From the NCBI GenBank assembly GCA_000320605.2, contig KB445815.1, positions 292,970 to 356,969 on the forward strand: a stretch of 64,000 nucleotides of DNA, in the 5' to 3' direction. Positions 1-64,000 of the stretch are shown here, piece by piece (within the stretch, counting starts at the first letter, position 1; each line of letters starts with the position of its first letter). Made by a program: the position numbers and the translations under genes. Below the pieces are notes generated by a model. It made no database searches, was not told where the DNA came from, and saw nothing but the letters and a program-made list of their open reading frames with translations. Source of the stretch: Gelatoporia subvermispora B. Its lineage: Eukaryota; Basidiomycota; Agaricomycetes; Polyporales; Gelatoporiaceae.

Positions 1-170
1 GCGGAAGGCCAGGGGCAAGATCAACCCGATATGAACTCCTCGTGGAGCGGACTGAACGATAGATCTGGATGACTACCGGATGTCCGCACCGGGGGGCAGT
101 GCCACAGAACCTCAGGTCTGGGCATTTGCAAGCACCTTGAGAAGACGATTGGGCGCGATAATCCATGCAA

Positions 171-979
<809 letters not shown>

Positions 980-2800
980 TGTGAGCTGAAGCACACGACC
1001 GTCGATGTCAATGAATTGAGGATGAGGTAGACGAGACACGCGGCACAACTACAGACGAAGAGGACAAAGTCATTGGCGCCTAACTGGTTCGCTCTTGTCA
1101 CTGTCATTCTGCTATGAATTTACTAGCAGCGCCGCCTGGCATCTGATTTCCTAGTAGTACTGGGGTATAATAACTGAACGCCCGATGCCTCGGGCAGCTC
1201 CCGCTGCATCACCAACAGCTGTCACATCTGTCACACCACACCTGTACGGCGCAAACCCCAAGCATGATCTGTGCACGCCATCAGCACACACGCGATGAGC
1301 AGTCACAGAAATCAACAGGTCGAGTCTCAGCACAGCGACTTTACGGATGGCGTACCCGCGGCAGTGGGATGCGGTCGTTCTCGAAAGGGGGTGCGAGCAG
1401 CGGAAAAGCCAAAGAGAGCAAAGTACAGCGACCAATGGGGATCCACGTGGCAGGGTTCAATGGGCCAATGGGGACGGGGGCGGACACGTGAAAGCGGAAG
1501 CGCCGTGATCTCATTGGACACGCCAAGTGCAAATAGAGACAAATAGCAATCGTGCAGATCTACCGCAAAAAGTGGGTGAGGCCGATCACTGCAAAGACCC
1601 ACTGCAGATGCAGCGGGTATGTCTTTCCCAGTGAAAATGCGTTTCCAATACAGCAACTAGGAATCCTCTATTTCATTCTCTGTGTATCTTAGTCGCATGT
1701 GTCTAGACTCTCGAGTTGCTTCGGCATACGCTCATCGTTCTCCTGGGTGGCACGCAAAATGCATGCTCATTTACCTCTCGTCGCTAGTCCTCAAGTTATC
1801 TGAACTTAGTGCTCTCGGCGTAGTCCTCGACGTCATTCTGATCATTCGATTCGTTAGAATACCTAGTGCTACGAACTCACCTTCGCTCCCGACGAACACC
1901 CTAAGCTCATCAGCGAAGAGGACCGCTCTCCGCCATCACGCAGCTCGCCGGGAAATAATCACCATACACGATCATTGTCAGGCGTGCGCTGAGTTCGAGT
2001 AAGTATATTCTTGCTGCATCTCGAGACGCTTGCGTGCCATAATGCCACCCCTGGAACCTCAACCAGTTGGCGGCGCGATCCCCTCACAACATTTTGGCAG
2101 CACAATCTGTACCTCAATATATGACTTGAGCAAATCTGCTCCCCTCTGTTGGTCGTCGGAGCTCCGCAGAGTGGGAGTACAGAGTGTCCTTCCGCGTGCA
2201 CAGCCAAAGTACGTAGACTGGCAGGCAGGTACGTGAATCTTGATGATGGTACCTCTCCAGGTAAGTTCCTCCACTCAATCGAATCGGCCGCCATCTTTGC
2301 TGTAGAGTATCATGTTTGGCCCAGATCGATGTGATCCCGTTCGGCTTCATGACTTTGTTGTCGTTACGTACTTACCCCTACTTACCCTTGAAGCCTGTCG
2401 TGTGCTGTGCTGACCCCGAAAGCGGAGCTTCGTGGCATCGCATTGGTGATGGTGTGTAGTCGAGTCGGTGATGGATATGTGCACCATACACACCAGGTCC
2501 TAACAATTGCAACATAGGTGGTCATCGTTAAGCGCTTACCACCATCAGATTCAGGACGTCCTTGGTCTCTAACCGTCGTGCAAACAGGTCGCACATACTG
2601 CGGCTCGGTCCGCTTACATACGCTGCACTCTTTACTTCATTCTGACCAAGATAAATCTGCTTCATCTGTCGGAGGAGGGGAGGACAATCGAGATAAACAG
2701 GCACACTGATCAGCCGTGATTCGTCCTGACGTTGTGGGCCCAAAGTGAGTTACATGTATACAGCATTATGAACCCATGACGACAGTGCTCCGTAGGCGCA
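980..2800. other. Intergenic, no recognisable gene
   Basis: About 1.8 kb upstream of TAD2. Only short overlapping ORFs on both strands occur, none with a recognisable domain or a consistent exon chain. It presumably contains the TAD2 promoter. Confidence 0.5.
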
Positions 2801-3910
2801 ATGGATTCCAAGACCGCATTTACCGGTCCCATCGCAAGACTACCCACGGAATCACACGATGAAACCTTCGATGGTTATGGCAACCGGAGCTCAAGGCTTG
2901 TAGCCTCATGTACTGGACGTGGCTATTCCCGTCCAGGATAAGCCTTTTCAGAACGGTAGTGCTCAAAAGAAACAACATCAGGTCTTTTGTTCAACTCCTT
3001 ACCAAACTGTCTCATCTGGGACGCTACGAGCAGAATCTCGACGTGTATCTGACGTCCAACCATGGCTTGAAATGGGTCGCATCAATCGCTCCACGACTTG
3101 GAGCCGTTCGGGTTCTGAACATAACCTTTGCCAACGCTTGCGATAGGACATCCCCATGTACTCATGTATTCGTGGACATTGGCCCGGCTCGCTGGCCCTA
3201 TCACAGGAGATACTACATTGCAGGATACTACTACCTTTGCAGACCTTCTAACCATGTTTACCGGCATGTCTGCCCTGGAGCTGACTTCCAGCTTCACGTG
3301 CCTCTCTGATCAAGAGCGCAAGCTGGATGCTCTCAAAGCTGCTCTTGCTACGAGCAGGCTCAAGTACTACGCGTCTGGGGCCCCACGTGTGAAGCAATAT
3401 AGCACAATGTCTGCGTGTCCACCCGCAATCTTCTCTCGAATTTTTGGACCGTTTTGTTTTACATTCAGTGGAATGGCCCACTTTGAAGCTTATCTGTTGC
3501 AGCGCCAGTCAACCGCTGCGGGAATGTGAAATACACCTCGGAGGAATAGACGACGTCGATCTCGGAGAAATTGCGTTAGGTGAAACCTCTGCTGTCTCCG
3601 CGACTGAGATCCTGATAGTAGCTCAGACGCAGAGATGTGGACCATAGCATTTCGGTCACACAATACCCTTGAACACTTGTGCTTATGGGTTTTTTTCGAC
3701 TTGCTGTCGTGCATATCGACGTCACAGCCTTCACAACTGCAGGTCGTGCGCTTAGATATCGTGTGGTTCGAGTGGGTTCCTACGACGCCTGTGCAAACCC
3801 TCCTCGAATTGCTTCCTAATGCGGCTCGTTCTCCTCACTTGCATGACCTCACAGTCTCGGTAGCAGGAGTCGAACACGGATCCAGTGACTGGGAAAATAT
3901 GACTTGAGAG
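2801..3910 (+). pseudogene. Decayed F-box/LRR gene
   Basis: An ATG at 2801 opens with an F-box-like LPTESHDE. The reading frame then shifts, and the rest of the F-box (LKACSLMYWTWLFPSRISL) continues in the frame starting near 2885. It runs on to FVQLLTKLSHLGRYEQNLDV, which matches the linker of the intact F-box gene at 48238 (FVQLLSASPSIGKYVKTL). LRR-like pieces follow in other frames at about 3128-3420 and 3635-3907. At least three frame changes not explained by introns argue for a pseudogene. Up to about 4470 there may be more eroded sequence that I cannot place. Confidence 0.6.
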
Positions 3911-4738
3911 GCGCATGGATGGACGAACGTTCTGAGGTCCGGCGGTATTCTCAAGTGGGGTCGTAAGTCATCCTATGTTGACCCCCCCCCCCATAGTACG
4001 CATCTCACGAACGAAGATTTTTGGGAGATGCCGACCATATTTTTGGGGTGGGCGCACTGCCGGACACGACTAACCGTGACATTTGTATTGATGCCTGTTG
4101 TAGTCTACTTCAATCACCGCGCCCCAGTATGAAGCAGACATTAGCTCCTCTTCCGTGGAGGGTCTACAGATACCTTGTACGCGCGATCGGACTGAATCGA
4201 CGTGTGCTTGGCAGCGTCGGGGCGTTCTGGTGCTCTGGCAATGTTAGTACTGATTCAAGCTTCAAGGCTGTTGCCAAACAAGTGCCTTCCATCCCCTTCG
4301 TGCGGATCCGACTAGAGTCATGTGCACGCGCTCCTCGATAGCTTTTGTAGCTTGACCAGCCTTGACCGGGGCTATGGAATACGAGTTCATGCAGATGCAT
4401 GCCCGAAGACGCAGAAGGCACGTACAGATCATCCTACTAAGCGGATGCGTTATCGTACCTATCTGCAAGATTTCAAGGGGGGGAGAAATGTTTGAGCAGC
4501 CGTTGAGAATGGGTGGATCAAACCGGATGCCGGGTCTATGAATGCCCTGAATGATCTGGGCCAGTAACGCGGGGGCCCACGGGGGCGGGGCTAGGTCCCT
4601 GAAAGGAAAATGCCGACGTGGGGAAGTCGTTTACCCCGCGCTTGATGACGTTCTTGCGGTCCGGCGGAGCGCCGTGCTTTAAGTAAACCTCATCGCAGCT
4701 CCAGTCGTTCCCACCCTTTTCTCTTCTCATCATCCACT

Positions 4739-7035
4739 ATGTCCAGTGCGACGGACTCGTACTACATCGGCGTCGACGTCGGCACCGGCTCTGTTCGCGC
4801 CGCCCTTGTCAGTTCATCGGGCGATATCTTGGCCTCATCGACCACGAATACCACCACCTGGCGTGACTCAAACGATCATCGCATCTTTGAACAATCCACA
4901 ACGGAGATCTGGGCAGGCATCTGCAAGTCTGTGCGCGAGACACTTGCTGAGGCAGGCGTCGCGCCAGAGAAGGTCAAGGGCGTCGGATTTGACGCGACAT
5001 GCTCACTCGCGGTCACCGATATGCAGGGGCAGCCTGTCACTGTCACCAAGGGCGACACGCTCGGAGATATTGGGGAGAGGAACATCATCCTATGGGCAGA
5101 CCATCGCGCTGAAGAGGAGGCGCTGCTGATCAACAGTACCGGCTCTGTCGTCCTTGAGTATGTCGGCGGTACCATGAGCGTGCGTGTTTCTTCTGTCTTG
5201 ATATCGCTCGGATCTTGTCCGTGCCTCTACGCGTGGGTGATATCGCATGGCGGATCGACCCGATCGATGCCTAGTTGGTGCCGATGAAGGACCATCACGC
5301 CGTGCGCGACCACTATCGCCTCAGCACGTCTCAGAGCGGGCCTGACGAAAGCACACCTTTCATCCTGTGCTGGGGCTGGCAAAAGTGTTGTGCATGTTCT
5401 TACAATGGTGTCAGTATCTGCGCATACCTCCCATATGCGATGACTGCGCCAAAGTTCCAAGGGCTCTTCGATATGTGCCCGTTACGAGTCGACCAGGAAG
5501 GCTGATTATCATACCATTAGCTGGAGATGGAGATCCCGAAAACGCTATGGTTGAAGAACCACATGTCTCCTGAACGCTTCTCGCGGTGTCAGTTCTTCGA
5601 TCTGCCCGATTTCCTCACTTACCGCGCAACCGGGCACTCCAAGCGCTCTGTCTGCTCGCTCACTTGCAAGTGCTCCTTCGTCCCTGGCTCCGGCTGGCAG
5701 GCGGAATTCTTCTCCAAGATCGGGCTGGAGGAGTTCGTCCAGAATGACTATGTACAGATTGGAAAACGGGGAGAGGTCCTCACGGCCGGTCTTCCAATCG
5801 GCAAAGGACTGTCGAAAGGCGCCGCCGAGGAGCTGGGCCTGCTCGAGGGTACGCCCGTTGGAAGTGCGGTTATCGATGCGTATGCGGGCTGGCTCGGTAC
5901 CGTCGCGGCACGCTACAAGGAAAACGGCAAGCTTCTGGATGATGTACCTTCTCTTGATGAGTCCAGACATAGACTCGCTGCCGTCGCCGGCACAAGTACG
6001 TGTCACATCATCCAAAGCCCCAAGTCTGTGTTCGTGCCAGGTGTATGGGGTCCGTACAAGGTTGGTACCATTGTCTATATACTACGCGTCCGCGTTGAAC
6101 ATTTCCCTCCTAGGACGCTGTATTTCCAGACTGGTGGATGAATGAGGGCGGCCAATCATCGACAGGCCAGGTACATGACCTCTCTTAACTGTTTTGACTT
6201 GAACTATTTTGCTCATCGATGAGCCTTAGTTGATCGACTTCATGATCACGACGCATCCAGCATATGGCCAGCTCAAGCAGGTCGCTGAGAAGCGAGGTGT
6301 CTCCATCCACGAAGGTGTGCACGTTCCCATTATGACTGGCGTAACTCCCTGATGCTGTGGCTAGTCCTGCATGACGAGCTGGAGCGCCTGAAATCGGAGC
6401 GCAAGGCTGACAGTTGGACGGAGCTCTTGAAGGACATGCATTTTTACCCCGACTTGCACGGTAAGCGCGCCTTGATGTTGTCGTGAGGGTGGTGCTCATA
6501 AAACGCAGGCAACCGTTCACCTATCGCTGATCCCCGCATGCGTGGGTCCATTATGGGCCTGACCCTCGACGCGGGCATGTCTGACCTCGCACTCAAGTTC
6601 GCGCTCACTCTCGAGGCAATCGCTCTGCAGACACGTCACATCGTCGACACCATGAACACCGCGGGCCACTCCGTGCGCGCGTTGCACCTCTCCGGCGGGC
6701 AGGCGAAGAACCAGCCGCTGATGCAGCTGCTCGCCAACACGTGCGGTATGCCCGTTGTCCTTCCTGCCAGCTCTGGCGAAGCGGTTGTTCTCGGGGCTGC
6801 GATGCTCGGTCGCTTCGCACACGAGGCGCAGGAGTCGCACGGCCTGGACAGGGATAAGCAGGGCGAGGCTCTGTGGCATATCATGGTGGAAATGACTCCA
6901 CCAGGTACACTCGTACCCCCCAAGGCGGCCGAGAAGGAAAAGAGGCTGTTGGAAGCGAAATACAAGATCTTCCGGGAAAGTATCGATATTCAGCTGCGAT
7001 GGAGAAAGCAGATGGACGAGGCTGCTCGGGCTTGA
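4739..7035 (+). CDS. FGGY-family carbohydrate kinase, D-ribulokinase type (YDR109C-like)
   Basis: Predicted to phosphorylate a ketopentose such as D-ribulose with ATP in the cytosol. Six exons fit: 4739-5179, 5521-6060, 6114-6170, 6230-6314, 6365-6460 and 6509-7035, 581 codons plus stop, the usual length for this clade. The N-terminal FGGY fold starts with YYIGVDVGTGSVRAALV (phosphate-binding DxGT). WADHRAEEEA and the mid-protein GVWGPYKDAVFPDWWMNEGG segment follow. The C-terminal lobe has HLSGGQAKNQPLMQLLA and the SSGEAVVLGAAMLG nucleotide-binding stretch. The first intron (341 nt) is long for this window. The physiological substrate is inferred from the clade. Confidence 0.92.
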
Positions 7036-7640
7036 TGAAACGAAGTTACTATGTTGTCATTTGTACTGTTGCATGGACTCAGAAGATAGACACCTAGATT
7101 GTTTATAGGACGCTCGAGGTTATTCAGGGTGCATGAACTTGCCCTTAATGAATGATCACACTCGGCGAAAGCTCGCGGATACCGTTCGGGCGACCACAAC
7201 CGTAGAGAGTATCCTTCAGCAACCACCAGCTTCCCTTTCCCTAACGTAGTGTTGCGACTGTCTAGATGGTGTTTGGTTGAGGTCGAATTAATCCTCAATC
7301 TGTTCTACTTCGAGAATCGAGGCTGACCGACACCGCGGTTGCTCTGCATAACCGCTCGCTGACTATGCGCTATACTGATTTCTGGTTGAACAGCCGAGGA
7401 GTCCCATGAGCTCTAGAGGCCTACGGCTTACGGCTTGAGGTGTGTGTCAGAATTCTAAGTCAGGTGCAGCTGTGTTTTCAATACAATCCGGTAATGCAAG
7501 TCCGAGACGACGATATCTTCAGCGATGTACTAAGATCTCCGACAGTTTAGCAATGCATTTCAGTATTGCGATCAGTCCGCTCCGGGGTTCTAAGTCACCA
7601 AAATGCCTCAAACAGGTTATGTGTTAATGATTTTCGTAAA
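7036..7640. repeat. Diverged direct repeat of 14960-15590 (3' flank of the S-gene unit)
   Basis: Non-coding stretch downstream of S1. It aligns base by base, with gaps, to about 14960-15590. Shared blocks include AGAAGATAGACAC, GGCGAAAGCTCG, GAGGCTGAC and CGACAGTT. The repeat therefore covers the 3' flank plus the S gene and shows that S1 and S3 arose by copying of a unit of about 1.3-1.5 kb. Confidence 0.7.
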
Positions 7641-7681
7641 TGGTACGACGCTTAACAACAGCAGCGTACAACAGGACGTCA

Positions 7682-8365
7682 TTAATAGCCATCGTACCAA
7701 AAGCCTGTAAGTCAGACTTGAGCATCTTCATGTCTCATTTCATTCCAATAACTCACCTAAGGAACGCAATTTCTGGAAAGACTTTCCTAGTACAGCAAAC
7801 GCCAACTTCTTCCGGAGATTATCCTGCTCAGCGAGGACAGCTACGTTTTCCGACACTCTCCATTGAGGTTTGAGCGGAATGTTGGGACAAGCCGTTGCTA
7901 CAACTAGAAGAAGGATGCTGGAGGCGAGTTTGACATCGTTCAGTACCTCCTCGTAGGAAGGCCAAGGGCCTTTGCAGGCCTCGAAGAGGTGTACAATGAG
8001 TTCATCGTAAATCTCATGTTCCTCGAAAGGCATCAGCTTCCAAATCGTATACTCCAGGTTGCCTGCGTGGATCTTAGGCGGAATCCAGGTTGTGACGGAA
8101 ACGTCGCTAGAGTCAGATTCGGAATTCTCAGAGTCTTCCTCAAAGTCTTCTGCGGCGCCCCCTTCATGATCATCTTCAGAGCCTTCTTCGTAATCCTCGT
8201 TAGAGCCCTCTCCAGAGCCGTCCTCATGGTCTTCCTCAAAATCCCCCTCAACATCTACCGTACTGTACCAGCGCATACGCTCGTCAGAACCCCTGAATGA
8301 AGCTAGAGACTTCACGTACTCCTTGCGCTTATGTAAAGGTCGCGGGACGGAGGCGTCTGATTCAT
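7682..8365 (-). CDS. S1: small acidic protein homologous to the N-terminal domain of L1/L2
   Basis: Function unknown. Three exons fit: 8365-8316, 8262-7757 and 7704-7682, giving 192 codons plus stop. After a short start exon comes a Glu/Asp/Ser-rich stretch (residues about 20-75), then a globular core of about 115 residues opening with TTWIPPKIHAG. The last exon is only 23 nt and encodes FWYDGY. The core aligns with L1 residues 1-120: WIPPKI with WEPPQL, PSYEEVLNDVKLASSILL with PSFEQIAPDMRCAAALL, KLRSL with RLKSF, then FWY. The phase-1 intron before FWY is in the same place. No signal peptide or membrane segment is visible. It is head to head with L1. Confidence 0.7.
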
Positions 8366-9586
8366 TCTGACGAGTATTTTGTAAGACACACTCCAGATCA
8401 TTGGAAAACCTGTCTCCAGAGGATTACGATCAGTTCATGCGTTCCATGTAGAAGGGTACAAGCACACGAACAGCCTATCGTCCACCGCCGGAGGTGACAA
8501 ATTGGAGACACTGGTCGTTGAATGATTGAAACTGGCCATTCCCAAGGACATCGTCGGTTGATATGGGTTGCGAGACGGCTCCGATATTGCCAACGGTCAC
8601 TACCTAGTGCGAGACACGAAAAACTTGGGAAACAGGAGAGCCTAGCTATGACGAGGCGGGTGGTGGTTCATGTTGCACACGTTCGCAGACGGCCCATTTA
8701 TACCTGGGCCACACCGGGCCGTGCGCGACGCGCGCGAGCCAGATCAACGCCGAACGTCGCCAATACACCACAGGCCACCTATCACGTGGATAGGATAGGA
8801 TAGGATGGGAAACCGGCACGGTCCCACGCGTGGCACCGACCACTGGTTCGTGCAAACCTCCGCCGCATCGGTAGCACTATTGCGTGAGTGGTCTTTCGAT
8901 GTGGCATCATTTATGGCCAAAATAGCATGAGGATGCAGACGGATGATTGATCCAATTGTCGTACAGTACGACGAACCGGCGCGCGGCACTGGCAAATCTC
9001 CGCAGCCTTGTGGCAGGTCCTGGTCATCTGTGTCACTGTTTCGGTATCCGAGGGATTTCCCCGTGAGCAAACCATGCTCGCGCTCAGAGCTTGCTGCATC
9101 TCGTTCTCAGCCTTGGGTTAGACTCGCGAGATCCGTCTCATTGGAGGTGACTTTGAGCTACAGCTGACCGGCCACTACCGGCTCTGATGGACTTGGACAT
9201 CCACCACTTGAATTGCGACTCATTATATGTCGCGCTTCGTGAGTTGCGGACGATTTTCGCAATAATACATGCGTAAGTAGTTACCACGGTCAGGATCAAG
9301 AGAACTACCCTCCGTTATTCTTTTGTTTAGACAATCACAGGATCGATGCTGTGGCAAGACATGGCCACCGCCGGGATCGAGGAAATCATCCGCCATTGTT
9401 GTTGTTCTCGAGGAATTCGTCCGCCATTGTTGTTCTTCGGGGGTGCGTGCTGCGTGGCCCATGTGATAAAAGCTCCGAAGATTATGATATAAAAGACCAG
9501 CTACGTCTCCGGGACAGGATACGTACTTGCCTCGAGCCCCTCTCTCTCATCACTGTCCTTCCATCACCACAACCGCTTTATTCTGC
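8366..9586. promoter_or_regulatory. Divergent S1/L1 intergenic region
   Basis: Between the start codons of S1 (minus) and L1 (plus). A TATA-like TATAAAAG lies at 9488-9495, about 92 nt before the L1 ATG. TCCGCCATTGTT occurs twice, at 9389-9400 and 9420-9431, and once upstream of L2 at 20636-20647. For S1, a TATA-like motif on the minus strand lies near 8697-8705. A short GGATA tandem sits near 8795-8815. Promoter function is inferred. Confidence 0.45.
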
Positions 9587-12500
9587 ATGACGTCGTCTTG
9601 GGAGCCGCCTCAGCTCAAGGCCTTGCACGAGCTAGAGGTTGATCAAAGTGTGGAATCAGGCACGAATATCGCCGAATCGTTTGGTTTGCACGTAGAGAAT
9701 AGCGTTGGGGAACGACCATCCTTTGAGCAGATAGCCCCCGACATGAGATGTGCCGCGGCATTGCTCAGATCCGTCTTGGGAACTGACCGGGTGAATCCAG
9801 AGTATCAATCAGTCCCGAATCTGGTTGTACTACTCACAGAGTACAACGAACTCTTAGAAGAGTTAAAAAGTGGCTGGGAACGAGGTGACTTCACGAGACT
9901 GAAGTCGTTTGGTGCGTCTGAGCTGTTTCGGTATTTGTCTTCAATTGATCAGGACGGTACACCGCAGCTTTCTGGTACATACGCTCTGTACCTGACCATA
10001 GGTTAGGGACGGTCATGAATACAGAATATCAAAGTGAGTGCCTCTCGAATATCAGCTAACGTTTCATGGTTAATTTTGCCATAGGAAGAGGTACAATATC
10101 ATATTCAGGTAGACGGCTTCTATGCACAGACTGACACCCATTCCTCATAGCTTTAGCTACGGCGTGGCAATCCCCATACGCCGGTGTTTGGCATAAGCTA
10201 TTGTACAATAGCATCGACTACGAATTCAAGCGCGGAAGAAGGCGTGCCGGCGGAAACCACATGTGCTTAGTACAAGGCAGCGGGAGCGGGAAATCTCGTA
10301 CGGCCAATGAACTCGCTCATGTGGTATTCATGATACCATTTAACCTACGTCTCTCGGGTAACCAGCGTATGCCCTTTTCCCCTGAAAGTATATACTATCC
10401 GGCCGTTAACACCAGCCTAGATATGTGGTCATATCCTGATCCAGACGAAGAAATCAGAGACCACTTCCTGAGCGCGGCGTGGCTTTCAGGTGTGGAACAG
10501 CAGCTGTTCCTATCGACCTTCTTCTGCGATACGCTCGATTACATAGCAGAGCTTATCGACCGTGCCAACCAGGACGCAAAGAGCTATGAAGATTTGGCAA
10601 AGTTCTGGAGCGATTTACTAGATGACAGTCGTGACAGTATTTATCACGAGATTGCACAGAGACACAAGGCCCATTGGCAGGTAATTTAATCTATCCATGC
10701 GCTTTGACCTATGTGATCTGTCGCTGATCATCGCAATGTAGCGTGTTGCAATGCAACATTTTTCAATACAAACCTTGCAGGACGCAGCGAACATCCCGCA
10801 GAAGAAGCAAGACCTGCGATCAAATGTAAGAGCCGCGTTGAGGCACCTTCTACAGGCCGTTGATTGCTCAGTCCCCGAGTCGGAGAGGCATCGTCGGACG
10901 GGGTGCATCAAAGTTATCTGCTCATTTGACGAAGCGGATGCTTTAGCCCTGGCGAAGGTGCCGGATAATGCGCAAGAGGGAAATTTGTATGATGTGCTTT
11001 GCACTTCACTGGACGTCTTTCGTGGTCTGCCTATCTTCTTCATGTTCCTCTCCACTAATTCGCAAATTGCACTCCTCGCACCTCCGAGGAGCAGGATGAA
11101 GTCAATCCATGCAAGATCCCACTTCTCGTCACTCGTCGCGCCATTCACGGAGACTGCCTTTGACTGTTCTCCGGTCTTTCCCTTGAAGCGCACCGGTAAT
11201 TTGTTGCAAGATATTACCAGCGTTGAGTTCATGGCCCATTTCGGTCGACCTTTGTACGTGCTCTTTCGCTCGACTTCGGTTGTCGATATTAAAACATAAC
11301 CCAGGTGGCACTCGCTTTTAGTCGCAACAAAATCCGAGCTAGAAGAGGTCCAGAAACCTCCTCCGAATCCTATGAAGGAAAAACTGAGAGGCCAAACGGG
11401 GAAGTCGAAGGAGGCAAGGACTCGTATCGCAAACACTGCCGATAGTCCCGGACCATCTGCGCTCAATTCAGTTCTGGCAGCTGAGATTGTGACGTTAGCA
11501 CGAACGAAGCTCCTCTCTTGCGATGTGTTGCCTCAGATCGACAACCTTGATGATGTCGAGCAATTCTACACCCCTCTACGCAAGAGAGTCCTGGCGGACG
11601 TGCGGGTATCTCTCAATTACGAGCCATCACGCGAAAAGACCTACGACGAACTCGCAGATATGGTCGCAAGTCATATGAGAACGGTCTACTCAGTCCCTCA
11701 GCACCGGGAATATATGCGATCTGGATACTCCTCCGAGCCCATCTTGGCGGAAGCTGCCGCACGGGAACTCAACGTTCTCAGAACTTCTGGTATCTATGGT
11801 GCTACCACCCTACCTCAGATCGTGGCACAGGCAATGGAAGACGACCTCTGTAGCGTCGGGGAAAGGGGAGAGGTTGTCGGGAGAACACTGCTCACGCTTG
11901 CTTATGACCGAGCGGTGGAAAGCGAATCTCAATTGTCAAACGGCCCCGTGAACTATAGCGCTGGGTGCTCACTCGTCACATTTATCAAGGAATTGTTTCC
12001 AGAGAATTACGCCCAGAAGGTCCTCGCAAGTTTTCCTGACAACGCGGCGACGAAACAGCCCATGAGCAAAGCGTTCGAGAATGCCCACGTGCGTTTCACT
12101 CACTTCGCGCGACTGGGCGACGATGGCGGCATTACCCCGCAAGCGCTATTAGCTGCGTTCCTCCGAGGTCACGCACAGCTGGGTCATCCAACACAGGAGA
12201 AAATTGACGTCGTGATCCCTGTCGCCCTGGACAAGAACAACATCTGTGTGGAGAAGATGACTGTCTTGATGATCTCAATCAAGCGACGTGCTATGGAGGG
12301 AAGCAAGGCGGAGTACGAAATATGCGCTGATGCACTAGGTGTCTTCCTTGATTCTTTCGCCACACCTCTCAAGGACCATCCATACATTGCTCTGGTCATG
12401 GAGTTGGGTGTCCAAGGCCGTTCCCGCTACACCATCGGACAGAGACATATTCAGCGCCCGGCGGCTGGTAGTGTCGAAGGCGGACTCGATGGATTTGCGA

Positions 12501-13564
12501 AACCGGCAGGAGCTGCCTCCAAGACCATGACACCGAAGTCACCGTTCAGGATGGCCCTGGGAGAATTCGGACAACGTCGTGCTGATCTGCGCAGCCAAGA
12601 TCAACCATTAAAGTACCATCCACGCTACAATATCTACGCCTACGGCTGCTCTCCTGACATCTACAGAGTGATCAACGAAGACGAGCGAGGTCTCTACCGT
12701 AAGCTCCTTGCGGATCGCGACCTCTTCGCCGAACATCCCCGCAAGAGACTGCCTGGAAGCATCAGGGCAATGCTTCGGCAGAAGCCGATCTTATACACGA
12801 GCCTCGATTCGTTTAACTGGATCGATCTTATCCCCGAGACGGCGAAAGCTATGAAACTCGACAATTTGAAAGAAGACAGAGCGTATGGTCCAGATAAAAT
12901 CTTCGCTGGAGAGGCCACAAACATATGCGACGCTTTGACGGAAGACCACTTCTTCGGCTTCGCCTCTGACTTCGATGAGGAAGCTTCAAAAGACGACCGC
13001 CATTCTGGAGGCAAGACGACAGCTGGTACCCATCGTAGCGACCAACCGCAGCATAGTGCGAGATTGGACATGCCGTATTTCGAACGCTACGACACCGAGC
13101 CCGAAGGAGAAGATGAAACCGCCAGTGAAAGTGAAGATTACGAAGACGTGTTCGCAGCAGAGGATCTGCGGATGGGGGAAGAATTGGCCAAGCGACGTGA
13201 GAAAGTCTCAACCGCGTTGCAGGCTGGTCAATCGGAGGCCAATAGCTCGAGCATTGAAACATCGAAGGCGGACACCTCGAAGGCGAAGGCAAGCACGTCA
13301 AAGGCAAAGACGGGCACCTCGAAGACTGGCACCTCGAAGACTGGCGAATCGAGAGGCGACAAACCGAGAGGCGGTAAGACGCGGGGTGGCATATTGAAAG
13401 CCGGGACTTCGAAGGATGTCACGCTGAGTAGCGTTAAGGAAAGTGGTGTGGAGAAGCAGGATGATGGTGGTGTAGAGCAGCACTTGGTCGAGAAGAGACG
13501 GAAGGCGGAACAAGCGAAGAGCACGAGCGAGAGGGCGCCAAGCAAGGGCAATAAGCAGCGCTAA
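9587..13564 (+). CDS. L1: large P-loop NTPase protein of an uncharacterised mushroom family
   Basis: Six exons fit: 9587-9911, 9968-10033, 10085-10090 (6 nt), 10151-10680, 10742-11253 and 11305-13564, giving 1232 codons plus stop. Domains in order: the S-like N-terminal domain (about 1-120); a P-loop NTPase with Walker A GSGSGKS (about 175-181), a Walker B-like ICSFDEAD (about D372/E373) and the sensor-like FLSTNS; a family-specific block (YSVPQHREYMRSGYSSEP); and KIDVVIPV followed by ISIKRR (about 781-806). The last pair resembles motifs II and III of PD-(D/E)xK nucleases. Then come HPRYNIYAYGCS and a Lys/Ser/Thr-rich tail with TSK repeats. The layout recalls Crinkler/RHS-type (CR) NTPase-nuclease proteins, but that is inference. 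L2 has the same exon plan. Confidence 0.85.
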
Positions 13565-13930
13565 AGCTAAAGGGCGAGGCTGAGGAGTTCAATACGTCCA
13601 AGTGAGATCTTCAATCAATGATCATGTATCTGGCTTGGAATCCATATATTTGGATCGTCTGCCCGCACTCGTGTTCAAGCAGCTGCATCTCAAGCAGCAG
13701 CACCAGTCCATGTACATACCGACAAAGTCTCATCTGCAGGAGCCCGCCGGCTCAAAGCTTGAGGTCGCGTGAATTTCAAACAGTCTGGAAGATCTTGCAG
13801 CACGCGTGTGAATGTAACATGGCCGGGCATGTGCATATGCAATGCAATGCATACAAGGTTTTGTAGGGTAAAGCACAAGGAGAGACAAAGCGGAAGGAAG
13901 ATAGGAAAACAGACACCAGGCATCCGATCT
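13565..13930. other. L1 3' flank, no gene
   Basis: Non-coding. It aligns with 24717-25063 downstream of L2, including the shared block AAAGCACAAGGAGAGACAAA. In copy 2 this is the gap between two convergent genes. Confidence 0.6.
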
Positions 13931-14092
13931 TCAACCTCCTTGACCTTGACAGTACCGCGCAGCAGACCATTCTAGGCGAGAAAAATGAGCAAGTGGTTGC
14001 GGTGGATTGCGTTGAAGTGTGCATACCCGGCGGGCGGCAATAAGACCGACTTTCTGACTGGGGACAGCGGAGCGCGCGATCGTCGAGGCTTT
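13931..14092 (-). pseudogene. RPL8 (uL2) 3' fragment left by segmental duplication
   Basis: Minus-strand remnants of RPL8 exon 5 (13971-13931; reads [12 protein letters not shown]) and part of exon 4 (14092-14028; [20 protein letters not shown]). The intervening intron is still recognisable. The stop codon TAA is changed to GAA. No upstream RPL8 exons follow; the homology breaks off at about 14092. It cannot encode a ribosomal protein. Confidence 0.88.
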
Positions 14093-14507
14093 TCCGGCGC
14101 TGAGCAAAATCCGGTGGATATCGTTGGAGAAGCTAGACCGATGTCCGGTAATCGGAATGGCTTCGCATCCAAAATACAATGAGAATCATCTCGAAGATGT
14201 ACCTGATCGCGTGATCGTTCCATGATATCCCTTCTCTATGCAAGAAGCGCATCTTTGTTCGGATGCATGCAGATTGAAGGATCATGAACTTCACCAAATG
14301 ACATGGGTCAGAATGAGCTGCAGCTTTGTCTCGGCCGCTGCCACAATCAGATCGCACAATTCCGGGGCGACAGTGCCGACATCCTCTGATATCGTGAGGA
14401 GTCCATTCTGACTTGATCAAGTTGGCGCAATGCCTTCCAACGCTACACATCAATGACCCCAATTACAGCAGATACACGTAGCGACAACGATGCAAAGCAA
14501 GCTGTCA
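14093..14507. other. Spacer between RPL8 remnant and S2, nothing recognised
   Basis: About 415 nt past the duplication breakpoint. Short ORFs only, no domain and no match to the other copy. Confidence 0.4.
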
Positions 14508-14950
14508 TCAATAGTTCTCGACCCAAAATCCTGTATGTCGAGCTTGAGTAGCCTCACGTCTCATCTCACCCTGAACACTTACTTACCTTACGAGCGCAAT
14601 ATTTCGAATCAGCGAGGACAGCTACATGTTTGAGGATACTATGGAGGCCAGCTAGACCTCGTTGAACACATTCTCTGGAGAAGGCCAAGGACCCTTATAT
14701 GTCTCGAAGAGGTGGGCAACAAGATCATCGAAAATGTCGTGCTCCTCCCAAGGCAACAGCTTCCAAATCGTGTACTCCAGACCAATCGGGTGAATCTCAG
14801 GTGGAACCCAGGTTGTGACAGAAACGTCGCCAGAGTCAGATTCGGAACTCTCAGAGTCCTTATCGGCGCCCTCTTCATAATTCTCCCCATTGCCTTTTGC
14901 AGAGCCCTCCCCATGGTCTCTCTCATTGTCATCGTCAACGTACACTAGGT
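14508..14950 (-). pseudogene. S2: truncated S-family gene
   Basis: The acidic region and first half of the S core are open (14945-14652; TTWVPPEIHP, KLLPWEEHDIFDDL, GPWPSPENVFNEV). A stop codon comes right after FNEV, and most of the segment equivalent to S1 residues about 130-170 is missing. A last exon reading GFWVENY then stop survives at about 14532-14508. The 5' exon is absent; the sequence changes at about 14950 into the 3' flank of S3. This looks like a copy broken by unequal exchange. Confidence 0.7.
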
Positions 14951-14959
14951 TGTCTGTAT

Positions 14960-16400
14960 GATTTTATTGACCCAGAAGATAGACACTTGGATTGTTTTAC
15001 AGAATGCTCATGCGCACCTGCGGTACATGCACTTGCAGTCAGAGAACGCTTCCACTAGGCGAAAGCTCGTGGATATTGTTCGGCGACCACAATCGTAGAG
15101 ATTGTTCCTTGGCAACTACTAGCTTCCCTCTTGAACGTGGTCTGGAGTTATCTATGAGGTTTTCAATTGAGGTCGAATGAGACTTTACGGTTTTACATCG
15201 AGGCTGACTGGCATCGTGGTTGCTTTGCGTTACCCTCCTTGACTACGCAGGATATCAATCCCAAGTCGGATACGGCAGAACGGAGGCCCACAAACGTCCG
15301 AGGCCTGAGGCCTGAGGTGTATGAGTTATAACTTGACTGCAGCTATGTCTTTGTCACAATCCGGTGACATCAGTCCCAGACGACAATATACTCAGCGATG
15401 CACTTAGATCCCCGACAGTTGAGCAACACATTTCAGTACTGCAATCAATTTGCTCCGAGAACCCAAGTCTCCAATCCGCCTCAGCAGGTCATGCGTTAAG
15501 GACCACCGTGGGGGTTCTGCGCGTGAGAACGCGGCATACAGCAGGATGTCATTGATAGCCATCGTACCAAAACCTGTAGGTCAGACTTCAGTATATTCAT
15601 GCCTCGTCTCATCCCAATAAATTACCTAAGGAGCGCAATTTCTCGAACGACTTCCCAAGCACAGACATTGCCAGCTTCTTCCGGAGAATATCCTGCTCTG
15701 CGAGGACAGCTAGGTTTTCGACACTCTCCAATGCGGTTTGAGCGGAATGCCAGGACCGGCCGTCGCTACAATCAAGAGCAGGATGCTGAAGGCAAGCTTG
15801 ACATCATTCAGTACCGCCCCGTAGGAAGGCCAGGGGCCTTTGCAGGCCTCAAAGAGGTGTACAATCGTTCATCGTATATCTGGTGTTCCTCGAAAGGCAT
15901 CAACTTCCAGATCCTTCACTCCAGAGTGTATGCGTGAATCTTAGGTGGACCCCAGGTCGTGACAGAAACGTCGCTGGAGCAAGACTCGGAATGTTAGAGT
16001 CCTCTTCAGAGCGTTTTTATGCGCTCTCTTCAGGGTCCTCTTCATGATTATCTTCATGATCCTCTCCAGAGCCCCAGAATTTTCCTTATGGCCAATTTTC
16101 ACCGAGCTTACAGACAGATGTGTTCGTCAGAACTCCCGACTAAAGCGAGACTGCACCATGTACCATTGCTCTTCTACGATTTGTGATGGAGATGTATAGA
16201 GTTCGTTCTGACGATTGTCTCGCAAACCGCACTTCACGTCATTGGGGAACCTGTCTCTGACGATCATAGTCAACTCATATACTGCATCTGGACAGGAGCG
16301 ACCGTACTGACATCCTATTAGCCACTATTGCAAGTGACATTTCAGAGACACCATAATTGGAGGTCGATTCATTGAAATTGGTCATTCTCGAGTATACAGT
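14960..16400 (-). pseudogene. S3: decayed S-family unit
   Basis: The whole S unit with its 3' flank is recognisable by alignment to about 7040-8560. The coding part, about 16290-15555, has several frameshifts and stops. KLMPFEEHQIYDE survives at about 15890. In the last exon one base of the GCTTTTGG junction is lost and the stop has moved. Not expected to make a full S protein. Confidence 0.7.
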
Positions 16401-17644
16401 CGATTTGGATGAATCGCCAACGCTCTCGAGATCCCAGGGATAGCTGTTGCGTACGAGATGCCAGCCTGCTAGGCGGGTGTGGCAGTCCTTCCAAGTCCGT
16501 GACGCTCAGCCACACTTACACTGACTCCAAAAAGTATCTGGACAGGGTTGTTGGGATGGTTCTCTCTAATCATTTAGCCTTTGACCTTCGGTGATTATGT
16601 CATTAGGTAGCTGTCGCTGCGGACTTGAGAATCCTGAAGCTAGACTGTCTGGGGAAGCGACAGCGATGGAATGAGGGCCGAGAGAGTAGAGCCTGCAGAT
16701 TTACTGCTCAATCACCAGGGTATGTGCGATAACTCTGAGACATAAATTTAGAAGTCTCCGCTAAGTAGAAGTCGGTTATGAAGGAACTAGACTGCCATCG
16801 GAAGCCGGAGAGCTTCTGTGGGATTGCGAAAGTCGCCAATTTGGGCCAAAAACGTCAGAAATGTGTAAAAACAGCAGATTTCATGGTCATGTATCTCGAG
16901 TCTCATGCGATGAGTACCCGTCATGTCAGTGAAACCATCTGCTGCTGAGGTAGTCTGCTCAAATGCACAATTTGAGAGGCTGCCTGACAGTCTGGCTGTT
17001 GAGCTGTAAACTGGCATCATCCAATGTGACCGGCAAACCACCCCTGTATCTTCCGTAATGGCTGTCTCGACCTTGAGATAATACATCACGTTGGGTATGC
17101 TACACATATACCAAACAACAAAGACAAAATGCAGTATGGTTTGGAAGATACCAAGGCAAGATGCATGTCCAGATTCTTTTTGGAGTCAGTGTATATGTTG
17201 TGCTTCCAGGTGCCGTGACATCAAACGGCACCGCGCAAACCAAATTGCAACGCCAACACAGTGGATTCTGTAGGAATATTCTATACTCGAGCGCGTCTGG
17301 TGCTGCCACGTGCCACTGTCTTTTCCGACGCTCTCCCTCGGGCTGTTCACACACAGCGTGATGGAACTCAAAGTCAGCAGTGGCATTGCTGTCATGGCTG
17401 CGTGACGCACATCGCGAGAGCCGGTCGTATCACAGTAGTGCGGGCCTACTAGTGCGCCAGAATGTGCCGTCGTGTTCTAGATCGCTCGCCTTGAGCAAAG
17501 GGGGCGCTGTGCGAGATGGTAACCTTCAGAGGGCGAGCAGACCGCGAGGTAAGCTTTCAAGCATGTTCACTCTGGAACGTTACAGATATTACACCCCGAA
17601 AACATCGCATACAGCACTCGTACATATTTTACTCCTTGACCGCA
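16401..17644. other. Spacer between S3 and S4, nothing recognised
   Basis: About 1.2 kb with only short ORFs of up to 107 residues on both strands and no recognisable domain, RNA gene or repeat. Confidence 0.4.
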
Positions 17645-18234
17645 TCAGTATCCTTCATACCAGAAGCCTGTAACCCGGAGCTCAATGCACCAACATATTG
17701 CGAGAAACATGCACGGACATACCTAAAGAACGCAGCTTGGAGAATGACTTCCCTAGCACCGACATTCCTAGCAATCTCCTCAGAATGTCCTGCTCCGCAA
17801 GAACAGCCACATTCTTCAGGATCCTCCATTCCGGTTTGAGCGGAATGTTAGGAGAAGCTGACCCCACGACCAGTAGTAGGATGTCGGATGCAAGCTTGAC
17901 ATCATTGATTACGTCCAGCCGCGATGGCCAGTAGCCTTTGGCAGAGGTGAAGAGATGTACAACAAAATCGTCGAGAATATCGTGCTCCTCCTGGGGCAAC
18001 AATTTGTGAATTGTGTAGTCCAGATCGACTGGGCGAATTGTAGAGGCAACCCATATCGTGTCGGAATCGTCTTCAAAATCAGCTCCAGAGTCGTCCGATG
18101 TGTCGTCCAATGAACCCTCTGATGCATCATCAGAACCGTAGTCTGAGTCAACTGGGCTGTCCCAAGATGCAACTCAGAACCGTGAGACAAGTTGAACAAT
18201 GGCACGCACTCGTCCGGTTCTTCGACGACGACAT
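17645..18234 (-). CDS. S4: small acidic S-family protein
   Basis: Three exons fit: 18234-18206, 18156-17723 and 17667-17645, 161 codons plus stop. The start exon (MSSSKNRTS) ends in the same phase and sequence context as that of S1, which supports both starts. A shorter Asp/Ser-rich stretch (about residues 10-40) leads into the core with DLDYTIHKLLPQEEHDILDD, WPSRLDVINDVKLASDILLL and KLRSL. The 23-nt last exon gives GFWYEGY. Function unknown; homologous to the N-terminal domain of L1/L2. No L gene is adjacent upstream, unlike S1 and S5. Confidence 0.7.
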
Positions 18235-19231
18235 GTGCGAGGTCAACTTCGTCATCAAATTCGCTCGAGTATGTACTTGGCGCATCATTCTCTAAGTAAC
18301 CTAGGTCGCTGTAATGGTGAACCGGAGGTCAGGCCACCAGAACCTACAAAAATTATACGAACTGATCTGGTTGCATGTGTGACAGTTGTGGGCCGCGAAC
18401 CACTTGGACGTTCGGACCTGACATGTTGTTAAGCAGATAGCGTCCGACTAGGATCCAAGGCGCCAAGTTGAGACAAAACACAAGCGAAGAAAGGGCGAGT
18501 GGCAGCTCACGCAGAACAGGTCCTGTTCTGCGTTCAACAGGACACGGTGGTTTAAACGTTCACTTTCGGCCACGCGGTCTATATATATATGCCTCGACCC
18601 AACCGCCGGGCCGTTGGCCGGGACAGTGCCGAGATCGGCGACAACCACTCTGCATCACCGTTGCCATCTGGTATATCAACTGCTCAAATTCTGACTATGT
18701 GGCTGCCATGGAATAGACGATAATTGATCCGAGTCATCCGACATTATGTCTCGTGAGGATTATCGGTGTGTCTGTATCAGCAGGGATCAGCAGGCGGCTA
18801 TTATTTCGCAATACCTTTTGAGACATATAGGTCATGGCTTGCTATCCTCGTGGCTCTTGCGAAATTTAGGCTAGATAAGCGAGTCAGCGGTACTCGCTCT
18901 GCAAGCCCAATCGCTGCAAATTCGAGTGCGAAGGACACTTGCCATCATACGCTGGACATATCTCGAGTGCTCCTCGATGCTTCCGCAACGTCTGAGAATC
19001 TAATGAGTCATAAACTCGTAAGTCTTCAAGACGGACGTAGCCCGGCACCGACCCGGCAGTGCAAGTATTTGCCCCCATCGTAGCCCAATGTGCTGTACAG
19101 TGGCCTATATGGACAGACGAAGGACTAATGGTATTCAGACAGCGCATATACGATGATGAGGCTGAGGATTGCGCATGCCAACTTCTGTGATTACATGCAT
19201 AAATAGGAGACGCACGTGCAGACAACTACAA
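18235..19231. promoter_or_regulatory. S4 upstream region and S4-S5 spacer
   Basis: About 1 kb without a gene. A TATA-like run (CTATATATATATG) lies near 18579-18591, about 340 nt upstream of the S4 start. S1 and S5 have a TATA-like run at a comparable distance. No trace of a third L gene was seen here. Confidence 0.35.
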
Positions 19232-19957
19232 CTAGTGCCCTTCGTACCACAGCCCTGCAGACCGCACTTCAGAAACAGTGAATTTGCATTGGATACATAC
19301 TACATACCTAAGGAACGTAGTTTGACGAATGACTTCCAACGCACGGCGTTCGACACCGCTTCCCTGAGAATATCTTGTTCCGCTAAAATAAGTAAATTCT
19401 CCGCATGTCTCCACTCAGGCTTCAAAGGGATGTGCGGAGCTGCTGTAGCAAGGACCAGTACTAAGACAGAAGCGACAAGGTTGACATCGTTGTATACGTC
19501 TTCCGGCGAAGGCCAGGAACCTTTGAATGCTACGAGGAGGTCTATGGCCAGCTGGTCGTATGCTTTATGCTCTTCTAGAGGTAAGAGCTTCCAGATTTGG
19601 TATTCCAGGTCTCCAGGGCGAACTATCGGCGCGGTCCAGACTGAATCAGGATCATTATCAGACTCCTCAGAGTCGCTCTCGGATTCTGAGAATCTACACC
19701 AATATTGTTAATCGGTACCATCCGAGCAAAGTGAGGGACTGCACGTACTCCTCTGGTTTACCTAATGCCTCGGGACTGCAGTCTAGGCTATCTGCACTAA
19801 TCTTGGGCGAGAGTGCAATCTCGAGCACCTCCACCGGAAATCTGTTCAATGTTGTAAAAGACGGTCATAGTATCAATAACGGGTCATACGAACTGTTCAG
19901 GTGCATGTTCAAACTGGCAGGAAACTTGGGGCAGCGGATGTTCATGACTGTAGACAT
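19232..19957 (-). CDS. S5: small acidic S-family protein with a divergent N-terminus
   Basis: Four exons fit in phase: 19957-19890, 19841-19762, 19685-19308 and 19254-19232, 182 codons plus stop. The core is typical: RPGDLEYQIWKLLPLEEHKA, WPSPEDVYNDVNLVASVLVL, IPLKPEWRHAENLLILAEQD, KLRSL, and a last exon reading GLWYEGH. The start codon used by S1 and S4 is missing here, so the N-terminus must come from other upstream exons or the gene is impaired. The model uses an ATG at 19957 and is less certain than the core. It is head to head with L2. Confidence 0.55.
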
Positions 19958-20899
19958 CTTGAGATTCTGGCATTCCGTGTGATGAAGGTGAAAGTGATGG
20001 TGTATGCCCAGATATGACGTTGAATCGACGAAAGGCAGAGGGAAAGACGTGCAATAATGAACTGTGGCTCGTGGTCGTTGAGGGTCATCCTCAGAGCGAG
20101 TCCGTCTATATATGGGAGGCCGCTGGCTGAACTAGCGCCAACTCGTCCACGTGGTCACGGCCCATTGTGATCGTCGTGACTAATACTGATGTGTTTCTAG
20201 CCGACTTTTCTCCTTCTAGCAGGACTCCTTGAGGAATATACCAAAATATTGCGAGGGAAGTATCGGTAAGTCGATGGTTTTATTGTTCTATTGTTGTCTA
20301 AATACAGGCCACACATGGCGGCGGAATATTCAAGTTACCAGGGGACCCCCAGGTCGTCTGAGTTCAATATTCGGTGCTCAATGTTTACACAGCGGGGTCT
20401 CTCTCTCTGTGCGCCGTTACGAGAAGCACGGTCGGGACAGCAGGTAGTTATCGACATCTGACATCAAGTGAATAGTAGCTGCGTGCGATGTGGCACGATA
20501 TAGCCTCCACACCGGTACGGTGGACGCCATCCGCTGCAGAAGAGGTTCTCATGTTACCACCCGGGGTTTGATCGCTCAATATTAGAACGGCGCACTGCGG
20601 CAAGAAATGCTCACCGGTAAAATCCTAGAAAACTATCCGCCATTGTTCTCTTGTCGGGGCCGGTCGCAGGAAGTGGCCCATTGTACAGGATTCGAGACAA
20701 CATCAGCATAAAAGCCCAACGCCCTTGGCCGATCGATATTCTCACTCGTTAAATTTCTCCATCCTGCGATCTATTCCTACATCTACTGAATCATACCGCC
20801 CACGCGGTGAGTGTCTTTATACAGCGAAATGTTAACAGTACACAATGGAAGTATTGAACCAGCACATATTTGCCATAGTAAAGGCCACGCCGTGCCGCA
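19958..20899. promoter_or_regulatory. Divergent S5/L2 intergenic region
   Basis: About 0.94 kb between the two start codons. TCCGCCATTGTT at 20636-20647 and CATAAAAG near 20708-20715 correspond to the L1 promoter. A TATA-like CTATATATGG near 20105-20114, read on the minus strand, could serve S5. The same arrangement occurs at S1/L1. Confidence 0.45.
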
Positions 20900-23800
20900 A
20901 TGCCTCCCGACTTGGAACCATGTTTGCCCGGCCCCCTGCATACGTTGAAGCAGGTCCCTACTTCCATTCGTAATTCGGAGTCTGTCGGATTATCCGCCAT
21001 TCTGCTGGGGGGCCGTATGCAGACAATGCCGACTTTTTCGGCGGCAGCTCCAGACCTGCATCATGCTGCACTTCTGCTCAAGTTGATACTAGGATCTGAG
21101 GGAATCAAACCCCAGTATCAAGACGTCACTCGTCTACGACTGCTTTTGGAGAAGAATGAAGAACTTCACCAATTGCTGAAGGACTCCTGGGAGCGACAGG
21201 ACTGTACGAGACTTAAATCGTTTGGTAGGTTCCGCAGTGTCTTTATACTGCGGTATGATCGACATATTCATGGACACTAGCTTTTTGGTATGTGCATGAG
21301 ACATTTCAAATTGCCATGGAACGTAAAACCGGGACGATTATGAATACTGTCTACCAAAGTAAGCCTTTCCTTGATGGTTATGTAGCGTGCTGAACCAACG
21401 ACATGACAGGAAAAGGTAATCTTTGGTGTTCCCCTTCGTCGTAAGGTTGCATACCTAGAACTCATGTTTCCTCCATAGCTCTAGCCAACGCATGGCAAGC
21501 TCCGTATCAAGGAAATCTTCACAAACTCCTGCGTAACAATATCAATTATGAATTTAGACTCGGAAGAAGACGGACTCGTGGAAATCATTCTTGTCTGGTA
21601 CAAGGCAGTGGATGTGGCAAATCCCGTACGATCAATGAGCTAGCCAATCACGTGCTGTTGATACCATTGAACTTCCGTATCTCCAGCAGCGAACGTATGT
21701 CCGTTATGCTGTTTCTCGAGCGCTTTTCACGAGTATTGTCTTCGGTGTGCGCAGACTTGCGTTCCTATCCCGACGCGGACGAAGTTGTCCGGGACCACTT
21801 CTTGGGCGCGAGCTGGCTGTCGAGCGCAGAGCAAAAGTCGTTCTTATGGAGCTTCTTTTGCGAAACGCTCAACTATGTATACGAACACATCGAGCAGCAG
21901 TCGTATGAACACAAGGTCCAATACGAGGGATTGGCAATGAATTGGAGTTCTTTCCTCAAGAATAACCGACAGGAAGTCTACGCGGAAATAGTTCGCAGGC
22001 ATAACAAACATTTCGAGGTTGGTTTGCATCCTGCTCAAGGGCCATATGGCTAACGGTATCAATAATCAAGGACATACGACAAACTTCGCTGAATGTCTCG
22101 AGTACTACAGGCAAAGGACAAGTCCTGCGATCAAATGTAAAGGGTTCGCTCAGACGCCTCTTGGAACTGATGGATCAATGCGTCCACGAATCCGAGAGGT
22201 TAAAGCAGACTGGTTGTGTGAAAATCATCTGTTCTGTCGATGAGGCTGATGTCCTAGCCCTCACGAGTGTACCGGGAAATGAACAGGAAGGCAATTTATA
22301 CGAAGCGTTCTGCACATCCTTGGACGTCTTTCGCGGGCTACCTATTTTTTTCCTTTTCCTTTCCACCAATTCGCAGATCGCGCTCCTGGCGCCTCCTAAA
22401 CGCAAGCTGATATCAGAGGACGCGAAAAAACATTTCACTTCTCTCATCGCCCCATTTACAGAGACGCCTTTTAACTGTTCTCCCAACTTTCCCTTGGATA
22501 ATGTGTCTTATCGACTGGAGGAAATTACAACCATTGGGTTCATGGCTCAGCTAGGTCGACCTCTGTACGTGCGACGACTGTTCAACTGCATGCGTTACTG
22601 ATACATGTGGCGTAGGTGGCATTCTATACTACACGCGATGCAATCCGGAGTAGCGATCACACAAACGCAACCTTCGTCACGAATCCGGACCAGAGCACAA
22701 ACAAGAGCACATATGCAAAGCGATCCCTCGGCTTCTAGTATGGCCAATCTTATTGTCGCCGAAATCCTACCATTGGCCCGCACAAAACTTCTCTGTTGTG
22801 AATCCCTGCCTGAACCCAGTGATCGACCCGCTCTTCACCGACTTTATACACCTTTGCGAAAGCGAGTGCTCGCAGATGTGCGCGTATCTCTGACCTACGA
22901 GCCATCCCGCGAGAAGACTTACGATGAACTCGCGAACATGGTCGCAAGCCACATGAAGATGGTTTACTCGGTCCCCCAGCATCGGGAATACATGCGTTCT
23001 GGGTATTCTTCTGAACCCATCCTTGCAGAGGCTGCTGCTCAGGAGCTCCGTGTTCTCAGAACTTCAGGAGTCGATGGCGATATCACTCTCCCTCAGATCG
23101 TGGCCAGCGCCATTGACAATGATCTTTGCAGCGTTGGAGAAAGAGGCGAGGTTGTCGGACGAACACTGGTAACGCTTGCTTACGAGCGGGCGGTAGAATC
23201 CGAATCTCGGTCATTAGACGGCTCGGTACACTACAGTGCTGGGTGTTCACTTATCGGATTCATCAAGGAGTTGTTTCCCGAGAAGTTTGCTGAAGAAATC
23301 CTCGACAGTCATCCTGACAATGCGGGAACGAAGCAGACAATGCGGGATGCCTTCAAAGACGCTCACGTCCGTTTCACTCACTTCGCGCGACTGGGCGATG
23401 ACGGGGGCATAACACCCCAAGCGCTGTTCGCCGCGTTCCTTCGTGGCCATGCGCAGCTCGGTCACCCGACACAGGAGAAGATCGACGTTGCGATTCCAGT
23501 GGTCTTGGACAAGGACAAGATCTGCGTAGATAATATGACTGTCCTGCTGATTTCGATCAAACGACGTGCCATGGAAGGAACCAAGGCAGAGTACGAAATC
23601 TGCGCGGATGCACTGGGTGTCTTCATTCAGCCCTTCGTCACATCTCTCAAGGATCATCCATACATTGCGCTGGTCATGGAGTTGGGCGTGCAAGGCCGTG
23701 CTCGTTACACCATCGGACAAAGGCATATCCAACGCCCATCGTCGGGCAGTGCTGCAGGCGGACTTGACGGATTTACGAAACCAGTGAAAGCCGCTCCCTC

Positions 23801-25225
23801 GATCAAGACACCACGGACACCCGCAAGGATGGCCTTAGGACGATTCGCAGAGCGCCGCGGTAATATGCGCAGCCAGAATGAGCCATTAACGCATCACCCT
23901 CGCTACAACATCTACGCCTACGGCTGTTCTCCTGACATCTACAAAGTAATCGGCGAAGACGAGCGGGGTCTTTATCGTAAGCTCCTCGCAGATCGCGATC
24001 TCTTTGCCGAGCATCCCCGCAAGAAAGTACCTGGAAGTATCAGGGCAATGCTGAGACAGAAGCCGGTTTTATACACGAATCTCGATTCGTTTCACTGGGT
24101 TGGCCTTAATCCCCAGATGGCGGAAGCTCTGCGACTCGAGAAGCTGGAAGAAGAAAGAATATATGGTCCGGACGCCGTCTTCGCTGGACAGGCTACCAAG
24201 ATATGCGACACCGTCACAGGGGAGTATCTCTTTGGCTTTCCCTCCAACAAAACCGAGAGGCAAACGAAAGATAACAGTGAATCTGGTGGCAATGCGGGGG
24301 CTAGTTTCCTACGTGGCGGGCAACCAAGGGGTCACGCGAGACGACAGAAAGAGTATTTCGAAAGTTATGACTCCGAGCCTGAAGAACAAGACGGAGATGA
24401 GATCGACGACGAACGCGAAAACTGCGAAGACATTTTCGCAGCAGAGGATCGGCGGATGAAGGAAGAGCTGTCCAAGCGACGTAAGAAAGGCTCAACTACG
24501 TCGCAAGCTCGTAAACCAGAGGCTGGCACCTCGACGCGAGTCGAAACTTCAAGGGATGGCAGGCTGAGCAGCGTTGTAGAGAGTATTTGGGAGGAGCAAG
24601 AGGTGGATGAATTAGAGCTGCGCTTAAATGACGAGGCCGCGAAGAAACAGGAGGCGAAAAGAGCGGAGAGCACGAACGAGAAGGCACAAAGCAAGGGCAA
24701 GGGGCGGGCATTGTAGACAAAGGCTGAGTAGGAGTCTATACGTTCAGAGTCTTCGATCATCATGTATTGTGTTTGAAGTCTACCTGTTCCGGTATCGTCC
24801 ACGCTCGCGCTCAAGAAGCGGCACCTCAAGTAGTACAGTCCATGTGCACTCCGCCGAGATGACATCTGCAGGCTCCAAGCTGGCTCAAAGCTTCAGAGAA
24901 TAACGGGTTTCACACCGCGCGACCGATCTCGCAGCAGGCATGTAGGTAGAACACGGTCGAGCATGTGCATATGCAATACATTGCATACAAAGTTTTGGAG
25001 GGTAAAGCACAAGGAGAGACAAAGCGGCATGGAGACAGGAAGACAGACACCAAACATCCAATCTTAAACCTCCTTGACCTTGACGGTACCACGCAGCAGA
25101 CCAGTCTAGGTAAAAAACCATGAGCGAATGGTCGCGTTGGATTGTGTGGAAGTGTACATACCCGGCGGGCGGCAATAAGACCGACTTTCTGACCGGGGAC
25201 AGCGGAGCGCGCGATCGTCGAGGCC
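20630..25225 (+). repeat. Segmental duplicate, copy 2 (source copy: L2 plus RPL8 3' exons)
   Basis: Counterpart of 9380-14092 in the same orientation. Here the RPL8 exons are part of an intact gene. Confidence 0.8.
20900..24716 (+). CDS. L2: large P-loop NTPase protein, paralogue of L1
   Basis: Six exons fit: 20900-21224, 21281-21358, 21410-21415 (6 nt), 21479-22017, 22071-22564 and 22616-24716, 1180 codons plus stop. Exon 1 is 325 nt, exactly as in L1, which supports the start. The same modules are present: N-terminal S-like domain ending RLKSF then FWY; Walker A GSGCGKS; Walker B-like ICSVDEAD; FLSTNS; YSVPQHREYMRSGYSSEP; KIDVAIPV with ISIKRR; HPRYNIYAYGCS. The C-terminal tail is shorter than in L1 and lacks the TSK repeats. 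Function unknown. Both paralogues are fully open, which suggests selection. It lies next to intact RPL8, so it probably is the original copy. Confidence 0.85.
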
Positions 25226-26088
25226 TTCCCGATATGCTGGTGGTTACCACCACCGTGAGGGTGGTCCACGGGGTTCATAGCAACACCACGAGTACGGGGC
25301 CAGCTAAGTGAGACACATCATCAGCGGTGGTCCAATAAGCAAGATACGGAATTGACGCACTTGTAGCGCTTAGCCTTGTACTTGTGGAACGCACGACCAG
25401 CCTTGAGCAGGGGCTTGTCGATACGTCCACCACCGGCAACGATACCAACGGTCGCACGGCAGCTGCCGGACACGGTCTTCTTCGATCCGGAGGGCAACCG
25501 GATGCGGGTCTTGTTCTCATCGGGAGAGTGGCCGATGACGGTGGCGTAGTTGCCAGACGTCCGCGCGAGCGCACCACGGTCACCCGCCTTCTCCTCGACG
25601 TTGCAGACAATAGTACCCTCAGGGAGCTGAGAGACGGGCAGCACGTTGCCGACCGCGAGCTGCGCCTTCTTGCCGCAGTAGACGAACGCGCCAGTGTGAA
25701 GGCCCTCAGTCGCAATGAAGGTCTCCTTGCGGAGCTTGTATCTATAGGGGTCCCGGAACACAACGCGGGCAAGAGGAGCACCACTGTCTTCAAAGTGAGC
25801 GCTCTGCTCATCCCCGAAGCTCTTGTTGCCGACAACTCACCGGCCAGCGTCGTGGATGATCTCCTTCACGATACCGCGGACATAGCCGTTGCGCTCGGCG
25901 AAGTCAAGGGGGCGGAGCTGAGCAGGCGCCTTGTTGTGGTGCGTGTGCGCCTTGAACTAGATTCCGGGAGCATTGTGAATGCGGGTTGAAAAGGATTTAG
26001 GACGTAAATGAGCAGCTAATGCATGTAGCAAAAGCAGGGGACGTACGATGGCGTGCGAGCGCCTCTGTGCCCGGATGACCCTACCCAT
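25064..26088 (-). CDS. RPL8: 60S ribosomal protein uL2 (L8/L2)
   Basis: Large-subunit ribosomal protein next to the peptidyl-transferase centre. Five exons fit: 26088-26047, 25956-25841, 25783-25361, 25303-25162 and 25105-25064, 254 codons plus stop, the normal length. It begins [14 protein letters not shown], continues [15 protein letters not shown] and [20 protein letters not shown], and includes the invariant [14 protein letters not shown] loop and [15 protein letters not shown] at the end. All splice junctions keep phase. The gene converges on L2 (348 nt apart). Part of its 3' end is duplicated at 13931-14092. Ribosomal proteins are strongly expressed, so the short upstream region should hold a strong promoter. 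Confidence 0.97.
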
Positions 26089-27463
26089 TGTTTATCTGCA
26101 GGAAAACGCAGTTTAGCAAATCCGTTTTGTGAGACGCGAGAGACCCCAGGAGACACAGAAAGACGAGCGGAAGACAGGTAGACGAGACGGTAGCCAGAGT
26201 ACATCCAGAGTCGGTAGGGCGCATCCATCCGAGTTCTGCACCAATTTTGACCGTGTTTTCGCGTGAATGCGTCCTTCAACGTCTGGCTGTACTCCTTTTT
26301 GCGTCGTGGGGTCGATACGGGTAGGCATACTCACAGTCTTGATGGTCGGCGACGTGGATGACGGTGTCGGTAGTTTTGCTGTTTGTGTCCTGTTTGGGTA
26401 AATGGCGCCTAAATGTATCACGTGGTATACTTCTCCTTCATGGCCCTTGCGCGTCTAGGGAAATTACAGTCATCCGGTGTCGCTCCAGTTAGGATATCAT
26501 TCGCCTGCGAAGTCCAGTGTATGTATGTAAATAAGAACTGTGAATTATATCAAGTTCACCACAGTATACATGCAGCCCAGGCCAAAGCAAATATGCAGAG
26601 CTTTCTGGGGCAGATGGCTGGTAATAATTCGAAAGAAATTTGCAAGCAAAACAGGATACTAGTTCTTTTCCCTCCCCTGATTAACCCTCACTGTGACTCA
26701 GAGACGTTAGCGGAGACTCTCGCCCTTGAAAGCACAATTATTCGAAAACTGACGACCCTCGTGTAACGCATTCATCTCTAGGCCCGCCGGATCCGGAATG
26801 TTCGGAGCTTGCCGTCTAAGCCATGGACTCTGTATAGGACGAGTCTGTTCCTGTAGGATCTCGACGACAAATTCGTGAGCAGGTGATATTGGCATGCATG
26901 AATGTTCGCGGGAGTTACGGTGTGAGTGGTGGTGCCTGTTCATTTCAATCGCGACAGAAAGGAGACAGATTATGCGATCAGGTGTCGGTAGAGCCGATCG
27001 TACCGCATACTCCTGCAATATGCCGCACACAAATACGGCTGCAAACTCTCCGCCAGCACCCAGCACAGTGTGATCCTCGTCGAATCCTTCTCGTGGTGAA
27101 TATACGACAGTTGAGCTGTGAACGACGATGGCCATAGTCGGATGTTTCCATGTATGGGAAGAAAGTCTCACGGTACATTCCCACATCGTGGCGGGTGTTC
27201 TCACTGCATTGCCCCTTAGACCCCCTCTCCAATCAATCCGCAAATTCTGCGACTTTCGCATCTTTCTGGTGCCCGAAGGTGAGGGAATAGCACTTCCCTG
27301 CGCTCGTGTATCCAGCATCGCAAACTATTCGCACCATTTCCCTCCGTTCTGGCGATTCTTCGGCCGCACTGTCCCCCTGTCCCCGGCTACCCGTTTGCAC
27401 CGCCATCTTTTCGCAGCGTGGACAGAGTCTGACCGGACGCGTTGATTCGGCCAGCAGCCCGCA
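26089..27463. other. RPL8 / SS18-like divergent intergenic region
   Basis: About 1.4 kb between two divergent starts. It contains one 203-codon minus-strand ORF (listed separately). A pyrimidine-rich CT stretch typical of basidiomycete transcription starts lies just inside the SS18-like reading frame (27528-27550), which leaves some doubt about that start. Confidence 0.4.
26707..27318 (-). CDS. Hypothetical 203-residue ORF, unsupported
   Basis: An open frame with an ATG at 27318, longer than most chance ORFs here. No domain, signal peptide or repeat is visible, and no extra exon suggests itself. Its 5' end is 145 nt from the divergent SS18-like ATG. It may be a chance ORF in a promoter region; listed because it is the only long frame in this gap. 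Confidence 0.2.
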   Translation of the reverse strand: MLDTRAQGSAIPSPSGTRKMRKSQNLRIDWRGGLRGNAVRTPATMWECTVRLSSHTWKHPTMAIVVHSSTVVYSPREGFDEDHTVLGAGGEFAAVFVCGILQEYAVRSALPTPDRIICLLSVAIEMNRHHHSHRNSREHSCMPISPAHEFVVEILQEQTRPIQSPWLRRQAPNIPDPAGLEMNALHEGRQFSNNCAFKGESLR

Positions 27464-29288
27464 ATGCTCCATCTCGATCGTGGCCACCCATCTCCTATTG
27501 CCTCGCACCCCGCCCCGAATCTGATACTTTCCCCCTCGCACACCCACGCACCAGAACCATCGAAAATTCTCCCTTGGCAGCCTCCCGCGCGTGACGGCGG
27601 CGGGTTCTACCCCGACGCGCTCCAGCCGTACCCGCCGCAGACGGCCCCGACTCCCGTGCAGCCCGATGCCGCCGCCCCGGTAGCGGGAGGCGACCCAAAG
27701 CCAGCCCCGGGCCCGACGACGCCCATCGACACGGAGGATCCCAAGTTGCCAGAACTCTCCCCGAGCAGTCCAGCAGACGCTCCTTCGCCCGGTGCGGCGA
27801 GCACATCTTCTCTAACGCCCCCACCACCAGAAGTCCCATCGCCGAACCAACCGCTCGACGCTCGGCTGGGCGATAGCGCGGCGCCGCCGAATAGCGAGCA
27901 AGCACCACCGCAAGGCGCGGGAGGGCCGTCGGGGAGTGTGGAGGGAGAGGCCCCGCGCGAGCCAGACGCGGAGAGAACATCGCGGCCTCTGACCCCGCTC
28001 AGCGAGTTGTCGACGGTGCCGGATGATATAGCGGATGGTGAGCGGAATGATGGTGAAGGGAAGGATGGAGAGGGGCGAGCTAGCGAACACGGTACATCTC
28101 AAGGTGCTTCTTTCACTCAAAACGCAGTTGCTGCGGCACAGCCACACTATGGCTCGTTCATCAAGACTGAGGTCCCTCAAGCTACCACGAACTCGCCGCC
28201 TCGATTGGGAGGTAACCCAGGAATAGACAAGCCATCACTTCCCGATGGTGCTGGGGTCAACCCCAGCACGCATCTCGCATTCAGTAGCCATGGTGCGACG
28301 CCTGGCAGGGACAATGGCCACGTACCAAATACTCACCACCCTTCGCTGGCACATTCCTCGCGCTCGACCGTCTCACCCGCTGCCGCGCCTCACCCGCCGG
28401 GACAGGACCCGAAAGTGGTGGCGATCCTTGAGTTGAACACTTTACTGTTCAGGTAATCATACCGCCTCTCGACGCCGCCTTACTTCTGACCCTTCGATGC
28501 AGCGTCTGCATGGAGTTCCAGGGCCGTGGTGTATCATTCAGTGACCCAAGAGCACAGCAGTGAGTGTCCTTTGGTGTGCGTCCTCATGAGAAGGCTAACG
28601 TCACCACCCAGATATGCGAGTCGTCTGCAGACCAACCTGACATGGCTCGCTGCGGCCGCTGACGAAAGTCAGAAAGGCGTATGTCCCATCTCCGTTCAGA
28701 CGAAGCACTCATCTCACCATCCTGCATTAGAACCAGAGCATGATGGCACTTCCATCGATGGTCCCTCCGCCGGTCACTGAGTTAGGCCCACAGCAGCGCA
28801 TCCAGCAGATCTACGCTGAATTACCGACGATCTTCGCCAAAGAAATTGCCCGGAGACAGATGCATCCCTCCGGCAACGTGCCCATCCCCCCTCCGGCTGC
28901 CTCCACTCCTGGACCAGGCCCGAACGGGAAGCTCAAGCGCGACCGCGACGAGATGACCCCCGATCCGTCTAACAAACGACGCGACACCGGTGAGACGAAG
29001 TTCAACCCGCCGCTCGCCCCTGCACCGCCTCAGACGCCCTCAGCTGGTCCCGTTCCGTCAGCGTCACATTCCCTGGCTGGCAGCCCACCTGGTGCGATCG
29101 CCCCGTTACATAACCACATGGGTGCAGGAGCAGGCCCGTCGCGCGACGCCAGCCCTGGGAGCGGAATGCTTCCGCATGCGATGCCACAGTTGAGTACCGC
29201 CGAGGCGCAGGTGGCAGCCACACGGGAGCGCATGCGACAAGCACAGCTCCGCCAGGCCATGCAGCAGCAACAGCAACAGCAGCAACAG

Positions 29289-29334
<46 letters not shown>

Positions 29335-30672
29335 AGCAGCAGCAGCAACAACAACAACACCAACAGCAGCAGCAACACCAACAGCAGCAACACCAACACC
29401 AACAACAGCAGTCGCAACAACAGCAGGTCCAGCAGCCACACATGGACGGAGTTCGTCAGATGTCTCCGACAGCACCAGGACCCGGCGGCATGCCTTCACA
29501 GCTGACCCAGCAGCAAATCTCGCAATGCGTACAAATTTTGCAGATGCCGAACCATCCGTTAGTGCAGTACCTGACTCAGCAAATCCCCGGCTTCGACAAT
29601 CTTCCTCCCCAGATCAAGATCCAGCGGGTCTTCTATGCTCAGGTATATTATTCCGTCCGTCAGGCCATCTTTAGGAATTGCTGACCCCTGACTTCAGGCG
29701 GCATTGCAAGCACGACAGCAGCAGAACCAGCAGCGTGCCGCAGGACAGCCCCAGCCAGGCGGCCAGATGGGTGGTATGATGGGTATACCAAATGCCCAGA
29801 TGCCCCCGCAAGCAAGCAGCCCGCAAGGCCAGCCAGGAATGCATGCTCCTACTGGTGGCTCCGGCTTTCCTTATAACAGCCATGGGCCTGGTACCGGCAT
29901 GGGCGCAGGCGGGTTCACGCAGCAGCAATTGGCGGGCATGCACCCCCAGCAGCGCCAACAGCTCCTCTTGATGCAGCAGCAGCAGATGATGAGGGGTGGT
30001 GCGGGTGTTGGCCCTGGCGCGAACGCACAGATGCTTGCGGCCCAGGAGCGCATGCGGCAAGAGCAGCAACTCAGCCAGCACCTCGGACAGCAAGGCCAGC
30101 CGAGACAGGACGCTGCGCAGCTTCCCGCTCTTCGCTCAAACGGTGGTGTGCCCGGAATCGCGCGGAGCATGCGGACACCTTCAGATTCGGCTCCGTCGCC
30201 CGCTGGTTCTCAGCGCGGACCCCCCCACACTTCCGAGGAGCTTCAACGCGCCCTCATAATGCAGCAGATGCAGCAACGCGGGATGCAAGGCGGCGGCGGC
30301 GGCGGCGGCTACCCCCAAGGATGGCCGGTGACCCAGCAGCAGCAGCTCCAGCTACAGGCCCAGCAACAACATATGCAGAATCAACAACAGCACATGCAAC
30401 AGCAGCAGCCGCACGACCAGGGTCAGTCTGGGTTCGCGATGTCGCCGCCGCCGAGCGCGGGCGGGTTCGGTGCGCCGTCCCCCGCCGCCGGTCAAGGCTG
30501 GGGCCAAGGCGGAGCCGGCACACAATTTGGGTTCGATCCGTCCTCTGGCCAGCCAGGCATGACTCCGCGCCAGGCGTCTGCGACACCCGCGCCGCACACC
30601 TCGATGCAGACTAGTCCCCAGCCGGACGCTGGGTTAGGCGATTTTAATGACCTGTTCAACTGGGCGCAATAG
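27464..30672 (+). CDS. SS18/SSXT-domain protein, Q-rich (SWI/SNF-type coactivator subunit)
   Basis: Five exons fit: 27464-28452, 28503-28559, 28612-28678, 28731-29642 and 29698-30672, 999 codons plus stop. After a Pro/Ser/Ala-rich N-terminus of about 310 residues comes an SSXT domain (about 318-385): VVAILELNTLLF, VCMEFQGRGVS, then YASRLQTNLTWLAAAADESQ, which follows the animal pattern of a DENN-type helix and a TNLVYLATIAD-type helix. The middle has a run of 32 consecutive Gln followed by mixed Gln/His. The C-terminal half is rich in Gln, Gly, Met and Pro and ends GDFNDLFNWAQ. In animals SS18 is a SWI/SNF (BAF) subunit; nuclear coactivator function here is inferred. The start codon is the least certain part. 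Confidence 0.82.
29262..29428 (+). repeat. CAG/CAA repeat encoding polyglutamine
   Basis: Thirty-two uninterrupted Gln codons (29262-29357), mixed CAG and CAA, then Gln runs broken by His, Ser and Val. It lies in exon 4 of the SS18-like gene. The mixture of codons should make it more stable than a pure CAG run. Confidence 0.95.
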
Positions 30673-31129
30673 CGCTTTGCCGCGGCTCTGGGACGCGCAA
30701 TGCTTTATCATACTCGTGACGTGCCTTGGACGACGTTCGCGGATGGAATGTGGTATAATATCTGTATCGTAGGGAATCTGACCGCTGTCACAAATTTATC
30801 GATACCTCTATGTTGTATTTCTGCAGAATCTTGCTGGTCGCGGTGGCAATGGAAGATAGACAAATTGATAATTTGTTCAGATGCTCTCTCACGTCAATAC
30901 GTGGCATGCTGTGCCAAGGACATAGTTATGCCAGGTCCCTTGATACATTGTGTTCGAGAACTCGAAATCAGGGAAACGGCACCGGTTGTAGCAACTCGGA
31001 TGACTCGCGGCTCTCGCGGGCTGCCATATACTGCCATGCTAGCACGGACACGATCCGTCCTCCTCGGGCAGCACGCGCAGCATCTCGTTCATTTGACTTG
31101 TATCTGACCGCCGTCGGGTGTCGTTGACC
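30673..31129. other. SS18-like 3' flank and SH3-gene promoter
   Basis: About 460 nt, no gene recognised. Confidence 0.5.
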
Positions 31130-32200
31130 ATGGTGTTTGCAAACCTAGCACCACATGAAAAGGATGCATTCTTTGCGTTGCTTGACGAGTTGAGTACCAC
31201 TGGCCGGTCGACGAGCGTCTGGCGCTTACTCAAAGTACTCATGCTTGATCGTCGCCTCCTCCAGATACTTCGCATCGCGCCCTGACCTATTTGGCAGCGG
31301 AAGTAGTGGAGGCAATGGCGTAGCTGCCGCTGTAAATAGGGCGTCGGCCACCTCTGCCATTCAACAAGCTTTCTCAAACACATCCCCTCAAGATGTGGCG
31401 ACAGTGGCGAGTGGTTGGAGGAAGCCCAGTGCAGTGAGTACATCTACTCTCTCACCGAGTATATTTGTTGACCGGTGATCTTCGACAGAGTAACAGTCCG
31501 GATATTGGTAACTCAGTCGGTCGGGTCGCTGCTGCAGCTGCAGCCTTACGAAACCAAAACCAAGGGAACGGCAACAGCCCGCCCCCACCACCCGCCCCTC
31601 CTCGCCGTACGCCCTCCATTCTAGGCTCAGATGGCCCAGGGTATGCAGAATCACAGAAGCTCGTCCCACAGAAGAAGTTCGGTGATGTCGACGTATCTTC
31701 CGCGAAGAACATGTTCACCTCCCTGCGCAACTCGACCGCAAACAAGACGGCGACGCCTTCGTCCATCGCACCCCCGACACCTACTTCGTTGCCTAGGCGA
31801 GGAGGGTTCGCGCCCCCACCTGTGCGCCGTGTGAGTAACGTCAGCGACTCAAGTACGACGAGCGCGCGCTCGCCGCCTCCGCCACCACCGCCGCCCCCGC
31901 GGCCCCAGGAGCCTGAGGTGGAAGGAGAATGGGCTGAGGCTATGTACGAATACTCCAGCGAGGTGCGTAATTCCCATGCCTGCTGGTGCTGACTGTAGCT
32001 GAGGCATCGTACAGGACCCGGGAGACTTGGAGCTGCAGACCGGGGACCAGGTTCTTGTCGTCGAAAGGACATCCGACGACTGGTAAGCAGTGTCGAACCC
32101 GAGACGGAAATATGCTTGCTCACACAAGACTCACAGGTGGACTGGAGAGATGAACGGACGAAGGGGCCTTATTCCGGTTTCCTACGTCAAGCTTTTGTGA
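31130..32200 (+). CDS. SH3-domain protein with proline-rich linker
   Basis: Five exons fit: 31130-31188, 31265-31433, 31489-31962, 32015-32082 and 32137-32200, 277 codons plus stop. The N-terminal segment (APHEKDAFFALLDEYFASRP) is helical and conserved in fungal proteins of this type. A proline-rich region with PPPPPAPP and a run of nine prolines follows. The C-terminus is one SH3 domain: EAMYEYSSEDPGDLELQTGD, then VVERTSDDWWTGEMNGRRG, then IPVSYVKLL, with the ALYDY, WW and PSNYV-type ligand positions present. It ends right after the SH3. Likely an adaptor in actin or endocytic assemblies, by analogy with Lsb-type proteins; no direct evidence. Confidence 0.88.
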
Positions 32201-33006
32201 GGGTTTCAGTGGAAAAGTGCCAGATCATGGACATTCGCGGACTCCCTTTTGCAGTATATCTATTGTGTTTCCTTCCCCTCTACTTCCATCTAAGTAATTA
32301 CGGCCACTTGACTCAAAGGCACATGCGAGTGATGATGAAGCACACGATTGCCACTTCTCGTGCGGTTTCTGGTAGGATTGTGGAGTTTGATTGGGTTACC
32401 GAGATGATGCGAGGGTTACAGCGAGTTCCATTTCAATAGAGAATTTTGGAAAAAACGGCTTCATGTCACGTGCTGATTCCGCAGCACGCTCTAACCTACA
32501 CAGGAAACCATTGGAGGAGATGTGATCGTCACAGCTCCACTGAATATTCAGATTCCCGATTCCCAGCCATGTCGCACTGTTGCGACCATATTTATACTCA
32601 GGGCTCAGTTTCTGAAATGCGCTTTTTGAAAGTACTGTTAGAGGTCATGCAGACTACCCGTGGGCCGTATATCGAGAGCATAGATGAGGGACAAGGCCAG
32701 TGAGGCGAGCGGTCGCTCTGGGTGTCTAGGCGTATCAATGTGGGGTTGCGGAGCACATCCTAGCACATCGAGAGATCCTTCGCACAATCTCGTCACCTGA
32801 TGTTTGGTTTGCTCCGAAAGTAAACAGGTGTGCCTGAAGGTAAAATTTCTAAAAGTCTCTATTGAAATGGAACTCGCTGTAGGATGACAATCTGTATTAA
32901 CACTGGATGTATCCATATGAAATATGCGAGTGCCTCCTCGTCGAAACGCATAGGTCGGGAGAAGGAATCGACTCATTCTTCTCCCCGTGAAGGGACGAAT
33001 AGGAAG
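32201..33006. other. Convergent intergenic region, nothing recognised
   Basis: About 0.8 kb between the SH3 gene and the WD40 gene, which converge. Short ORFs only. Confidence 0.5.
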
Positions 33007-34872
33007 CTATGGTTGGGCCAGATAAACCGCAGACGACACACATACAGGCACCTCGCTGCGGCCGATTCCAAACGGCCCACTAGCAGAGGGCTGTGACGAT
33101 AAAAGTCATTACAGATTGTGAAGCATAGTGCCTACCGATACTGACCTTGTTGTGGCTAACACGTTCAGCCGGATAGGACTCTGCCGCGCACGCATGTTTC
33201 TTGCTCGAGATGAGCGGTAGGGCATCGAAAGAAGTGTTGTTACTATACGGCGGGAGGGAGGGCTCCACGATCGTCGACCCGTCACTGTCCGATTTCGAAG
33301 TCATTGTTCCAGGCGATTTCTCCGAATACGCGGACGCGATTGAATGGTCATCGTCGTCCTTGGGAGACTGAGATGTGAAGTCGGCTTTCTGCCCAAGAAC
33401 GTCGATCCATTGCGGCTCCTTGCACTGGTTTCTGGATGAACTGAATGAGTCCTACGGGAGCGATTAGTCCAGAAAGCCTCCCATCTCGAGAAGGACTGGT
33501 TCATACTCGTGCAAACCGCAGTACTTTGTGGATTATGCATGCCTTTCGATGAGGATGAAGCTGGGCGTGGACAGAAATGTCCGGAAGGTCTTCCTCCGGA
33601 GAAGCTAGATCTTCCCGGGCCATATTTAGTTCCGAGTCGCATCCAGCGGCGGGAGATTCCCCTGGATTACATGCATCGTCTTCAAGAACGCAGTCCCGCG
33701 TAGCTTGCATCGCGAGATTGAGCCCCATACCCTCCGGCAGTCGAAGATCAAGGCAGTCAGTATTCGCGGAGGCGCTGGTGATCGTGCGTACATCTGTTGA
33801 ATGTGTGAAAAGAGGAGCATCGAGTTATACTAGAAGTTAGCATACCGTCCAAGTACCGCATTGTGCCATCGAACAACCCGATGATTAGCGAGTCACTGAC
33901 GGGTGAGAACGCACAGGAGGTCACGGCGCCAGTCTTCAATGTCGCAACTGGCACGCACTTCCTCACGTTCCACACGAGCACAGTATGGTCAAGCGAACCG
34001 CTGGCGACATAGGTCCCGTCGGAAGAGTATGATACCGATGTGACCAGGGCGGCATGTCCATGCAGTTCCACCTCAAGGGAACACAGGCGCGTGTCCCAGC
34101 GTTGCACTCTGTTCTGACAAGCAGTCACGAACTCCAAACCGTCGGGGCGCCACGCCATAGAGCTGATACAACCATCCGCCCGCTGCCTCTCCGTCAATAC
34201 CGCGCCCGTATAGGCGCTCACAATTTGGATCCTTTTGTCCCGGCAGCACACAAAGAGTTGTCCCCAGCGCGTGAACTGGATGTGGGTGATACCGTTGAGT
34301 ATCCCGGTGCTGACCTGCCAGCGGCCGACACACGTGCCCGCCATGTCCCACAGCTGGACATAGCCATTATGCGTTGCGCCCACGACAACCCCGCCGTCGG
34401 AGGAGAAAGCGACAGACGACACCCTGTCGCCGTCGCAACTGAGGGTAGCATACAGTGCGCGGCTTGGTGCGAGCCAAAGCCGCACGGTGCAGTCGTCAGA
34501 GCCGCTTGCGATGAACAGGCCGCGTGGCGAGTAGGCTACCGAGACGACCCTGCGCTCGTGCCCCCGCAGGACGGCGGTCATGTCGCCCGAGGCGACATCC
34601 CACACGCCAACGGTGCCGTCCTCGGATGCGCTCGCGAGCTCCTGCCCGTCGGGGGAGAATGCAACCGAGTGCACTGCCCCGATGTGTCCCGCCAGTACCC
34701 GGGATGGGCCAGTGTTGCGAGACGGAAGCTCTGAGCCGATAGCTTCCAGTGGAGTGGGCACGGGCCCTCGAGATGCGAAGGGCGATTTCATTGGGAGGGG
34801 CGTGTAGTCCTGCAGGAGATGATAAGCCGTGCTTGTCTGTAGCTGAGCGAATTGAGACTGTACCAGAGACAT
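33007..34872 (-). CDS. WD40-repeat protein, seven blades plus acidic/Ser-rich C-terminal tail
   Basis: Four exons fit: 34872-33846, 33793-33507, 33451-33146 and 33090-33007, 567 codons plus stop. Seven WD-type repeats start at about residue 60. The clearest are LAGHIGAVHSVAFSPDGQEL to VGVWD, LRGHERRVVSVAYS to VRLWL, and LHGHAALVTSVSYSSDG to VLVWN; the fourth, fifth and seventh are weak. They should form one propeller for protein-protein binding. After the propeller (about residue 342) the tail is rich in Ser, Asp and Glu and has no known domain. The 3' exons are read from phase agreement at three introns. Substrate or pathway unknown. Confidence 0.85.
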
Positions 34873-36061
34873 CGTGAAGGCGGGCTAGTTAAGGGTAGTC
34901 CCTAATAGCCCAAACTCCGTAGCGGTCCAGTCCAGAGATCCTATGGACGCTGAGCGCTGAGCGCTGAGGCTGGGAGGATGGAGCGCACAGAAAATAGGAG
35001 GAAGACCGCGACTGAGTGGCGAAGGAGAGTAGGGTCCTAGCTAAGCTAGGTCACAGGAGCGAGGAGAATGTATACAGCCGAGAGGAGATACGAAGACCAG
35101 CACCAAACAAGTTGTTGTCCCCCTGCACCGGCGGTCGTCAGCCTTGGCCTGATAATCGGGAGAAGACCACACAGGATACTTGCGTTTGTGTAGCGCCGCG
35201 CAAGTGATCGAAGCTCGGCTTCACTACGCGAGGCGAGGAGTAATGTGGATCTTTCGAAGAAAGCGGATACCCTAGCTCAACGTGAGTGATACCGAGGCTA
35301 CACGAGGAGCTTGAGAGAGAGGGCCACAGGGATAGGAGTCATCCGGCGAGTCTCAGAGGGTGTGCACTGTTGTCCTGGCATCGGGCGATGGAAGGCTGCG
35401 CATATCAGTTGATGAGAGGTCAACACCATCATCGAAAAGGCCTAAGCTCTTGCGGAAAGACGGCTCGATTTGGGCGAAGACGTCGGGTCACGGGCAAGAG
35501 CGCCACCTCCGGTGTTGTCATCGACACACTGGGCCTTCAGCATTCAAACGAAGAGAAGGTCCCAGACAAAGGCAGTCACGCGGCAGTGCACGTCTCGTAC
35601 TCGAGTGATTGCTATTGACATCAGTTGTTGTGGTTCCGAGCTTCTGAGCTGGTCAACGCGGTAGCACAGCAGGAGAGGGAACGGTACAAGTAAACATCAT
35701 ATATCAAAGTGAAGGGCGCGAAGATTGCATAATCTGTTGCACGCTCTGGAAGCACTCGATGTGAACTTTGAAGAAGTCGGAAATCAGGGGCCTTCATGTG
35801 CGCATGACACGTGTCACATACGGTAGAGCGCTCAGGCGCTCAGGTTCAGCACGGAGTCTGAAGCGTCCTTTCAGAAGTAAGTACCTGAAGTAAGTAAATC
35901 ATCGATCTGTGCCACACACTGGCAACACGGAGTCCAGAACGATTCAATCTCAAAGTCAGGCAAGGACAGTTCAGTGGATATCACTCGAAAGGACCGTTAA
36001 GCAAGTATAGCTGATTCCTTCCTCAATCCTCAGTTCTTGACATCTGGAGGGACGTACGCTC
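34873..36061. other. Intergenic region upstream of the WD40 gene
   Basis: About 1.2 kb, no recognisable gene. A small imperfect tandem of GCTGAGC-type units lies near 34946-34975. Some short plus-strand ORFs (35016-35660) show no domain. Confidence 0.45.
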
Positions 36062-37255
36062 ATGGCTGAAAGTCACGGCTGCGTAATTCCTTGCCTTCCA
36101 GCTGAGAATATGGATATCATCATCGATTGTCTGCACGATGATTTGCAAGCACTTCGGGCTTGTGGCTTGACGTGCAGAACCTGGCCGCGGCGCTCTAGAT
36201 GCCATCTATTTGGCCAAATATCGCTCTCCACCTCTCACGTCATAGAACGCATCCACCAACCCGTGCAGACAGTTCCTCACATTGGTCTGTACGTTATGAC
36301 GGCGAATAAATTCCTCCGTTCTAGTCTAGACTGCGAATACTTTCATGGTCCTATTGCCAAAAACCTCGGCTCTGACACACCTCGATTTGTACTTGCCGAA
36401 AACGGAGGTCTCCCTGGACCCATTCGCATTTTCCTCCATTGGTTGCCTGCAACACCTTCTAGTCAGATGTCCAGACATCATGCTGCATGCAAATTTCATG
36501 ATCAAAGCACCCTCCGTCTTCCCCACTCTCCGGCGTCTAGATCTGTGGGACCATCGCAGACCACATGGTTCTGGCCTTGTACATGACCCCGTCGCGGACA
36601 ATGTACGCAGGATATTAAGGCTTGATAACGAATTGAGCCTGCTGCGTCTAAGCGGGACTCAAATTCCGACGCTCTTTGCGGGTGTACCAACAGGCTTTCG
36701 CACACAGGAGCTGCATGTCGCAATGGATGAACGTTTGGACTGGGCTACCATACCAAGATTACTCCACAAGACTGTAATAAATCTAACAAACCTGACTATT
36801 GATATGAAAATTGTGTCTGAGCACAAAACACCCGGTGTGCAAGGTTTGTACGTATGGATTTAGAGCGGCCGCACTAGTTCAACGCTCCTCTGAGTCCCAG
36901 AGCTGAACGCATTCAAACAGGCACACAAGTCTGCGCGGTTCCTTCGGACACTTTCAATTCATACTCGGTCTTGGTAACTCCTACTCCTCTTCGAGCTCGT
37001 GTCAGGTATTGCGCCATCCTCGCTTGAGAAACTCAATCTGCAGAATTGTCTCGACGGTGCACCACAGCTCTCCTACCTCGAACTCTCTCACTTCGAAAGC
37101 CTCACTCGTATTCTAAACCACACAATGCAGTTCCCCTCATTTTACGGGAGCTTCCTTTTTGTTACGACGGTTACTCATATCAAATTGGCGAGGAACAGAT
37201 GAAACGAATGATCGACCAGATGTTTGCCCTTTACAAGCACGCGTATCCACCAACT
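36062..37255 (+). pseudogene. F-box/LRR pseudogene, inverted copy of 44868-46051
   Basis: Starts MAESHGCVIPCLPAENMD and has a readable F-box (LQALRACGLTCRTW). The frame shifts near 36365: the first part ends at SLDCEYFHGPIAKNLGS and the match resumes one frame over with THLDLYLPKTEVSLDPFAF. A stop follows at about 36863 where the paralogue stays open. Further pieces (GIAPSSLEKLNLQN; DGYSYQIGEEQMKRMIDQMF) are in other frames. Over its length it aligns with the minus-strand gene at 44868-46051. Confidence 0.8.
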
Positions 37256-37264
37256 ACATTGACT

Positions 37265-37490
37265 TTACTCCATGTTGTCTATCTTTGGCGCGCGACCTGC
37301 TCCCGTACCGATCCAGTAGCCGATGGTGCCTGTGAAGACCAATGCGGCACCAGCCCACATCCTCACGAGGTCCACGATGTCCATCCCCTGCCCGCTGAGC
37401 TGAGCTGAGTCAAGCTGAAAAATTATCACGCTAATGATGAGCGATACCGCTCTGCTTACCGCAAAAATTAGCGTGACGGTGAGTCTGGCA
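37265..37490 (-). pseudogene. 3' fragment of the UAA transporter gene
   Basis: The minus-strand frame ending at 37265 reads LTVTLIFAVSRAVSLIIS, then MWAGAALVFTGTIGYWIGTG, then AGRAPKIDNME. This matches the last 75 or so residues of the transporter at 43327-44608. Homology begins abruptly at about 37490. Together with the F-box pseudogene beside it, it forms the inverted copy of the 44395-46051 segment. Confidence 0.88.
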
Positions 37491-38139
37491 CTTATCGTAT
37501 ATGCACCATGAATTCCGATCAAGATATGCGCCTCTCTGCCCCCAGCTGCCTTTCCCGAGAATCTGTTCCGCACTATACCAATCTACATGTGCACAAGAAA
37601 GCTCTACGCTGGTTTACCTATGTAAGTCTTTCCACTATTCAAAAGTTCAATAGTTCCATCATGGCGGGGCGACATGCATTCCCTCGTATACGTGCTGACT
37701 TACTTGCTGGGCGAACTTACCAGGGAAGGCTGCCTTACATTCTAGGAATCGCTGGACACGAAGTTATCCATGGATCAAGGACCATGTCAACCGCATTGAT
37801 AAGTGCTGTATGTCTGTCGAATCTATGGAAAGGCCGGAATATCGCGATGTAATGATGACTCTGTCAGGATACTGTAGTGTGTAGCTTAGGTTGACGGTGT
37901 TCTCAGGCTTGCGACTATGGAAAAACCACACGCACAGCCACAGCATCACTCATAACTGTATTTGGCTGGCATCCAACAACCGCACGTGCATGACTGAAGT
38001 AATGCGCTCATGTCGTTGATGTCCCAGGCTTGCTCACAAGATTCACATGATGCATACTTTCAATTTTGCTTATGAAAAGGGGATCACTTGAAAAGGACAC
38101 AGTGCGTATATCAAAGGGTCCAGAGAAGTTGCTATTGGC
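37491..38139. other. Intergenic, nothing recognised
   Basis: About 650 nt with a few short ORFs and no domain. Confidence 0.45.
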
Positions 38140-39641
38140 CTAGAGATCCTCGACCTGGTCCTGGAGGTAGCTCCAGAGCCGCTCGCCGATCGCATCATCG
38201 TAAGCTTCTGGACGGCACTTGCCCAGACGTGCCCAGGGGATGAGGAACTGAAGTCACCACAAGAAGGCAATGTTAGCACTCGAATGGAAGCAGGATACGA
38301 CGGCCCACGTCGCACCTCGCCATTATACTGGAGGGGCTCGGGCATCAGTCCACCCCAGAGTTGCGTGAGGGCTCCGTAAGGCGCAGGGTAGAGCATTGCA
38401 TTCTTCAAAAAATAGTGAGGAGTTAGAGAAGCTCCTACATTGACGATTGACTGTCAGTTACCATGAGTTTGCGCTGGACGCCCATGGCGTGCCGCTGCAG
38501 CTCTGTTTTTAGGTTACCTATGCGAAGAATGAAGTAAGAGTGATGATATAACTAGACACGCGAGTTCGCTTTACGCACCTGGATTGCAGGACAGAGAAAT
38601 GATGCCATTGTCACCATAGCGCTTTGCAAATTGACGCGCCACGACAGCATTCAGCTAACAAGGCCAAGCGGTATTAGAGCGGCTTCAAAATCGAAGTACG
38701 CCGTACGTACGAATTTGCTCTGCGCATACAACATCCTCGTGCCAATCTTCTCGCGAATTGGCCCGTCCCGGAAGGACTTCCAGTCAACCGTGAACAAGTA
38801 TGCCACGGAAGACGAGGTTGTGATAATGCGCGCGTGTCCATCCAGTGAGGTCTCCTTGCCTGCAAGGAGTGCCGGGATGAGGAGCTGTGTGAAGTACCAG
38901 TGGCCTGTCAAGATTGAAGGACATTAGTGAAATGGAATGTCGGTGGAACGTGACCAAGGCCCACCGAGTACGTTCGTCCCGAATTGCATGTCGTAACCGT
39001 CGTCGGTGAGCCAGTCAATTGGAGGTGACATGACCCCGCTGTTAACGATACCGAATTGGAACATGGTGTCTCGGATACCAGAAGTTATCAGCTCACGCGT
39101 TATTGAAGAGGACATGCAGTTCGCTCTCCTTGCTGGTGATGAGCACTCATTAGGAGTGCACGAGCACAGAGGTGAAAAGCGGGCGTACTACTGACCTGAG
39201 AAACCCCTCGGCGGCTTTCTTCACCGAAGCTAGATTGCTGAGATTGAGTTGCAGAAAGATAGCTTCCTTTCCCGTCTGGTCTTTCAACTCCTTGATCGCG
39301 GCTTCAGCCTTCTCCTGGCTTCGGGCGGCCATGTATACTTTGGCATTGTGCTCCAAGAGCGCCTTGAAAATGTCGGATGATAAGCAACATGATGCATCGA
39401 AGCGAAAGGCAACATACCTTGATGGTTTCCTTTCCGACACCAGTGTTTCCTCCTGTGGGTCAACAGCGATGCTCATTGAGATAAATCACGATCCAGACGC
39501 AGAATGGCAAAGGTGCTCACCGCTTACGATCATAACCTTCCCGGTCAAGTCCGGAATGTGGTTTATGCTAAATGCAGGCTTTGGAGGCCATGACTGCTTC
39601 AGCACTTGCCAGTAGTTGGTCAGTGCCGTTAAGTAGCCCAT
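38140..39641 (-). CDS. Short-chain dehydrogenase/reductase (retinol dehydrogenase-like clade)
   Basis: NAD(P)-dependent oxidoreductase of unknown substrate. Ten exons fit: 39641-39521, 39452-39418, 39362-39196, 39132-39097, 39038-38965, 38904-38711, 38654-38579, 38517-38462, 38402-38316 and 38247-38140, 317 codons plus stop. The Rossmann motif [10 protein letters not shown] replaces TGxxxGxG. NNAG is present and split by an intron. [10 protein letters not shown] carries the catalytic Ser, LYAQSKF gives YxxxK, and NPGNLKTEL the nucleotide-proximal NPG. The N-terminal [19 protein letters not shown] is typical of the many fungal members. All motifs are intact. Confidence 0.92.
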
Positions 39642-41080
39642 TTGCGGAGATATGATAGCTCAAGCGCGACTTCAGAATGATCCTGATGGGGGAAGTGTGA
39701 TGTACTGTTGCTACGAGTCGGTGTAGCACTTTTATATTCGATTATTCGAGCCTTTCTCATGGCAGGCAAGAGCAGGCGAGCAGGCGACTGATGGCGTGCA
39801 GTGGCGTGCGCGTTCACACGGCACGGCTGGCTCAGATTCCGCCTCCACTGGATCCAGATCGTCCAGATCTAATCGGGTAAGTATCAGATTCACGAGCCAG
39901 CGAAGACAGCCTACGGAGACCGCGGCTCGACAATTGACAGACCATGGGGGCCATGCGAGGAAGGTTAATGAGGGGTTGAGTGTCTTAGCTATTTTTAAGC
40001 CTTTACGCAACTCTCCCAGTATTCTGGACTCGTCCTGGGTATCAGTGCACTTGCGTCACCACTATACTTATATCAGCGAAGCGCAGACGGCCCTCACAAC
40101 GCATGGCGGAGAAGCAGCGCCCCAGACATCCCCGTTCTTGTGTCTCAATCCATGGACACACGAGTAGATTCACCAATATGGACCGCATGTGCGACTGAAA
40201 CAACTCGCGGATCTGACGAACGCATGATCAAGAATTGGGAAGTGTTTGTTTGGCAAGAGCCTTAGATCCTAACATTGCCACGTGGAGAGACGCGCCGAGC
40301 CCATCCTGTGCTTTGACCCGGCTTCAAGAAATGTACGACATCGATCTAAAGGGCGGGCTACTCGACAGATATGGTCTGGCTGGAGGCAACCTTTTTCATG
40401 AAACTAACACGTCCGTGGACTCATGTGCTCTGTGCTATCCCTCTGATGGACTTCCGCCCACGGTCTAGACACTTGTACTGGGTTTGACAGAAGGATCTCG
40501 GAAGCGGCCGCTCGATCATGGATTCTCGATTCGCTGAGACACTCTCGCTACATAGCAGTTGACATTGAGCCTTGGTTCGACACGAGCGAATGATTCTTAA
40601 CGAGCCCATCTTTGCCGCTCAAGCATGCGTCTGCAGGACATATCGCCGAATGCCGGCTCTTTGCTGGTCTGGCTCGTAACCGTGAGCTATCTTCTCGCTG
40701 CCGAATGCAGGTATACTGCTGTATGTCAGCCTCAGATTTGTCAGCGCGCTGGGTAGAACTCGGATCGCGTCAATATATGCTAGCAAGTGGGCTCAGCCGT
40801 TCCTTCTGCATTTCTTGTTTTCTTCTCCTTGAGCAGCGCTTTCTGAGCTAGTCGCTGTTTTGACCTTGCTCTTGACTCTGCGAGACATTCACAGGCAGTG
40901 ATCGACGACCACGACGTGTTGTTTGTTTGTCCGACGTTGACCGTTTAAAACAGCGACGCCGCAAGCCGACTCTCAGGTCTTCACTCCTCCCTTTCCCTTT
41001 CTTTTCTTTCAGCCCTCGAGGGGCACCCCACCTAACATATACCCCACTCTCCCTCATCCCACACCGCATACACACACATC
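39642..41080. other. Divergent intergenic region, SDR / cyclin
   Basis: About 1.4 kb between two divergent starts. No gene recognised. A pyrimidine-rich stretch (about 40975-41080) directly precedes the cyclin ATG and is probably its transcription start area. Confidence 0.5.
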
Positions 41081-42635
41081 ATGTCCGCAGATCGTCGTCA
41101 CCCCGCCTCCCTCCTCCCGCGTTCCGCGCACAACCCTGACCTCGTCACTCTCATGCGCCAGCCCGTCTCCTTCGAGATGATCAACTACCTGGCGCTGCAG
41201 ACGACGCGGGTCATCAAGTTGGGCGAGGAGCCGAATGCCGCGCTGCCCACACCTCCGTCGACCCCACTCAAGGCGAACTTCAGCGAGCAGCAGACGCAGT
41301 CCCCCCGTCTCCCTTCGTTGCAGGACTTTATCATCATGATCGTGCAGTCGTCCAACGTGCAGGTCCCCACTCTCTTGACCACTCTCATATACTTGGAACG
41401 CTTGCGTTCAAAGCTCCCGAAGATGGCTAAGGGTGCGTTGTAATTCTTCCATACTCTCGTGTGACTAATCGTAATTCATACTAGGAATGCCCTGCACGAG
41501 GCACCGCGTGTTCCTTGCGACGCTCATCGTTGCGGCCAAGTATCTCAACGATTCATCGCCGAAGAACAAGTGCTGGGGGGCATACGCGAGTCTGTTCGAC
41601 CTCGCGGAGATCAACCTCATGGAGAAGCAGCTCTTATTCCTTCTGGACTACGACCTGCGCTTCGATGAGCAGGAGGCGCTCATCCATTTTGCTCCCTTCA
41701 TGCCCAAGCCGTCCTCACCTGCTGCGTCGACGAAGGAGACTCGCTCTGCCGCCCTGAGCCGTGCAAAGGCCCGCGTCCAGGCTCACGTCTCTCTTCCGCC
41801 TACGCCTCCCCACGAAGGGGCACCTACGCCGCTCCCGTCACCAGCCGGGTCGCTGTCTGGTGTGCAGAGTCTTATGAAGCGCATCTCGTCGACATATCTC
41901 AGTGTCGCCTGCGGCGTGTCTGGCTCCCACTCGCGCACAGGCTCCGTCTCCCGTGCATCGTCGAGTACTACCCTTGCAGGCGGGAGTGTCAGCGGCGATT
42001 CGGAGGCAGGCTCGCTTACCTCGGACAGCGGCTCCTCGTCGCCTTCGTCTTCGCCGTCGGAGTTCTCTTCGGACCATGAGGTCGACGTACGTGACGAGAA
42101 GATGTTCGACACATCGGATAAGAAGTTTGCGCTGCAGCCTGTACCGCGCAATGCATACCGCCAAGGCCGTAAAATCTCGACGGCATCGACATGCACTGTT
42201 AAATCTGACGCGACTGTCGCAGGTAGCGTGTCTGAGATGAAGAAGGCTGTCAGCATCGACGTCTCCGAGTCTTCTCCTGCCGGTAATTCTCCAACACAAG
42301 ACGGTTCGGCTCTCACAAGAGCAGGACTGGGGCGTGGTATGCGTATTGACCGTGCGGCGTCTTACTGTGGCACGGGGAAGCCTGATGCTGGATCTATCGT
42401 CTCAAGTGCCACTATGCCTACTCTGCCGCGCCATGCCACGACAATCGGCCACTCCTCGGGCGGGTTCTTGAGCCGCATGTGGGGAGTTGCGACTAAGGGC
42501 CATGACAAGGAGAAGGACGCCTCGCATACCGGGGACGTAAGCGAGTCCAATGGACCGGGAAGTACCCTTCGCCGCCTCGCGCACTCGAAGTCGGCCATGT
42601 TCCGGAGCCACCAGCAGCAGGCCATCGATGTCTGA
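41081..42635 (+). CDS. PCL1/2-type G1 cyclin (Pho85/CDK5-class cyclin)
   Basis: Two exons fit: 41081-41432 and 41485-42635, 500 codons plus stop. The cyclin box spans about residues 75-200: [30 protein letters not shown], then [20 protein letters not shown] and SSPKNKCWG, followed by [16 protein letters not shown]. This block is diagnostic of PCL1/PCL2-like cyclins, which activate Pho85-class kinases in G1 and polarity control. The C-terminal 300 residues are Ser/Thr/Pro-rich and look disordered, with many possible phosphorylation sites. Confidence 0.92.
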
Positions 42636-43326
42636 GTGTAGGCGGCGCTCGGAATAGGTTGGCGAAATACCCTCCTACCATACGACGACGATTGGACATG
42701 AAAACACATGACGACAACCACATATCCCCCGCTCATTTTCTTTACGTCTTTCTGTCTTTCTTCTCAAATGGACACGGACCATGTTGCATCTTTGTTTTGT
42801 TTCTGTTGCCGGACAAACTACCCTCTTCTTTCATCCTAAACTCCATGCTTACCCTACTGCGTTCTCCCCTTCACGCACACACATACTATCCCCTTCGCTG
42901 GCTCGTCCCAGATGAATGGACATCATATATTTGTAGCCATATTGGGTCCATGTAGCCATATAGGCATTCGTGCTCGACTGCCAACCGTAGAGAATGATAC
43001 CAATGGCATTTTACAGTATAGTAGAATGTACCATGTGTTTTATATCATATCACACATACATTGGTCTTCCTCAACGTCTTCAGCGCCAGCCTCGATGGTC
43101 TATCAGAATAACGGACGCGACTCGAAGACGACGTGGCATCAGTATCACCTTCCAGCGCACTGAGCGCATGACGAGGCCTCGACGCGTCGCGACGCGTCTT
43201 CACAGGCACGTGTCCGTGTCTCTGGCGGGCGTCCTCGCTGCCTGTAGGCAGACCGCGCGGCTCACGCGCTGCACTCACGTCCTAGATGCTGATGGCGATG
43301 GCGATAGCTCACCACTCCCTCTTGCC
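42636..43326. other. Intergenic, nothing recognised
   Basis: About 690 nt, the 3' flank of the cyclin gene and the promoter of the transporter. Confidence 0.5.
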
Positions 43327-44608
43327 ATGACCTCCGCGAGCCATGACCTCTTGCAAACGCTTTCCGTTGGCCTCGCCCTTGACTGGATCCCGACGTTGAC
43401 TCTTGTTTTCGGCGGGTGCTGCAGGTGCGCTGCAGTCATGCTCCGATTTTCGTTTCGACCTTTGACTAACAGCAACCGCTAGTAATGCAGTGACATTAGA
43501 GCAGCTTACTAGCCATTATCCCCAGTCCGGCGCGCTGGTTACCTTCTCCCAATATGTGTTCAACTCGCTATATGCGCTCTCGAAGCTTGTCACGTTCTCG
43601 CCACTTCCGAGGTTGAAGGCACGCCGGACGCCTTTTCTGCCACTCCTGTTACAGGCTGTGTTGCTGTACACCGTGAATTTTCTGAACAATGCTGCTTTCG
43701 CATATCACATCCCGATGCCGGTGCACATAATCTTCCGGAGCGGCGGGCTTGTCGTCAGTATGCTTATGGGGCGGATCCTGATGCATAGACGGTGAGTACG
43801 ACCATTATTATACCCGATGGGGCTGGGCAACTGATTTAGCCGAAGGTATTCTACGCTACAAACTATGTCCGTGCTACTTGTTACCGTCGGAATTCTCTTT
43901 ACGACACTGTCTGCCTCTCAATCGAAGGCGCGCACATCGCTCGTTGGATCTACGCCAGGAACCCACATGTCGACTTATGCCACAGGCATAGCCATCCTCA
44001 CAGTCGCTCTTTTCTTTGCCGGTTTTCTCGGTATTGTGCAGGACTGGACAAACCAGAGGTATAATAGCGACCGTACGCATCCGAACGGTTCAGGTGCCGC
44101 CAAAGACAGTGCCTCGCTTCCCTGGCAGGAGGCGATGTTCTTCCACCACTTCCTCCCCCTTCCCATGTTTCTGCTCGCCAAAGCCGACTTGTCTATGCAG
44201 TTCAATGTTTTGAACTCGAGTCCGAGGATAGACTTAGTATATCCTGTCACATGGAGTCCTCTATCCATGAAGATTAGCGACACATCCCCTCCGCCCTGGG
44301 CTTTGTCAATCCCATCCGCATATGTTCCCCTTCTACTGAACACCATCACGCAGGTCGTCTGCATATCCGGCGTGCAACGGCTCGCCTCCCGCGTGACCTC
44401 GCTCACTGTCACGCTGGTCCTTGCGGTGCGCAAAGCGGTATCGCTTATCATCAGCGTGATGCTCTTCAGTTCAGCGGGCAGAGCACGGATGGATAGCATG
44501 GACCTCGCTCTGATGTGGACCGGTGCTGCGTTGGTGTTCGCTGGTACCATCGGATACTCGATCGGTACGGGAGCAGGTCGTGCGCCAAAGACGGACAAAA
44601 CCGAGTAG
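43327..44608 (+). CDS. UAA-family nucleotide-sugar transporter (Yea4/SLC35B4-like)
   Basis: Predicted Golgi/ER antiporter of UDP-N-acetylglucosamine or a related nucleotide sugar. Three exons fit: 43327-43424, 43483-43791 and 43840-44608, 391 codons plus stop. Several membrane spans are visible: WIPTLTLVFGGCCSNAVTLE, LLLQAVLLYTVNFLNNAAF, SVLLVTVGILFTTLS, GIAILTVALFFAGFLGIVQD, and the C-terminal pair around LVLAVRKAVSLIISVMLF and MWTGAALVFAGTIGYSIG. The early QYVFNSLYALSKLVTF and the PMPVHIIFRSGGLVVSMLMG segments are family hallmarks. The last 75 residues have been copied to 37265-37490. Confidence 0.9.
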
Positions 44609-44867
44609 TCGCTGGAACTAGGAAATGTGCTGTGCACATTTTTCTTTCGTCCAAAGAGGTGTCCTGCTGTATGCCTATAGACCTAAAGTTGTAAACGTAG
44701 TACAGAGTGCAAGAGAGCAACAGATTACAGGAAATCATGGCGACCCTTCATCAGCTTCTGCAAACATGTTTGATCAAAAGAAGTCGAAGGACGCATCAGT
44801 AGCCTCCGAATGACAGACTAAGATATAGGGTCAAACTGCGGGAAATGATGCAATCAATGAGAACACC

Positions 44868-46051
44868 TCAGTCGAATTGGGCGATGCCGCGTGCGTGCAA
44901 AGGGGCAGATATCTCGTCAATAATTTGTTTCGTCTTTTCCTTGCCAATCTCGTGCGGATATCCTTCGTAGTACAACTCAAGCTCCCGCAATGAGGGAAAC
45001 TGAGCCGCGTCGTTCAGAATGCGAGCGAGATTTTCGAGATAGGAGAGCTCTGGTGTGCCATTGAGATCGCTCTGCAGGTCGAGTTGCTCAAGTGAGGACG
45101 GTGCGATACATGACACGAGCTCGTATAGGTGCGGAAGGTGCCAAGGCTGAGTATAAATGGAAAGTGCCCGAAGGGACCGCGCAGACTTGAGTGCTTCTTT
45201 GAATGCGTTCAAATCTGAAACGGGCATGAGATCGCTGACAGCACCTTGGAACCATATGCACAAACCTCGCGCATTAGGCGTTTCGTTCTCAGAAACAGAG
45301 CTCATATCAATGGTAAGTTTTGTCAGACTTCTTGCAGCTTTCTGGAGCAATGTTGGAATGGCAGCCCAGTCCGAAGGTTCATGCGTTATGACATGCAGCC
45401 CCTGCGTGCGAAAGCCATTTGGAGCGCCGGCAAGGAGGGTCAGAACTTGAGTCCCGCTCAGACACAGCAGGCGCAAATTGTTATCAAGCCTTGACATCCT
45501 GCGTATCACGTCGCCCATGATGAGGTCATGTAAAAGGCCAGAGTCATGTAATCTGCGATCGTCGCACAGATCTAGATCCCGGATAGTGAGAAATATGGAG
45601 AGTACTTTGATCATGAAATTTGAATGCAGCATGATGTCTGGACATCTGACTCGAAGGTGTTGCAGGCAACCAATGGAGGAAAATGCGAATGGGTCCAGGG
45701 AGACCTCCGTTTCCGGTAGGTACAAACCGAGGTGTGTCACAGAGCCGAGGTTTTTTGCAATAGAATCGTAAAAGTATTCGCAGTCTAGACTAGAACGAAG
45801 GGATATATTCAATGTTATAACGTGCAGACCAATGTGAGGAGCTGTCTGCAAGAGTCGGTGGAAGCGTTCTATGTCGCGAGACCTGTTGAACGATGTTTCG
45901 CCAAATAGATAGCGTCTAGAGCGCGGTAACCATGTTCTGCACGTAAGGCTACAAGCTCGAAGTGCTCGAAGGTTCCCTGAAGGAAATCAACGATGATGTC
46001 CACAATCTCAGCTGGAAAGCGAAAAGCCACGCTGTCGTGGCTTTCGGCCAT
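44868..46051 (-). pseudogene. F-box/LRR gene with a single frameshift in the F-box
   Basis: The ATG at 46051 gives MAESHDSVAFRFPAEIVDII. About 86 nt in, near 45965, the frame is off by one base relative to the rest of the F-box (ALRACSLTCRTWLPRSRRYL). From there it is open to the stop at 44868, about 390 residues in all, with regular LRR-like segments (PSLRELELYYEGYPHEIG). No splice pair was found that repairs the shift, so I call it a recent pseudogene or a sequencing error. It converges on the transporter gene. Confidence 0.7.
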
Positions 46052-46752
46052 AACGCACGTGCCTCAGCTCCAGACGGTGAACACTGAGAAAAGGGTCAGT
46101 CAGGATTGTTCCACGATTTCCTTACCAGATGATATCCACTGGACTCGCCTCGTACGACTCTGAGATTGAAATGTTCAGGACGCCGTGTTGCCAGTGTCTA
46201 GGTCAGTTGATAGTCTTCTTCAAGCAGCTCAGGCAGGACGCTTCAGATGATCGACGGTCGCCCAAAATGAGAAGTTCAACTTCAGCACCACGTGCACGTG
46301 CCAGCCAATTATCATCACCGTAGTACGGAAGCTTCAAGCCGCAATCAGACGAGTACCGGCTGAACGCGTACGAACGACTTGAGCGTAGCTATCGTAAGCG
46401 CATAATTTTACTCGTCACTGTCTAGCCCGACTAACATGTGGTATGGCATGCAGGATTCGCCGTAGAGGGTGATGGGAGATAGAATTCTACGATTGTTACA
46501 TATCTCATGAGATATCGGAGCCATGAGCCATATGCCCTCCGATGAGGGAACCACAAAGCCAGACTACGCTGCGCAGAGCTATTCTCTGGTATATTCGGTG
46601 ACAATACAGGTCCATGATTTCCCGATGCCCAGCCGCAAGTGCGGAACCCTGACCGTTAACCTGTAAAAGTTCGACACTGAAGTAAATCAATCCCTCTCTT
46701 CTCTTTCGTCTGACACTGTATAGTTAACAAGATGAGACGAAAGAGGTCACGA
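46052..46752. other. Spacer between F-box genes, nothing recognised
   Basis: About 700 nt; short ORFs only. Confidence 0.45.
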
Positions 46753-47940
46753 TCAAGATGGCCACCACACACATTCTACCTGAAGCATACTGCCAATAGC
46801 CTGTGACTTGAAAATCTCCATAACCGCGCGCCTGAACTCCGTCCGGTCTACACTGTGCCAATGCCCATGCAGCTCAAGGTTGAAGGAACGAAAGACTGGG
46901 AACCGTGCAGTGTCGTTTAGAAGTGCCGAAAGCCTCCTGAAGTGAGCTAAATGCGGGGGACCATCGCCATGTAGATCAACAGTGAGTTCTCTGAGTTGCG
47001 AAGTCGGGGTGCGAGATAAGATTGCATTGATCAACTGGATGTCTCCGGGTTGCCCGGTGAGCCAGAGGCAATCGAGGACATGTGAAGATTTCAGAACCTT
47101 TGCGAAGGCGAGGGGCACTAACTTACGATGAGACTTCCGCATACACGTACATGAAGTAGGGTTCACACCTTCGTTCCACGAGGCGCCAGGGTACATAAGC
47201 ATGTGCGTCATATCGATATCAAGGCCCCGTAATGAATCCACCACGGTGTCCAAAACCCTAAACACATTCGTCCACTCCGATTCATCGTACATCGTCACTT
47301 GGAGCTCTTCCAGTTTCTTCGGTGGACATAAGGGGAAGCAGCACGAGAGTACATCACCCGCACCGCCGCTGTAGGAAAGAGCTTTGAGGGGCAGCTGAGC
47401 GAGAGCAGCCGCAAAGATCCCTAATTGAGGATCATGCGCAATTTGAGGCCTCATCGTCGTGTCATGAGGGCGTAGTATCTGGATTGTTGGGTAGGCATTG
47501 AGGAATACGGCGAGCTTAGAGATGTTATTCAGTGCGCCTGCGCCATGCAGCCCCAACTTACGCACTGGTCCGAGCCGTGCGAAAGCAGTGAGGGGCGTCG
47601 GGTAGAAAGAGGTGCACGTCAACGACAACTCTTCCACATGGTTGAGATGATATACAACTGGTGGGAATATAGCCAGGTCGATACGGCGTTGTTGAAACGC
47701 CGCAACATGCAAGACCTTGACGTATTGGCCCAAGTGCGGAGACCGCTGCATGAGACGCGAGAACTTGATCATATTCCGGATGGAGAGGTGTATAGAGCCG
47801 AAGAGGTGAGTCCTGGTGGACGGGAGCCATGCACGGCAGGTCAGGCTGCAAGTTTTGAGCGCGCTGAGATCGTCGTAAAGAAAGTCAATGATGGTGTCAA
47901 TGAGTTCGGGTGGTAGTCGTGGGATGTGGGTGGCAGACAT
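46753..47940 (-). CDS. F-box/LRR protein
   Basis: Single-exon gene of 395 codons. The F-box is at residues 7-45: IPRLPPELIDTIIDFLYDD, LSALKTCSLTCRAWLPSTRT, HLFGSIHLS. Leucine-rich repeats without strict consensus follow, for example LGPVRKLGLHGAG, KKLEELQVTMYD and SQLRELTVDLHG. F-box proteins of this type bind Skp1 and present substrates to an SCF ubiquitin ligase; the substrate is unknown. It is divergent from the next F-box gene, with 297 nt between the starts. Confidence 0.85.
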   Translation of the reverse strand: MSATHIPRLPPELIDTIIDFLYDDLSALKTCSLTCRAWLPSTRTHLFGSIHLSIRNMIKFSRLMQRSPHLGQYVKVLHVAAFQQRRIDLAIFPPVVYHLNHVEELSLTCTSFYPTPLTAFARLGPVRKLGLHGAGALNNISKLAVFLNAYPTIQILRPHDTTMRPQIAHDPQLGIFAAALAQLPLKALSYSGGAGDVLSCCFPLCPPKKLEELQVTMYDESEWTNVFRVLDTVVDSLRGLDIDMTHMLMYPGASWNEGVNPTSCTCMRKSHRKLVPLAFAKVLKSSHVLDCLWLTGQPGDIQLINAILSRTPTSQLRELTVDLHGDGPPHLAHFRRLSALLNDTARFPVFRSFNLELHGHWHSVDRTEFRRAVMEIFKSQAIGSMLQVECVWWPS

Positions 47941-48237
47941 AGTTTGGCCGGTTTCGTGAGTATCTGTAAATCTAGTGTATTAATGTCCCTCGGATGGACT
48001 TGTGAATCGTCGTCGCAGTTGAGAATGAGAATGGTCATTCGCGCGAGTCTCCGAGACCTGTGGCCTGTATACTCGAGCACAAGGCGGGTGATCGGCTCGG
48101 CTCGACCCGAAGCGGACCGGCGCACCTCCGAGCTCATAGCCACTGGAGTCTGGACAACTTCTGTCGTCCGACTACAGCTGCGGACAACTCGAGCTATCCG
48201 GTCTGCATTCTGTCCTCCATCCCGGTATCACTTGAAT

Positions 48238-49490
48238 ATGACCACTCGTCAATCCAGAGATATCAAATCTCTGCCACCAGAGCTTCTCATGATGATTACG
48301 GATTGCCTTTCTGATGACACAGAGGCCCTGATCTCTTGTAGCTTACTTTCAAGAATCTGGGTCGCACCCACTCGCAAATATCTCTTTCGAAGCGTCTTCC
48401 TCTCGATTCTCAACATGCGCGCGTTTGTACAACTCCTCTCTGCATCGCCAAGCATTGGCAAATATGTGAAGACGTTGAACATCTCACTCTCTTCTGCTGA
48501 CGATGACCTTTTCTTGCCGTTCATCACATCGCGTCTGGATTCGGTACAAGAGCTCTGCTTTGATATAGAGAGCAGAGGGGTTGTAATCCGCCCATCACCA
48601 TTCGCAGGAATCGGACCCGTGCGCCGTCTCATTATCAAAGGCCATCATGTCATGCAAAATGCGGCTTCCATCGCGTACTTACTCAACGAGCATCTTACCA
48701 TGAAGGACCTCGAGCTGCGAGAAATCACCGACTGGACTGTCGCCGTCAACGACCGCGGAATGAGTGCGCTACGCCGTTCCCTTGCGCGCCCGCGCTTGGT
48801 GTCTTTAATTGTGATGGGAAAGGGAGTTACCCATGCGTTGGCCTCTTGCCTCGGCGAGGGAGACAAACAGAGCGGTCTGGTGGAGTTGATCGCAGATCTC
48901 TTGATGGCTACCGACTGCAACGCCATCGCTCGGATTGTCGGTAGTGCGGCCAACTCCCTGGACTTCCTGAGCATCAACATGCGTTCTATGCGGTCAGACG
49001 ATGTGTCCGAGAACGATGGTAGGCGATTTCCTAGATAGTGATACGCCCATCCTGATTACTGCCGAAAGTGGACGAACTAGCCCAGGTCCTCAACGAGGTG
49101 ACGTCCCTGGGATCTCTTCGACTGGTCATGGACGCCGATAATGCTCCATTCTTGGCGGACCTCCTCTGTCAGGTCTCGTTGCCTGAGCTCAGGAAACTCC
49201 ATATATCCATCACGTGTTACGAACCTACCGTTCTCTCCGTCCTCGAGAAACTATCCCAGAATTTGATCAATTCGAGGAGTTTCCCTGCATTGCGCGTCTG
49301 TGAACTCATACTAGAAGGCTATCCTGTCGACGCACGTCAAGAAGAGTTCCAAGAGGCAGTGGAGAGGTTGTACTCCTCTATTCAATCCAGACAGGTAGTG
49401 GACATCCAATGTAAGAGAATAACTTATCTCGAATGCCAGCATCTAATATTCTCAGCCAGTCCAATAACATCGCACCTTCAGCTTTGTTAA
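48238..49490 (+). CDS. F-box/LRR protein
   Basis: Two exons fit: 48238-49018 and 49069-49490, 400 codons plus stop. The F-box is SLPPELLMMITDCLSDD, TEALISCSLLSRIWVAPTRK, YLFRSVFLS. The linker FVQLLSASPSIGKYVKTLNI and LRR-like strands follow. Near the end a 45-nt stretch (about 49409-49453) has good GT-AG borders and sits in frame, so the protein ends the same way whether it is spliced or not. Other family members have an intron at the equivalent place. Role in an SCF complex is inferred. Confidence 0.82.
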
Positions 49491-50405
49491 TCAACACCAC
49501 CATGGGCTGCATCGATGCCCGGAACGGTACATCGGAAAGTGTGCCAAGCTCCCGCGCATCATTGGACAACGTCTACGTGGCCGCTCTTCGCATTCCACTA
49601 GTACCCTCTCATTCAAAACTTCGCGGTGTACGATTATGACACGCACTGTCCTGCATGAGACGCCACGAAGCCATGGGCCTCTCCGAGAGTAGGCTTGATG
49701 AACATGATGGCGCTCTTCATCCTGCTAGTGGCGTCATAATATGTTATCCACAGCTGCGCCTCGCCTGATGGCATCCCTTTTCCGTACACCCTGAATGTGT
49801 GTGCGTACTCCTGGAGTGCCTAATCAGGGCCAGGTGAGGATGCTGATCCCCTCCGCATTCCACTACGCTAATCTCCGTCGTAGTCGCTCATGCCGTTCAC
49901 ATATCCATCCAGCCCGTACGTATTTGCTACGACCGGTATCTAACCAGACATCTCCCAGGCCACTCAGCCCGATGGTAGTCTCTGATGTAGACGATATGGT
50001 GGACAAGAGCATCTTTCATCTCAACCTGACCTGTCCGAGCCCATTGGTCCCCGAGGAGGTGTATTCAATGTGCGTTCACGCAATGCAGCTTTGAGACAAT
50101 GCTTACAACGGCTACAATTGATTGAATTTCGGAGTAGGTAAAGAGCGCAGCGAATGGTCAAACAATCTATTATCGCTCGCCTTGTCTACGGATCTCGGGG
50201 GCCCTGTGATAGTCTCTAGAAAGTATCTACTCTACTCATTTGGAAGTAGGAACGGACGCAATATTCTACCACATACGGCAGGATTTGCCTCGTGCTTGAA
50301 CCACGAGGTCAACTGTCTACGCATAATATCGCCGAAGCCCGTTGCATGACGGCATGCCTTGCTGGCAGACTCGATAGTAGTATGGCGGCAAATGTCAACG
50401 CCCAG
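49491..50405. other. Spacer, nothing recognised
   Basis: About 0.9 kb between convergent F-box genes. Short ORFs only. Confidence 0.45.
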
Positions 50406-51759
50406 TCAACGATACATATAATAGGCACTCTCAAAGCCGTCGCGATACCGCACTGCAGAGGTGGAGGTGGAGGTGTCAGAAAGGGCAAAGATAAGATGAA
50501 GCGTGCTTACATTCCAGTTGCAAATTATTATGATCATGCAGTGGGGCGAAAAGGGCGACGACGGCTTGTTTATACTTCTCCCAGGCTTCCTCCGGCCGCA
50601 CAAAGGCCTGAATTTGGATCGATATCTCCCGAAGTCGCGATGTGCGGCACCTATCCAGTAGATGGTCGCGCAACGATGCAAGGCCGGATAACTCGCGGAT
50701 GCCTCCGTTAGCGAACCCGAATTCCAAGTGTAGCTCCTGGAGCTGTGGTGCCTCGATGCGTGGCAATAATGTGATGATGAACTTCGAGTTCGATATGTTC
50801 GCCTCGAGGATCAAGTGTGTCAATTTGGGACAATTGAAGATGGATGCCAGGGTGGGTAATGCTGCACACCACCATTAGGGCTCAGTGATTCGAAGAGGTA
50901 AGTTGCACATACTTGGTTCGTCCCAACGCTGCCTAGTCATCGTGATGCTGAGACACTTCAGGGAATGCCTCGTCGTGTTCATCACGCACGATACGGGTCG
51001 CCACTCGACATGCGCGTCTGCCATTTCGATCCTCAACTCCTGAATAGCCTCTGGTGGCCTCGTTGCCAGGCAAGGTGCCAATATCTCGCACGCGTTGCCA
51101 TTCGTCTTGAGGCGTTTTAGCCGGAGCTTGGACAGCGCCTGGCTGAATATGTCCAAGTCCTCATGCGAATCGGCGTAACCCTCGGGATAGAGGGATATGG
51201 TGAAGACGAGGTCCGCAACGAATGGGAGTGCGTCGAAATATGCCGCAAGGGTCGGAAGGTGCCACGCAGCCATGATCTCAAACCAGAGCTTCTTCACCGG
51301 ACCGATGCCGCTGACAGACTTCGCGAGCGGGAGTTCGCGAAATGGACAGAGGAAGGCGAGCTCTTCTACGTTTCCGAGCTTCCCAGAGATAACGAGGAAG
51401 AGTTCACGCTGTGCAGGTGTCTTCGGGACGCTACGGAAGAGCTTAACGCAGCTGCCGAGGTGAGGCGAATCCTGTAGGAGACGGTCGAATTGACTGAACA
51501 TATTGTCTGAGATGCTGATGCATCGGAAGAGATGGCTTCTGGACGATGGATACCATGCGCGAGAGATGAGGCTTGCAGCTCGTAGCGGAGACTGGTCGCA
51601 GGAGTCAATCAAGGCGATGTTGACCTTGTCAATGAGCTCTTGTGGCAATTTCGACGCTGCGCTGGCTGGGCGGCCGATGTCGTTCGCAACGGCCTCGACT
51701 GCTGTCACGACGTTGAATACTCGACTTCAAGCTAATTGTGCGAGTTGGAACTCACCCAT
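50406..51759 (-). CDS. F-box-like/LRR protein, tandem copy A
   Basis: Four exons fit: 51759-51756 (only ATGG), 51701-50913, 50861-50511 and 50452-50406, 396 codons plus stop. The F-box-like start is KLPQELIDKVNIALIDS, then PLRAASLISRAWYPSSRS, HLFRCISIS. LRR-like segments include GIGPVKKLWFE and APQLQELHLEFGFANGGI. The last exon encodes LRYRDGFESAYYMYR. The long frame itself has no ATG before exon 2, so the 4-nt first exon is needed to supply the start. Copy B at 52379-53730 has exactly the same four exon lengths. Confidence 0.85.
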
Positions 51760-52378
51760 GGCACGCTGACAGTAAGTGTCCTCGCTCTGAAGTGTTGAGC
51801 TCGACCGAAGCGGTTGGGTATTGTATTTCACCACACCGCGCAATTTTTGAAATCAGATCGTACGTGACTATTGAATGGCGCGACAACGGCGGTTCCCGCA
51901 GCGTGTCAGGGACGCCGTGCATGATCGCGACTGACGTACAGCGCTCAGCAAAGCGCTCTGACGGCACTCGTGTGCTGGTTACTTCGCCTTCGGCGGTATC
52001 GTACTTTCTGAGAGGCTTCAAGTCTGCTTCAGCTCCTTGGATTCTTCAAGATATCTCTCTCCACTTAGTGAAGGTTGCTTCGATGCCCTCTGATTCATTC
52101 ATTCGTCATGTTATGACTGCAGTCTCATCCACCGGGCTTATTACCTAAATCGCAGAGCTACGTACATATACACAAATATCTGCGGCTTGTTGTTGTTCAT
52201 TTCTCGCACTGTCTCCTGCTTCTGATCTGGAAGGCCCACTGTTATGTCAATGAAGTTTTTGGTACCTTCCAGAACGAATCATCCGGTTCGGCCTTGGGGT
52301 CCTGTCCTCGTGACGTAGGACACCGACCAAATACCATGGCCACGGGTACGCGAGTGTAAGCGTACACTTGTCTTCTGG
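51760..52378. other. Spacer between tandem F-box copies
   Basis: About 620 nt: upstream region of copy A and 3' flank of copy B. No gene seen. Confidence 0.45.
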
Positions 52379-53730
52379 TCAGCGATCCTCATAGTACTCG
52401 TTCTCCCAGGAGGAAAGGTATCGCACTGGAACAGTAGATATATAACTGAGACGCGACGAGGATTAGGTCCTAGACACTTACAGTCTAATCGCAAGACATT
52501 CATACTTTGCAACGGTACGAACAGAGCGAAGATTGATTGCTTATAATATTCCCAAGCTGTTTGAGGGAGAACAAGGGCTTCAATCTTGATCGAGATGTGC
52601 TGAAGCCGGAAATTGTAATACATATGGGTGAGACGCTCACGCAAGAGCGTTAGATAGGATAACTCGGGCATTCCGTCGTTAAAGAACCGCAACTCCAAAC
52701 TTAACTCCTGGAGTTGCGGTGCCTCGATGAATGGCAACAGCGCGATGACAAATTTCGAGTTCGAGACTTTCGCTTTGAGCATCATATGGGTTAGCTTTGG
52801 GAACTGAAGATCGGATGTCAATGTGGGTAGAACTTCGCCCCACTGTTAGTACGCAGCAAGCGAAAGACGTGAACACTTACCTGGGTCGTCCCAACGCTGC
52901 CTGCTTATCGTAATGCTCAGACGCTTCAAAGAATGTTTCGTTGTATCAATAACGCAGGACACAGGTAGCCACTCCAGGTGGAGGTCTCGTATCTCAATGT
53001 CCAGCTCCTGTACCATCTCTTGCGGCTTTGCCAACAAGCAAGGTGCTAAGATCTCGCATGCATTGCCGTCGGTGTCGAGATGTTTGAGCCTAAGCTTGGA
53101 CAATGCATCGCCAAATGTCTTTAAGTCTTCGGGTGAGTCGGCTTGGTCTTGTGGATAGTGGTAGATGGTGAAGGTGAGATCCTCTATTAACGGGAAGGCG
53201 TCGAGATAAGCCGCAAGGGTCAGAAAATCCCATGTATCCGAGATGACTTCGAACGAGAGTTTCTTCACCGGCCCAATCTTGCACACGGACTCTGCAGGTG
53301 GAAGTTCGCGGACTTGACAAAAGAAGGCGAGGTCCTCTACGTTTCCAAGCTTCCGGCATATAGAAGAGAAGAGCTCGCGCTGTGACTGCGTCTTTGGCGC
53401 GGTACGAAGGACTTTGACGCAGCCGCCGAAATGAGGTGAATCTCGCAGGAGACGATCGAACCGCGAGAATTGACTCTCAAAGACGCCGATGCAGCGAAAA
53501 AAGTAAGTCCTCGATGACGGATACCACGCATGGGAGATGAGGCTGGCAGCCCGCAGTGGAGACGAGACGGAGGGGCTGCAAAGGGCAGCATTGATCTTGT
53601 CTATGAGCTCCTGCGGCAATTTCGACGCTATGCTGACCCGGTGATCAGTGTCATTTGCATTTGTTTCGACTTAAATGACAATGTTAGAACGTCAGCTGTG
53701 TACTGATTGCACGAGTAAGAACTCACCCAT
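52379..53730 (-). CDS. F-box-like/LRR protein, tandem copy B
   Basis: Four exons fit: 53730-53727 (ATGG), 53669-52881, 52832-52482 and 52425-52379, 396 codons plus stop. Lengths 4, 789, 351 and 47 nt equal those of copy A. F-box-like start KLPQELIDKINAALCS, PLRAASLISHAWYPSSRT. LRR-like segments include APQLQELSLELRFFNDGM. The last exon reads LRYLSSWENEYYEDR. Intron 3 uses a TACTAAC branch site and an AAG acceptor, skipping a closer CAG. Fully open, so both tandem copies are probably functional. Confidence 0.84.
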
Positions 53731-54108
53731 GACTGTATCCAAGTGTCTGCCCTGGCAATGCAGATGAAAGAGTCCCGATTTTGCTCAAGTACGTCGTGGG
53801 TTCTGCCTGGTAATCCGTGTGTGGCTGCTGCTCGGTTCCCATGGCATGACGTCGGCACGTCCCGGCGAGTCACAGATGCTGCACAAAAATGCATGTCTAC
53901 GACCCTGACGCACTGCGCTCCACAGAGTGCATTGGATAGGACTCGTCTATAATCACGGCTGTTCCGGTCTGCTGACTTCTGTAAGGAGGGTCTTCGTCTG
54001 GCGTTCCTCGACTTGTAGGATCTCGTATAATTTCCCGGCTGTCTTAGTGTCGAATAGTGATTTCTGTCCGCCATACTTTTGGGGAGCATAGTGGTACTAC
54101 GGGAGATC
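53731..54108. other. Spacer, nothing recognised
   Basis: About 380 nt upstream of tandem copy B; short ORFs only. Confidence 0.45.
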
Positions 54109-54833
54109 TCAGGCATGTACAGGATACAACGGGTGTACATAAGCGGAAAGATCGAGGAGACTCGCAAGAACCGCAACGTCGTGTTTGCCATCAGCATCGT
54201 ACTGTAAGGTCAGGTGCACGTGCTCTAGGTGCGTAGGACAGACATGGGATATCAATGCCACCGCGACCGTACTGTGCCATGCTTTGGCCCAGACTGTGAA
54301 CGAGCGCAGGCTCGTGAGGGAGGCATAAGAGTCGCCGAAAATTGGCATGGCTTGTAGAACATGGTGTCAGCTTCCGTCTAAGGGGCTTGTGCGAATGCAT
54401 GCATACCTAGAATGTCGTGCTGTCTTGCCCAATGCAAGCGGCAATTGAGGACACTCAGAAAGCTGGAAAATAGTCCAAGGAGCTGGGAGAAGTCATCCCA
54501 GTTCGTGCATACGCCGTCCTGGAAGTGTCGTGTTCGCACATTGCTCTGCGGCTGAAGAGATATGCAGTGCGCAAGGAGACCGCAGGTACGATCATCGACG
54601 TCAACCTTTTCTACATGAAGGGTCGCTAGTGCATCAACCAGTGGCGTCACGACCTTGGAATCAACCTCGAAGGCTGTCTGCCTGGAATTCTTCAGTGCAA
54701 GCTCTTTCAGCGATGGAAATAGAGCCAAGTATCCGGCGAGCGCTGTGATTTCGTCTGGCGTTGACTTAAACGAACCGAGAATGGTCAGACGCGTCACCGG
54801 GCCTATTTGGGCGAATGAGATCGGGGGTGAGGC
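54109..54833 (-). pseudogene. 3' half of an F-box/LRR gene split by the DNA transposon
   Basis: Exons 54824-54407 and 54350-54109, open to the stop, with LRR-like segments (IGPVTRLTILGSF; FPSLKELALKN; HLEHVHLTLQYDADG). There is no F-box and no start; the frame runs straight into the transposon end at 54834. It continues the 5' half at 61235-61609: 375 + 418 + 242 nt make 345 codons in one frame once the element and one copy of the 9-bp duplication are removed. Confidence 0.85.
54825..54833 (+). repeat. Left target-site duplication (GGGTGAGGC)
   Basis: A 9-bp direct repeat, identical to 61235-61243, directly outside the terminal inverted repeat. Confidence 0.85.
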
Positions 54834-54861
54834 CAGGCTCTTGAACCATCCGTCGCTGTAG
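54834..54861 (+). repeat. Left terminal inverted repeat
   Basis: Matches the reverse complement of 61207-61234 over about 28 bp with two mismatches. Begins CAGGCTCTTGAACC. Confidence 0.85.
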
Positions 54862-55345
54862 AGTTGCCTTCCACAAATACTAGAGCGGAGTGCGAATGTG
54901 ATTATGTGAGCGTTGGCACGTGTTAATTACTAGATTTGGACGTGCTTCTTGATATGGGGTGGTGAATGAAGGAAGACAACTCTACAGGACGGCTGGCTTA
55001 TATCCCTTTCCGAATTTCTCCGCGCAGAGATGGAACCGAACGGCAGTGAGGTAGGACGAATCGGCTGCGAGTAGAAACACCAGAAAAAATGAGAGTAAAT
55101 CTCTGAAACCCCAGTCCAGGTTTCAGATTTTTACCTTGCCGAACCAAGTATGTTACGGCGCCAATAGCACCCGAAGTCACGATTCATACAACGTGTGACT
55201 GTGTGCAATAGAATCCGTGTACAAAGCCGAAAGAAGCTCGTCAGACATAGAACATGCCGGAAGATGCTGCGATAGCAATCCTCGTGTTGATACATGAACT
55301 CGACAGCCTTATCTTGACACTCCCCGAGGTGAGGCCCTACTAGCC
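54862..55345. other. Left subterminal region of the transposon
   Basis: About 480 nt upstream of the DUF6589 start, without a gene. It should contain the promoter and any subterminal binding sites; I could not pick out a convincing repeat by eye. Confidence 0.4.
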
Positions 55346-58220
55346 ATGCCCCCCACAATAAACTCCTTGCCGCTCATTCTCAGAGCGATCGAGAATGAAG
55401 GCCTCACCGCCAGATCTTTCTTCCTGATGTTGGCGCAAACACGGACTTCTACCCACAATGTAACTGTAGGAGACCTGCAGAACAGTGGAGAGTTAGCGAC
55501 ATGGCTTATGGACGGGATGGCAAATGATGAATTTACCAAGTTATGTACTATTAAGCTTGTGAATAGAGCTTGTAAAGGGGAGATCCAGTTACTTTCGGAG
55601 AAGGACACAGGCCTTCATTTCAATGCTGCGAAAGTCACGGATGACCAACTCAAAGAATTCGAACTCGACGTTCTCGCACACAAGATGCGCATGTACGCAC
55701 CTGTTACGTGGGAGTTGCTTCAGACTCTCCTCGCGGCGAACACATCTCTTGTGACGCAGCGCCGGGCTCGGAGACGCCGGGCTCGTAAGCAGCGAGCTCG
55801 CCGACAGCCAAGTCCGGGCATCCCTTGGGCTACAGAGAGTATTGAACTCCCAATACCGGAAGACGGAGATGGCGAGCATAGCAATGTGAAGTCCGGGTCT
55901 GGACCATCGATGCCGGATGCCGATGATGCCGATGACACCAGGTACTGGAGGGATATTGGAGACATGCAGGACGGCGATGAAGATAGTGATGTTGAGGATG
56001 ATGATGATGCTGAGGATGGACACAATGTCAGGAATGAGAGCAATGTTGCAGAGGAGAGGAATGACAAGGGCGAAGGTCCTGATGAAGACGAAGACGAAGA
56101 TGTGAATATGATCGAGAAGCGGAGACAAGCCGTCTTGACAATGGTGACATGTTCACCAGTATTATTGATGTGGGAGCTAATATAGGTAGAATATCTAGAA
56201 AACGGTTATATGTTTGAGCATCGTAGCTCAGAGCACGAACCAGAAATGTAACGCACTTCAGGCGATGGTCGGAATTTTCCTGCATGCGTGTTCAACACCT
56301 GAAAACGTCGTTGATCTGCTGTCGCGCTTTGGGCTCTCTGTATCGCGTTCCACGATATACAGCGCTGTAAAAAGCCTGTCAGCAGATGCCACAAAGCAGA
56401 TAAAACAAGCTGGGAGCACCCTTCTCACCGGCCCTGTATACGACAACTTTGAATACGAGTCCAAGCATCTCGTACCCACGCTTGAAAAACCGCACGACAC
56501 CCTTATCCACATGACGTCGGGTATGCTTCTTCGGCTGGATCACGGGGTGAAGCTGGAAGACCTGCGCTGCTGCGAACAGCTATGGTCAAGTTCTTCTCAT
56601 AACCTTGTGAATCATCGAGGCGTCGAGACACCAAGCTGGCGCAAGCTGGCGCAGACTATCGGGGTGCACGATATGGACGACTCAGGCATGAATCGGCGTC
56701 AGCGTTTTCAAGCATGGAAATTCCTTGCGGATCTAGTTCACCACGGTCCAGAATACTTCCGGCAGTTCAAGGCCGACTTGGGCGAACCCGAACCCGTTGA
56801 AAAAATCCCTGTAGTACAATCTAAGCAGGTCCCTCTGCGCGCAATGGACATTAATGAATCTACCACGGCAGGAAATGGGGAAGCACTCACGGATATATTC
56901 AAGCAAGCCAACATCGGAAGCCATGCCGAGGATGGGATGCAGGGGCGTCGAGATATCGGCGATCACGTGATTCTGGTCCATGGCGACTTGGCGACTGGCG
57001 AACGAATCGACGCTCTGCAGCGGTCTCGTTCGGAAGAGAAAACGTCCTGGAGGAAATATCAGCATGTAATCTTCGTGATGGGCTTGTTCCATCTGAAGAT
57101 GGCTTGTGCAGAAGCAGTCTGGAAGCTGTGCATTGTTCCCAAAGCTGCCCGAGCGGACAAGACCTGCCTCATGGCAGAGGTAGCAGCAATACGCCCTAAA
57201 GAAACAAGGAAAGTTATCAGTAAGCCCGGGTTTCGTAGAATGCATGAGATAATCCAGCACGTCGGGATTGTCTCACGATTGGACTGCTGGAGAGTAGAGG
57301 TAAAGCGGAGGTACTCGGTCAATAGCCTTGAGAACTGGGCGAAGACGAAGCCAACTTGGGAGATATTGAAGGACATCGCGAAGACTCTTGTAAAGGACTA
57401 TGTCGCGGGTTCTGACTTGAAGCGCCAGCGATCAGAGCCACGTGAACGCCGTGACGAACAGCGTGAAAATGCCATGGTCCGCCAACAGCTATACATGTAC
57501 TATGAAGAGATCAGTGGTGCAATGAATGCGGGGGACATCGGATGCGTTGAGCAGTGTTTCTTACCTTGGATCCTTGTCTTCAAAGGGTGCGGGAAACACA
57601 AGTACGCGACGCACATGCTGCGTATCTTACATAATCTCTATTTCGTGTATCCTGCGGGACTGAGGTGAGTAATTGATAAACAGGCAATATTTTAAGGACT
57701 TACAATTCTCAGACGGGCAATCCGGATGAACTGGCTATGTAATCCTACTGGCCAGTACAACGCATTCTGTGGGGTGGACTGGTGGCTCGAGCATAACAAT
57801 TTATATACCAAGGTATGAAATACATGCAACTACACTACGACCAAACAAATAACTCAGCCGATACAGCGCATATATGCTGGCCTATACTCCACACGTACAC
57901 AAGAGCGCATTATTAAGGAGTCGCCGCTAATACAGTCGTACAAGCGGGTGCGCATTACCTTCGAGGATATGTTCATGTTACAACAGCGCAGCTACGCACA
58001 TTCTGGACCTGCAATGGAACGAACATTCAGAAGACTCGCAAAATTGATGGAGGAATTAGGGACTCACAAACACGAACCTGGCCGCTCTGCTAAGTACACC
58101 ATGCCGAATCTCATCAACAGCGGCCTGGCGAAGTTAGGGTCAGTGGGTTCTGAACTGGTGGATGTGGATGACGTCGTGGCAGAAGAAGTCGATGGGGAAG
58201 ATGGGGATTTGGATGTATAG
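55346..58220 (+). CDS. DUF6589-family protein, candidate transposase
   Basis: Four exons fit: 55346-56143, 56199-57664, 57713-57812 and 57858-58220, 908 codons plus stop. Order: an N-terminal region with EFELDVLAHKMRMYAPVTWE; an Arg-rich patch (RARRRRARKQRARRQ) that could bind DNA or act as a nuclear signal; an acidic stretch; then the DUF6589 core with AQSTNQKCNALQAMVGIFLH, HVILVHGDLATGERID, HVIFVMGLFHLKMACAEAVW, CGVDWWLEHNN and ERTFRRLAKLMEELG. The conserved Asp and His of these motifs may form a metal-binding active site, but this is only a suggestion. An acidic tail ends the protein. Its 3' end overlaps the convergent helicase gene. Confidence 0.85.
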
Positions 58221-60848
58221 ACGTACCGTTTGCTCCGTTTACTCGTACTGCGGGGGGATTGTATGGAGCACACCAAACGAGCCCTGAGTTCCGTGGCCTG
58301 GGGATAGGTGATGTATAGCGGGTGACGCTCAGGTTTGCGCTGTTTGCATTAAGCACGAGCTGGGTCGTGGAGACTGCCGGAGGCTGTGGAGCTACAGCAT
58401 CAGGAGGGCGCATAGGACAATCTCTTGAGCGGCCTGCAGTGGTTGGATTAGCAATGCACACGTACAATCCAAAATGAACTTACAGCTATGTCCCTGGCGT
58501 CCACACTGGCTGCACGTTGGAGCCTTGCGCTTCCGAGCGCCGCTCACACTTGCTTCAGGCTGATCTTGCACTTGTGGAACGTCCACTTGCATAGGCACTA
58601 CAAGGTGAACCGGAGATGGGGGAGGTAGGGGAGGTGGGAAAACGGAATGCACGATCATCATGAGAGCATCTCCAAGAGTATCCGTCCATTCTCCAGCCCA
58701 TGCGACCTCCTTCTGAAGGTGTTCTTGAGTATTCAGCTTGCCGGCCTGAGCACAGTCGACTATGCGCTCGAGGTTTTCATCTGAGAATATCAAGCTCCCT
58801 CCGAAGTCAAGAAACATTGCACGGCCGTACTTGCTCTCGGCCTCCTGGTCGCGCCAGTTGAGGAGCTTGAGTCGCAGCCGCTGTTCAGCTTCGCTCGCTT
58901 TGTATGGTTTGATGGTCGATTTCTTCATTGCTCTTGCTGGCTTTGCGGTGCTGATTTCGCCGAAGATGTCGAATGCAGCTGGGTCGCAGAGATCACAGCA
59001 CGGGGATGGTGACTTAGGAGCGCAGCGTCGGCAACCGTCAGGTTGTTCATTATCACACTGGAGGTGATCGAATGCTGTTGTGATCAAGCGTGAGAAATGA
59101 TAGATACAAACGCCCAAGATCTGATCACGTACTACACTTGTCGTTTGAATAAAAAAGTGTAATGGGTGTGCGTCGGCACTTGAAGCCTCGCGATTCGGCG
59201 TTGACAACGTCAAGGAGTGCTGGTTGAACGGTTTTGGTTTCTTTCTTCACCGCAGTGATCTTCGTGATCGTGCTCTTCGCATACAAGCACCTCAAGGCCT
59301 CAATGTCGACTTCAATATCATTAGCGTGATTTTGTGTCTCTGAGTGCCGAATTAGCCCATTGTACCAGTAAGAATAAGCAGAAAGACATACCTATATCAG
59401 CATTGAGCGCTGGTTGTGTGGCCGCTGGAATATCTGAGTTAGCGATATTGTCGTCATCACTTGATTCGCTGCTATCGTTTGAGGCAGGCTCTGAGAGAAC
59501 GACAGCTCCAGCGTGAGGAGCCTGCTGATTCTCAAGTCGCCTACGCTTGGACGCTTTCTTGGAGGTGTTCTTACGCTTTCGTTTCTTCGGAGCTGCGGCT
59601 TGAGCTTTTCGATGTGCCCGTTTCTGAATGTCGCTGTCCCAGAGTGCCTTCTCCGCAATTAAGATCGCAAAACCTTGAAATCCGTCGCCTCTCGCTGCAC
59701 GGCCGAAGCGTTGCCAGAGCGTGTTGAGGCTCGATGGTACTTTCCACTGGATAACGATCTTGATGTCAGATAGGTCCAGTCCCTGCAAAAGGAATTAGAA
59801 ATTATGTTGCTCAGATAAACGATTGACTCACCATGCCAAAGGAGTCAGTGACACATAGACCGAAGGTGTCACTGTTCTTCAAGGCCTCAAATTCGTCGTT
59901 CCGGTACTTGTCGGACATTATTGAGTGGAACCACTTGACCTTGTGCCGTAGGTGCTCAGGTAGGCGACTTCGAAGATGCTGAGTGGCCGCTTCAGCTTCC
60001 CGAATGTTATTGAAAAAAACCAGAAACTTGGGCAGTGGGGGGTCGCCGTCCTTGAAGTTGTCTGGAATGAGGAAGTCAAGGTCGCGATACGATTCGGCAG
60101 AATGTCGCATTTTGCGGACCCCAATGGCAATGTCTGGACGGTCATTCGAGCGCAAGATATAGTCGGTTTGGTCGGGTCGCAAGTGCAGAAGATCGGTCAC
60201 GTCAGAGAGGACTGGAGTTGGCAGAGTAGCGGAGGCGACGTAGAACGGAATAGAGTCAGGAATGAGATAGCGAAGAGAGCCGACGTGCTTGTATTGTTCG
60301 CGGAAGGCGCTCCATTCGCTGATGCAGTGTCCTTCGTCGAACACAAAGTAGAGAATCCGGGATGTGAAGCCAGGATTCTTCCAAAGCTTCTCGCAATGAC
60401 CCTTTGAGCGCATAAGCATCTCCGGGTTTATTACGACCACCTGGTGCTTCCCGGCTTCTATATCCTGAATTTCGGGTTCTGGATCAATTACTTGTCAAGA
60501 TAGAAATAAAATAAGGCGCACCGCAAACGTCTCCTCCGTGGCACTCTGCGCGTCCACAGCAACGGCACTGATCCCAGCCGCCCCCAAGATCTCGACATTT
60601 TGCCGTCCGAGAATATTGAGCGGAGTGACCACGAAGATCATTTTGTCTTGCTTGTCCTCAAGAGCCATAAGCAGGGGAATCCAGAAGGAAAGCGTCTTGC
60701 CAGAGCCGGTCGCCGCGATGGCGACAACGTCATTTTGTTTTTCATATAGAGAGCGAGCGACGTTAAGCTGGAAGCGACATGCGCGTTTTCCGAATTTCTG
60801 TTGCGTGAGATCACGAATTCGCTGAATAGACCAAGAAGAAGGAGTCAT
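58114..60848 (-). CDS. RecQ-like superfamily 2 helicase with C-terminal Cys/His cluster
   Basis: Six exons fit: 60848-60522, 60464-59832, 59782-59392, 59339-59136, 59074-58484 and 58433-58114, 821 codons plus stop. Helicase motifs are complete: I ATGSGKT, Ia TPLNILGRQN, II DEGHC (RecQ has DEAHC), III SATLP, V-like GLDLSDIKIVI, VI QRFGRAARGDG. A Lys/Arg-rich patch (KKRKRKN) may be a nuclear signal. A Cys cluster follows (CDNEQPDGCRRCAPK, CCDLC), then near the end a zinc-knuckle-like CSQCGRQGHSCRSRDC. Probably unwinds DNA during transposition or repair of the element. The start is uncertain (60848 or 60887), and the 3' end overlaps the DUF6589 gene by 107 nt. Confidence 0.85.
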
Positions 60849-61206
60849 CTGGCTTCTGGAACTGCCGAGTATGGTTGTCCTCAACATAGGAGGTTCGAAT
60901 GGGTGACTAAGCAGGAGAGATCCGTGACAGGGAGCGCCCGCGTGATGATCCCGACGGCACGCGAGGCCAGAAAATTCAGGAAATTCCAGGCAGAAAATAG
61001 GGTGTAGCGCCCGAGATCTCACTGCTCGCGTACTCAAGATCTCCGGTTCCTCCGAACGGCAAAACCTCGGCACACCTTAAGGACCAGCCGTCCTATAGAC
61101 TTGCCCGTCCTTCACACACCTCCGAATTTGGCTTACTCGTAGAAATCACATGATCCCGGTCACATAATCAGCACGTGTGCACGCCCTCGGATGGAGCAGG
61201 GCTTGT
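60849..61206. other. Right subterminal region of the transposon
   Basis: About 360 nt upstream of the helicase start. The helicase frame stays open upstream to 61073, so a longer N-terminus cannot be excluded. Confidence 0.4.
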
Positions 61207-61234
61207 CTATAGCGACGGCTGGTTCAAGAGCCTG
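61207..61234 (-). repeat. Right terminal inverted repeat
   Basis: Read on the minus strand it begins CAGGCTCTTGAACC and matches the left repeat over about 28 bp with two mismatches. Confidence 0.85.
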
Positions 61235-61243
61235 GGGTGAGGC
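61235..61243 (+). repeat. Right target-site duplication (GGGTGAGGC)
   Basis: Identical to 54825-54833. Confidence 0.85.
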
Positions 61244-61609
61244 CGTATTTTCGTCGTTCCGGAGCAACATCAAGTCGCGCACACGCCCAAGTCTATCGGC
61301 AGTGGATGCCAGGTACTCGATATCCGCAGCATTTGCGTAGAACGCGCAAAGCGTCTTCACGTGGTGTCCAAGATGTGGCGAGCGCTCGAGCAGATTCTTG
61401 AAAGCAGTGTACTGCTTCTGTTGACGGAGCTCTATTCTCCTGAACAGGGGTGCGCGGGATGGCGGGTACCATGCTCTGCAGGTGAGTCCACATGCCTGGA
61501 GTGCTGGACGATCGCTGTGAAGGAAGTTATCTATGATAGCGTTGACGAGTTCTAGAGGTAGTTTGTGAGCAGCACAGGTTTCACTTTTCATTGTATCGTT
61601 ACGATCCAT
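61235..61609 (-). pseudogene. 5' half of the transposon-split F-box/LRR gene
   Basis: The ATG at 61609 (MDRNDTMKSETCAAH) leads into an F-box (KLPLELVNAIIDNFLHSD, LQACGLTCRAWYPPSRAPLF) and the linker LLERSPHLGHHVKTL. The frame enters the transposon end at 61234 and stops inside it at 61160. As it stands it could only make a truncated protein of about 150 residues with the F-box but no repeats, which might act as a dominant-negative Skp1 binder if expressed. Confidence 0.85.
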
Positions 61610-64000
61610 GCCGCTTTCGTAGGATCTGAGTGAAGGGCAGTGATGGGTGTAGTGTTCGGCAGTCGTCTTGATACCTAGAGACATCAATCGCCGAATGGCC
61701 CAGTAGATGTCTTCCCCTGACACAGTGCTCTTTTATGTTTGCTGAATGCCGTGGAGTCACTGCGCGGATCCGAGTGTTTATTTAAAAATCACGTAAGCGT
61801 ACCTGGTGGCAGTGCTTCAATCTCCGCGTGCCACGGCACTGGAAGACGGTTGAGAGGTCAAAGTCGGGATCTCAGGAAAGTGCGGTCTTATAGTCGTTAC
61901 TTGTGTCGTTCCTGGGACTCCCTCTGCGCCATCATTGTTCTGCACGGTATGAGGGATGGTGAATCAGTCGATAAAGACGTACCGCGTTACTAGTACTAGT
62001 GTATCTGACGTATGCGGGCGGTTGGTTGTGTCTACATGAACACGAAGCTAATCTGTGCAGCGAAGATAAGTAAATGTACATAAACATCAGGCCCTGTAAC
62101 ATTGTCATTTGGGTAGTGCATGCTCACGAAGCAGATCTGTGCAGCGAACCAAGATGACATGAATGATCGAAATGCTTTTCTCGACTTGTTCGATAATATT
62201 TGCGCGATAGAGCTCCGAAACTCATCGTGTTCGGCGATTAGAATCTAGAAACTCTCATTGCCTACAAAATTGACGATCACAGCCTGCACTGCTCACGTCA
62301 GCTGTTGTCTTTGCTGAGATGCAACTTTCACGTTCGTGTGTCGAGGACAAAGCACAGGTAAGTGCTTCCACAAAACTGGGCGTATGTGATTCTTTATATG
62401 CTGCTACCGTCCTCGACGCCCGCACATGGATGATGAAGGCAGATTGTACCAGATGCGACAGAAGCATCCCGCACACAGAAAATATCCTGTGCGACAGAAA
62501 AATCCTGCCCACATTGTCAAGCAATCCGACCAGATCCAATGCCCTTGCGACTATTGCTCCACCGACAAACAACCTCATTAGCGGAATTGCAGCCGATCGA
62601 GAGTTCCAATTGTTCGCTCTATTGCGTTGCGCTCGCGTTGATCGATGGCTACACTTGATGGCCGCTCTAGATGAGTCCCGGATCGACGTCGCAATTGGCC
62701 GCGAGCGGCCCTTTGTGCTATCCGTCTCATTCTATGTGACGCTGACACGAAGGGGTCAATGCTGCGAGCTCCGGCGGCATGCTTAATTCCGGAGCGAGGC
62801 ATCGTTGAAGAGTGAAACATTCTCTGTGGGGTTGAGCGGCGTTATGCCGCACGATTATCGTATTCATCTTCATTCATCGATAGTCTGCGTACCATGTGGG
62901 AGCACAAGGGAACACATCTCCAAACTCCACTCTTCTCGAAAACTTGACACGCAGTCGCGCTCAACTTGTCTCGGCGGGTGGACGACACGCCTGTGCCTGC
63001 GCAGTCAGTAATCAAGGGACTGCTTCTGAAGTCTAACATTGTACGAATGTACCTCGATAGCTTGTTTATGCAGATGCGGTGCTAGTATCGGCGCCGAGGT
63101 CTAGAGCGGTCTAGCTATCGCAAATCGCAGACTCCCTGAATGCATGTGGCCTCGCAGGATTTCTCATGTCATTTTGCCTTGGCAAGGACGGAGGATCGCA
63201 CGCACGACGAGCGGGTGCCGACAAGATGCATTGAAGATGGATAGTAGGCACTTGGAGTGCTCCACCGGGCTGCTGCTGTTGGCGGTATCCCGAGGAGAAG
63301 CGGCATCGGTCGGATTGACTCCATTTATCAACAGGGAGGTGACCATAAGCCACGGCGCCCGGGTCGGTAAGGCCCGGCCACGCACATCCTTCAGGCGGAG
63401 ATCGTCGTTCGCAGGTAATTTGCAGCTCGTCAGTAATGCTCTCCGGAACAGCTGTAGTCAGTTTCGACGGATGCGATGCGTCCCGGCCGTGTGCCATTGC
63501 GAGGGAGGTCACGATGAGGCTTGCTTATTCAGCGCTTCAGCACCTGGGGGAAGAGGCAGAAATGGAACCGCATGGAGCTCCTTTTCGACAAGCTTTCGAA
63601 GTCCACTTGCGCCCACTCGTCTTCACTTTGATCGTCCACATTTGGTGGGGGTATAAACGAGATATCGATCTGCGGTGTCGATTTCGGAATTGAATCCCTT
63701 CTCCTCGGGCTTGAGCTTGCCGCGAGTCGCTACCGCGCAACGGGGGCGGCATCAAAAGCCAAACAAGTCAAGTCGCAGCACCATCAGCGGGGACGTCGGC
63801 GGGGCCATTAGGTACCGCACCTTGTGGATCGTCGAGGACGTGGGCAGCAGACTGGAGCGGCTGGACCGAATTACAACGTGGTTTCAGGGCGGAATCGCAA
63901 GGAGGACGGCATCCAGCGAGAGCGCCAGCTCGGCGTCAGCCCTCGCATCGTAGCACCGTAAAGCTAATTCCACCACGCCCTCTCCGCGTTCAGGCGTTTC
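61610..64000. other. Right edge of the window, nothing recognised
   Basis: About 2.4 kb. ORFs of up to 170 codons occur on both strands, but none shows a domain or a convincing exon chain. A gene entering from beyond 64000 on the minus strand cannot be excluded: a short frame around 63690-63540 has an acidic stretch (NVDDQSEDEWAQVDFESL). Confidence 0.3.

Follow-up and report, generated by a model that had tools for sequence, protein, structure and literature searches.

Proteins with the domain DUF6589 (PF20231) form a Pfam family of unknown function, and the locus described here raises the question of whether one of them, which shares a transposon with a RecQ-type helicase, is the enzyme that moves it. 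The locus lies in a 64,000-nucleotide stretch of the genome of the wood-rot fungus Gelatoporia subvermispora B (hereafter the window), whose positions 54834–61234 form a complete transposon of 6401 bp with inverted ends, a 9-bp target duplication and two genes inside. With a probability of about 85%, we read it as an autonomous cut-and-paste transposon of the AcademH type, with the DUF6589 protein as its DDE transposase and the RecQ helicase as an accessory. What is new is very likely the role of DUF6589 as the DDE transposase of such an element, the transposon class itself being already named.

The element and its insertion site

The terminal inverted repeats occupy 54834..54863 (+ strand, starting CAGGCTCTTGAACC) and 61205..61234 (− strand, terminating GGTTCAAGAGCCTG), and agree at 27 of 30 positions when read inward from CAGG. 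In the inverted-repeat listing, the arms 54833–54862 and 61206–61235 (30 nt, 93% complementary) are the longest pair between 54500 and 61600, and a subterminal pair of 20 nt (90%) links 54977..54996 (+) with 61084..61103 (−). The 9-bp duplication GGGTGAGGC matches exactly on both sides (54825..54833 and 61235..61243); the chance of an exact 9-mer at two fixed sites is ~4^-9, and the duplications of the sister copies differ in their letters. The genome contains the 14-mer CAGGCTCTTGAACC seven times and never the reversed pattern. The complete transposon proposed in the preliminary description, with repeats of about 28 bp and a perfect duplication, was thus borne out.

Joining the flanks through one copy of the duplication restores a single 314-aa stop-to-stop frame that spans the junction. 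The insertion therefore disrupted an F-box-like gene on the − strand, of which the 3' part lies at 54378..54824 and the 5' part at 61244..61723, the F-box profile match being weak (F-box-like, E=0.006, under the Pfam cut-off). As a side observation, two F-box-like genes flank the insertion, at 52846–53619 and 61160–61723 (−), and look alike by eye, the latter being the interrupted gene. An annotated Pleurotus pulmonarius protein of 1171 aa fuses an F-box-like domain to DUF6589, and is possibly a gene model that begins in an interrupted F-box gene and continues into an inserted element.

The two internal genes are convergent, as first described. On the + strand, the DUF6589 gene has four exons (55346..56143, 56232..57664, 57713..57812 and, through the stop, 57858..58220) encoding 897 aa. 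On the − strand, the RecQ-type helicase gene has five (60522..60848, 59832..60464, 59392..59782, 59133..59339 and, through the stop and with a cysteine-rich C-terminal part, 58392..59074) encoding 746 aa. Both are predicted models whose exon borders are GT-AG inferences from the sequence, and both are free of internal stops only after splicing.

Copies, families and short relatives

In the Gelatoporia subvermispora B genome, 22 PF20231 matches were grouped into 13 DUF6589 loci. All 13 are such elements: an exact 8–9-bp duplication frames 11 of them, and the other two are truncated copies. Helicase homology lies inside the element at 12 of the 13 loci, which upholds the earlier proposal that RecQ is a regular partner of DUF6589. 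The loci fall into three families with transposase identities of only 21–26% between them, so the pairing is old.

Family 1 (CAGGCTC ends) comprises five complete copies, with duplications of 9 bp for the window copy on C25 and for C6:597k, C13 and C10, and of 8 bp for C23. Its two truncated members are C9:424k, with the right end only, and C1:1022k, without the helicase, whose left end was found in one search and missed by the motif scan. Duplications are always of 9 bp in family 2 (TAGTCTCG ends; C1:3569876–3576241, C7:1574903–1580912 and C1:236040–250356) and in family 3 (TAGRCTCG ends; C1:2895185–2906600, C11:738923–745626 with an eroded right terminus, and C6:636k). In this last copy (C6:630754–638276), the left 230 bp and the duplication copy CACATTGTG are inverted and lie ~0.8 kb outside the remainder. 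The automatic end-finders missed C11, C6:636k and C1:248k, where the ends were found non-blind, by eye, from those of their relatives. For elements of the other families, co-occurrence was scored for DUF6589 and RecQ only.

Two expectations drawn from the window copy stood in part. Framing by CAGG...CCTG holds in family 1, whereas families 2 and 3 terminate in TAGNCTCG; the genes are convergent in families 1 and 2 but divergent in family 3. Since the ends of families 2 and 3 agree over about the first 8 bases only (9–11 of 30 positions), the long terminal repeat seen in the window copy is a feature of its family.

RecQ-like loci numbered 15, counted among 34 matches, and 12 of them lie inside DUF6589 elements. 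The three others are C1:216k, C3:834k and C17:6k; this search is biased towards the helicases of the elements, and the count may therefore leave out host RecQ genes.

Short elements with the same ends accompany these copies. Eight of them (491–564 bp) carry family-1 ends and one (661 bp) carries family-2 ends with GGTAAGACC on both sides; each of these nine has a 9-bp duplication, and further ones exist. We read these short elements (~500 bp) as non-autonomous derivatives, and, because they share the ends while containing neither DUF6589 nor RecQ, mobilisation in trans does happen. Over a tally of 20 elements, the duplication is 9 bp in 19 and 8 bp in one. This tally omits the truncated copies C9 and C1:1022k, the second end at C17:82162, the single ends beside the C9 and C1:248k copies, and the short relatives at C12, C15, C17:255k, C22 and C11:275k.

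Selection on the two genes was assessed by Nei-Gojobori counts on exon 2 of each gene, between pairs of copies. Between the window copy and C13, dN/dS is 0.077 for the transposase (477 codons) and 0.041 for the helicase (211 codons); the comparison with C6, a close copy, gives 0.195 (476 codons) and 0.280, respectively. Pairs with C10 or C23 have saturated synonymous sites and give no ratio. The ratio is low in both genes.

Several copies display further rearrangements. In the family-2 copies C1:3569876–3576241 and C7:1574903–1580912, an inner segment of 5.9 kb lies in the opposite orientation to the outer ends, apparently because it flipped between subterminal inverted repeats of 62 bp. The family-3 copy C1:2895185–2906600 contains a nested 4.7-kb element (C1:2898310–2903020) that has perfect 20-bp TAAGGCTCCAACC ends and is flanked by the 8-bp duplication CCGGGGAG. 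Family-2 ends also adjoin one another at C1:235285–250457, where the 661-bp element is followed by an end belonging to another element, a 14.3-kb copy between TCTGATTGG and a further end at 250457, an arrangement that looks like the product of repeated insertion into or beside earlier copies.

Predicted functions and place among named transposons

The window DUF6589 protein is a full PF20231 member (E=4.9e-108), and DUF6589 was its only Pfam match at E<=0.1, with no MULE, hAT, KDZ or other transposase profile. A search of two DUF6589 proteins against NCBIfam gave no match, a DUF6589 alignment profile gave nothing meaningful against PDB sequences (the best of 5 sequences at E<=1 had 0.43), a Foldseek comparison with viral models found none at E<=0.001, and scanning the alignment over viral and prokaryotic contigs gave no relative. 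It is the predicted fold that ties DUF6589 to other transposases. This fold is predicted to be RNase H-like, a comparison that the preliminary description had proposed, and nearest to Hermes, the P element and RAG1, with a large helical insertion preceding the last acidic residue of the modelled core. Hermes has a large helical insertion at the same place, before its last acidic residue. A putative D-D-E triad, conserved in the models of two DUF6589 families, consists of D337 (YDN) and D518 (GD) in exon 2 and E770 (DWWLEHNN) in exon 3; exon 2 also encodes a GxxH motif (residues 550–553), and the part matched by PF20231 starts downstream of the putative first catalytic D. Predicted fold, putative triad, and ends with duplications at 11 of the 13 loci together make DUF6589 very likely a class of DDE transposase with a RecQ partner, in agreement with the initial suggestion. 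Our literature search on DUF6589 and PF20231 found no paper giving it a transposase role.

The helicase matches DEAD (3.5e-24) and Helicase_C (2.3e-15) within its first 450 residues, and its closest solved structures are WRN (E=1.3e-27), RecQ, RECQ5, RECQ1 and BLM. It contains ATGSGKT (exon 1), DEGH (exon 2) and QRFGRAARG (exon 3), which we take to be motifs I, II and VI.

By analogy with its class, the DUF6589 transposase would bind the terminal repeats through its RNase H-like core and excise the element, the 3' ends of which would then be joined to target DNA at points staggered by 9 bp between the strands. Repair of the gaps would create the 9-bp duplication. The probable task of the element-encoded RecQ is to unwind or remodel the terminal DNA, or to assist the resolution and repair of the strand-transfer product.

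AcademH was reportedly named by Kojima in 2020, within the Academ superfamily. In the parts consulted of two published accounts, AcademH elements are Academ DNA transposons with a helicase (PMC10045372; PMC10799480). Their duplications are given there as 9 or 10 bp, versus 3 or 4 bp in AcademX, in relation to the presence of a helicase or a nuclease (PMC10045372). They are placed at low copy number in Basidiomycota, Ascomycota and Mucoromycota, and DEAD and Helicase_C are listed for AcademH and KolobokH jointly (PMC10799480). The first impression that no named group holds a pair of the DUF6589–RecQ kind has to be withdrawn in view of these descriptions. The present element resembles AcademH, as described in those parts, in having a helicase (here DEAD plus Helicase_C, RecQ-like), a duplication of matching length (9 bp in all but one of the 20 elements, the exception having 8 bp), a low copy number and a basidiomycete host, and no difference was found in these four features, compared by description. 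A real and complete AcademH-type transposon fits the locus, with membership assigned by anatomy and AcademH compared by its description.

KolobokH is likewise a fungal DDE transposon that encodes a RecQ helicase within the element, according to the part consulted of its description (PMC9587614). It was rejected because Kolobok duplicates a 4-bp TTAA and none of the 20 elements does so. Among the other groups, hAT duplications are usually 8 bp, with lineages of 5, 6 and 7 bp known, and those of Zisupton (KDZ) are 8 bp, whereas 9 bp prevails here; length is not absolute in hAT, and the predicted DUF6589 core finds its best structural match in the hAT transposase Hermes. The proteins differ in motif, GxxH in DUF6589 against a motif said to be C/DxxH in hAT. 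Mutator elements make duplications of ~9 bp. That duplication length, the RecQ of fungal KolobokH, the modelled proximity to Hermes and the variable lengths within hAT would all suit a Mutator/MULE, hAT, KDZ or KolobokH member that acquired a helicase, a reading we consider very improbable given the lack of any corresponding Pfam match at E<=0.1 and a duplication that is neither TTAA nor, save once, 8 bp.

We give equally little credence to DUF6589 and RecQ being passengers moved by a different transposase encoded elsewhere. The short relatives demonstrate that movement in trans occurs, but three families that differ in their ends and have distant transposases carry the two genes as a pair, dN/dS is low in both, and the predicted fold of DUF6589 is transposase-like with a conserved putative triad. 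An independent DDE group, in which the helicase and the 9-bp duplication would be convergent with AcademH and the transposase not homologous to that of Academ, is somewhat better placed while still unlikely: Academ is known here by description and DUF6589 is joined to other transposases by its predicted fold, DDE transposons have acquired RecQ on more than one occasion, KolobokH being another case, and the ends vary by family (CAGGCTC versus TAGNCTCG). Yet in its basidiomycete host, low copy number, possession of a helicase and duplication length the element corresponds to AcademH in the parts of its descriptions consulted. The broader proposal, that the whole DUF6589 family is a DDE class with a regular RecQ partner forming a superfamily of its own, apart from Academ and marked by YAGNCTC ends and duplications of 9 bp, seems to us unlikely as well.

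With DUF6589 very likely a transposase, a large and so far uncharacterised Pfam family gains a likely function, and in the annotation of mushroom genomes DUF6589 genes and their RecQ neighbours could be counted as transposon genes rather than host families. A well-populated set of elements combining transposase and helicase also provides material on the role of RecQ in DDE transposition.

The gene pair in other mushroom species

Beyond this genome, shared contigs were sought between two sets of protein matches, 120 listed helicase homologues (of 165) and 120 listed DUF6589 homologues (of 324). A contig counted as shared if its size in bases was the same for both matches, and the species name agreed every time. 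Among the matches listed, 25 of the 120 helicases share a contig with DUF6589 (24 distinct contigs, 21 species), versus a mean of 0.09 coincidences in a control with sizes shifted by 1 to 50 bases. Nine of the 24 shared contigs are shorter than 100 kb; where contigs are long, sharing one is not in itself proof of proximity. Gene numbers, given for 10 of the 24 contigs, differ by 1 on seven and by 2 on three, with neighbours such as scf184690.g2/g3 in Trametes cinnabarina and QCA50_014705/014706 in Cerrena zonata.
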